Shown piece after piece: positions 1 to 40,313 of a stretch of DNA of 40,313 nucleotides (positions are counted from its first letter, which is position 1; every line of letters begins with the position of its first letter). The notes under the pieces were generated by a model that had not been told where the DNA came from, made no database searches, and worked only from the letters and a program-made list of their open reading frames with translations. The stretch is from assembly GCA_002069125.1 (NCBI GenBank), contig MVZN01000024.1:1-40313 (forward strand), in the 5' to 3' direction. Made by a program: the position numbers and the translations under genes. The stretch is from Spirochaetes bacterium ADurb.BinA120 (GTDB lineage: Bacteria > Spirochaetota > UBA4802 > UBA5368).

Positions 1-705
1 TCGCGCCGCCTCCATCTCGGCTCCGCGCTTGCTCGCTCCGGTACCCTCCGCCACGCTTTTGCCCGCGACGACGAGTCTGACGGTAAACCGCTTCTGATGA
101 TCGGGGCCGCTCTCCTCGATAATTTCATACAGCGGCCTCTCCCGGTATTTTTTCTGCACGTACTCCTGCAGGGTCGTCTTGGGGTCGCGGTAGCTCTCCA
201 TGCTGTCGATGCGCTCTATGTCGCCCTTTAAAAGAGAGAGCACGAGCTTTTTACAGTCCTTGAGGCCCGAGTCGAGATATAGCGCGCCGATCACCGCCTC
301 CAGTGTATTGGCGAGGATCGAGGGCCTGGCGCGCCCCCCGCTGAGATCCTCGCCCCTGCCCATAAGGAGAAAGCTTCCCAGATTGAGCTCGCGCGCCACC
401 TTGAAAAGCGTGGCCTCGGAAACCACGGCCGATTTGATCTTCGCCAGGTCCCCCTCGGGATACTTCTCGAAGCGCTTGAAAAGGTACTCGTTTACAACCA
501 GCGCGAGAACCGAATCGCCCAGATACTCGAGGCGCTCGTTGTCCCTGGCGCCCGGCCCAGCTTCGTTTAGATACGAACGATGGGTCAGCGCCCGGTTCAA
601 CAGGCTTTTATTTCGGAATTTGATTTTTAGGATGCTCTGGAGCTTGTTGATCTGTCGCAGGCGGTTTTTCTTTTTATTGCTTGCGTGTTTATCGTCCTCA
701 ATCAT
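1..705 (-). CDS. rnc: Ribonuclease III (3' part cut by window edge)
   Basis: Double-strand-specific endoribonuclease that processes rRNA precursors and structured mRNAs in the cytoplasm. The reverse-strand reading from the ATG at 705 gives MIEDDKHASNKKK and then the RNase III domain, with the signature NERLEYLGDSVL (about residues 55-66), which holds the acidic metal-binding residues. A second conserved block, NTLEAVIGALYLD, follows, then a double-stranded-RNA-binding domain starting near DPKTTLQEYVQ. The frame is open to base 1, so about 235 residues are visible and the last few of the dsRBD lie outside the window. The start lies 34 bases after the acpP stop, with no strong Shine-Dalgarno, so a slightly different start is possible. 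It is the last visible gene of rpmF-acpP-rnc, a common bacterial neighbourhood. Identity is firm; the exact start is less so. Confidence 0.95.
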   Translation of the reverse strand, partial: MIEDDKHASNKKKNRLRQINKLQSILKIKFRNKSLLNRALTHRSYLNEAGPGARDNERLEYLGDSVLALVVNEYLFKRFEKYPEGDLAKIKSAVVSEATLFKVARELNLGSFLLMGRGEDLSGGRARPSILANTLEAVIGALYLDSGLKDCKKLVLSLLKGDIERIDSMESYRDPKTTLQEYVQKKYRERPLYEIIEESGPDHQKRFTVRLVVAGKSVAEGTGASKRGAEMEAAR

Positions 706-739
706 GCGCAATCGGCCGGGCCCGCCTCGTTCGTCCGGG

Positions 740-976
740 CTATTTAAGTTTTGAATCTATATATTTCACCGCGTCCCCTACGGTAATCATCTTCTCGGCG
801 TCTTCGTCCGGAATCTCGATGCCGAACTCCTCCTCGAGGGCCATTACCAGTTCGACGGTGTCAAGGGAATCCGCGCCCAGATCATCGACGAACGAGGCGT
901 CTTCGGTGACCGCGGACTCATCGACTCCCAGTTGGTCAACGATGATCTTGCGTATCTTATCGAAATCTACCGCCAT
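740..976 (-). CDS. acpP: Acyl carrier protein
   Basis: Small acidic carrier of fatty-acyl chains during type II fatty-acid synthesis. The 78-residue protein has the [13 protein letters not shown] motif; Ser37 in it is the 4'-phosphopantetheine attachment site. The ATG at 976 is chosen because GGAGGAGG precedes it at proper spacing and the product has the usual ACP length; a longer in-frame reading to 1057 adds an Arg-rich, unrelated N-terminus. It sits between rpmF and rnc. The plsX/fabH/fabD/fabG genes that often sit between rpmF and acpP are absent here. A consensus promoter lies about 130 bases upstream, so it is probably transcribed both alone and with rpmF. Confidence 0.98.
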
Positions 977-1102
977 AACCGCCCTCCTCCTGAATCCGAC
1001 ACTCCCGCCCTCGAGGTCCGCCATCGACAGGGCCGGAAAGGCCATGAAAAACCGCACAGTCGCGAAATGAACCGGCCCGGCAAAACTGCATGGATCTCAT
1101 CA

Positions 1103-1130
1103 ATTATAGCCTACGAACATCGCCTGTCAA
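1103..1130 (-). promoter_or_regulatory. Sigma-70 promoter of acpP-rnc
   Basis: On the minus strand TTGACA (1125-1130) and TATAAT (1103-1108) are separated by 16 bases, so both hexamers match the sigma-70 consensus exactly. Transcription would start near 1096, leaving a leader of about 120 bases before the acpP start. It lies in the 190-base gap between rpmF and acpP and is the best promoter match in the window. The rest of the gap shows nothing else clear. Confidence 0.75.
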
Positions 1131-1166
1131 GCCATTATCTCCGGGCCGCGCGCGAACGATCGTCCG

Positions 1167-1367
1167 CTACTTCTTTTTGTCTTTAACCTTGACCCTGGGC
1201 TCGACGACCAGGATGTCCTTATAATGACCGCACTCGGGACAGACCCTGTGTGGGGCGACGTAAGCACCGCACCGTGGACATGGCCTCAGATTGGGAACGC
1301 CGATCGCGTCGTGCGATCTCCTCATGCGCGATTTGGACTTCGATTTTCTTCTCTTTGGAACAGCCAC
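1167..1367 (-). CDS. rpmF: Ribosomal protein L32
   Basis: Small zinc-ribbon protein of the large ribosomal subunit. The 66-residue product starts [19 protein letters not shown], the typical basic L32 N-terminus, and has two CxxC pairs (Cys30/33 and Cys43/46) that would bind zinc, so this is the zinc-containing form. The start codon is GTG at 1367, with GGAG seven bases upstream. The C-terminus is lysine-rich. It is followed by acpP and rnc on the same strand. Confidence 0.97.
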
Positions 1368-1451
1368 GGTTTAACTCCATTATACAGTGTAGTTATAAAC
1401 GTACGCCACCGGCGCTTCCCTGGAGGGATGTCACGGTCGGAAAGTCAGTCG

Positions 1452-1480
1452 TCTTTACAATCGCCCCCCGGTAATGTCAA
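1452..1480 (-). promoter_or_regulatory. Candidate promoter of rpmF
   Basis: TTGACA (1475-1480) and TAAAGA (1452-1457) on the minus strand with 17-base spacing. The -35 is perfect but the -10 matches only 3 of 6 positions. A TATAAT also occurs at 1379-1384, but it sits so close to the GTG start that a transcript from it would lack the ribosome-binding site. The 158-base gap between rpmF and the TPR gene holds nothing else I can name. Confidence 0.35.
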
Positions 1481-1525
1481 CACCTTATTCCGGCAATACG
1501 GTTAAATAATTCCAGATGGTTCCAC

Positions 1526-2242
1526 TCAGCCCTTTCCCTCGACAAGCCCAAGGAGCATCAGACGTTCGCGGGCCTTTTTGGCGAACGGCGATCTGGGAAA
1601 CAGGGTAAGCACCTTGTTGAAGCTTTCCCGCGCCTTGAAAAGGTCCCCCTCCATCTGGTACAACCTTCCCGCATCGTAGGCAACCTGATCCGCCACCGCG
1701 CTGTCGGCGTAATCCTTCTCCAGCCGCCGGCAGATCTCCACGGCCTCCCCGTTCCTTCCCAGGGCCTCGCAGGAGCGCGCCGCCTGCTGTAACGCCAGCG
1801 GTGCGAAAAACGAACGCGGCGAGCGGTCCGCGCTCTTAAGATACGATTCGAGCGCCTTTTCGTACATGCCCGCCTCGAAATACAGCCCTGCGGCGACATA
1901 GAGGCCGCTCCGGCTGACGTATCCCCAATGTGCCCCATCGGAGGCCGCTATAAGTTCCGCCGCTGTCTTTTCGACGGCTGCCGCGCGTTCCGCGTCCGTC
2001 GAAGGGTTAAGGCCGCGGAAATCGTCCAGTATCCTTTCGTAGCGCGCCAGATCCGCCTCCTGCCGGCTGTCGTACAACAGGTAGCCTGCCGAAAGGAGGA
2101 CCGCCGCGGCCGCCAATCCGACGACGCTCCAGATGACCAGGCGCATGTTTTTTTGGGCGAAATCCTTGGCGGCCATAAGGCCGCGCTCCACCACGTTTCT
2201 GCGTATCTCTATTTCCCTGTTCTCCATATTGCCCCGCGTCAT
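1526..2242 (-). CDS. Membrane-anchored tetratricopeptide-repeat protein
   Basis: The 238-residue protein has a charged N-terminus (residues 1-33), one transmembrane segment (about 34-57) and a helical region with TPR-like units (about 95-235), including FFAPLALQQAARSCEALGRN and AYDAGRLYQMEGDLFKARES. This layout resembles YfgM-type envelope TPR proteins, with repeats outside the membrane that would mediate protein contacts. The substrate is unknown and I assign no specific function. The ATG at 2242 overlaps the rpsA stop as ATGA, suggesting translational coupling. A second ATG at 2227 would give 233 residues and has a weak GGGG upstream, so it is a fair alternative. It is the last gene of the scpA-to-rpsA run. 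Confidence 0.8.
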   Translation of the reverse strand: MTRGNMENREIEIRRNVVERGLMAAKDFAQKNMRLVIWSVVGLAAAAVLLSAGYLLYDSRQEADLARYERILDDFRGLNPSTDAERAAAVEKTAAELIAASDGAHWGYVSRSGLYVAAGLYFEAGMYEKALESYLKSADRSPRSFFAPLALQQAARSCEALGRNGEAVEICRRLEKDYADSAVADQVAYDAGRLYQMEGDLFKARESFNKVLTLFPRSPFAKKARERLMLLGLVEGKG

Positions 2243-3909
2243 CCCTGTTTCATCTTTATCATGTCGCCTATCGTGACCCTCGTGGGTCCGGTGTTGTTGA
2301 GCACCTTGCTGAGCTCCTCTTTCTCGCTCATAACCTCGAAGTGCTTCATGCTGAGCGAAAGGCGCTTTTTATCCACATCCACCCCCAGAACGACGGCGTT
2401 TACCTGGTCGCCGATCTTGAATTTGTCCTGAAGGTTTTCAATCTTTCTGCGCGACACCTCCGATATATGCACCAGCCCCTCGACGTCCTCGCTCACACGG
2501 ACGAACAGGCCGAACGGCACTATGCCGGAAACCACCCCGGAAACCCGGCTGCGCGGCGGGAACTTCTCCTTTACCGCCTGCCAGGGGGAGCGAGTGAGCT
2601 GTTTGATGCCGCAGGAAATCCTCATCTCCCTCTTTCTGATGTCGAGTATCTTTACCTCTATTTCGTCGCCGGCTTTGTAGAGCTGCGCGGGGTCCTTGAC
2701 CGTATCGTCCCAGCTCATATCGGAGATATGCACCAGTCCGTCGATGCCCTCCTCTATTTCCACAAAGATGCCGAAGCTCACCACCTTGCGCACGGGCGCC
2801 TTCAGCACGGTCCCCACCGGGAAACGCTCATCGATGGCGTCCCAGGGGTTTTCCGCAAGCTGTTTCATGCCGAGTATAAGCCTTCTCTCCTCGCTGTCGA
2901 TCCCGAGGATCTTCACGCCCACCATCTGGCCTTTCCTGAAGCTGTCCTTCACCAGAACGGTCTTGCGCGTCCACGAGACCTCGGAGGCGCTCAGAAAGCC
3001 TTCTATGCCGTCCTCTATCTCCACGAACACGCCCTGGCCCGTAAGCGTCACCACGCGGCCCTCGACCGTATTTCCGGCCTTGTATTTTTCGCCCACCGAA
3101 AGCCACGGGTCCTCGACAAGCTGCCTCAGCCCCAGCGAGATGCGCCCCTCATCCTTCTTGATGTCGAGAACGACGAACTCGCGCTCCTCTCCGATGCGCA
3201 GAATGTTCTTCTTCTTGTAAACCCTCTTCCAGGAGATGTCGTTCTTGTGGAGCAGGCCTTCTACGCCTCCAATATCGACAAACGCGCCAAACTCCACGAA
3301 GCGCGTGACCTTGCCGCTGATCCTGTCGCCGGGGCTGTATTTGGAAGCTATGTCGGCCCAGGCCTTCTCCCTGGTCTCGTCCAGATATTCCTTTCGCGAA
3401 ACGAGCACCGAGCGTTTTTTGGGATCGACGCTCTTCACCTTGAACGTATGCAGCTCATCCGGCGAGGCGGCCTTTCTGCCCCTGAGGTCAGCGGCCTGCG
3501 AGAAGGGAAGAAAGGCGCTTATGCCTTCACAATCTATGGTTAGGCCCTTCTCGCCCACCGCCGAGACAAATCCGCTGAGGTATTCCTGCCCCGAGTTCCT
3601 CAGATCAACCAGCTTGCGCCAGCCCTTCTCCCTCACGGCCGCCGTATTGGAGAACATGTACATTCCGTCGACCATGCGCCGCTCGGCGAGCACTATGTCG
3701 ATTGTGTCCCCCACGGCCGGCGGCTCCGAAAATTCCTGAATCCGCACACGGCCATCGGACTTGGTGCCGACATTCACATAGACGAACTCGCTGTCAATGG
3801 TGACGACCTCCCCCTTCATGAGCTTGTTGGGCTTCAGCTCGTCCAGGGCGTTTGAGGCGATGCTTTCCATCGAGAAGCCGTCGTCGATTTTTTCGTTTAC
3901 GTTCTCCAT
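2239..3909 (-). CDS. rpsA: 30S ribosomal protein S1, six S1 domains
   Basis: RNA-binding ribosomal protein that helps mRNA load on the small subunit. The 556 residues carry six S1 (OB-fold) repeats, at roughly 27-95, 110-180, 195-263, 280-350, 367-437 and 455-525. Repeats 3-6 have the typical GAFVDIGGVEGLLH / GIFVEIEEGIDGLVHISD pattern; the first two are more divergent, as usual for ribosome-binding repeats. The ATG at 3909 is preferred; the frame extends to a TTG at 3927 with no ribosome-binding site. cmk lies directly upstream, the widespread cmk-rpsA pairing. The 123-base gap between cmk and rpsA shows no clear promoter or terminator. Confidence 0.95.
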   Translation of the reverse strand: MENVNEKIDDGFSMESIASNALDELKPNKLMKGEVVTIDSEFVYVNVGTKSDGRVRIQEFSEPPAVGDTIDIVLAERRMVDGMYMFSNTAAVREKGWRKLVDLRNSGQEYLSGFVSAVGEKGLTIDCEGISAFLPFSQAADLRGRKAASPDELHTFKVKSVDPKKRSVLVSRKEYLDETREKAWADIASKYSPGDRISGKVTRFVEFGAFVDIGGVEGLLHKNDISWKRVYKKKNILRIGEEREFVVLDIKKDEGRISLGLRQLVEDPWLSVGEKYKAGNTVEGRVVTLTGQGVFVEIEDGIEGFLSASEVSWTRKTVLVKDSFRKGQMVGVKILGIDSEERRLILGMKQLAENPWDAIDERFPVGTVLKAPVRKVVSFGIFVEIEEGIDGLVHISDMSWDDTVKDPAQLYKAGDEIEVKILDIRKREMRISCGIKQLTRSPWQAVKEKFPPRSRVSGVVSGIVPFGLFVRVSEDVEGLVHISEVSRRKIENLQDKFKIGDQVNAVVLGVDVDKKRLSLSMKHFEVMSEKEELSKVLNNTGPTRVTIGDMIKMKQG

Positions 3910-4032
3910 ACTCCGTATCCCGAGCAAAAATTGAGAGCCGATCTATTCTACCTATGACATTGCGCTGTTGGAATTATACCTGCCTGCGGTCAACTGTTTC
4001 GGGGCGTCGTGAGTCGCTGCTGCGTCGCGGTC

Positions 4033-4740
4033 TCATTCCGGCCGGCCGTCCCGCACTCTCGGACCGTCAGCCTTCGCTATCAAACCGATCATCCTCTCGA
4101 TCACCTCATCCTTTTCCATGGAGGAGGTATCGATATAAAAAGAACCTTCCGCCTTCTGAAGGCGCCCGAAGGGCCTCGCGGTATCCTCCTGATCCCTGCG
4201 GATAATCTGGTTCCTGATCTCGTTTACGTCAACAGTTTTTCCCATTTCCCGGTATTCGGCGACCCTTCTTATGGAGCGAACTTCGACCGAGGCATCGAGG
4301 TATATTTTGACCGTGGCGTCCGGAAACACCACGGTGCCTATGTCGCGGCCGTCCATTATAAGCGACTCCCGCGCGCTCCAGGAGCGCAGAAGCTCGTTTA
4401 CGAAATTGCGCACACTCGGATCGTCCGAAACCGCCCCGATACCGCGGGCGATCGCCTCGTCCCGAATCGCGCGCGAAACATCGAGGCCGTTTACCGATGT
4501 CCGCACGCTTCCGTCCGGCTCGAAGCGCTGGTCGATCTTCAGCCCATCCAGGAATTCCGCATAGCTCTTGCCCTTCTCGAGGGAGCCGAAACGTCCCAGC
4601 AGGTAGTGCGTAATCGCCCGGTAGATCGCACCCGAATCGATGTAGCGCATTCCCAGCCTGAGCGCGGCCTCGCGTGACACGCTGCTCTTGCCCGAACCCG
4701 CGGGACCGTCCACCGCCACAACCAGGCGTCCGCCTTCCAT
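4033..4740 (-). CDS. cmk: Cytidylate kinase
   Basis: Phosphorylates CMP and dCMP with ATP in the cytoplasm. The 235-residue protein has the P-loop GPAGSGKSS at residues 12-20, the RYIDSGAIYRA substrate segment, the conserved MDGRDIGTVVFPDA block and the Arg-rich lid (RNQIIRRDQEDTAR), all diagnostic of the family. Length is usual. Its ATG overlaps the tyrA stop as TGATG, so it is probably translated by coupling; AGGAG lies further upstream inside tyrA. It is part of the pheA-aroF-tyrA-cmk-rpsA run. Confidence 0.96.
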   Translation of the reverse strand: MEGGRLVVAVDGPAGSGKSSVSREAALRLGMRYIDSGAIYRAITHYLLGRFGSLEKGKSYAEFLDGLKIDQRFEPDGSVRTSVNGLDVSRAIRDEAIARGIGAVSDDPSVRNFVNELLRSWSARESLIMDGRDIGTVVFPDATVKIYLDASVEVRSIRRVAEYREMGKTVDVNEIRNQIIRRDQEDTARPFGRLQKAEGSFYIDTSSMEKDEVIERMIGLIAKADGPRVRDGRPE

Positions 4741-5594
4741 CAGCCCACGCTCCTTCTAAACGAGCCGGCGCGCTCCAGGAAGGCCCGCCCTTCGGTCTCA
4801 TGCCGGCCTTCGGCTATGAAGCGCCGTATATGCCCGAGCTTTGCGCTAAGCGCGTCGATCGCGCGGACTATGTTCTCCGCGTTCGCGGCCTCTATGTCCG
4901 TCCACATGTCGGGGGAGCCCATGGCGATGCGCGTAAGATCGCGGAACCCGCTTCCGATAAACGGCGTGAGCCTTCCGCCTGCGGAGGCCTCCGCCGCAAG
5001 ATCGGCCAGGGCGCAGGCCGCAAGGTGCGGTACATGGCTTGTGACCGCCACCAGCCTGTCATGCTCTTCCGCGTCACAGCGCACCGTATCCGCGCCGAGC
5101 GAGGCCCAAAAGCGCTCCATTGTCTGGATGTCCGTCTCGGAATTATTTTTTCCGGGGGTGATGATCACCGACGCTCCCCGGTAAAGTGTTCCGCTTGAAT
5201 GTTCATAACCCGATTTTTCCGATCCGGCCATCGGATGGCAGCCAACGAACCTGGCCCCGTTTGGATTTGCCTCCGCGAGCGCCACCAGGGGCGCCTTTAC
5301 GCTCCCCACATCGCTAAGGAGGCAGCCGCCGAGCTTGGGATGATCAAGAAGTATTTTAAGCGATTCCATCGAGGAGAGCACAGGCGACGCTATTACCATT
5401 AGCTCGAAGCCCTCGGGAGTGAGCTCTTCGACCGGAAGCGCGAGGTCAACAATCCCTTCCGAAAGCGCCCCCGAGAGCCTTTTGGTGTCACGGGTAAAAG
5501 CCGTTACGCTCACCGAGCCGTCTTTCTCCTTGACGGCCCTGCACAGGGAGCCACCCAGGAGCCCCAGCCCCACCACGGCCAAGCGGCGAAACAT
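4740..5594 (-). CDS. tyrA: Prephenate dehydrogenase
   Basis: NAD(P)-dependent oxidative decarboxylation of prephenate to 4-hydroxyphenylpyruvate in tyrosine synthesis. The 284 residues begin with a Rossmann fold, AVVGLGLLGGS (7-17), followed by LSDVGSVK and GCHPMAGSEKSGYEHS; the latter holds the catalytic His and the substrate-binding residues. A helical dimerisation domain fills the C-terminal half. There is no fused chorismate mutase or C-terminal ACT domain, so this is the short monofunctional form. The start overlaps the aroF stop as TGATG. Arogenate as substrate cannot be excluded from sequence alone. Confidence 0.94.
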   Translation of the reverse strand: MFRRLAVVGLGLLGGSLCRAVKEKDGSVSVTAFTRDTKRLSGALSEGIVDLALPVEELTPEGFELMVIASPVLSSMESLKILLDHPKLGGCLLSDVGSVKAPLVALAEANPNGARFVGCHPMAGSEKSGYEHSSGTLYRGASVIITPGKNNSETDIQTMERFWASLGADTVRCDAEEHDRLVAVTSHVPHLAACALADLAAEASAGGRLTPFIGSGFRDLTRIAMGSPDMWTDIEAANAENIVRAIDALSAKLGHIRRFIAEGRHETEGRAFLERAGSFRRSVG

Positions 5595-6610
5595 CAGACC
5601 AGGTCCCTGTCCAGAGCCTTCGCTATCTTGCGGATGCGGTCGATCATCGCGACAAGCGTAGGCCCATCGATGGTCTGCTGACCGTCGGAATGAGCGTCCT
5701 CGGGACGCGGATGCGCCTCGACCATAATGCCATCCGCCCCTGCCGCCACAAAGGCATACGCCGCGGCGGGCACGTAGTCCTTGAGCCCCATGGCATGGCT
5801 TGGATCGCAGAGCACCGGGAGATGGCTTAGCGCCTTGATTACGGGCACCACCCCCGCGTCGAGCGTGTTACGCGTAATATCCTCGAAGGTCCGGATGCCG
5901 CGGGGGCAAAGCACCACCTTGCGGTTTCCCTTGGAGAGGATGTATTCCGCCGACATCAGGAATTCGTTTACCGTGGCGCTCATCCCGCGCTTTAAGAGCA
6001 CCGGTTTGTCGACCTTCCCGACTTCCTTGAGAAGGTTGAAGTTCTGCATGTTGCGCGTGCCGATTTGCAAAATGTCCACGTGTTCGGCGACCACCCCAAC
6101 GTCGCGCGGGTCCATCACCTCCGTCACTATGGGCAGTCCGGTTTCGGCCTTGGCTTTCGCCAGGAACTTGAGGCCCTCTACGCCAAAGCCCTGAAACGAA
6201 TACGGGGAAGTGCGCGGCTTGAACGCTCCGGCGCGGAAGATATGAGCTCCCGACTCCTTTACCATCCGCGCGTGTTCGATGACCTCCCGCTCGCCCTCGA
6301 CCGCGCAGGGCCCCGCCACGATTACGATGTTCTTTCCGCCTATATCGATGCCGTTTATGCGAATGAGGCTCCGGTCCGGTTGAGTCTCGCTTGAAACGAG
6401 CTTGTAGGGCTTCAGGATGGATTTTACAGATTCCACCCCGGCAAGCGCCTCGAGCGGCTGCTCGCGAAGGATGTCCTCATCACCGATAACCGTGATGATC
6501 GTGCGTTGTACGCCGGTGGAAACGTGGGGCTCCAGGCTAAGCGAGCGTATCTTGCCTACGATATGGTCGATTTCTTCCTGGCTTATATTGGGTTTTAGGA
6601 CAATAAGCAT
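5594..6610 (-). CDS. aroF: 3-deoxy-7-phosphoheptulonate (DAHP) synthase with N-terminal regulatory domain
   Basis: First enzyme of the shikimate pathway, joining phosphoenolpyruvate and erythrose 4-phosphate. The 338-residue protein is the type I-beta form: an N-terminal ferredoxin-like domain (about 1-70), then a TIM barrel with VAGPCAVEG, KPRTSPYSFQG, QIGTRNMQNF, LLKRGMSAT and CDPSHAMG. The Cys in AGPC and the His in DPSH belong to the metal site. In the Thermotoga enzyme the N-terminal domain gives feedback inhibition by Tyr or Phe; the same is likely here. GGAG lies about ten bases before the start, and pheA ends 48 bases upstream. The aroF symbol follows common usage for this family. Confidence 0.95.
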   Translation of the reverse strand: MLIVLKPNISQEEIDHIVGKIRSLSLEPHVSTGVQRTIITVIGDEDILREQPLEALAGVESVKSILKPYKLVSSETQPDRSLIRINGIDIGGKNIVIVAGPCAVEGEREVIEHARMVKESGAHIFRAGAFKPRTSPYSFQGFGVEGLKFLAKAKAETGLPIVTEVMDPRDVGVVAEHVDILQIGTRNMQNFNLLKEVGKVDKPVLLKRGMSATVNEFLMSAEYILSKGNRKVVLCPRGIRTFEDITRNTLDAGVVPVIKALSHLPVLCDPSHAMGLKDYVPAAAYAFVAAGADGIMVEAHPRPEDAHSDGQQTIDGPTLVAMIDRIRKIAKALDRDLV

Positions 6611-6658
6611 GACACGCTCCAGTAATTGCGGGGTGATGGGTGCGCAGGGAGGACGGCT

Positions 6659-7705
6659 CTACTTTTCGGCCGGATATGAGCCGAGGACTTTAAGAAAGAT
6701 AAGGTCTTCCTTCATCTTCTCGACCGCGCTTTTAACGATCGTATTCTCCCTGTGTCCGATGAAGTCAATGAAAAAATTGTACTCCCACATCTTTTTCTTG
6801 TCCGGACGCGACTCGATCTTTGTCATATTGATGCCCGCCTGGTCGAAGGGCCCTAATAGATCATAGAGGGCCCCCGGCTTGTCGCGAACGGCGCAGATGA
6901 TCGAGGTCTTGTCCCTGCCCGTAGGCGGATTGTCGCGCTCGCCGATTACGAAGAAGCGGGTGTAGTTCTGCCTCGAATCCTCTATGTTCGTTGCGAGCAC
7001 GTTCAAACCGTAGATCTCCGCCGAGGCGTGCGACGTCACCGCGGCCGCGAGCTTGTCCCAGGATGCCGTTTCGGCGGCGAGCGAGGTTGAGCTCACGTTG
7101 TGGAGCTCGGCGTCGGGGAGGTTCTTCCTTATCCACTCCTTGCACTGCCCGAACGACTGCGGGTGCGAGTAGAGCTTTTTTATTTTCTTCATGTCCTTCG
7201 CGACCGACACCAGGCTGTACGTCACGCGAAGGTATTTCTCGGCGGTTATCTTAAGCTCGGTCTCCATCAGCTCGTCGAGCGTGTATGTCACCGCGCCCTC
7301 GGTGCTGTTTTCGACAGGCACCACTCCGAATTGGGCCCGGCCGGTCTCGACCTCCAGGAAAATATCATGGATGCTCTTTACGGCCACTCCCGTGGCCGAT
7401 GCTCCGAAAATATCGAGCATTGCCGAATGGGTAAAGGTCCCTGCGGGTCCCAGATAGGCCACCGTGGGAGGCCTCACGGCGGACACCGCAAAGGCCGAAA
7501 GCTCGGAGAAAATCCTTTTTACGATATCCGCAGAAAGCGGCCCAAGCTCGAGCGACTCCAGGAAATCCGAAAGCTCCCTGGCCCTAGCGGCCGAGTACAG
7601 CGCCTCGCCCGGGGGCAGGGCCTTGAGCTCCTCGATATGCTCCCCGCACCGCTTTGCGAGGAGCTCCACGATCTTTCTATCCAGTTCATCGATTCGCCCG
7701 CCCAT
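6659..7705 (-). CDS. pheA: Chorismate mutase / prephenate dehydratase (P-protein)
   Basis: Bifunctional enzyme making phenylpyruvate from chorismate. The 348 residues have three parts: a short AroQ-type chorismate mutase (1-78), a prephenate dehydratase domain (about 80-262) with YLGPAGTFTHSA and the catalytic NYTRFFVIG block, and a C-terminal ACT domain (about 272-348) with GALYDLLGPF and KIESRP, the residues known to bind the feedback inhibitor phenylalanine. The mutase region keeps Arg4, Lys28, Arg43 and Glu44 but is divergent, so its activity is likely rather than certain. GAGGAG precedes the ATG. It lies 4 bases after scpB, so chromosome-condensation and aromatic genes seem co-transcribed. 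Confidence 0.95.
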   Translation of the reverse strand: MGGRIDELDRKIVELLAKRCGEHIEELKALPPGEALYSAARARELSDFLESLELGPLSADIVKRIFSELSAFAVSAVRPPTVAYLGPAGTFTHSAMLDIFGASATGVAVKSIHDIFLEVETGRAQFGVVPVENSTEGAVTYTLDELMETELKITAEKYLRVTYSLVSVAKDMKKIKKLYSHPQSFGQCKEWIRKNLPDAELHNVSSTSLAAETASWDKLAAAVTSHASAEIYGLNVLATNIEDSRQNYTRFFVIGERDNPPTGRDKTSIICAVRDKPGALYDLLGPFDQAGINMTKIESRPDKKKMWEYNFFIDFIGHRENTIVKSAVEKMKEDLIFLKVLGSYPAEK

Positions 7706-7709
7706 CGCG

Positions 7710-8348
7710 CTACTCCTCGTTTTCGAATGAAAATTCCTTTATCTCCGACAGCTTCGGCAGGTCCGAGAGACGGTTGAGGCCAAAGTAGCGGAGGAACTCG
7801 TCGGTGGTGCCGTAACACAAGGGCCTGCCCGGCAGCTCCTTTCGTCCCACCGGTTTTATCAGATTTTTTTTCATGAGATTCGCCACCATCATACGGGACG
7901 ATACGCCCCGAAGCTCCTCGATCTCCGCGAGGACTATGGGCTGCTTGTACGCTATGATGGAAAGGGTCTCAAGCATGCCCTTGGACAACCCCTCCCGGCG
8001 GGCATAGCCCATTATGCCGCGTATCTGGGAGGAATAACGCCTGCTCGTCATGAACTGATAACCGTTGGAGATCTCGACCAGCCTTATGCCGCCGTCCCTT
8101 TCCTCGTATTCATCCACAAGCGAATCCAGCAGTATTTTCGCCTGTTGTGCGTCGACCCCGAGGTTTTTTACGAAAAAGGACAATGGCAGCGGCTCGTTTG
8201 AAAGGAAAAGAAGCGCCTCGAAAAGCCCCGCCAGATCGATCTCCTCACTGGGGTTCTCGTCCCGTCCGTCGTCCCCTTCCCCGGCCGCGCCGGGACCGGT
8301 CTCCTCTTCCTGGTTGTGGATTTCGGTCAATTCTTCGCCCTTACTCAT
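7710..8348 (-). CDS. scpB: Segregation and condensation protein B
   Basis: Winged-helix partner of ScpA and the SMC ATPase in the bacterial condensin complex. The 212-residue protein has an acidic, disordered N-terminus (about 1-36), then the ScpB core with LFEALLFLSNEPLP, ETLSIIAYKQPIVLAEIEEL (the strongest family signature) and the second winged helix ending near YGTTDEFLRYFGL. The start overlaps the scpA stop as ATGA. The acidic N-terminal tail is longer than in many homologues. Confidence 0.95.
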   Translation of the reverse strand: MSKGEELTEIHNQEEETGPGAAGEGDDGRDENPSEEIDLAGLFEALLFLSNEPLPLSFFVKNLGVDAQQAKILLDSLVDEYEERDGGIRLVEISNGYQFMTSRRYSSQIRGIMGYARREGLSKGMLETLSIIAYKQPIVLAEIEELRGVSSRMMVANLMKKNLIKPVGRKELPGRPLCYGTTDEFLRYFGLNRLSDLPKLSEIKEFSFENEE

Positions 8349-9133
8349 GTCTGTTCAGCATCACCCGGCACATCCGCCCCGCGGTCCGCGTCCACCCGCA
8401 ACAGGCGAATGTCCCCGAACACCCGGTGCTGCATTATCCTCAGCCTTCGTATTTTGGCCATTTCCAGGACTGCGAGAAATGTCGCGACAATCTCGGCCCT
8501 GCCCGGCCTCTCGGGGAATATCTCCACGAAGAGAATCTGCTCTTTCTCTTTAAGCAATTCGGTGATGAGCGTGATTCTGTCGCTCACCAGTATTTCGTCA
8601 AATACAATTTCCTTGCTTTCTATTTCCCGGGCCGAATCCATCACCTCGGCGAAAGCGCTAAGCAGGTCGAAGAGCGACACCTCGATAAGCTCGGGCTCCG
8701 GGGAGGACGTGTCGGCGGGATTTACGCGCGCGTAGGAATCGGCCTGCAGCTCGAACATCCTTCTGAAATTTTTGGACGCGTCCTGGAACTTTTTAAATTC
8801 CAGAAGACGCTGCACCAGTTCGGGTGGAAGGGGCGGAACGAAATACTCGTCCTCCATCTCCCCCCCCGGCAGGAGCGCACGCGATTTGTAATACAAGAGC
8901 TCCGAAGCCATTACGATGAAATCGGACGCCACCTGGACGTTCATCCGGTCCATCAGCCTTAGGTAGGCAATGTATTGCTCGGTGATGCTCGATATCGAGA
9001 CATCCGTTATCTCGATACGGGCATTTTTTATCAGGCCCCACAGAAGGTCGAGCGGCCCGTCGAAGTTGTCGATGTGAATGACGGGACGGTCCGCCTCCTT
9101 TTCCGGGAGAGCGTCTTTATCGTTTTCCTGCAT
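8345..9133 (-). CDS. scpA: Segregation and condensation protein A
   Basis: Kleisin subunit that bridges the SMC heads in the condensin complex. The 262 residues contain the family start IDNFDGPLDLLWGLIKNARI, the helical segment DFIVMASELLYYKSRALLPG, a variable middle region and a C-terminal winged helix (about 190-245) with FLAVLEMAKIRRLRIMQ. The last 20 residues are Asp-rich and poorly conserved. The ATG at 9133 lacks a well-placed Shine-Dalgarno (AGAGGTGG is more than 12 bases upstream), so the true start may differ slightly. It begins the scpA-scpB-pheA-aroF-tyrA-cmk-rpsA run. Confidence 0.94.
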   Translation of the reverse strand: MQENDKDALPEKEADRPVIHIDNFDGPLDLLWGLIKNARIEITDVSISSITEQYIAYLRLMDRMNVQVASDFIVMASELLYYKSRALLPGGEMEDEYFVPPLPPELVQRLLEFKKFQDASKNFRRMFELQADSYARVNPADTSSPEPELIEVSLFDLLSAFAEVMDSAREIESKEIVFDEILVSDRITLITELLKEKEQILFVEIFPERPGRAEIVATFLAVLEMAKIRRLRIMQHRVFGDIRLLRVDADRGADVPGDAEQT

Positions 9134-9164
9134 GAGGGAGAAACCGCCACCTCTTATAATGACA

Positions 9165-9186
9165 GGCGGAGAGCATCCTCTCCGCC
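9165..9186. repeat. Perfect hairpin between cheY and scpA
   Basis: GGCGGAGAG (9165-9173) pairs exactly with CTCTCCGCC (9178-9186) around a 4-base loop. It sits between the cheY stop and the scpA start on the transcript of both genes. No T-run follows on the minus strand, so it is not a classical intrinsic terminator. It could still reduce read-through from cheY or protect an mRNA end. Confidence 0.5.
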
Positions 9187-9246
9187 CGGTGTTGATTGCG
9201 TCGTCAAGCGGGGGTCCGGCGGCCGGCCCGGCGCGCCGGAATCGGT

Positions 9247-9606
9247 TCAGGCAAGCGCCTTCTCGGCGGCCTTCTGGAGTCTTTCGGGGGGAAACGGTTT
9301 TACGACGAAATCCTTTACGCCGATCTTGATCGCCCGAGTAAGCAGATTCTCCTGACCGAGGGCCGTTACCATGATGATTCTGGCCTTCGGATCGAGGGTA
9401 AGTATCTCCTCCGCCGCCTGGATTCCGTCCTTTTCCCTCATCGTGATGTCCATGGTAACCAGATCCGGCTTCATCTTTTTGTAGAGTTCGACCGCCTGGT
9501 TCCCATTTTCAGCCTCGCCTATCACCTCATGCCCTCTCGGAACAAGTGCGTCCTTCACGAGCGTCCTCATGAATTTCGCGTCATCGACAATAAGGATAGT
9601 AGCCAT
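9247..9606 (-). CDS. cheY: CheY-type single-domain response regulator
   Basis: Receiver domain that takes phosphate from CheA and, when phosphorylated, acts on the flagellar motor switch. The 119-residue protein has all receiver residues: Asp8 and Asp9 (metal), Asp53 (phosphorylation), Thr81 and Lys103 (signal switching). No output domain is present. GGAG precedes the ATG. It lies 149 bases after cheB on the same strand and has its own candidate promoter, so it may be expressed apart from cheW-cheA-cheB. Being next to cheB and cheA makes a chemotaxis role likely, though single-domain regulators can serve other pathways. Confidence 0.92.
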   Translation of the reverse strand: MATILIVDDAKFMRTLVKDALVPRGHEVIGEAENGNQAVELYKKMKPDLVTMDITMREKDGIQAAEEILTLDPKARIIMVTALGQENLLTRAIKIGVKDFVVKPFPPERLQKAAEKALA

Positions 9607-9657
9607 TTCCCCACTCCATATTCAAGGCATTAGCGTCCACCACACTCCCGGCATTAC

Positions 9658-9686
9658 AGTTTACAAACGCCTGTCAAAGTGTTCAA
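9658..9686 (-). promoter_or_regulatory. Candidate cheY promoter
   Basis: TTGAAC (9681-9686) and TAAACT (9658-9663) on the minus strand with 17-base spacing, giving a leader of about 45 bases before cheY. A TTGACA also occurs at 9673-9678 but has no good -10 at the right distance. No FliA-type flagellar promoter is apparent. Confidence 0.4.
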
Positions 9687-9755
9687 GAAAAATTTACGAC
9701 AACAAGGCAATTAATTCCATCCGGCGCGGCCCCCGGGTTTCGGTAGCGCGGAGTG

Positions 9756-10808
9756 TCAGGCGTTTTCCATGATCGTTTCGGCTATTCTGTAAAGCGAAAC
9801 CACCCTGTCAATGGCGCCGGATTGCACCGCCACCCTGTTCATCCCGTACACGACGGACGTGTCCTCGTCCTGCGCTATGGTGTAACCGCCTCTATCCTTG
9901 ATCCTCGCAATACCGTCAGCGCCGTCCCTGCCCATCCCAGTCATTATTACGCCTACGGAATCCCTTCCGCATGTCTCCGCCACCGAATCGAACAGAACGT
10001 CGATCGATGGTCGATGACCGGAGACCTTGTCCCCCTGGAACACCCGGAGAAAGCGCTCCCCAGGCCCCTGCTCTATCCTCATGTGGGAATGGCCCGGCGC
10101 GATATAGCCGAAGCCCGGTCGCACCCGATCGCCGTCCTCCGCCTCCTTAACCGAAAGGCCGGAGTTGAGATTGAGCCTTTCGGCGAAGGCGCGCGTAAAC
10201 CCCTCGGGCATGTGCTGCACCACCAGCACGGGCGAACCGAAATCGGAGGGCAGCTTCTGGAACACCTGCAATAGCGCCGATGGGCCCCCGGTCGATGTTC
10301 CTATGGCGACCACCCTGTTTCCGGGCTCTTTTCTCCGCATGCCCTCGGGCTTCAGGGTGTCGTCCCCGCGCCGTTCGGCCTCTCCGCCCGGATGGAGCTT
10401 GATCTTCGATTTATAGACCGATTTGACCTTGCGGATAAGTAAGTCGGCGATCTCCTCGACGGAGACCGAAAGGGCCGTCGACGGTTTCGGAATAAAATCG
10501 ACCGCCCCGTACTCCAGGGCCCGGAAGGTCGCCTCCGCGCCGTGCTGGGTAAGGACGCTCATCATGATGACCGGCTTGGGATTGGTCTCGATTATGACGC
10601 GCAGGGCCTCGAGGCCGTCCATTATCGGCATCTCAATGTCGAGCGTAATGACGTCCGGATTTAGCGCGCCGTTTTTGAAGATGGCGGTCTTGCCGTTATT
10701 CGCGGTTCCGACGACCTCGATATCCGGGTCCCTGTGGAGTATGTCCGTTACGATCTTGCGGACCAGCGCCGAATCGTCGACAACCAGGACTTTGATCTTT
10801 TCCGGCAT
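9756..10808 (-). CDS. cheB: Chemotaxis response regulator protein-glutamate methylesterase
   Basis: Removes methyl groups from chemoreceptor glutamates during adaptation and may deamidate receptor glutamines. The 350 residues comprise a receiver domain (about 5-122; VVDDSALVRK, phospho-Asp in TLDIEMPIMDG, Lys in IPKPS), a linker (about 123-165) and the esterase domain (about 166-348) with the catalytic Ser in GTSTGGPSA, His in VVQHMPEGF and Asp in MTGMGRDGADG. All three catalytic residues are present. AAGGGG lies before the ATG, six bases after the cheA stop. No CheR methyltransferase or receptor gene lies in the window, so the partner is encoded elsewhere. Confidence 0.97.
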   Translation of the reverse strand: MPEKIKVLVVDDSALVRKIVTDILHRDPDIEVVGTANNGKTAIFKNGALNPDVITLDIEMPIMDGLEALRVIIETNPKPVIMMSVLTQHGAEATFRALEYGAVDFIPKPSTALSVSVEEIADLLIRKVKSVYKSKIKLHPGGEAERRGDDTLKPEGMRRKEPGNRVVAIGTSTGGPSALLQVFQKLPSDFGSPVLVVQHMPEGFTRAFAERLNLNSGLSVKEAEDGDRVRPGFGYIAPGHSHMRIEQGPGERFLRVFQGDKVSGHRPSIDVLFDSVAETCGRDSVGVIMTGMGRDGADGIARIKDRGGYTIAQDEDTSVVYGMNRVAVQSGAIDRVVSLYRIAETIMENA

Positions 10809-10814
10809 GGCCCC

Positions 10815-13800
10815 TTATTTAAGCCTGTCCACTATCTTCTTCAGCGACTCCGTTTCCGGAAGCACCATGAGTTTGCCTATCACCCGGTCATTCTGATAAT
10901 AGAATTCGGTATCCATAACCAGCACATAGTCGTTGGAAATATTGTGGAGCACCAGTATGGAATCGAGGATGGACTGCATGAAATCGTGCACTATGGTCGG
11001 CACGGCCGGCTTGATCGCTATTGTCGTTTTCTCCGAAATGACGTTTATCACCGACGAGCCGATGATGTTGGTGACCTCTTTGAGGGCCGACTCCCCATCC
11101 TCGTCGAGTTCCCGCGTCCTGCCGCTCTCTATGCCGTAGAGCATGTCGATGAGCTCGAAACCCGCCTGCTCGGCCAGGCCGAAAAGTATGGTCCCCTTGA
11201 TGTCGCCGACCAGCGGCATGTAGACCCCTATATAAACATTGTCGACCTCGCCGAATGTTTCCGGCACCTTCTCGACCGGAAGGAGCTCGACCACCGGTAT
11301 GGAAAGGTCGATCTGCTTGCCGAGGATCTTCGAGAGGGATTCGGCGGCGTTCGTTATTCCGACGTTTGCGAGGACCTGCACCCGCTCCATATCCTCCTCG
11401 GTGATGCCAAGCGACTTCTTTATATGGCCGTCGGGCCGGCCGCCCTCCACGGTTGTCTTAATGCTTTCCTTAAGCTCGTCCTTGAAAGAACGAAGAACGT
11501 CGCGCACCTTTTCCTCGATCGCGGCATCGTCTCCGGCGGGCTTCGCCGGCCTTGCCTCCGGCCCTGGGGCCGGTTTCGCCTCCGGGGCCGCGCCCCTTCG
11601 CTCGAACACGATATCTTCCTTTACCGGACCCACCTCGGGCGGCGCGCTTTTTACGGGCTCCTCACGCCTCGCTGCCTCCTTCGCCTGTGGAGCTGGGGAG
11701 GCCGTCATCGAGGCCGGCTCGGCGGCGGAGCGCGACAGGACGGGGATCTCCTTAACCTCCTCCACCCCCGCGGCCTTCCGCTCGACAACGCGCTGCCGCT
11801 GCGCCCTCGACAGCCGGTCCTGTTCGCTTATCACCCGGTTGATCATCGAAGCGATGTCCAGGATCAGGCAGATGCTGCCGTCGCCCAATATCGACGCTCC
11901 GGAGAGGCCCTCCACGGTCGCATAATTCTGCTCCAGCGACTTGATGACGATTTCCTGTTTGCCCTCCAGATGGTCCACGATCAGCCCGATCTTGCGGTTT
12001 CCGTATCCCACTACGACCACCGGCATCTTTCGGTCTTCATCGACCCCGCTCTCTATCCCGACGAATTCGTTTAGCCGTAGCAGGGAGAGGATCTCGCCCC
12101 TCAGGTTTATGACCTCGTGTCCCTCGATTGTGGTGATGTCGGCGAAGGAAATCTTAATTGTTTCGATGACGTCAGACAGCGGAATGGCGTACAGCTCGTG
12201 GCGCACCTTGACCATGATGGCCGGAATGATCGCCAGCGTCAGCGGGAATGACAGCAGAAACCGTGTTCCCATGCCCGGCTCGGTCTCGATGCTGACGTTG
12301 CCATTGAGCTCGGAGACGATCTCCTTTACGACATTCATCCCCACGCCGCGCCCCGAGACATCAGTGACCACATCGGTGGTGGAGAAGCCCGGATGATAAA
12401 TAAAGGAATAAATCTCCTCGTTGTCCATGTTGGCAAGCATCTCGGGGGAGGCCAGCCCCTTCTCGAGCGCTTTCTTCTTTATCCTGCCGGCGTTTAGTCC
12501 GCGCCCGTCGTCGCTAACCTCGACAAAAATCTGGTTGCCCGACTGATAGGCATTTAGCGTGACGGTCGCCGTGTCGGGTTTGCCGATTTTTCTGCGCTCC
12601 TCGGCGGTCTCCAGCCCGTGGTCGATGGCGTTTCTGATGAGGTGCATCAGCGGTTCGCCTATCGCGTCTATGACCTTCTTATCGAGCTCGGTCTCCTCGC
12701 CCCTTATCTGCAACGCGACCATTTTGCCGAATTCCTTCGCAAGGTCGCGGACAAGGCGGTTGAATCGTGTAAAGACCTGCCCCACCGGGACCATCCGCGT
12801 TTTCATGATCCCGCCCTGCAGATCTTTGGCGATGCGGGACATCTGGTCCATGCGGTTTTTGAATTCATTGGTGAGCGACTTGTCGAGGTTGGCCTTGCGC
12901 ATCTCCTCGTAAAGACGGAAGAAGCCCGAGTTTGCGATGACCAGCTCCCCCACATTGTTGAGCAGCAGGTCCAGTTTGTCCACCGAGACCTTGACAATTT
13001 TTATGGCTCCCGCCTTTTTGTCGCCCCTTTTGCGTATGGTCTCGATCTTGTAGTCTTCGCTCTCCTCCTCGTCATCGTCCTCGTCCGTATCTCCTTCCGA
13101 ATGGTAAAGCGCCGTCGAAGCATCCTCCTGCCCGTACTCCTCGTTGAAGAGGGTCTCCTTCTCATGGAATTTAAGCACCGTCTTGTCGTCTTTCCGGCTC
13201 AGGCTGATCTTCTTGAGATCGATTCGCGTAATCTGGTCGACCTCGCAGGCCCTTCGGACATCCTCCACCGACGCCGCGGTTAAAATGACCACCTTGAATA
13301 CGTCGGTCTGATTGTCCGCCTGAAGCGTCTCGAGCGGCGGGGCTATGGAAACTATCGAGGCGATTTTTTCGAGATTGGCCTGCACAAGCTGGGCCTTTAT
13401 CCATTTCATCTGGGCCGAGGGATCGACGAAGACTATTACCTCACAGCATGACATGCCCCCCTCGAGGCCCTCCTTGACCTGCCTCATCTGCGCGGCCGAG
13501 AGCGCGGTTTTGGGGATATCGCCGGCCTCACGGGCGGCCTTCGCCGGACGCGCCTGCGGCGCCGACGCCCCCTCGCTGATTTCCTTTATTCTCTCTATGA
13601 TTTCGGAGAGGTCCTGGTCGGGGTTTTTCCCCGCGCCCACGGTATCGATCACGGAGCTTATAACGTCAAAACAGTTGAAGAGCACGTCTACGACGGCGGG
13701 GCTTACCTGCATGGTCCTGTCGCGTATTCCCTGCAGCAGGTTTTCCATCTTGTGGGCCAGGTCGCTCAGGTCGTTCAGGCCGACGAAGGCGGCCGAACTC

Positions 13801-13952
13801 TTCAGCGAATGCGCCGCCCTGAAGATATTGTTGATGATGTCGATGTCGTCGGGTTTTTTTTCAAGCTCAAGCAGGTTCTGGTTGAGCTCCTGAAGCTGTT
13901 CGTCCGCTTCTTCGAGAAATATATCCTGATATTCGCCCAAGGAAAACGCCAT
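10815..13952 (-). CDS. cheA: CheA histidine kinase fused to a C-terminal CheC-type domain
   Basis: Chemotaxis kinase that phosphorylates CheY and CheB. At 1045 residues it is much longer than usual (about 650-750). In order: HPt domain (2-103) with phospho-acceptor His48 in RAAHSLKSSAAF; a P2-like domain (about 150-250); an acidic linker; P3 dimerisation (313-383); P4 ATPase (about 385-575) with HLIRNAIDHG, DDGRG and SGRGVGM; the CheW-like P5 domain (about 580-710); an Ala/Pro/Glu-rich linker (710-845); and a CheC/CheX-family domain (about 850-1045). The second CheC motif, S-x3-E-x2-N-x22-P, is intact (Ser955, Glu959, Asn962, Pro985). The first keeps Asn863 and Pro886, but the Glu position is Val860. 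The ATG at 13952 has GGGGTG at good spacing; a GTG at 13958 is the alternative. Confidence 0.95.
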   Translation of the reverse strand: MAFSLGEYQDIFLEEADEQLQELNQNLLELEKKPDDIDIINNIFRAAHSLKSSAAFVGLNDLSDLAHKMENLLQGIRDRTMQVSPAVVDVLFNCFDVISSVIDTVGAGKNPDQDLSEIIERIKEISEGASAPQARPAKAAREAGDIPKTALSAAQMRQVKEGLEGGMSCCEVIVFVDPSAQMKWIKAQLVQANLEKIASIVSIAPPLETLQADNQTDVFKVVILTAASVEDVRRACEVDQITRIDLKKISLSRKDDKTVLKFHEKETLFNEEYGQEDASTALYHSEGDTDEDDDEEESEDYKIETIRKRGDKKAGAIKIVKVSVDKLDLLLNNVGELVIANSGFFRLYEEMRKANLDKSLTNEFKNRMDQMSRIAKDLQGGIMKTRMVPVGQVFTRFNRLVRDLAKEFGKMVALQIRGEETELDKKVIDAIGEPLMHLIRNAIDHGLETAEERRKIGKPDTATVTLNAYQSGNQIFVEVSDDGRGLNAGRIKKKALEKGLASPEMLANMDNEEIYSFIYHPGFSTTDVVTDVSGRGVGMNVVKEIVSELNGNVSIETEPGMGTRFLLSFPLTLAIIPAIMVKVRHELYAIPLSDVIETIKISFADITTIEGHEVINLRGEILSLLRLNEFVGIESGVDEDRKMPVVVVGYGNRKIGLIVDHLEGKQEIVIKSLEQNYATVEGLSGASILGDGSICLILDIASMINRVISEQDRLSRAQRQRVVERKAAGVEEVKEIPVLSRSAAEPASMTASPAPQAKEAARREEPVKSAPPEVGPVKEDIVFERRGAAPEAKPAPGPEARPAKPAGDDAAIEEKVRDVLRSFKDELKESIKTTVEGGRPDGHIKKSLGITEEDMERVQVLANVGITNAAESLSKILGKQIDLSIPVVELLPVEKVPETFGEVDNVYIGVYMPLVGDIKGTILFGLAEQAGFELIDMLYGIESGRTRELDEDGESALKEVTNIIGSSVINVISEKTTIAIKPAVPTIVHDFMQSILDSILVLHNISNDYVLVMDTEFYYQNDRVIGKLMVLPETESLKKIVDRLK

Positions 13953-14032
13953 GGCCACACCCCGCGCATTATTGTAGAATTGTCCGCTCCCCCTGGCGGC
14001 GCCTGTCCGCCCGGGAACCGCCCCGGCCCGTG

Positions 14033-14575
14033 TTACATGTAACCGTAGGCCGTTTTCTCTCCGTCGGAGCGCGAGAAGAGAATGTAATCGAGATTGAGAA
14101 TGACGACCAGTCGCCCCGAAACACGGCCTATGCCGTTTATAAATTCGTCGGAAATGCCCTCGATAAGGTCGGATGGCGGATCGATATTGCGGCCGGGCAT
14201 GCGAACCACCTGGTATACGTTGTCGACCAGAAGCCCGACGAGCTTCTCGCCCGTTTCGACCACGATGACCCGCGTGAGGTCAGTAACGGACCCACTGGCC
14301 AGGCCGAAGCGGAGACGGACGTCGACGACCGGAATTACTGACCCCCTCAGGTTTATGACGCCGCGGATGTATTCCGCAGTGTTCGGAAGCCTTGTAATTT
14401 CGGGCATTCGTATGATCTCGTGTACCTGAAGGATGTTGATCCCGTATTCCACATCATCGAGCATAAAACTCACGATCTGGACGATCTCGTTTTCCGAAAC
14501 GGCGGTATCCCCCGCTTCGGCGGAGGTGGCCGCCGTCACCCTGTTGACCATTTGCGTCAGCTCATTGATATTCAT
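14033..14575 (-). CDS. cheW: Chemotaxis adaptor protein CheW
   Basis: Scaffold that links chemoreceptors to CheA. The 180-residue protein is a single CheW domain (about 32-170) with EYGINILQVHEIIR, ITRLPNTAEYIRGVINLRG and VIPVVDVRLRFGL, the usual core motifs. A 30-residue polar extension precedes the domain. It is the first gene of the cheW-cheA-cheB operon, 80 bases before cheA, with a good promoter upstream. Confidence 0.96.
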   Translation of the reverse strand: MNINELTQMVNRVTAATSAEAGDTAVSENEIVQIVSFMLDDVEYGINILQVHEIIRMPEITRLPNTAEYIRGVINLRGSVIPVVDVRLRFGLASGSVTDLTRVIVVETGEKLVGLLVDNVYQVVRMPGRNIDPPSDLIEGISDEFINGIGRVSGRLVVILNLDYILFSRSDGEKTAYGYM

Positions 14576-14622
14576 TTGCCAAAACCGCCCGTCTTTGATA
14601 TAATCGGTCCGTTTCCGCTTCT

Positions 14623-14650
14623 ATCATAAATCATGGTTTACCGTTTTCAA
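14623..14650 (-). promoter_or_regulatory. Promoter of cheW-cheA-cheB
   Basis: TTGAAA (14645-14650) and TATGAT (14623-14628) on the minus strand with 16-base spacing; the leader to cheW would be about 40 bases. Each hexamer matches 5 of 6 positions. It resembles a housekeeping sigma-70 site rather than a FliA site. Confidence 0.55.
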
Positions 14651-14841
14651 GCTTTTTTTGTAGCGCCCCGGGAACCCCGCGCCGGTCGATTTGCACCGCC
14701 GAGTCATCCCAACCGTCCTCTCCGTCGCTTCCCATATAATCATACTCTACCACATTTCATGGAAAGTACCGGTTATTGGCGCACGTCGGCAAACGGGTTC
14801 CCGGAGGCTTCCAACCCTTTTCCTCCTTCGAGTCCCTTCCC

Positions 14842-14896
14842 GGAATGGAATTGCGCAAGAGGCCCTGCGGGCCTGATGTTGGGTGAATGCCATTCC
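14842..14896. repeat. Large imperfect inverted repeat in the cheW / activator intergenic region
   Basis: The 466-base divergent gap (14576-15041) has no convincing gene. Inside it GGAATGG (14842-14848) pairs with CCATTCC (14890-14896), and the inner AGGCCC (14860-14865) pairs with GGGCCT (14869-14874) around TGC, with partial pairing between. The result is a long imperfect stem-loop of 55 bases. Open frames across it have no recognisable protein features. It could be a folded RNA or an intergenic palindromic element. Confidence 0.4.
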
Positions 14897-15041
14897 TCCC
14901 GACCCACCATGGAAACCGCCGCCATAACGCACTCGTATGCCAGCAAAACGACCGCCGAAAGAAAAAATGACGCATGACAACTTATATGCTTGAATAAATG
15001 ATGCCCTGTATGGGTGATTTAAGAGGGTCGCCTCGGGCGGC

Positions 15042-15977
15042 ATGGAAGTCCCGGACATGTATGTAGGCATAGATATCGGATCCATAAGCGCCAAGCTGGT
15101 AATAAGCGGCGAGGATGGCTCGATTCTATACTCCGATTACCGGTATCACCGCGGAGAACCGTCCGGGGCCGTGGGCTCTCTGTGCCGGTCGGCCCGTGAG
15201 GCCGGTTTCGCGCGGTATCGCGCCATGTGCGTCACCGGTTCGGGAAGGAACTTCATAGGGGAAGTCCTTTGCGCGGATCTCGTGAAAAACGAGATTACCG
15301 CCACCTGGGAGGCGACGCGCGTCCTCCTGCCGGAGGCCGGAAGCATCATCGAAATCGGAGGGCAGGATTCCAAGCTTATTTCCCTGGAAAACGGAGAGAT
15401 CTCGGATTTCCGCCTGAACTCCGTATGCGCGGCGGGCACTGGCTCCTTCATCGAACAGCAGTCGAACCGGCTGGGCATCACCCCCATGGAGCTGTCCGAT
15501 CTCGCACAGATGGCGGAAAGGCCCGCGCGATTCACCGGCCGCTGCACTGTCTTCGTCGAAACCGAGATGATCAATCTGCAGCAGAGGGGATGGAGCGTGG
15601 AATCGATCGCGGCGGGCCTCTTCGAAGCGGTCTGTGAAAATTATCTGAACGATCTCGGGTCGGGCATGAAAATCACCGGCCCCGTCATGTTTTGCGGAGG
15701 GGTCTCGGAAATGGAGGCGATGCGCCTCGCCTTTTCCAGGCGGCTCCAGATGGAGGTGATCGTTCCCTCCGCAAACAGGGTCGCGGCGGCCTATGGCGCC
15801 TCGGTGCTCGCCTCTCGCGCCACGCGGCCAGCGCCGGAGCGCGAGCTCCCGGAAAGGGTCGCCCCCCCGGACCGGCCATTGCGGCCGTGCGACGGGAGGG
15901 ACTGTCTCACCTGCGGTCTCTGTTATACGAAGAGGCCTTCCCGGCTCAGCGGTGGGCCCTTTCCAGGCTCCGGTTGA
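15042..15977 (+). CDS. 2-hydroxyacyl-CoA dehydratase activator-type ATPase (BadF/BadG/BcrA/BcrD family)
   Basis: ASKHA-fold ATPase like HgdC, a homodimer with one [4Fe-4S] cluster that drives electrons into a 2-hydroxyacyl-CoA dehydratase or benzoyl-CoA reductase. The 311-residue protein has the phosphate loop GIDIGSISAKLVI, IEIGGQDSKLI, NSVCAAGTGSFIEQQ and FTGRCTVFVETEM. The Cys in SVCAAG and in GRCTVF match the cluster ligands of HgdC. GPVMFCGGVSEME is the adenosine motif. The C-terminus adds CDGRDCLTCGLC (Cx4Cx2Cx2C), which could bind a further cluster. No dehydratase subunit lies nearby, so the partner is unknown. The ATG at 15042 is chosen; ATG 15057 is possible. The 3' end overlaps the convergent lipoprotein gene by 32 bases. 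Confidence 0.85.
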   Translation: MEVPDMYVGIDIGSISAKLVISGEDGSILYSDYRYHRGEPSGAVGSLCRSAREAGFARYRAMCVTGSGRNFIGEVLCADLVKNEITATWEATRVLLPEAGSIIEIGGQDSKLISLENGEISDFRLNSVCAAGTGSFIEQQSNRLGITPMELSDLAQMAERPARFTGRCTVFVETEMINLQQRGWSVESIAAGLFEAVCENYLNDLGSGMKITGPVMFCGGVSEMEAMRLAFSRRLQMEVIVPSANRVAAAYGASVLASRATRPAPERELPERVAPPDRPLRPCDGRDCLTCGLCYTKRPSRLSGGPFPGSG

Positions 15978-17979
15978 GCGAGACCACGCGGCCGTTCTCC
16001 AGGCCCACATAAACCTCGTTTCCAACCACGCTCGCGGCCGTGCTGATCCTTCCCGGGGCCTGGTGCTTCCACTGTATGCCGCCGCCCACGGCGTCCATCG
16101 CGAAGAGCGTGTCGTTGGCGGAGATGTACAGCACTCCGCCGCTCAACACCATGGAGTTCTTCACCGGGCCCCCAAGCGCCTTACGGGCCAGAATGTTGCC
16201 ATTGTCAAGGTCGAGCCAGGTAACCGCCCCCTTCAGCCCGGCGACCACTATCCTGTTCCCGGCTACGATCGGGATGGTGATAAAGGTGTCCGACAGGTCC
16301 TTCCTCCAGAGCTCCGTCCCCTTTTCCATATCGAGGGCCGAGACCGCGCCGTAGTAACCCACCACGTATAGCGTGCCCTTATGGTAGGCCAGCCTGAATT
16401 TAGCCCCCGGATCGGCCGTCCACTGCTCCCTGCCGGTCTGCGCGGCGAGGGAATGGAGCTTCCCGTCGCTTGCGGAAACCAGGAGCCGGTTGTTCACCAA
16501 TATCGGGGTCTCAAAAACGCCCGCGGCCGCGTTGAATTTCCAGTTGCGTTTGCCCTTAAGGCTGAACGAATACACCGTCCCTCTGGTCGTGGCGATATAG
16601 ACCGAGCCGGGGGTGACTACCGCCGTCATCGTATCGATCACCGCGCCGTCAAGCTTTTCGCTCCACAGGGTTTCGCCCGTATCCATGGAGAGGGCGTTGA
16701 ATTTCTCGTCGGCTGTCGCGAAATAGAGCGCGTTGTTATCGTGGGCGATGCCGGATGTCACGAGCCCGCTTTGCCTCTCCCAGATCTTGGCCGCGTTTTT
16801 TCTTTCGAAGGAGATGAGCGTTCCCTCTCCCGTGGCAACGAATACGCGGTGGCCGGAATATACCATTTCCTTCACGGGGGATTTTACGTCAAGGTTCCAG
16901 CGCACCCTGTCGAGCGGACGCAGTCTGGCCAGCTCAATTTTCTCCTTTATGGGCCGGTCGGACGAAAGCGCGATGTCCCTGGCGAAGTCCTCGTATCCCT
17001 CGGCCTCGATCTTCAGGGAATAGGAACCAACCGGCATCTCGATCGAGATGTTCCCCGATCCCGCAAGCTCGCCGTTAAGAAATACCCGGGCGCTCTCCGG
17101 CATGACCGACAATTCGATCCGCCCCTTCTCCACCACGCTCTCCCCGGCCGGCGCCTTTATCTCGACTACCTTCATTTCCTCGAATTCCTTTTTCAGCGCC
17201 GCCTCGTTGCGCACCTCGTCGGCCTTGATGGCCTGTATCGCGGCTATCCGCTCGACCGCCTTCGCGACCTCGACGGGCGGGGCCTCGGCCTTTTTTTCCT
17301 CTACGGCGACAACGGCCTCCACCACCTTTTCCACCTGGGTATTGGCCCTTGCGACCTCCCTTGCATCGACCTTCACCGCCCTGTTCTCGGTTACTGTCAC
17401 GGCGCTTTCCTCAACCTGCGCCTCGAGCTTCCTTATAAGCTCCGATTCCCGGACGGTTTCGTTCTCTATATTCTCCAGGGCGGCTATGCGCTTGCTTACC
17501 CGAACATTGCCGTCCACCACCTCGACACGAGTGTCTTTCGACGGGCTTGTTTCCACCATAAACATCGTACCCCTCACTCCGGCCACCGCCGTAGGGGTTT
17601 TAATCAAGAAGCTTTCGCCCTTCACGAGTTTTTTGGGCTTGGCGAGTACGGTCCCCAACGCAAGTTCGAGCGAGGTGTTTTCGATACCGGTGGAACCTTC
17701 CAGGAAAAGCGCCGCCAGCGCCAACTCGCTTTTCTCCTTGACGCGCACCACGCTCGTGCCAACCTGCACGTCGACCGTTCCTCCCGCGCCGGTCCGCACG
17801 CGGTCCCCCTGCGCGAGCTCCATACCCATATCGGCGCCGCCCCAGGCATTGTTACGGAATACCTGGGCCTCTCCTATCATGAATGTTATTACCGCCCTCG
17901 ACCTGTTCTCCGCCTTCTTCGAACAGGAGAAGGAAAAGACAACCGCCATCGACAGTAAAACCGCCATTGAACGTTTCAT
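15946..17979 (-). CDS. Lipoprotein with FecR, PEGA and PQQ-like beta-propeller domains
   Basis: The 677-residue protein starts at the ATG at 17979, which has a strong AAAGGAGGG upstream; the longer frame to 18042 lacks one. Residues 1-19 form a lipoprotein signal ending FSFSC, with Cys19 as lipid site, a relaxed lipobox as known in spirochaetes. Then follow a FecR-type domain (about 28-165; TPTAVAGVRGTMF), a long charged helical segment (166-275), a PEGA domain (about 286-350; SVMPESARVFLNGELAG) and a PQQ-like propeller (about 365-677) with blades such as LLVSASDGKLHSLAAQTGRE. It should sit in the envelope, outside the cytoplasm. It is third in an operon with an ECF sigma factor and a related transmembrane protein, 75 bases after the latter. 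The ligand is unknown; PQQ binding is not implied by this fold. Confidence 0.88.
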   Translation of the reverse strand: MKRSMAVLLSMAVVFSFSCSKKAENRSRAVITFMIGEAQVFRNNAWGGADMGMELAQGDRVRTGAGGTVDVQVGTSVVRVKEKSELALAALFLEGSTGIENTSLELALGTVLAKPKKLVKGESFLIKTPTAVAGVRGTMFMVETSPSKDTRVEVVDGNVRVSKRIAALENIENETVRESELIRKLEAQVEESAVTVTENRAVKVDAREVARANTQVEKVVEAVVAVEEKKAEAPPVEVAKAVERIAAIQAIKADEVRNEAALKKEFEEMKVVEIKAPAGESVVEKGRIELSVMPESARVFLNGELAGSGNISIEMPVGSYSLKIEAEGYEDFARDIALSSDRPIKEKIELARLRPLDRVRWNLDVKSPVKEMVYSGHRVFVATGEGTLISFERKNAAKIWERQSGLVTSGIAHDNNALYFATADEKFNALSMDTGETLWSEKLDGAVIDTMTAVVTPGSVYIATTRGTVYSFSLKGKRNWKFNAAAGVFETPILVNNRLLVSASDGKLHSLAAQTGREQWTADPGAKFRLAYHKGTLYVVGYYGAVSALDMEKGTELWRKDLSDTFITIPIVAGNRIVVAGLKGAVTWLDLDNGNILARKALGGPVKNSMVLSGGVLYISANDTLFAMDAVGGGIQWKHQAPGRISTAASVVGNEVYVGLENGRVVSLNRSLERAHR

Positions 17980-18054
17980 GACCAGCCCTCCTTTCTCGAC
18001 AGATGACCTTCCATTAATAATACACCGTAATGGCGGGCGCAAGTGTCCGCCGTT

Positions 18055-20091
18055 CTATTTCCTGATTTGATATATTCCGTTGCCTTCCGTTCCAAAGTAC
18101 AGGGTCCTGCCGGATATCGCGATATTTGTCGCCGATTCCGTGGGTGTGACAATCGACCACTGTACAGTTCCCCGGTCGGTGTCGAACACGTAAAATACCC
18201 GGCGCGACAACACATACAGGTCCCGCCCCTCAACAATCGGACTGCGATTGACCGGTCCGCCGAGGTTGGCGCTCCATAGCTTATGGCCGCCAAGCGAGAG
18301 CTTGACCACATCGCCTCCCGAGGAAACCACATACATGTATTCCCCTTCCACGACCGGGTCCGCCGTAATCGCCCCCCTCACGCGATGGCTCCACTCCGTC
18401 TCATCGCGCTCCACATTATGGCAGGCCACTACACCCTCGAAATTCGCGTAATACAGCCGCCCGTTCCGGGCGATCACCGAAGAGCCGACGATCCTTCCCG
18501 AGTCTATCCGCATAACGGCGATCCTAAGCACAGTGTCGATCACGTGGATCCTGCCGTCCTGAAGCGGTACGAACAGCAGACGCCCCTCGACCACGGGAGT
18601 CGAATAGGAAGCCGCGGGAAGGCTCAGGCTCCATTCCTCCCTTCCCTGACGGTTGAATCTGTACAGCACGCCTTTTGCAGTCGCCAGATACAGTCCGTTC
18701 CCGTCCACAGCCGGCCGCGCGCCGAAATGCAGCACCCCGTCGACCTTCCTGGTCCAAAGCTCCTTGCCGTTGTCGGAAGAGAGCGCGATAATGCGCTCGT
18801 CCGCCGTGGCGAGATAGATAATTCCGCCATCGAGAACGGGCCGGGTGAGTATCGGCGATCCGCAGCGAAAGCGCCATGCCACAGCCCCCCGGCGGAGCGC
18901 GTCGACGCGGCCGTCCATTCCGACCGCCATAAAAAGGCCCCGCGAATCGTCAACGAGGATATGGGAGGCCCTGGTTCTCTCCATCCATTCATTCCGGTCG
19001 AAAATACCGGCGCCCCCTTGTTTCACATCGGCGCGCTCCGGCTCTTCTCTACCACGCAGGTCGCCGGAAAGCCTCCGCAATTCGGTCATCAGGGTGGGCG
19101 GGGATTCGGCGCTGGTGTATATCCTGGGGGGGGGCGCCTCCGCCGCCATTGTCCCGATGGCATCCGCAATACGCCTGCCGTCCGGTTGTCCACTTTTTAG
19201 CCGCAGGTCGGCCACAATCCGTTCCATTTTATCCGCAAGTGCGCGGACCTCGCTCGCCCTCACCTCGCAGACCTCGTTCGCCTCGACCGCGACCGCCCGT
19301 TCGGCCAGCCCGTGCTCCATCTCGTCGAGCGCGAGTCGTGTCTCTTCATCCGGCGTTTCGGTCGGATCGAGCAGAACGCGTCCCCTTACGTTTATCCTGC
19401 CTTCCAAAACCTCGTAGCGTACATCGCGCCTTGTCGATACGGAGACTCCGAAACTCGTTCCGCGCACACCCGCCACGGAGGTCGGCGTACGCACCTCCGC
19501 AACGTCTCCACGACCGAGTTTCCTGAAGCTGAAAAGCGCCGTGCCCGATGAGAGTTCCAAGCCGGCGCGCAGTTCGCCCCCTCCGTCACGGTGCAACTCG
19601 TCTATTCGGAAGCGGGAATTCCGCTTGATGTGTACGATGAGTTCGTCCCTGTATCGGAGCTCGGCGAAGGATAGCGCTCCGGTAAGCACCGTATCGCCCG
19701 CGCCGAGCGCCGTCCCCTCGCCCAGCGGCGAAAGTCGGCCTTTCCGTTCGAAGCGCACATCGCCGTGGACCGGTCCGGCAATCGCCTCGTAAACGGCGCC
19801 GCCATCACCGGCCCGGAAGATGAGAGCCGCCGCGCCGGCGGCCATCACCAGCGCCGCCGCCGCCAGAAGCGCTTTGGCGCGCGTCATGGCAAATGCTGGC
19901 GCGGCGGGCCACCGTCCAGCGGCCCCGGCCCGCACGTGCGCGATGCCCTGCCGTATGTCGAGCGGCGGGCAGTCAAAACGGGCGCGGTCGAAAACGACGG
20001 CGAGCGAGCGCGACTGCCCCTCGGAGCAGCGTCCCTCCGAACGAAGGCTTTCCACGATCGCGTTTATTTCCTCTTTAATATGGGGTTCCAT
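18055..20091 (-). CDS. Transmembrane FecR / PQQ-like beta-propeller protein, putative sigma regulator
   Basis: The 678-residue protein has a cytoplasmic N-terminus (1-70), one membrane span (about 72-92), a FecR domain (about 98-235; RTPTSVAGVRGTSFGVS), a helical linker, and a PQQ-like propeller (about 375-678; repeats such as IIYLATADERIIALSSDNGK and LYLATAKGVLYRFNRQG). Position and topology suggest an anti-sigma or co-sensor for the ECF factor 40 bases upstream, as FecR works with FecI. The N-terminus lacks the HxxxCxxC zinc motif of ZAS anti-sigma factors, so this is inference. The ATG at 20091 has GGAGG upstream; a GTG at 20112 is weaker. It shares its FecR and propeller layout with the next gene, so the two probably arose by duplication followed by changes in membrane anchoring. 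Confidence 0.87.
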   Translation of the reverse strand: MEPHIKEEINAIVESLRSEGRCSEGQSRSLAVVFDRARFDCPPLDIRQGIAHVRAGAAGRWPAAPAFAMTRAKALLAAAALVMAAGAAALIFRAGDGGAVYEAIAGPVHGDVRFERKGRLSPLGEGTALGAGDTVLTGALSFAELRYRDELIVHIKRNSRFRIDELHRDGGGELRAGLELSSGTALFSFRKLGRGDVAEVRTPTSVAGVRGTSFGVSVSTRRDVRYEVLEGRINVRGRVLLDPTETPDEETRLALDEMEHGLAERAVAVEANEVCEVRASEVRALADKMERIVADLRLKSGQPDGRRIADAIGTMAAEAPPPRIYTSAESPPTLMTELRRLSGDLRGREEPERADVKQGGAGIFDRNEWMERTRASHILVDDSRGLFMAVGMDGRVDALRRGAVAWRFRCGSPILTRPVLDGGIIYLATADERIIALSSDNGKELWTRKVDGVLHFGARPAVDGNGLYLATAKGVLYRFNRQGREEWSLSLPAASYSTPVVEGRLLFVPLQDGRIHVIDTVLRIAVMRIDSGRIVGSSVIARNGRLYYANFEGVVACHNVERDETEWSHRVRGAITADPVVEGEYMYVVSSGGDVVKLSLGGHKLWSANLGGPVNRSPIVEGRDLYVLSRRVFYVFDTDRGTVQWSIVTPTESATNIAISGRTLYFGTEGNGIYQIRK

Positions 20092-20131
20092 TCCTCCGGC
20101 TCCCGTCCGCACCGTACAGATTCCGCGCCTG

Positions 20132-20698
20132 TTATACCACGTTTCTGGTTTTTAACCGGTCCACGATCTTTTCCACGGCCTTCCGCATCCGCCATTTGGC
20201 GGTTCGCTCCGGACAATCAAGTATGCTCGAGATCTGGCTGTACTGCATCCCGTGATCGAACCTCAACAGGAACACGGTCCTAAACTTTTCTTTTAAAGCG
20301 TCCACGGCGAGGTGGAATTCGCGCATGTCCTCTTCCTTAAGGTAAAGCTCCTCGGGCGAACCCTCCGGCGAGTTGACAGCGTCCATCTGCTCCCCGCCGA
20401 CCGTCAGTCTGTCGTGCCCGTGCTTCTTTCGGAAATTCTTGCAGCAGTTGACGGCGATACGATAGATCCACGACGAGAAGACCATGTCGGTATTGAACGA
20501 ATCGATATGCAGAAAAACCCTCATGAATACATCATGGAGCACGTCCTCGGCCTCGTCCGCGTCGCCAATGGAATAGACGATGAGCCGTTTGAGTCTGGGC
20601 GCATATCGCTCGTACAGTTCATCGAAAGCCTTCTGCTCGCCCCCCCTGAACCGCCTGACAAGTTCCTCGTCGCCTGTGACAACTGACACTTCGATCAT
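20132..20698 (-). CDS. ECF-type RNA polymerase sigma factor
   Basis: The 188-residue protein has sigma region 2 (about 10-85) with FDELYERYAPRLKRLI and DEAEDVLHDVFMRVFLHI, and region 4 (about 128-182) with FRTVFLLRFDHGMQYSQISS followed by a DNA-binding helix CPERTAKWRMRKAVEKI. Regions 1.1 and 3 are absent, typical of the extracytoplasmic-function group. It would direct polymerase to promoters controlled by an envelope signal. It is first in an operon with two FecR/propeller proteins. The ATG at 20698 has only a weak ribosome-binding site (AAAG). A promoter and a dyad operator lie upstream. Confidence 0.94.
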   Translation of the reverse strand: MIEVSVVTGDEELVRRFRGGEQKAFDELYERYAPRLKRLIVYSIGDADEAEDVLHDVFMRVFLHIDSFNTDMVFSSWIYRIAVNCCKNFRKKHGHDRLTVGGEQMDAVNSPEGSPEELYLKEEDMREFHLAVDALKEKFRTVFLLRFDHGMQYSQISSILDCPERTAKWRMRKAVEKIVDRLKTRNVV

Positions 20699-20730
20699 CA
20701 GTTACTTTAAATACCCGTTCAATGATTAAA

Positions 20731-20748
20731 AGTGTAAAAAAATACACT
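20731..20748. promoter_or_regulatory. 18-bp dyad operator candidate upstream of the ECF operon
   Basis: AGTGTA (20731-20736) and TACACT (20743-20748) form an exact inverted repeat around a run of six A on the plus strand. It lies just downstream of the expected start from the candidate promoter at 20763-20791 and about 33 bases before the sigma gene, the classic place for a repressor site. No transcription factor gene adjoins it. Confidence 0.45.
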
Positions 20749-20762
20749 GGACCGACCGGGGT

Positions 20763-20791
20763 ATCATAGAAGAAACGCCCTGGAAGGTAAA
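20763..20791 (-). promoter_or_regulatory. Candidate promoter of the ECF sigma operon
   Basis: TTTACC (20786-20791) and TATGAT (20763-20768) on the minus strand with 17-base spacing; expected start near 20756. The remainder of the 190-base gap to zapA shows GC-rich short palindromes but no T-run terminator. Confidence 0.45.
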
Positions 20792-20888
20792 GGAAAAGAT
20801 TATTAAACGACTCGTTCGAATCGGGGTGATGGGAACGGCCGGCCCGTATCGGCCGAACGCGCCTCCGGCATTGCGCGAGGCGGGCCTG

Positions 20889-21221
20889 TCAGTACAGCGG
20901 TGGATTCGGGCGTGAGGCTTCGTATGCCGAGAAGATATCGCCGATAAGCCCCTCGTCGAGAAGCGAGATGAGCTGCCTCGTCTTCCGCTCGAGTTCGCCC
21001 GTCAGCCCCGATTTGAGTTCCTTGATCTGCGTATACTCGTCGGCGATATTCAAGGCCGCGAGTATCGCCACCTGCAGCGGCGTGCCGCTGGAAAGGCCGC
21101 GGCCGACCTCCTCCATTCGCTCGTTCACCAGGCGGGCAAGGCGCTCGATATACTCGGGCGCCGCCTCCCCCTGGATTGAATAGGTAGCGCCATAGATGGA
21201 AACCTTGACCCTGCTCTCCAT
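20889..21221 (-). CDS. zapA: Cell division protein ZapA
   Basis: Small FtsZ-ring stabiliser that cross-links FtsZ filaments. The 110-residue protein shows the ZapA N-terminal fold VKVSIYGATYSIQGEA, then EYIERLARLVNERMEEV and the helix QVAILAALNIADEYTQIKEL leading into a coiled coil. The ATG at 21221 has GAGGAGG at ideal spacing, so the in-frame TTG at 21227 is rejected. It follows the acidic coiled-coil gene by 37 bases, probably as one unit. Confidence 0.9.
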   Translation of the reverse strand: MESRVKVSIYGATYSIQGEAAPEYIERLARLVNERMEEVGRGLSSGTPLQVAILAALNIADEYTQIKELKSGLTGELERKTRQLISLLDEGLIGDIFSAYEASRPNPPLY

Positions 21222-21258
21222 CGGCAACCTCCTCTCGCGGCCCGTGGCGCTCGCGCGC

Positions 21259-21978
21259 CTACTTTCCGTCCTCTTCTATGATAAGGAAATCATCGTCCAT
21301 CGAAAGTTCGTCGAAGGACCCGCCCTTCTTTTTATTCGTCGGTTTCGTCTTTTCCGTCTCGTCCAAAATGACCATATCGCTCTCGACATCATCGATCACG
21401 ATCTCATCGGCCCCCTCGTCGAGCAGGATGATCTCGTCCTCTCCGCCGGATCTGTCGGGGACTGTCTCTACCGTCACATCGGCGTCGGCAAGCGCAGTGT
21501 CATCGTCGATGATGATGATATCGTCGTCCTTGTCGGAAATAACAATGTCATCTCCGCCGCGGACGACCTCCACTTCGGGCTCCTCCCTGGAGGGGGCGGT
21601 CGGAGCCGTCCGCGCCTCGGCTCTGGGGGCGGACTCGCGCGCCACCGGCCTTTCCATGGGCGCTCCGCCGCCTTTGATCGGCGCGGGGCCGCTCTTCAGG
21701 GCGTCCATCTTTCCAAGCAGCTCGATTATCTTCTTTTCGAGTATGTCTTCCTTCCCCTTGAGCTCGGTCAGCTCGCGCACGGCGTCATCCAGCTCGCGCT
21801 GTATGCGGGCAAGTTCCTGCTCCTTCTCCTCCAGGCTCAGTTTCGCCTCTTCGGCGACGACCTTGAGCGACTCGTTGTCGGACTCCAGGCGCGCGTTTTC
21901 GGTCCTCAGGTCGCCGATAAGCTGCAGCGCCTTTATAATCCTGCTTTCAAGCTCCTCGAGCTGTTGCATGGAAATCAT
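21259..21978 (-). CDS. Coiled-coil protein with a highly acidic tail
   Basis: The 239-residue protein has an N-terminal coiled coil (about 1-95; Leu/Glu heptads such as LEELESRIIKALQLIGDLRT), a Pro/Ala-rich linker (about 96-130) and a tail (about 131-239) rich in Asp/Glu runs alternating with Ile/Val, such as DDDIIIIDDD and EIVIDDVESDMVILDE. No family is certain. The coiled coil just upstream of zapA suggests a ZapB-like or other divisome partner, but that is inference. The ATG at 21978 has GGAGG ten bases upstream; ATG 21969, with AGAGGA nine bases upstream, is equally good. The tail recalls short acidic peptides that bind other proteins, in the way the FtsZ tail does. Confidence 0.75.
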   Translation of the reverse strand: MISMQQLEELESRIIKALQLIGDLRTENARLESDNESLKVVAEEAKLSLEEKEQELARIQRELDDAVRELTELKGKEDILEKKIIELLGKMDALKSGPAPIKGGGAPMERPVARESAPRAEARTAPTAPSREEPEVEVVRGGDDIVISDKDDDIIIIDDDTALADADVTVETVPDRSGGEDEIILLDEGADEIVIDDVESDMVILDETEKTKPTNKKKGGSFDELSMDDDFLIIEEDGK

Positions 21979-22120
21979 TCCTCTGATACCTCCATAATTA
22001 TTGTTGGCACCCCGTCGTTGTCAGGAACGGCAACAAGCGCGCCGGCCAAAAGCAGGTTGGAGTGCGGGTTCCCGCCCTCTCCTACCATATTTTCGGCGAT
22101 AATTACAACTCTCTGCAATA

Positions 22121-22144
22121 AAAAAGATAAAGGACGCGGGTCCT
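22121..22144 (-). terminator. Weak intrinsic terminator candidate
   Basis: On the minus strand AGGAC-CGC-GTCCT (22132-22144) forms a 5-bp stem followed by TTTATCTTTTTT. It could end the rplT/beta-barrel transcript or attenuate transcripts started at 22166-22195. The stem is short, so confidence is low. Confidence 0.35.
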
Positions 22145-22165
22145 CATCATATTAAATGCAACTCT

Positions 22166-22195
22166 ATTATGCGCACAGGCGCGGAATATAATCAA
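22166..22195 (-). promoter_or_regulatory. Candidate promoter for the coiled-coil gene and zapA
   Basis: TTGATT (22190-22195) and CATAAT (22166-22171) on the minus strand with 18-base spacing. The leader to the coiled-coil gene would be about 180 bases and would contain the weak terminator at 22121-22144. Confidence 0.4.
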
Positions 22196-22206
22196 GTTTT
22201 TTTATG

Positions 22207-23142
22207 TTAAAATTGGAGCCTTAGCTCCAGGCCGATCGTCTCGCCGGGATAATGCCGTTTTCGGACGGCGCTTACAGTCGTGGATATGCCGGCAAAAGCG
22301 TTGTACGAGAAAAAGTACCTTCCACCCGCCGAAAAAAGAAGCGGGTTGACGCCCATCCCCTCGACGGGGATCCGCTTATCCTCGCCGCCGACCCGGGCGA
22401 AGCGCCTTGACGCATATACCGATACCCACGGGATGAGCGGATAAACGGCGTCGGTGTTGAGGGCCAGCGAGCCTGCGGCGTAGTCGTTCGCCAGGCGATC
22501 TCCATTCAGAAACGCGCCATCGGCTGCGAAGTTGAGCCCGAGAACCTTGCTGTACGTCTCCTTTTTGGCCGGGTTCAGGTAAATGCCGTTATAAAAACCC
22601 TCCCGGTCTTTCTCCCTGAATATCCAGAAAAGGTTGGCGTGGAGGACGAACGGTCCGGCCTCGTACTGCGCCACGGGGCCCAGTTTGAGCTCGTTGTTGC
22701 CAAGCGCAAGGTTCCTCCAGCGCTTCACGCTGTACGCGTTTGGGCCCGTGGGAAAACGAAAGAGCGAGAGAAGCCCCCATCGCAGGGAGCCGCCCGGGGT
22801 GCCCCCGGCGTACCACCACAGGCGGACGAAGGTGTCGCCAAGCGCGGAATCATTGCCGGAGATGGGCCCGTTGTGCAGATACTGCATATACACCCGGGCG
22901 GAGAGGCTGTCGAGAATGCCGAAACCTATGCCGAACGTGTCCCGGCGAAAGCCGCCGTCGTGACTGAAGAATTCCTCATTTACCAGCAGCTCCATCGATC
23001 CCTCGGGGAGCGTGCCGATGGTTTCCGTGTGGGGCATGGACGCATACGCCCCGGTTGAAAATGAAACAAGCGCCGCAAGCAGGGCGCTTATTATTTTTTC
23101 GCATGATGTGTTCCCGGCGCTCAGGCCGAGGGTCTGGAACAT
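22207..23142 (-). CDS. Putative outer-membrane beta-barrel protein
   Basis: The 311-residue protein begins with a signal peptide (about 1-35; IISALLAALVSFSTGAYA) and continues with alternating amphipathic strands rich in aromatic residues, such as SARVYMQYLHNG and DTFVRLWWYAGG. It ends GLELRLQF, with the C-terminal Phe typical of barrel proteins inserted by the BAM machinery. I do not recognise the family and assign no substrate. The ATG at 23142 lies seven bases after the rplT stop and has only a weak ribosome-binding site, so it may be translated with rplT. An envelope gene tightly behind the infC-rpmI-rplT cluster is unusual. Confidence 0.7.
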   Translation of the reverse strand: MFQTLGLSAGNTSCEKIISALLAALVSFSTGAYASMPHTETIGTLPEGSMELLVNEEFFSHDGGFRRDTFGIGFGILDSLSARVYMQYLHNGPISGNDSALGDTFVRLWWYAGGTPGGSLRWGLLSLFRFPTGPNAYSVKRWRNLALGNNELKLGPVAQYEAGPFVLHANLFWIFREKDREGFYNGIYLNPAKKETYSKVLGLNFAADGAFLNGDRLANDYAAGSLALNTDAVYPLIPWVSVYASRRFARVGGEDKRIPVEGMGVNPLLFSAGGRYFFSYNAFAGISTTVSAVRKRHYPGETIGLELRLQF

Positions 23143-23149
23143 ACCCGGC

Positions 23150-23506
23150 TCAGGATATCTTTTCCTTGACTGCGCTGACGATCTGGGCAAAGGCCTTGGG
23201 GTCGCTTACGGCGAGGTCCGCCATCATCTTGCGGTTCATTGCGATACCGGCCTTTTCCATTCCGGCCACAAGCCTGCTGTACGACATGCCGTTCTGGCGC
23301 GCCGCGGCGTTGATCCTTATGATCCACAGCGCCCTGAATTCCCTTTTTCTGCGCCTTCGGTCCTTGTATGAATTCTCCAGGGCCCTGCGCCGGGCATCCT
23401 TTGCGGTTCTAAACAGCTTTTTACGGGCGCCGTAAAAGCCCTGGGTGTCCTTTAAAACCTTTTCGCGCCGTTTATGGTGTACCTTACCGGTTGTTGCACG
23501 TGGCAT
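23150..23506 (-). CDS. rplT: Ribosomal protein L20
   Basis: Large-subunit protein essential for early 50S assembly, and in several bacteria a repressor of its own operon. The 118 residues match L20 throughout: MPRATTGKVHHKRREKVLK, the very basic helix (residues 30-60) and the globular end with SYSRLVAGMEKAGI and MADLAVSDPKAFAQIV. GGGGAAG precedes the ATG. It is the last gene of infC-rpmI-rplT. Confidence 0.98.
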   Translation of the reverse strand: MPRATTGKVHHKRREKVLKDTQGFYGARKKLFRTAKDARRRALENSYKDRRRRKREFRALWIIRINAAARQNGMSYSRLVAGMEKAGIAMNRKMMADLAVSDPKAFAQIVSAVKEKIS

Positions 23507-23553
23507 AATTCTTCCCCTCGAAGTGTTTCAGTAGTCGGTGTATACCGGGCATT

Positions 23554-23751
23554 TCAGCCGTACGGAAGCATGCGCTTCACGCGGTCCAGCTCAGTCTCGT
23601 GAACCAGGCCGGGGCCGCGAAGCTGTCTCTTCCGTTTGGACGATTTGGCCTCGAGCATGTGCCTTTTATAGCCTTTTGCCCTTTTCACCTTCCCGTTTTT
23701 GGTGAGCTTGAAACGTTTTTTGGCGCCGCTGTTAGTCTTTAACTTGGGCAT
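23554..23751 (-). CDS. rpmI: Ribosomal protein L35
   Basis: Small basic protein of the large subunit. The 65 residues carry the L35 pattern: MPKLKTNSGAKKRFKLT, GKVKRAKGYKRHMLEAKS, KRKRQLRG and the C-terminal DRVKRMLPYG. GAGGAG lies before the ATG, and infC ends 28 bases upstream. Confidence 0.98.
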   Translation of the reverse strand: MPKLKTNSGAKKRFKLTKNGKVKRAKGYKRHMLEAKSSKRKRQLRGPGLVHETELDRVKRMLPYG

Positions 23752-23779
23752 TGTCTCCTCGCTTTGCGAAGCCGCTCCG

Positions 23780-24313
23780 TCACTTTTTGGCCGTAGACGG
23801 TATGGGCGTCATTATCATCGTTATATTCCTTCCCTCTATGGAGGCCTTTTTCTCGACCTGGGCGACTTCCTCGAGGTCCTTCCGGATGTTGTCCATCACC
23901 TTGAACCCGAGTTCGTTGTGGACGATCTCCCTTCCGCGAAACATAAGGGTAAACTTGACTTTATCGCCCTTTTCCAAAAACGCCCTGGCGTGATTGACCT
24001 TGTGCCGGTAATCGTGCGAATCGATCGCCGGCCGGAATTTGACTTCCTTTACGTGAATTACCTTCTGCTTCTTTTTGGCCTCTTTTGCCTTTTTGATCTG
24101 CTCGAATCGGAACTTGCTGAAATCAATGATCTTTACTACCGGCGGGTCCTGGTCCGGAGAGATTTCCACAAGATCCATGTCCTTGGCCCGGGCGACCGTC
24201 ATGGCCTCCTCGGTCGGAATGACCCTGGCCCCCCCCTCCTCGCCGACAAGCCGCACCATGGGCTCCCTTATCTGATCATTGATCCGATAGCGTTTTAAAT
24301 CTGATTTTTCTAT
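23780..24313 (-). CDS. infC: Translation initiation factor IF-3, apparent AUA start
   Basis: Binds the 30S subunit, checks start-codon/initiator-tRNA pairing and prevents early 50S joining. The protein has the N-domain (YRINDQIREPMVRLVGEEGG), the basic linker helix (about 75-90) and the C-domain (VKEVKFRPAIDSHDYRHKV, FTLMFRGREIVHNELG). A strong GGAAGGAGG ends six bases before an ATA codon at 24313, giving 177 residues, the normal IF-3 length; no ATG, GTG or TTG lies at a suitable distance. A TTG at 24338-24340 is upstream of the Shine-Dalgarno and unlikely. Rare AUU-type starts in infC are known to let IF-3 repress its own synthesis, so AUA here probably serves the same purpose. Confidence 0.95.
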   Translation of the reverse strand: MEKSDLKRYRINDQIREPMVRLVGEEGGARVIPTEEAMTVARAKDMDLVEISPDQDPPVVKIIDFSKFRFEQIKKAKEAKKKQKVIHVKEVKFRPAIDSHDYRHKVNHARAFLEKGDKVKFTLMFRGREIVHNELGFKVMDNIRKDLEEVAQVEKKASIEGRNITMIMTPIPSTAKK

Positions 24314-24345
24314 GCGAAACCTCCTTCCGCTTTCGAGCAAAGAAT

Positions 24346-24367
24346 AAAAAAACCGCCCTTAACGGGC
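24346..24367 (-). terminator. Terminator or attenuator between thrS and infC
   Basis: On the minus strand GCCC-GTTAA-GGGC (24355-24367), then GG and seven T (24346-24352), 33 bases before the infC start. A second GCCC just upstream (about 24374-24377) could pair with the same GGGC in an alternative fold, as in leader attenuators of some infC-rpmI-rplT operons. The 200-base gap (24314-24513) shows no other clear feature. The stem is only 4 bp. Confidence 0.4.
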
Positions 24368-24513
24368 CTCTTACGGGCAGGCGCAAATAAACCCCGGCCA
24401 AACGCACCGCCCGCCGGAATTCGAAGAAAACCGGCACTCAGCCACCATGACAGTATACGCCCTTATTAATCAAGAAAATTTCCGAATGCGAATGCCTGTC
24501 GGGGTGACTTTTT

Positions 24514-26436
24514 TCAAGACTTACGGGCCGCTTCCGTTTCGAGCAGGGCCGCGAATTCGTCGACGGGGATTGTCCGCGAGGCATTCTCCCCCCGCCTGCG
24601 AACCGACACCGAACCGCTCTCCATCTCTTTTTTACCTATTACTCCCACAAACGGCACCTTCTTTTCTATGGCATCGCGGACCTTGTAGCCAATGGTCTCC
24701 TCGCGAAGGTCCGACTCCACGCGCAGTCCGCGGGCCGCAAACTCGTCTCGAAGGCGCGCCGTACGCTCCGCCGCATCCGAAACCACATTGATGAGCACGA
24801 GCTGCACAGGCGAGAGCCACATTGGAAATCTGCCCGCATAATGCTCCACCAGCACCCCCACAAAACGTTCTATGGACCCCAAAAGCGCCCTGTGGATCAT
24901 GTAGGGCCGGTGCTTCTGCCCGTCGCTTCCGACGTAGGTGACGTCGAAACGCTCGGGCATGTTGAAGTCGAACTGGATGGTGCTGCACTGCCACTCGCGC
25001 CCGAGCGCGTCTTTTATCTTAATGTCGATTTTTGGGCCGTAAAAGGCGCCTCCACCCTCGTCGACCTCGTAGTCTATTCCGGCCCGCTCCACCGATTCCC
25101 GGAGCGCCCGCGTGGCCTCGCTCCACATGGCCTCATCGCCCACAAACTTCTCGCCGGGCCTTGTGGCCAGATACACCTTAAAATCGGAGAAGCCGAACGA
25201 GCGAAGCATATAAAGGCAGAAGTCGAGTACGCGGTCTATTTCGTCGGGCATCTGGTCGGGGCGGCACACCAGATGCGCGTCGTCCTGGGTGAAGCCGCGT
25301 ACGCGCAACAGGCCGTGCAGTACGCCGCTGCGCTCGTAACGATAGACCGTGCCAAGCTCGGCCCAGCGCAGCGGCAGATCGCGGTAGGACCATCCCCTGC
25401 TCTTGTAGATCATTATATGGAAGGGACAGTTCATGGGCTTTACGTAGTAGTCCTGCCCGTCGATGTCCATGGGCGAGTACATGTTCTCGCTGTAAAAACC
25501 CAGGTGGCCGCTGGTGTCCCAGAGAGTGGATTTCCCGATATGGGGCGAGTATACCAGATCGTAGCCGTTCTTATAGTGCTCCTCGCGCCAGAAGGTCTCG
25601 ATGATGTGGCGAAGTCGCGCGCCCTTGGGGTGCCACAGGATGAGGCCGGCGCCCGTTTCTTCGTGTATTGAATAGAGGTCGAGCTCTCTTCCAAGCTTGC
25701 GGTGGTCGCGCTTCTCGACCTCATCGAGGTGCTTTAGATGCGCGTCCAGCTCCTCCTTCGTGGGCCAGGCGGTGCCGTATATGCGCTGAAGCATGGGGCG
25801 TTTTTCGTCGCCGCGCCAGTAGGCTCCCGCTATGGAGAGGAGCTTGAAGGCCTTTATGTAGGATGTGCGCGGCAGGTGCGGCCCGCGGCAGAGGTCCACA
25901 AACTCGCCCTGGCGATAGAGCGAAACCGTTCCGTCCGGCAGGTCCATGAGCAGCTCCACCTTGTAGCTCTCTCCCATGGAGGAGAAATATTCGATGGCCT
26001 TTTGGCGCGGCATCTCCTCGCGGACTACCTCTATGTCCTCCGCGACGATTTTCGCCATTTCCGCTTCGATTTTTTCGAGGTCCTCCGGCGTGAAATTCCT
26101 CTCGACCTCGAAATCGTAGTAGAATCCGTTTTCGATTGACGGGCCTATGGCGAACTTGGCGCCCGGAAAGAGCCTTTTGACCGCCTGCGCCAACAGGTGA
26201 GATGCCGAGTGCCAGAAGGCGTCCTTCCCCTCGGCGCTTGCGAAGGTAAAGAGCTTGAGATTGGTATTTTCTTTGATGTGAAAGAAGAGATCGACGAGCC
26301 GGTCGTTGACCGCCGCCACCAACGCGGCCTTTTGAAGCTTCTTTCCGATTTTTCCGGCTATATCATATATAGACGAATCGGCTTCGACAGACAGCGACGA
26401 GCCGTCCGGAAGGGTGATTTTTATTTCGCTGGACAA
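24514..26436 (-). CDS. thrS: Threonyl-tRNA synthetase
   Basis: Charges tRNA-Thr. The 640-residue protein has the N-terminal TGS domain (1-62; ITLPDGSSLSVEADSSIYDI), the editing domain with HSASHLLAQAVKRLFP and the zinc-coordinating catalytic core with motif 2 (WAELGTVYRYERSG), VRGFTQDDAHLVC, GAFYGPKIDIKI, motif 3 (HRALLGSIERFVGVLVEHY) and the C-terminal anticodon domain (PVQLVLINV). The start is a TTG at 26436, with CAGGAG nine bases upstream; this gives the normal length and avoids the tRNA gene that an extended frame would cross. It lies 27 bases after tRNA-Val and upstream of infC, the classic thrS-infC-rpmI-rplT order. Confidence 0.97.
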   Translation of the reverse strand: MSSEIKITLPDGSSLSVEADSSIYDIAGKIGKKLQKAALVAAVNDRLVDLFFHIKENTNLKLFTFASAEGKDAFWHSASHLLAQAVKRLFPGAKFAIGPSIENGFYYDFEVERNFTPEDLEKIEAEMAKIVAEDIEVVREEMPRQKAIEYFSSMGESYKVELLMDLPDGTVSLYRQGEFVDLCRGPHLPRTSYIKAFKLLSIAGAYWRGDEKRPMLQRIYGTAWPTKEELDAHLKHLDEVEKRDHRKLGRELDLYSIHEETGAGLILWHPKGARLRHIIETFWREEHYKNGYDLVYSPHIGKSTLWDTSGHLGFYSENMYSPMDIDGQDYYVKPMNCPFHIMIYKSRGWSYRDLPLRWAELGTVYRYERSGVLHGLLRVRGFTQDDAHLVCRPDQMPDEIDRVLDFCLYMLRSFGFSDFKVYLATRPGEKFVGDEAMWSEATRALRESVERAGIDYEVDEGGGAFYGPKIDIKIKDALGREWQCSTIQFDFNMPERFDVTYVGSDGQKHRPYMIHRALLGSIERFVGVLVEHYAGRFPMWLSPVQLVLINVVSDAAERTARLRDEFAARGLRVESDLREETIGYKVRDAIEKKVPFVGVIGKKEMESGSVSVRRRGENASRTIPVDEFAALLETEAARKS

Positions 26437-26463
26437 TTTACGGCGCTCCTGAATGAGAGAAGT

Positions 26464-26538
26464 TGGGCGATATTGGAGTTGAACCAATGACCTCCTGCGT
26501 GTCGAGCAGGCGCTCTAACCAGACTGAGCTAATCGCCC
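26464..26538 (-). tRNA. tRNA-Val, anticodon GAC
   Basis: The 75-base minus-strand sequence folds fully: acceptor GGGCGAT with ATCGCCC and discriminator A; D-stem GCTC/GAGC with GG in its loop; anticodon stem CCTGC/GCAGG; variable AGGTC; T-stem ATTGG/CCAAT around TTCAACT. The anticodon loop is TCGACAC, giving anticodon GAC (Val, reading GUC/GUU). Position 33 is C rather than the near-universal U. CCA is not encoded. It precedes thrS in the same transcription unit. Confidence 0.92.
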
Positions 26539-26606
26539 CGGTGAGGCCCATGCCGCACGCCCGAAAACGAAAACGCCCGTCTCCGGCCGGTCCGCACGGT
26601 GGTTTA

Positions 26607-26635
26607 CTTAACCGTTTCGCCCCTACCGTTGTCAA
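26607..26635 (-). promoter_or_regulatory. Candidate promoter of tRNA-Val-thrS
   Basis: A perfect TTGACA (26630-26635) lies 17 bases from GTTAAG (26607-26612), a poor -10, about 70 bases before the tRNA. The rest of the 291-base divergent gap to the SDR gene holds nothing else clear except the SDR ribosome-binding site. Confidence 0.4.
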
Positions 26636-26829
26636 CAATTTTTTCACGGCGGTACGCTTCACACTTGAGCCCGGGTTGAACTTGGGCTTTCGGCTTCGAA
26701 GATCTCCAGTCAAATAGTGGTGGACAGAATGCCCAAACGGCCTCCTTATTCAACGAGGGCCGGACTGCCGCGGCGCGTCCGGCGCCGCTCTCTTTAATAT
26801 TCGTCAAATGATATCCCGAGGAGGTTCTC

Positions 26830-27615
26830 ATGAAATTAATGGATCTGTTCAGCCTTAAGGGCAAGAAGGCCGTCGTCACCGGCGGCGGAAGGGGGATCGG
26901 AAAGTTTATCGCGACAGGCCTCGCCGAGGCGGGCGCCGACGTCATCATCGCCTCGCGAAAGCTCGACACCCTTACGAAGACGGCGGACGGGATTTCAAAG
27001 CTCGGCGTGAAATGCCTTCCGGTAAAATGCGACATGGGCTCCACGGAGGAGATACATTCCCTCGTCGAAACCGCCAAAAAGGAGTTCGGGACCATCGACA
27101 TCCTGGTAAACAACGCCGGAGTGACCTGGGGCGCGCCTACGCTCGACTTCCCGCTGGACAAATGGGAAAAGATCTTCGACGTGAACGTCAGGGGGGTCTG
27201 GATACTCTCGCAGGAAGCGGCGAAGATCATGAAGGAAAAGGGCGGCGGAAAAATCATCAACATATCGTCTGTCATGGGTTTCCGCGGGTCGATCGAAGAG
27301 GCGCATCCGGCCGTTGCCTATAACTCGTCCAAGGCCGCCATTAACCTTCTCACCATGAACCTCGCCATAAAACTTTCGCGCTATAAAATCTACGTCAACG
27401 CGATCGCTCCCGGGTTCTTCCATACCGACATGATGGGCTACCTGGACAAGCCCGAGATGGAACAGCTCAAGAACGCCATGCTCATGCAGATTCCGATCCC
27501 CAAGATGGGAGAGGAGGACGACATCAAGGGGCTCGCCGTGTTCCTGGCATCCAGGGCATCCGACTACGTGACAGGCGCCATAATCCCGGTGGATGGGGGA
27601 ATGCTTGCAAAGTAA
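26830..27615 (+). CDS. Short-chain dehydrogenase/reductase
   Basis: Classical SDR oxidoreductase, NAD(P)-dependent, cytoplasmic. The 261-residue protein has the cofactor motif TGGGRGIG (17-24), NNAG (94-97), and the catalytic Ser146/147, Tyr164 and Lys168 in YNSSK. The C-terminal IPVDGGM matches the family's usual ending. The sequence resembles gluconate 5-dehydrogenase and 3-ketoacyl-ACP reductase (FabG) types, but the substrate cannot be read from sequence. GAGGAGG precedes the ATG. It stands alone, divergent from tRNA-Val-thrS and followed by a long non-coding repeat region, so context does not help. Confidence 0.9.
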   Translation: MKLMDLFSLKGKKAVVTGGGRGIGKFIATGLAEAGADVIIASRKLDTLTKTADGISKLGVKCLPVKCDMGSTEEIHSLVETAKKEFGTIDILVNNAGVTWGAPTLDFPLDKWEKIFDVNVRGVWILSQEAAKIMKEKGGGKIINISSVMGFRGSIEEAHPAVAYNSSKAAINLLTMNLAIKLSRYKIYVNAIAPGFFHTDMMGYLDKPEMEQLKNAMLMQIPIPKMGEEDDIKGLAVFLASRASDYVTGAIIPVDGGMLAK

Positions 27616-28106
27616 AGCGAACCGGTCCGGGGTTGACTAAAAACAAGCACCCCCCAAAGGGGCGTGCCCCACTTGCGGGAGGATGACAAACTGATAAGTA
27701 ACATGCCCAAAGTTACTTTAAGCAAAGCTAAAGCTTCAGTCTAATAAGCCCTTTTAAAACAAGAAGCCCGCCAGGCAGCGGCAAAGGAGGTGCCGCAGGC
27801 GAAGACAATAAACAGTTCAAAGTTCAAAGAAAGGCCATCGGCATCAGCAAAACCCCCTCCGGGGGTGGCGCAGCGCGCCGGGGGCGTTAGCTTCCGCAGC
27901 CCTGGAGTAGGCTAAAGGGAAAACCTACAGGCAAGCCAAGCGGACGCTGAGTAGGGCGCAGCCCGTATCGAAGCGCGGCGCCCCAGCGGGGCTTTCTCTG
28001 GTTTCCTTCTTTCGCCACACGGAAGAAAGTAACGAAGGTCGTTATTTCTTTCGCCGACCGAACAGAGGGGCTGTTCAAAAAGTAACTTTTCGGACAGCCC
28101 CGCCCT
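27616..28106. repeat. Non-coding region rich in short inverted and direct repeats
   Basis: No credible gene lies in these 491 bases. Visible structures: GCAC...GTGC hairpin at 27647-27667 around CCCC-AAA-GGGG; AAGTAAC (27696-27702) facing GTTACTT (27712-27718); ACCCCC-TCC-GGGGGT (27852-27866); two copies of TTCTTTCGCC (28007-28016 and 28046-28055); AAGTAAC again at 28027-28033 and 28080-28086; and the large hairpin at 28067-28101. The recurrence of AAGTAAC/GTTACTT suggests one intergenic repeat family or the remains of a small non-autonomous element. A 63-residue frame at 27887-28078 is judged spurious. Confidence 0.55.
28067..28101. terminator. Long hairpin after the methyltransferase-like gene
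   Basis: GGGGCTGT (28067-28074) pairs with ACAGCCCC (28094-28101), and the inner AAAAG pairs with CTTTT. It lies six bases past the stop of the minus-strand gene at 28107, where a terminator is expected. No T-run follows the outer stem, so it may instead be part of the repeat cluster. Confidence 0.4.
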
Positions 28107-28880
28107 TTAGGATGGCTTGTTCCGCATGAAGCAGCCGATCATATAGGGCTCATCGACACGCCCGTCATCATCCATACCATAAAGCCGCCGCATGATCTCC
28201 TCGTGTTCCCTCAGAAGAGCGCATACCGCCGTTTCGGAGACATCCCCAAAATGTCCCTTAAAATGCGCGGTCTCTTTCTTGAGCTCCTTCCTAAATTTCA
28301 GAACGCTCCCTTTGATGAAGCGGAACTCCTTCAGCTCGAGGAAGGTCCTCAGGTCATCCTCGAGATAGTAATCGTTATGCAGAGGAAATACGGAATGCGC
28401 GTATTCGTCGTAAATACCGTCCGTATCTCCGTTATCGAGCACCACAGTGCACAGGAACAGGATGCCCTCGAAGCGCAGGGCCCGCTTGAATTCGTCCAGC
28501 GAGCGGCTCGAATCGAAGATATCGAGGTAATCGACACACACCAGAAGGTCGGCCTTGTAATAGTCTATGGGAAAATCGTGGAACTCGCCGTTTATAAAGC
28601 GCACCCGCTCGCGAATGGAGGGTTCGCATCGGCCGATGAAGTCCATTATGGCCTTTAAGGAGGGCTCGACGACGACAATGTAAGCATCGCTTTCGCCTGC
28701 CAATTCCTCCAGAAGCTTCCCGCATCCAAGGCCCGCCTTGACTATGACGCCGGGACTGTATGTGTGCAGCACGTCGAAAAGCCGTTCGCGAACGGCTTCC
28801 ATTCGCTCCGCCGGCTCGATATAACGACCATGCGCGCAGTCGAACTCGATAAACGCCCTGACCTCATCCAGCCTCTCCAT
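28107..28880 (-). CDS. Class I SAM-dependent methyltransferase-like protein
   Basis: The 257-residue protein has a Rossmann-type methyltransferase core (about 45-155): motif I GLGCGKLLEEL, an acidic residue after the second strand in VVVEPSLKA, and ADLLVCVDYLDIFD as the motif IV region. The helical ends (1-40 and 175-257) are rich in charged residues and match no family I know. Substrate unknown. The ATG at 28880 has AGAGG five bases upstream; an in-frame GTG at 28886 is less likely. It stands alone between a repeat-rich non-coding region and a 410-base divergent gap, a setting that suggests an accessory gene. Confidence 0.7.
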   Translation of the reverse strand: MERLDEVRAFIEFDCAHGRYIEPAERMEAVRERLFDVLHTYSPGVIVKAGLGCGKLLEELAGESDAYIVVVEPSLKAIMDFIGRCEPSIRERVRFINGEFHDFPIDYYKADLLVCVDYLDIFDSSRSLDEFKRALRFEGILFLCTVVLDNGDTDGIYDEYAHSVFPLHNDYYLEDDLRTFLELKEFRFIKGSVLKFRKELKKETAHFKGHFGDVSETAVCALLREHEEIMRRLYGMDDDGRVDEPYMIGCFMRNKPS

Positions 28881-29110
28881 CTTCACCTCTTCGTTAGGCC
28901 TGTCGCGGATATCACGCCGGCCGCTCCCTGGACGCGGCGCCGATCGGCCTTCCCCTGCCCCGCGAAGCTCCGCGGCCGGTTTTTGCGCGAAACATCATGG
29001 AATCAACGGCCGCTATACTATCCCCCAGCTCCAATCCCATCCATTACTACGCTTTTTTAGGCAGGTCGCCCCTGTCCAAACACGCCCGCAAGGCACCGCT
29101 TATTTTTGTA

Positions 29111-29139
29111 TTGACACCGATCTATTTCAATTAAAAAAT
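29111..29139 (+). promoter_or_regulatory. Candidate promoter of the WecG-like gene
   Basis: TTGACA (29111-29116) and AAAAAT (29134-29139) with 17-base spacing, in an AT-rich patch of the 410-base divergent gap 28881-29290. The -10 matches 4 of 6 positions. The leader would be about 145 bases. I see nothing else certain in the gap. Confidence 0.4.
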
Positions 29140-29290
29140 CGATAAACGCCGAATTTATTCCGTGATACAAACGCCACCGATATCCCGCAAACCCGCCGCC
29201 GTTGAAAACGGACGCGCGGACGCGCCTGTCGATGGCCCCCTGTTCACGGCCCGGCGGGACTGCTCCACAAGCAAGTAACGGGAGGGCGCG

Positions 29291-30106
29291 GTGGCCAACG
29301 ATTATGTTTATTACGACTCCTGGAAGGAAGATCGCGACATCATCCTCGAATACAACCAGGTTAAGCTTGAAGACGCGAACGTCGTTAACATTCTCGGTAC
29401 AGGAGTCGACAACGTCTCGAGGTCTCAGGCCATCGTAAAGGTCATGAAGATGATCGAAACCGGCGGGACGCACCATATCATCCTGCTTAACCCCTACAAG
29501 CTCCAGCGCTACAGGTCAAACACCGACCTGCAGCTCATATCCAGCAGGGCCTCTATGCGCATAGCGAGCGGGGCGGGACTGAAGTGGGCTGCCGGGTTCC
29601 TCAAGACACCGCTCAAGGAGCGCATCCCGGCCATTAGTTTTCTTATGGACCTGGTGAGAATCGCCGAGATCAAGGAGTATTCGATCTTTCTGGTGGGCGC
29701 ACGCCCTGAAATAGTGGAGAGAACCTTTTCGAACATCCACAGGTCCTTCCCGAAAATTCGCATCGTCGGCCGGCACGGCGGCTATTTCAACCTGGAGCGC
29801 GAAAAATCGGTGGTCGAGGCCATACGCAAATCGAACGCAAACATCATCTTCGTGGGGCTGGGCTTTCCCAGGGAGGACCGCTGGATCGACATTTACCGCC
29901 ACGAATTCAGAAACGCAGTGCTCATCGGCGTGGGCGGCGCGATCGATATCATCTCGGGCGAGATCAGAAAGGCCCCGGCCATCTTTATGGACCGCGGACT
30001 GGACTGGTTCTATAGGATCATAACCAGGCCGTGGAGGCTCGGCCGGTTGTTACGCGTCATTTTTTATTTCCTTCGCGTAGTGTTCAAACGCGTTTTCGGG
30101 CGCTGA
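29291..30106 (+). CDS. WecG/TagA/CpsF-family glycosyltransferase homologue with altered active site
   Basis: GT26 family members add N-acetylmannosamine or related sugars to lipid-linked intermediates at the inner face of the membrane. The 271-residue protein shows the family layout: VNILGTGVDNVSRSQAI, IILLNPYKLQRY, FLVGARPEIVERTF, IFVGLGFPREDRWI, GVGGAIDIISGEIRKAP and a C-terminal basic, aromatic membrane-binding segment (about 240-271). Where E. coli WecG has YADG with the likely catalytic Asp, this protein has IASG, with Ser93 at that place, and the following RxxG-x-D block is also changed. It may be inactive or work differently. The start is a GTG at 29291 with GGAGGG upstream. No polysaccharide gene cluster adjoins it. 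Confidence 0.82.
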   Translation: MANDYVYYDSWKEDRDIILEYNQVKLEDANVVNILGTGVDNVSRSQAIVKVMKMIETGGTHHIILLNPYKLQRYRSNTDLQLISSRASMRIASGAGLKWAAGFLKTPLKERIPAISFLMDLVRIAEIKEYSIFLVGARPEIVERTFSNIHRSFPKIRIVGRHGGYFNLEREKSVVEAIRKSNANIIFVGLGFPREDRWIDIYRHEFRNAVLIGVGGAIDIISGEIRKAPAIFMDRGLDWFYRIITRPWRLGRLLRVIFYFLRVVFKRVFGR

Positions 30107-30118
30107 GCGGTTCGCTTT

Positions 30119-31405
30119 CTATTCCATCTTTAAAACGATGATCGAGACGTCTTCGCGGCGTTCGAGTTTCTCTGAAAAATCCTCCATGAGGGCGAGAAGC
30201 GAATCGATTGCCCCGCCCGTGCTTTCGAAACCCGCCTCAAGGCGCTTCATGACGCGGCTTAGCCCCAAAAGCTGCCCGGCGCGGTTTTTGACGTTTATCA
30301 ATCCATCGGAGATTATGACAAAGGCGTCCCCCTTTTTGAGTTTTACGCTCACATTCCTGCTTGCGTTCTCCCCCACCGCCGCCCCGAAGCGGAGGTAGCG
30401 GGCAACGCCCCCTCGCACCAGTATTGGATATGCTATGCCCGTGCTCGCGAATCGGATGATGTCGTCATCGCGGCGCAGTATCCCATAGAAAAGCGAAAGC
30501 TTGAGACTCTCGCTCACGTGATCGCGCGCGATATCCTGCACGTACGAGATGATCCCCGCCGGATTGTCGGATCCCCCGTGCGAGAGCGCCTTAACCGCGC
30601 CGCTTACCACAGACGCGTACAATGCCCCGGGAATGCCCTTGGTGTGCAGGTCGCCAAGCGACACCGCGATCGATCCGTCCTTGAGAAAAAAAATGTCATA
30701 GAACTCGCCCCCCATCTCCCTTGCCGAGATCGAGCGCGCCCCGATGGAGACCTCCCCCTCGCGGCGGTTTATGATCGGAAGAAGGGACCGCTGGATCGAA
30801 TGCGCTGCTGCCAGCTCGCTCTTTATGCGCTCCTCCTCCAGCGCGTTCTGGAAGAAGATGGCGTTCTGCACCGCGAGCGCGCACTGCGTTGCGAAGGCGT
30901 TGAAGAGCGCCACGTCCTCGTCGTCGAAACCCGGCCGGTTTTCCGGATTGATCGCCTGAATCACCCCCACCAGACGTCCCTTGTAAAGCAGCGGCGCGCA
31001 CAGCACCGAGCGCGTGGCAAAGCCCGTCTTGGCGTCGAACGATGGGTCGAAACGTTCGTCGGAATAGGCGTCGTTTATATAGACCGTTTTGCGGTGTTCG
31101 GCCACCCATCCGGCAATCCCCTGGCCGGACTTAACGCGATACTTCTCCTCGAGCTCCTTGCCCGCCTCGCCGAGCGCCACCTTAAACACAAGCTCGCGCG
31201 TGGCTTCCTCGTACAAGAGCAGGGTGCTGGCCTCGGTATCCATTATATCCTTGATAATTTCCATTACGAGCGTAAGGAGCCTGGCCATATCGAGGGTGGA
31301 GTTGATGATGCCGTTGATCTCCACGAGCCTGCCGAGGTTGTGGATCTGGCGCTCGAGGTATTTGAGCTCCGAAAAATCGATGCTCAGATTGTCGTTTTCG
31401 CCCAT
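30119..31405 (-). CDS. GAF domain - PP2C (SpoIIE/RsbU-type) serine phosphatase
   Basis: Signalling phosphatase of the partner-switch type, which dephosphorylates an anti-anti-sigma or similar protein in response to a signal at its GAF domain. The 428 residues comprise a short coiled coil (10-30), a GAF domain (about 40-185; GQGIAGWVAEHRKTVYINDA, LCAPLLYKGRLVGVIQAINP), a linker helix (185-207) and the phosphatase domain (208-428) with MGGEFYDIF, SLGDLHTKGIPGALYASVV, ISDGLINV and REDVSIIVL. Asp237, Asp252, Asp367 and Asp419 are present; Glu234 replaces the Asp usual in GGDFYD. The ATG at 31405 has GAGG upstream; the frame runs on to 31570 but the added part is low-complexity. No STAS-domain partner is in the window. 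Confidence 0.88.
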   Translation of the reverse strand: MGENDNLSIDFSELKYLERQIHNLGRLVEINGIINSTLDMARLLTLVMEIIKDIMDTEASTLLLYEEATRELVFKVALGEAGKELEEKYRVKSGQGIAGWVAEHRKTVYINDAYSDERFDPSFDAKTGFATRSVLCAPLLYKGRLVGVIQAINPENRPGFDDEDVALFNAFATQCALAVQNAIFFQNALEEERIKSELAAAHSIQRSLLPIINRREGEVSIGARSISAREMGGEFYDIFFLKDGSIAVSLGDLHTKGIPGALYASVVSGAVKALSHGGSDNPAGIISYVQDIARDHVSESLKLSLFYGILRRDDDIIRFASTGIAYPILVRGGVARYLRFGAAVGENASRNVSVKLKKGDAFVIISDGLINVKNRAGQLLGLSRVMKRLEAGFESTGGAIDSLLALMEDFSEKLERREDVSIIVLKME

Positions 31406-31731
31406 TGGATTGCCTCGCGGAATTATTCCGACCGTCCATTTTTTTCCGTCGGTAATTCTATCGGCAAAAACCGGCCCGATGCTTACACCGCCGGCGGATT
31501 CTCCGCCCTTTCCCCCCTCTGCGGGACCGGGCAGGCCCTCGGGATTCCGGCGCCGTTCACGGCGCCACATTGACCTTATGGCCGGGCGCGCGGCTTTGCA
31601 ACGAATTTATATCCACCTCCCTAAAAAAGAATTGGCATAAATTCGGCCCTGTTTCAATACTTGGGCTTTTCCGGGGAGCGGCGCCGTTATATGTACCTGG
31701 TGCGCATACCGGCGCGCCTCCCCGAAGGTGC

Positions 31732-31769
31732 GTCCGGTCCTTAGCCGGACGAAGTTTAGCGAGTCCGGC
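31732..31769. repeat. Inverted repeats in the icd upstream region
   Basis: The 414-base divergent gap 31406-31819 has no credible gene. It contains GTCCGG (31732-31737), GCCGGAC (31744-31750) and GTCCGGC (31763-31769): the middle element can pair with either neighbour, giving two mutually exclusive stems 50-90 bases before icd. CGAAGGTGCG also occurs twice (31723-31732 and 31805-31814), the second copy providing the icd ribosome-binding site. A role in icd control is possible. Confidence 0.35.
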
Positions 31770-31819
31770 TCGCCGGCCCCCGGCGGCGTAATATTACTCC
31801 ATATCGAAGGTGCGCGACT

Positions 31820-33034
31820 ATGAAGGCTGAGAAGATACGATACGATCATGGAAATGTCCAGGTTCCGGACAACCCGATCATACTGTTTATAGAGGGAGAC
31901 GGCACCGGACCCGACATCTGGCGCGCAACGAGGATAGCCCTGGACGCGGCGGTCGAGAAGACCTACGGCGGCCGCAAAAGGATCGAATGGATGGAGGTGC
32001 TCGCCGGGGAAAAGGCCTACAACCGCACGGGGGAGTGGCTTCCCGCGGAAACAATCGACCGAATCAGGGAATACAAGGTCGCCATTAAGGGCCCGCTAAC
32101 AACGCCAGTCGGCGGCGGTATCCGCAGCATCAACGTCGCGCTGCGCCAGATCTTGAAGCTCTATGCCTGTGTGCGCCCTGTACGCTATTTTCCAGGCGTT
32201 CCGAGCCCGGTGAAGGACCCCACCAGGGTCGACATGATCATCTACCGCGAGAATCTGGAAGACCTCTACGCCGGAATCGAGTGGAAGCAGGGCACGGACG
32301 AGGCCAGGAAGCTTATCGAATTTCTTAATCGCGAGATGGGGCAGAACCTCGGCCTCGACGCCGGCATAGGCATTAAGCCCATAAGCGTATCGAACACCAA
32401 GAACCTTGTTCGAAGCGCCATCAATTACGCCATCCGTAACGACCGTAGAAGCGTGACCCTGGTTCACAAGGGCAACATCATGAAATACACCGAGGGCTCG
32501 TTTAAGGACTGGGGATACGAACTGGCGCGTGAGGAATTCGCGGACCGCACCATTACGGAGGACGAGGTATGGGAAAAACACGGCGGCAAATCGCCGGTTG
32601 GAAAAATCGTAATTAAGGACCGCATAGCCGACTCCATGTTTCAGCAGGTGCTCCTGCGGCCCGGGGAATACGACGTTATCGCCACACCCAACCTCAATGG
32701 CGACTACCTATCCGACGCCCTCGCCGCCCAGGTGGGCGGACTCGGCATGGCGCCCGGCGCGAACATTGGCGACAGCGAGGCGGTTTTCGAGGCGACGCAC
32801 GGCACCGCGCCGAAGTACGCGGGTCAGGACAAGGTGAATCCCGGCTCGCTCATACTCTCCGGAGAGCTCATGCTGCGCTTCCTGGGCTGGAGCGAGGCCG
32901 CGGACAGGCTGGTACGGGCGATCGAGAAGACGATCGAGCAGAAGCGCGTTACCTACGACCTCGAGCGCCAGATGGAGGGCGCGACTCTCTTGAAGTGCTC
33001 GGAATTCGGCATGGCCATCGCCGGGAACCTTTAA
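31820..33034 (+). CDS. icd: NADP-dependent isocitrate dehydrogenase
   Basis: TCA-cycle enzyme converting isocitrate to 2-oxoglutarate. The 404 residues follow the E. coli/Bacillus type: [32 protein letters not shown] (Ser103 matches the Ser that AceK phosphorylates in E. coli), [15 protein letters not shown] with the catalytic Tyr, [20 protein letters not shown], and [17 protein letters not shown]. The Lys-Tyr in APKYAG and the Tyr/Arg in RVTYDLERQ match residues that select NADP over NAD in the E. coli enzyme. AAGGTG precedes the ATG. Its stop shares TTAA with the stop of the convergent gene at 33031. Confidence 0.96.
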
Positions 33035-33468
33035 GCAAAGCAGGCCTTCGCCCGATCATCGGTAAGAATGTATAGGCCCGGTATCTCCACGGCGACCAGA
33101 AGGATGCGAAGCGAGGTGAAAATTAGATCTAATCCGCCCGCCGACAGGCCCCCGGAGAGCGCTCCGATTATAAAAGGGATCGAGTACGCGGCGTGTATCT
33201 CCATCAGAAAGAGCTGGGCCTTGCGAAACGGCTCCTTCCTCATGGCCAGACCGATGAGTTGCAGGCAGAGCAGGGCCGAAAGCGTCAATCCCATAACGAC
33301 CGCCGGGATTCTTCCATAGAGAAAGGCCATGGCGACCATAAAATAGATGATCTCCATGAAGTAGAACACTCCCGCGTAGGCATAGAGCGTTCCGGCATTT
33401 TCGAGCGCGTATTCGCCAAGCCTCGCGGCGCGGCCGGATAAGGACAGGCTGAATGATCTGAGATCCAT
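33031..33468 (-). CDS. Small four-helix membrane protein of unknown function
   Basis: The 145-residue protein has about four hydrophobic segments (roughly 27-50, 55-75, 88-106 and 112-135) and a short polar N-terminus. I do not recognise the family. It overlaps the convergent icd by four bases at their stops. TTGACT (33499-33504) and CATAAA (33477-33482) with 16-base spacing upstream would place the transcript start almost at the ATG, so the mRNA may be leaderless or another promoter is used; no good Shine-Dalgarno is visible. The 203-base gap 33469-33671 to rluD shows nothing further. Confidence 0.65.
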
Positions 33469-33671
33469 GCGGGCTATTTATGACTGGACGAACCGGAAAG
33501 TCAATATATTATACATCATTCATCCGGCGTACGGGGCGCTTTTTGCCGGATTCGTAACAGGTTTTGCGCCCTAACCAGGGGCCGCCGTCGGGGCGCGAGC
33601 CTCCCCCCGGCAATCCCGGCCCGAATTCAAGGGCGTCGGCGTAAAAGCCCGATTACACCGGACCCAATTCC

Positions 33672-34610
33672 ATGAACGGCGAACGGATTACAATAATTAT
33701 TCCGGACGAGGGAGAGCGGGAGCGAATCGACCGCTTCCTCTCGCAATCCCTCGAGATGGACCTTTCCCGCAGCCTGGTGCAGCGGCTAATACACGAGGGC
33801 CGCATCCTGCTAAACGGAGCGACGGTAAAGCCCAACCACCGGCTGAACACCGATGATATCGTCGAGATAAGCTTTCCCGAACCAGAGGTCTCCGACCTCA
33901 AGCCGCGGAATATCCCCCTAAACATCTTATACCAGGACGAAGAGCTCGCCGTAATCGACAAACCCGCCGGACTGGTCGTCCATCCCGGTCCGGGAAACAG
34001 CGACGGCACGCTCGTCCACGCGCTGCTCTACCATCTGCGCGATCTCTCGTCGATCGGCGGCGTTGAGCGCCCGGGAATAGTGCACCGCCTGGACAAGGAT
34101 ACGGCCGGGGTGATGGTGGTAGCCAAGACCGACAGGGCGCATCGGGCACTCTCCGAGGCGTTTGCCGAACGGACCGTAAGCAAGCGTTACATCGCGCTTT
34201 CGATAGGGAAACCCACCCGTGAGCACTTCACGATCGATTCGCCCATAGGCCGTCATCCCCGCTACAGGCACAGGATGTGCGTCCGCGATGACGGCCGGGA
34301 GGCCGTAACCGAGTTGTTTTTAAAAAGGGTCTTCCACGCGCAATCGTCGGTCTTTTCCCTCTTCGACATCCTTCTCCACACGGGACGCACGCACCAGATA
34401 CGCGTACACCTTTCATCGGAGGGCCTTCCGGTGGTCGGAGATCCAATCTACTCCCGCAAATGGGAGAAATACGGCGTCCCCCACCTTCTGCTCGCCTCGG
34501 TGCTTCTGGAGTTCACGCATCCGGGCACGGGAAAGCCGATGCGTTTCGAGGTGGGCCCGCCCGCGCACATCACCGAATTCATAAAAAGGCTTGAAAAAGC
34601 CGCCACCTGA
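33672..34610 (+). CDS. rluD: RluD/RluA-family pseudouridine synthase
   Basis: Converts uridines in 23S rRNA to pseudouridine. The 312-residue protein has an N-terminal S4 RNA-binding domain (about 15-75; RIDRFLSQSLEMDLSRSLVQ) and the catalytic domain with VIDKPAGLVVHPGPGN, the signature GIVHRLDKDTAGVMVVAK (catalytic Asp in RLDKDT), and LLHTGRTHQIRVHLSSEGLP. The S4 domain and motif spelling fit RluD best, but RluC-type specificity cannot be excluded. It starts a likely operon with tsaE, 16 bases downstream. Confidence 0.93.
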   Translation: MNGERITIIIPDEGERERIDRFLSQSLEMDLSRSLVQRLIHEGRILLNGATVKPNHRLNTDDIVEISFPEPEVSDLKPRNIPLNILYQDEELAVIDKPAGLVVHPGPGNSDGTLVHALLYHLRDLSSIGGVERPGIVHRLDKDTAGVMVVAKTDRAHRALSEAFAERTVSKRYIALSIGKPTREHFTIDSPIGRHPRYRHRMCVRDDGREAVTELFLKRVFHAQSSVFSLFDILLHTGRTHQIRVHLSSEGLPVVGDPIYSRKWEKYGVPHLLLASVLLEFTHPGTGKPMRFEVGPPAHITEFIKRLEKAAT

Positions 34611-34626
34611 ACGGCTTTAATTGAGC

Positions 34627-35055
34627 ATGCGCGTATTCGAAACGATAAGCCATTCCGAAGAGGAGAGCCTTCGCCTCGGCACAGAGCTCGGCCGAAGCGC
34701 CCGGGCCGGGACAGTCTTTGCGCTGTGCGGCGAGCTTGGAAGCGGCAAGACCGTCCTCGCGCGCGGCATAGCCAGGGGCCTGGGCATCGGCGACGACATC
34801 ACCAGCCCCACCTTCACCCTGCTCGAGATATACGAGTGGAGGCCGCCTCTTTATCATTTCGATTTTTACCGAATAGAAAGAAGGGCCGAGTTCGACGAAC
34901 TGGGCTTCGAGGAATACTGGGAGGGGGATGGCGTTTCCGTCATCGAGTGGGCCGAGCGCGCCGAAGGCCTCCTTCCGGAATCGACCATATACATATACCT
35001 GGAATATCATAACGAACACGAAAGGAAGATCCGCGTTGAATACCCTGGTGATTGA
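34627..35055 (+). CDS. tsaE: tRNA threonylcarbamoyladenosine ATPase TsaE
   Basis: ATPase that works with TsaB and TsaD in making the t6A modification of ANN-decoding tRNAs. The 142-residue protein has Walker A GELGSGKT at 35-42, the family block SPTFTLLEIYEW, HFDFYRIE and VIEWAERAEGLLP. The ATG at 34627 is chosen, with an in-frame TTG two codons upstream as alternative; neither has a strong ribosome-binding site, so coupling to rluD is likely. The 3' end overlaps tsaB by 20 bases. TsaD is not in the window. Confidence 0.93.
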   Translation: MRVFETISHSEEESLRLGTELGRSARAGTVFALCGELGSGKTVLARGIARGLGIGDDITSPTFTLLEIYEWRPPLYHFDFYRIERRAEFDELGFEEYWEGDGVSVIEWAERAEGLLPESTIYIYLEYHNEHERKIRVEYPGD

Positions 35056-35746
35056 AACCTCCACCCCGATCGAACTCCTCGCCGTGTCGGCGGACGGGCG
35101 CGTCGCTGACCGGACGGCCGTCTCGAACGTATCGCATTCGGTGACGCTCTTCTCGAACATTGACGCGGCGCTCGGCGCCCTCGGCATCGGCATCCGCGAT
35201 ATCGGGCTTATTGGCGTGGGAGTCGGCCCCGGCTCCTTTACCGGAATCCGCATCGCCGTAAGCACCGCGCGGATGCTCGCGCAGGCGCTCGCCATTCCCC
35301 TGGCGCCGGTAGTTTCGCAGCTTTTTTACGCCGTCTCGGTCGGGGCTTCTCCGGGCGAATTCATCCTGACGGCCTTCGACGCGAAGAAGGGCCGCGTATT
35401 CGGCGCGCTTTACCGGGCAGGCGAGGACCCGCTTGCCCCTGCCGAGCTCGTGCCTCCGGGCGATTACGAAATCTCCTGGCTCCTGGAACCGGCGCGCGGT
35501 GCGCGCACCATTGCCGTGGGCGACGGCGCCGAACGATATAGCGACAGAATCGGCCTGGCACTTTCCAAATGCGAGCTTTTAACCGGATTCATCCCCTCGG
35601 GGGAGAGGGCCTGCCGCCTTGTGGAAAGGTTCCATGCGGAAACCCCTCATCGCTTTGAGGATATTTCGAAGGTGCTGCCGTTTTACGCGCGAAAATCGGA
35701 CGCCGAGGTCATCAGGGAGGCCGGAGAGATAAAGGATCGGGGGTGA
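35036..35746 (+). CDS. tsaB: tRNA threonylcarbamoyladenosine protein TsaB
   Basis: Non-catalytic partner of TsaD in the t6A complex, with a fold of the ASKHA class. The 236-residue protein begins (M)NTLVIETSTPIELLAV and has HSVTLFSNIDAALG and GVGVGPGSFTGIRIAVSTAR, the hallmarks of the family; the last third is variable. The start is a TTG at 35036, with AAAGGAAG about nine bases upstream inside tsaE. The frame extends upstream to an ATG at 34928, but that part is antisense-like sequence inside tsaE with no homology. Its stop lies 3 bases from the stop of the convergent PilZ-type gene. Confidence 0.92.
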   Translation: MNTLVIETSTPIELLAVSADGRVADRTAVSNVSHSVTLFSNIDAALGALGIGIRDIGLIGVGVGPGSFTGIRIAVSTARMLAQALAIPLAPVVSQLFYAVSVGASPGEFILTAFDAKKGRVFGALYRAGEDPLAPAELVPPGDYEISWLLEPARGARTIAVGDGAERYSDRIGLALSKCELLTGFIPSGERACRLVERFHAETPHRFEDISKVLPFYARKSDAEVIREAGEIKDRG

Positions 35747-35749
35747 TGT

Positions 35750-36919
35750 TCACCTGTTCTTCTGCTTCATTTCCTTTATAAGCCGGCTTTTATACTCGAC
35801 CTCCATTGGCCTGATGATCGAATAGAAGCGCTTCATCTCGTCCTTTCGGGACGAGTTGCCCGCAAAATCGACGCCCACGTACATGTTCCCGGCGCTGTCG
35901 TTGAAGGTGAATTTGATATCTCCATAGATGGTGATGGGCGCCTGCAGCTTGAAGACGATGTCGAAAACAAACCCCTTGGAGTGTATAATATACTTTTTTA
36001 GGTTTTCGTCCGTAAGCAGCAGTTTGGCGCCGCCAAGGCTTATATCCACTATCTGCTGGTGGACGGGCACCATCAGCGTGTTGGCGTCGCGGATTCGGTC
36101 CATGAGCGCAAAACCGAGCTCCTTTATCTCGAGCACCTTTTCAATCGTCAACGGCTCCTTTTTCGAAATCGCCTGAATATAGGCGAATGGAATGGGCTGT
36201 TCCGACTGCGTAATATAGGTAACCGGGGAGATGATGAGCGACTTGTAGCCGCGTTCGATACCTTTTTTAAGGTAAAGCTCACCCTCGTCTCCAAGGAAAT
36301 CGCGTAGATCGATAAAATTTTCGTTTTCCGGAGCGAGCGAGTCCGGGTTCGAGAAATCGTGGATATAAACGGTCTTCTGTGTCTTCTTGACCCTCTCGAT
36401 TATGGTGTCGCCGGGCTGAAAAACATCCACCTTGAATATATCGGCGAGCCGGGACTGCTGGGACTGGAACTGCTCTATTATGACCTTTATGCTGGTGGGA
36501 ATGGTAAAATTGGTAATATCGATGGTATGCTTGGATATCTTGAAATTGGTCGCTATGACCTTCTCGGGGCCGACCTTGAAGCGCAGGTCCCGTCGGCCGC
36601 GGGAGGCCTTGCGCATGCTCACGATCCTGCATTGGAAATATCCCGGCCCCCGTGTCTCCACGACCTTCATGTCGATCTCGAAATACTTGTCCAGCAGGCC
36701 GTAAACCGTTATCGTATCCTCCGGGGCATATTCCTGGTCCGTGACGAGCATCACGGTATTGTCCTCGAGATACTCGTTTACCCGGGCTTCAATTCGGTCG
36801 ATGGAATATTTTATATTGAGTTTTCTGTTATGGAACTGGGTCTTCAACATCTCGATGATATCCTCGAGTGTCCGGATCTCATCGAATGCCCTGGGTTTTC
36901 TTTCTTTGAAGTCCGCCAC
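35750..36919 (-). CDS. PilZ-type protein resembling Leptospira DUF1577 proteins
   Basis: The 389-residue protein has a helical start (about 8-40), a beta-rich middle part (40-130) and a C-terminal segment with IVDISLGGAKLLL (about 285-300), the D-x-S-x-x-G half of the c-di-GMP-binding PilZ motif. A clear RxxxR half just before it is not visible (only DRIRDA), so c-di-GMP binding is uncertain. From memory the whole resembles the DUF1577 family described from Leptospira. The start is taken as the GTG at 36919, with GAGGAG six bases upstream; a GTG at 36943 has no such site. No signal peptide or membrane segment is evident. The 256-base gap to the next gene upstream holds that gene's terminator. 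Confidence 0.75.
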   Translation of the reverse strand: MADFKERKPRAFDEIRTLEDIIEMLKTQFHNRKLNIKYSIDRIEARVNEYLEDNTVMLVTDQEYAPEDTITVYGLLDKYFEIDMKVVETRGPGYFQCRIVSMRKASRGRRDLRFKVGPEKVIATNFKISKHTIDITNFTIPTSIKVIIEQFQSQQSRLADIFKVDVFQPGDTIIERVKKTQKTVYIHDFSNPDSLAPENENFIDLRDFLGDEGELYLKKGIERGYKSLIISPVTYITQSEQPIPFAYIQAISKKEPLTIEKVLEIKELGFALMDRIRDANTLMVPVHQQIVDISLGGAKLLLTDENLKKYIIHSKGFVFDIVFKLQAPITIYGDIKFTFNDSAGNMYVGVDFAGNSSRKDEMKRFYSIIRPMEVEYKSRLIKEMKQKNR

Positions 36920-37112
36920 AACGCTCTCCTCGATCGCCCTCACCGCCGGTTAGCGGTTTCGCCGCCTTTAGAGGGATTCGGCACTCGCGCCGGCGACGGC
37001 ATCGCCTTCCGAGAAATGCCGCCGATATGGTTATGTGCTTATATTATCTATCGAATTTCCCCGGAAAATACTTCACTTAATTTTGACGGGGTTTTGGCGT
37101 CAGGATCAGACT

Positions 37113-37144
37113 TAAAACAATAAGGGGAGCCTCATTTCTCCCCT
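37113..37144 (-). terminator. Intrinsic terminator of the lysine-rich protein gene
   Basis: On the minus strand AGGGGAG and CTCCCCT (37123-37129 and 37138-37144) form a perfect 7-bp stem around an 8-base loop, followed by TTATTGTTTT. It lies about 32 bases after the stop at 37176. Confidence 0.65.
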
Positions 37145-37175
37145 CGTTGGTTCTTCCTTCGCTTTCGGGTATGGT

Positions 37176-37382
37176 CTACTTTTTAACGGCCTTTTTGACG
37201 GGCTTCTTCGCCGTTTTCTTCTTCTTCTTCGCCGCGGCCTCGGCCTTCTTTGCCGTCAGCAGTTCCTTCTGCGCTCTGGCAAGAGCGACCTTTTCCTTTT
37301 TGAGTTCGCCCTCGAGCTTCCTTATCCTGAGAGCCCTCCTCTTTCCCTCCGCCGTCAGCTGCTTTACAGATTTACCTTTCAT
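37176..37382 (-). CDS. Small lysine-rich, histone-H1-like basic protein
   Basis: The 68-residue protein has a basic helical N-terminal two-thirds (MKGKSVKQLTAEGKRRALRI, then a Leu/Glu/Lys heptad stretch to about 45) and a C-terminus of alternating Lys/Ala/Pro (about 45-68) resembling the tails of eukaryotic H1 and bacterial H1-like proteins. It should bind nucleic acid by charge; whether DNA or RNA is unknown. The ATG at 37382 has GGGGTGG about eight bases upstream; a longer frame to 37445 adds unrelated sequence. It is a single-gene unit with its own promoter and terminator, in an unusually AT-rich surround. Confidence 0.8.
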   Translation of the reverse strand: MKGKSVKQLTAEGKRRALRIRKLEGELKKEKVALARAQKELLTAKKAEAAAKKKKKTAKKPVKKAVKK

Positions 37383-37495
37383 GTATCGCACCACCCCTTT
37401 TATTTTTTGTTGCCGGGATACAGGACCCGGCGCACCCGCGAACATTAAGTCAATTAATTAACGAGGCCGGGCGTCGCGGACGCGAATTTGAAATA

Positions 37496-37523
37496 AGTAT
37501 AAACACATTATCGTTTTTTGCAA
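37496..37523 (-). promoter_or_regulatory. Candidate promoter of the lysine-rich protein gene
   Basis: TTGCAA (37518-37523) and TATACT (37496-37501) on the minus strand with 16-base spacing, in AT-rich DNA. The leader would be about 105 bases. Confidence 0.45.
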
Positions 37524-37625
37524 GTAAAAAACTGTTTTTATACGATAAATATTATTATAATCTTTTCGAAGCATATCACCTGTGTCTTTTCCGCCGGCGG
37601 ACGTTTTACTGCATTCAAGGCGCAA

Positions 37626-37691
37626 GGAAATTAATTTCCATATAAATGCCGCCTCCATCCTGGTTTTACGGCGGGCGCCATAAATTAATTT
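37626..37691. repeat. AAATTAATTT palindromes upstream of der
   Basis: GGAAATTAATTTCC (37626-37639) is a perfect 14-bp palindrome, and its core AAATTAATTT recurs at 37682-37691, 60 bases before der. They lie in the 368-base AT-rich gap 37383-37750 between the divergent lysine-rich gene and der. They could be regulator sites or simply AT-rich spacer. Confidence 0.3.
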
Positions 37692-37750
37692 ACTTGTAAG
37701 CCGCGAGGCCCGGTTTATTGTGGTGCAGGAAAGGAGTAAAGCTCACAGCA

Positions 37751-39076
37751 ATGGCAAAACAGCTACCCATCGTCACCATTATAGGCAGGCAGAACGTCGG
37801 CAAATCGACGCTCTTTAACGCGCTTATCCGGCGTAAAAAGGCGATTGTCGACTCCATGCCGGGTCTCACGCGCGACATACTGTCATGCCGGGTGACGCAC
37901 GCGGACGCCTCTTTCATGCTGTCGGACACGCCGGGACTCGACCTGGAGGATTCGTCGCTCCTCTCGCAGGCGATTCTGGACAACGCCAGGGCCTTCCTCT
38001 CACGCTCCTCGGCCATCATCCTCCTGCTCGAAAACCCAGCCCCCGCCTCCTTCGACATGGAACTTGCCGACATAGTACGAAAGCTCGGCCTTCCCGTGGT
38101 CGTGGCGGTCAACAAGATGGACGGGCCGCGCGATTTTCAGAACCTGTCCAACTTCTACGAAATCGGATTCGACGACATCCTGCCCATCTCCGCGCTCAAC
38201 AGGCTCAATATCGGCCTGCTCCTCGATATGATAACGGAGCGTCTGCCTGTCAAACGGCTCCACTCCGGGGAGGAAACCCTTAAAATCGCCATCGTCGGCC
38301 GCCCGAACGCCGGAAAATCGACGCTCTTAAACGCCTTCATCGGCTATGAGCGGGCGATCGTGTCGGACATACCGGGCACTACGCGCGACGCCGTCGATGA
38401 GGAGTTCAGCTTTAACGGCCGGAAAATCACCCTGATCGACACGGCCGGAATACGCAAAAAAAGCCGTATCAGCGAAAACGTCGATTTTTACTCCCTGAGG
38501 CGCGCCGTCGAGTCGATACGGCGAAGCGACGTGGTCATTCATCTGATAGACGCACGCGAGGGGATCACCGATACGGACAAGAAAATTGCCGACGAGATCA
38601 TCGGGGCGCAAAAACCGACCGTAATAGCGGTGAATAAATGGGACTCCATCGAAAAGGACCACAGGACCTTCGACGAATACCGGGAGCGCCTCATCTTCTC
38701 GTTCTACCGGGCCGCCGATTTCCCGATTATCTCCATCTCGGCCATAAAAAAACAGCGGATACACCGCCTTATCGAAACGGCGGTGGAACTGGGCGAAAGG
38801 GCCGAAGTGCGCGTGGAGACGCCGCGCCTCAACAGAATAATGGAGGAAATCCAGCGTTCGCACCACATCCCGACTCTGGGCGGGAGGCTTAAGATCCTCT
38901 ATCTCACGCAGACAGGGGTTAAGCCGCCCCGCTTCAAGCTCTTCGTTAACAATCCCGCGCTATTTCGAAAGGACGTCTCGCGCCACATCGAAAAGGCCCT
39001 CCAAAAGAGGCTCGAGCTCGTAGGCATTCCGATAGAGATTTCGATAGAGGGGAAAAGGCGATCGAGGCGCCCCTAA
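37751..39076 (+). CDS. der: Ribosome-assembly GTPase Der (EngA)
   Basis: Essential double GTPase for 50S subunit maturation. The 441-residue protein has two G domains: the first with GRQNVGKSTLFN, DTPG and NKMDG; the second with GRPNAGKSTLLN, DTAGI and NKWD; then a C-terminal KH-like domain (about 350-435; RLKILYLTQTGVKPPRFKLF). The ATG at 37751 gives the standard length; GGAAAGGAG lies about 14 bases upstream, further than usual. The stop overlaps the convergent recR stop by four bases. Confidence 0.97.
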   Translation: MAKQLPIVTIIGRQNVGKSTLFNALIRRKKAIVDSMPGLTRDILSCRVTHADASFMLSDTPGLDLEDSSLLSQAILDNARAFLSRSSAIILLLENPAPASFDMELADIVRKLGLPVVVAVNKMDGPRDFQNLSNFYEIGFDDILPISALNRLNIGLLLDMITERLPVKRLHSGEETLKIAIVGRPNAGKSTLLNAFIGYERAIVSDIPGTTRDAVDEEFSFNGRKITLIDTAGIRKKSRISENVDFYSLRRAVESIRRSDVVIHLIDAREGITDTDKKIADEIIGAQKPTVIAVNKWDSIEKDHRTFDEYRERLIFSFYRAADFPIISISAIKKQRIHRLIETAVELGERAEVRVETPRLNRIMEEIQRSHHIPTLGGRLKILYLTQTGVKPPRFKLFVNNPALFRKDVSRHIEKALQKRLELVGIPIEISIEGKRRSRRP

Positions 39077-39669
39077 AGCTCCACGCGCCCGGCAATGGAG
39101 CGGGCCACGGTCATGGAATCGGCGTACTCCAGGTCGGCGCCGACAGGAAGGCCATGAGCGATCCGCATCACCCGTATTCCAAGGGGCTTGAAAAGCCGCG
39201 CAATGTACAGGCCCGTCGCGTCGCCCTCCACCGTAGGATTGGTGGCTACGATTAGCTCGCGCACCGACTCCCTCTCACAGCGCTCGACAAGCGGGCTTAT
39301 GGAAAGCTCCTCCGGGCCGATTCCGTCGAGAGGCGAAATAACGCCGCCCAGAACGTGATACAGACCCCTGAATTCGCCGGTGCGCTCGACGGTGAGCACA
39401 TCGCGCGGGTTTTCGACCACGCAGATCTGGCTTCTGTCGCGCGAGGGGTCGGCGCAGACGGGGCAAAGCCCCCCCTCGGCGATCGCGCCGCAGGAGGTGC
39501 AGGCCGTGATGGCGCTCTTGCATTCGACGATCGCCCGCGCGAGGGCGGCCGACTCCTCCGGGTCCGCCTTGATCAGGTGAAAGGCGAGCCTGGAGGCGCT
39601 TTTGGGTCCTATGCCCGGAAGCCGCGACAGCTCACGGATGAGCGCCTCGAGGGAGGCCGGAAGGTTCAC
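39073..39669 (-). CDS. recR: Recombination mediator protein RecR
   Basis: Acts with RecO (and RecF) to load RecA onto single-stranded DNA at gaps. The 198 residues show the N-terminal helix-hairpin-helix (LSRLPGIGPKSASRLAFHL), the C4 zinc finger (CTSCGAIAEGGLCPVC), the Toprim domain with ICVVENPRDVLTVERTG, and YHVLGGVISPLDGIGPEELS. The start is a GTG at 39669 with AGGAG about nine bases upstream. It ends the dnaX-ebfC-recR operon. Confidence 0.97.
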   Translation of the reverse strand: MNLPASLEALIRELSRLPGIGPKSASRLAFHLIKADPEESAALARAIVECKSAITACTSCGAIAEGGLCPVCADPSRDRSQICVVENPRDVLTVERTGEFRGLYHVLGGVISPLDGIGPEELSISPLVERCERESVRELIVATNPTVEGDATGLYIARLFKPLGIRVMRIAHGLPVGADLEYADSMTVARSIAGRVEL

Positions 39670-39678
39670 CGTGCGCTC

Positions 39679-40002
39679 CTATTTCAGAAAACTGGAAAGG
39701 CCCGGTATGTTGAGCCCCCCGGTGAGCTTGGCCATCTCTTCGGCCGCGTATTCCTTGGTTTTGTCCACCGCGTCGTTCACGGCGAAGACGATCTTCTTCT
39801 CGATCGCCCGTTTGTCCGCGCCGGCGAGGACAGCCTGATCGATCTGGATGTCCACCAGGCGGTACTCGCCGTTAACGGTCGCTTTTACAGTTCCGTCGGT
39901 GCTTTCGCCGGTCAGCTCGTTTTTCTGCAGCCTCTTCTGGATATTCTTGAACTCCTTCTGAAGCTTCAATATCTGGCCCATATCCCCAAGTCCTTTAAGC
40001 AT
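39679..40002 (-). CDS. ebfC: YbaB/EbfC-family nucleoid-associated protein
   Basis: Small dimeric DNA-binding protein; the homologue EbfC in Borrelia binds DNA and affects gene expression. The 107-residue protein has the family pattern: an N-terminal helix (ILKLQKEFKNIQKRLQKNEL), strands (GTVKATVNGEYRLVDIQID) and a C-terminal helix ending in KLTGGLNIPGL. The ATG at 40002 overlaps the dnaX stop as TGATG and has AAAGGAG eight bases upstream. It sits between dnaX and recR, the usual order. Confidence 0.95.
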   Translation of the reverse strand: MLKGLGDMGQILKLQKEFKNIQKRLQKNELTGESTDGTVKATVNGEYRLVDIQIDQAVLAGADKRAIEKKIVFAVNDAVDKTKEYAAEEMAKLTGGLNIPGLSSFLK

Positions 40003-40313
40003 CACTCGTCTCCTTTATCGATTATACTGCCGTGAAACATGTCCTTTACCTTCTCTACCACCGGGCTGACAAGCGGAAGCTCCTCCGGCTCCGGCCGCGA
40101 TATCATGACCGCCTCCGGAAGAGGCGCGTCCGAGTTTCCCACATCCACGGAGTTCGCGGCTTCCGGGGCGTCCCTGGTCTCCACCGATACCGGGCTGCCC
40201 AGACGCCTGGATAACTCCTCTTTTATAAACGCGAGCTCTTTGGCGTCGATTATGCGGCTGTAAAAACCGTTTTCATCGCTTATGGGGAACGAAAGAATCA
40301 GACGGCCCTCCTC
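40002..40313 (-). CDS. dnaX: DNA polymerase III tau/gamma subunit (3' end only)
   Basis: The minus-strand frame is open from the window edge to a TGA at 40002, giving 103 C-terminal residues. They end VVEKVKDMFHGSIIDKGDE, and the VKDMFHG-x-I pattern matches the C-terminus of many DnaX proteins; position directly before ebfC-recR supports this. The ATPase region and the gamma frameshift site are outside the window, so identity rests mainly on context. The visible part holds an Asp/Pro/Glu-rich linker (about 45-80). Confidence 0.8.
   Translation of the reverse strand, partial: EEGRLILSFPISDENGFYSRIIDAKELAFIKEELSRRLGSPVSVETRDAPEAANSVDVGNSDAPLPEAVMISRPEPEELPLVSPVVEKVKDMFHGSIIDKGDE

Follow-up and report, generated by a model that had tools for sequence, protein, structure and literature searches.

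In the Fec system, an STN domain is required on the receptor, and the regulator FecR carries the DUF4880 and FecR_C domains. In FecR, the cytosolic domain is three-helical (PMC9249621). The described system nearest to the locus presented here is the LIC12757/LIC12756 pair of the spirochaete Leptospira interrogans. According to two reports, the N-terminal domain of the FecR-like protein LIC12756 binds and inhibits the sigma factor LIC12757, which autoregulates (PMC13118517, PMC12155086). They also state that LIC12756 both inhibits and activates, that FecR is required for full FecI activity (PMC12155086, PMC13118517), and that the level of LIC12757 goes up under iron limitation (PMC12155086).

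The locus lies in a window of 40,313 nucleotides, the whole stretch of DNA that was analysed, from Spirochaetes bacterium ADurb.BinA120 (contig MVZN01000024.1). Like the Leptospira pair, it contains a gene for a spirochaete ECF sigma factor adjoining that of a single-span FecR-like protein. With LIC12756, the membrane protein shares about 70 cytoplasmic residues, and for neither was a FecA-type signalling receptor found. Autoregulation, which is reported for LIC12757, is suggested here by a conserved promoter-like element. The membrane protein carries a propeller, whereas LIC12756 has 350 residues and is described without one. Furthermore, the sigma lineage differs from that of LIC12757, no close orthologue having been found outside the order in the searches, and a lipoprotein gene, which is present at this locus in some genomes, is not mentioned for the LIC12757/LIC12756 operon in the parts of the reports consulted. 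The original prediction regarded the circuit as possibly undescribed; this holds for the present architecture, as far as searched, but PMC12155086 and PMC13118517 already describe an ECF/FecR-like pair (LIC12757/LIC12756) in a spirochaete, including anti-sigma activity of the N-terminus.

Both the FecI-FecR-FecA system of E. coli and the locus combine a sigma factor with a regulator that crosses the membrane once, has three helices in its cytosolic domain (as predicted, for the locus) and carries a periplasmic FecR domain. Unlike the Fec system, the locus is without DUF4880, FecR_C and STN, and an eight-bladed propeller stands in the place of FecR_C.

Gene order and conservation of the sigma/membrane-protein pair

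The assembly of the host genome comprises 3.5 Mb in 216 contigs, and its closest relatives in a named collection are metagenome-assembled Spirochaetes, including UBA5368 and Go_SlDig_bin_136. As originally predicted, an ECF sigma factor, a single-span FecR/propeller protein and a FecR-PEGA-propeller lipoprotein are encoded in this order on the minus strand, with domains assigned by Pfam. The sigma factor gene (20132-20698, minus strand) codes for 188 residues. It is followed by the gene of the membrane FecR/propeller protein, a putative sigma regulator of 678 residues with an ATG start (18055-20091, minus strand), and by an accessory gene, also with an ATG start, for a lipoprotein of 677 residues with FecR, PEGA and BamB-like propeller domains (15946-17979, minus strand). 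A longer, TTG-start reading frame of the lipoprotein (to 18042) was judged to be a mechanical extension, and the ATG start was taken instead.

The assignment of the sigma factor is based on Pfam (Sigma70_r2, 5e-15; Sigma70_r4_2, 8e-10), on an alignment of 27 orthologues and on the fold of an orthologue. As expected of an ECF factor, it consists of regions 2 and 4 only. In the fold comparison, the orthologue resembles sigmaE and SigW with Z about 14.8, and the best NCBIfam matches of the sigma factor include SigW models. Its relatives with more than 40% identity were seen only in metagenome-assembled Spirochaetes genomes, and the matches that come next, from gamma- and betaproteobacteria, do not exceed 35%.

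For the comparison, a set of 59 genomes, the host's included, was used, in which sigma orthologues (42% identity or more) are separated by a clear gap from paralogues (36% or less). Such orthologues are found in 27 of the 59 genomes, belonging to four families of one uncultured spirochaete order, and within contig limits the membrane-protein gene follows directly after the sigma gene in all 27, in the same synteny. Among the sigma-lacking genomes of the set, no full-length orthologue of the membrane protein was found, G027 aside, where the gene lies at a contig end and the sigma position falls outside the contig. In several genomes, the two genes overlap or nearly overlap. Same-genus identities are 83-89% for the sigma factor and 62-74% for the membrane protein; together with a gene order kept across four families, they indicate that the locus is not a product of chance. 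An adjacent, conserved membrane protein with a cytoplasmic N-terminus, as belongs to an ECF sigma/anti-sigma pair, is thus seen in 27/27 cases, and the conserved adjacency, the synteny and the same place of the transmembrane segment in all of them argue for a cognate sigma/regulator pair. Pairing and synteny, like the topology, domain make-up and promoter-like element described below, are read from the sequence.

Around the pair, the genes run thrS-infC-rplT-exported protein-zapB-zapA-sigma-membrane protein-(lipoprotein)-(BadF-like ATPase)-cheW-cheA, an arrangement that all 27 genomes retain as far as their contigs reach. The gene of the BadF/BadG-type ATPase (15042-15977), which lies on the opposite strand and converges on the lipoprotein gene, is present at the sigma locus only in the window's own family. 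Adjoining CheW, a CheA with a C-terminal CheC/CheX-like phosphatase domain is encoded at 10815-13958, and most relatives likewise carry it on the downstream side of the sigma locus. Between rplT and zapB, a protein of about 300 residues without a Pfam family (22207-23190) is kept in nearly all sigma-positive genomes at 24-79% identity. It looks exported, is perhaps a barrel and represents a candidate outer-membrane partner.

The membrane protein and the lipoprotein

In the membrane protein, Pfam detects FecR (5e-13) and PQQ_2/BamB (8e-32) domains. About 70 cytoplasmic residues are followed by a transmembrane helix (residues 74-92), the FecR domain (133-233), a helical linker and the propeller (367-678). 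The cytoplasmic N-terminal domain (19882-20091, minus strand) is predicted by AlphaFold to form three helices (3-18, 24-36 and 46-57). The single transmembrane helix (19816-19872, minus strand) coincides with the one strong hydrophobic span of the protein and lies within an AlphaFold helix of residues 69-93, the FecR domain is placed by Pfam at 19393-19695 (minus strand), and the eight-bladed BamB-like propeller (18058-18993, minus strand) is delimited by the AlphaFold model and a fold match. In all 27 orthologues the span starts at residue 62-80, and K/R are mostly more numerous before it than after it; the single-span topology with a cytoplasmic N-terminus, which had been proposed at the outset, is borne out by these features.

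The AlphaFold model of the membrane protein, made with the 27 orthologues, has a pLDDT of 84.8. Its propeller matches BamB (Z 31.8, 19% identity) and the designed eight-bladed Cake8 (Z 34.4), a fold match that says nothing on the ligand of the protein. The propeller is eight-bladed like that of BamB (YfgL); unlike BamB, it follows a FecR domain in a protein anchored to the inner membrane, and binding to BamA is without support. Proteins of about 1000 residues with BamB-like propellers are also encoded outside the sigma locus in many relatives (G031:C24, G040:C4, G025:C36 and others).

A domain scan of the 27 membrane-protein orthologues found FecR (PF04773) in 26 and PEGA in five. The orthologue of G019 (L082, contig C186, 7840-9189) lacks the FecR domain and keeps the N-terminus, the transmembrane helix and the propeller, which hints at the propeller as the part essential for sensing. 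In G006, the sigma and membrane genes share one frame, a natural read-through fusion. Used to model the sigma factor together with the N-terminus, this fusion folds well, with a pLDDT of 84, but reaches a pTM of 0.52, and in the fold search its match coverage was that of the sigma part alone. The N-terminal domain has no sequence match to a known anti-sigma domain, and its profile has none among PDB sequences. It did not match E. coli FecR either, in a comparison whose FecR side was a single-sequence profile and which, as it likewise missed the shared FecR domain, is uninformative. A search of the open-access literature for propeller anti-sigma factors, which proves little, found none. We infer that the N-terminus of the membrane protein binds the sigma factor, and on the same footing stand the direction of control, the signal, the release mechanism and the regulon in the model proposed below.

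The lipoprotein contains FecR (1e-14), PEGA (3e-10) and PQQ_2 (5e-40) domains according to Pfam. It begins with a signal peptide and a spirochaete-type lipobox (17923-17979, minus strand), of which Cys19 is invariant in 8/8 sequences, and its FecR domain is encoded at 17500-17805 (minus strand). The first 290 residues match LipL45 (NF033165) with 7e-33 and 114 bits against an NCBIfam cut-off of 350, and the protein is related to the LipL45 family without being a member of it. In addition to the LipL45-like part, the lipoprotein has PEGA and the propeller. A tree of FecR domains separates the membrane proteins from the rest by a moderately supported split (84/85) and places the lipoproteins among LipL45-like proteins. 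An origin of the lipoprotein as a tandem copy of the membrane protein finds no support in this tree.

The lipoprotein gene follows the membrane gene in nine genomes (G000, which is the host, to G006, G027 and G030). Thirteen others (G010, G013, G016, G017, G021, G023, G024, G028, G031, G032, G035, G037 and G043) have no such gene in the interval from the membrane gene to cheW, and at least three of them, G013, G035 and G037, carry unlinked relatives of it. Because the lipoprotein is absent from the locus in many genomes that keep the pair, a three-gene circuit is not general, and the two-gene core is. The lipoprotein is an occasional, lineage-specific accessory and not a constant partner of the sigma/membrane-protein pair. 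The original prediction was to fail if the three genes were rarely together in related genomes; its two-gene core passes this comparison and the lipoprotein does not, so that a standing place of the latter in the circuit is not supported. Nothing speaks for the suggested contact between two related propellers either; by its FecR domain, the lipoprotein clusters with LipL45-like lipoproteins and not with the membrane protein.

A promoter-like element and a candidate regulon

Before the sigma gene lies a putative autoregulatory ECF-type promoter, TTACACTTTT-N12-GGTAT (20711-20737, minus strand), which ends 12 nt before the start codon. Its two-box consensus, TTRCACTTTT-N12/13-GGTAT, is found with 0-2 mismatches at 22/27 sigma loci, for each of which 200 shuffles gave none equally good, and in 19 of the 22 it ends 12-14 nt from the start codon. 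The 59 genomes hold ten exact copies, all at the sigma gene, and besides this element no other block shared across families was evident in the sigma upstream regions. The spacing CAC-N16/17-GGTAT is that of the SigW promoter, TGAAAC-N16,17-CGTAT (PMC2375139). The -35 side of the element is more conserved than the -10 side, and its nearly invariant -35 box is paralleled by the region-4 recognition helix ERTxKWRM, which is unusual and nearly invariant in the 27-orthologue alignment. The element, newly described here, is likely to be the autoregulatory promoter of the sigma factor. No Rfam match was obtained for it. The short distance to the start codon and the lack of a clear Shine-Dalgarno sequence before the sigma gene point to a near-leaderless sigma transcript. 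Further upstream, a sigma70-like promoter, TTTACC-N17-TATGAT (20763-20791, minus strand; five same-genus upstream regions aligned), is conserved in the genus only and is a possible basal promoter.

In the host genome, an unlinked gene for a LipL45-like FecR lipoprotein has the relaxed box TTRCAYTTTT-N12-DGTAT 52 nt upstream, and another FecR lipoprotein gene has a box with one mismatch 159 nt upstream (G000:C34:25362-25388, L225). LipL45-like genes are preceded by the box (0-2 mismatches, about 50-150 nt upstream) in 17 of 25 sigma-positive genomes versus 0 of 12 sigma-negative ones; in one of the 17, G003, the spacer measures 13 nt and the box departs from the stricter pattern at three positions. 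The association with sigma presence has a Fisher p of 7e-5, for genomes that are related and not independent, and of 0.005 if similar boxes further upstream in two sigma-negative genomes are counted. A sigma70 promoter (TTGCAT-N18-TATAAT-like) can equally be read in the box before the LipL45-like genes. Genome-wide, the relaxed motif has 34 matches versus roughly 26-30 in the reversed control, with no gene class beyond sigma and LipL45-like genes; as it is not otherwise enriched, the regulon may be just the operon. The LipL45-like FecR lipoprotein gene may belong to a small envelope regulon of the sigma factor. An exact relaxed box (G000:C9:26124-26150, L218) is also present 20 nt before the gene of a small exported MORN-repeat protein, which has no identifiable orthologue in the relatives.

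A proposed envelope-signalling switch and its alternatives

The best explanation of the locus, and in our judgement a probable one, is a self-amplifying cell-envelope signalling switch made of the sigma factor and the membrane regulator. A weak basal promoter would provide some of both proteins, and the three-helix cytoplasmic domain of the regulator, of about 70 residues, would hold the sigma factor at the membrane. The FecR-propeller ectodomain would read a periplasmic event, which may be the binding of a ligand, the loss of a partner or a regulated proteolytic step, and this event would free or activate the sigma factor. The freed or activated sigma factor would then transcribe its own operon from TTRCACTTTT-N12/13-GGTAT and probably drive a small envelope regulon that includes the unlinked LipL45-like FecR lipoprotein. 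The lipoprotein of the operon would be an accessory of certain lineages and might serve as a partner of the sensor or as a target.

The direction of control could differ from this model, in that the membrane protein may act mainly as an activator or co-sigma (pro-sigma) and not as an inhibitor. This has an appreciable though minor probability, given that full FecI activity needs FecR and that LIC12756 has an activating as well as an inhibiting effect (PMC12155086, PMC13118517); the sequence does not decide. Slightly less probable is that the element before the sigma gene is a site for sigma70 or another sigma factor, or a translation signal, with no autoregulation through it. Such a role would agree with the constant interval of about 12 nt before the start codon and with the absence of an obvious Shine-Dalgarno sequence, but a near-leaderless transcript accounts equally well for the distance, the geometry is ECF-like with the -35 side better conserved than the -10 side, the unusual near-invariant region-4 helix parallels an unusual near-invariant -35 box, and Rfam offers no match. 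A more specific version of the switch would be conserved, TonB-independent and trans-envelope, with the BamB-like propeller replacing the receptor-reading part of FecR and reading outer-membrane assembly or a lipoprotein partner. It would drive a near-leaderless, autoregulated sigma gene by way of the unusual -35 element and the unusual recognition helix. Taken as a whole, we regard this version as unlikely.

More doubtful still is the three-gene circuit, in which the membrane protein and the lipoprotein would sense jointly via their propellers and the lipoprotein would present the signal. The genes are adjacent in nine genomes, among them the six nearest relatives (G001-G006), the two proteins have related domain sets and both propellers are BamB-like, but 13 pair-keeping genomes lack the lipoprotein at the locus, at least three of them have unlinked relatives, and by its FecR domain the lipoprotein falls into the LipL45-like group. 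A genuine iron system of the FecI/FecR/FecA type, its TonB receptor encoded at a distance, is the least probable of all and very hard to uphold. It would draw on the co-occurrence of a FecR domain and an ECF sigma factor, on TonB-barrel genes elsewhere in the genome and on the rise of LIC12757 under iron limitation that is described for Leptospira (PMC12155086). Against it, STN and DUF4880 have no match in the host genome and none above the cut-off in the 59 genomes, and FecR_C (PF16344) is absent from the membrane protein and from the scan of its 27 orthologues; in the same kind of scan, the positive control E. coli FecR was matched by DUF4880, FecR and FecR_C. The operon contains no TonB receptor, and the four TonB-barrel matches in the genome that are over the cut-off or nearly so all lie on other contigs, which agrees with the earlier claim that no such receptor is nearby. 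With these three defining domains missing, the locus is not a Fec system, and the membrane protein may work like FecR without being a member of the Fec type. The pairing of a sigma factor with a membrane FecR/propeller protein, and no FecA-type receptor, was rightly foreseen, given the strict co-occurrence, the synteny and the missing STN domain.

The proposed switch of sigma factor and membrane regulator concerns large uncultured spirochaete lineages, in which envelope stress signalling is little known and FecR domains are abundant without FecA-type signalling receptors. The locus offers a testable sigma/regulator pair that is conserved across four families and has a defined candidate promoter, and LipL45-like FecR lipoproteins are a first guess at the regulon of the sigma factor. 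Should the propeller prove to be the sensor, FecR-type regulators would have a source of input other than TonB receptors, and there would also be a hypothesis for the role of LipL45-type proteins in Leptospira.
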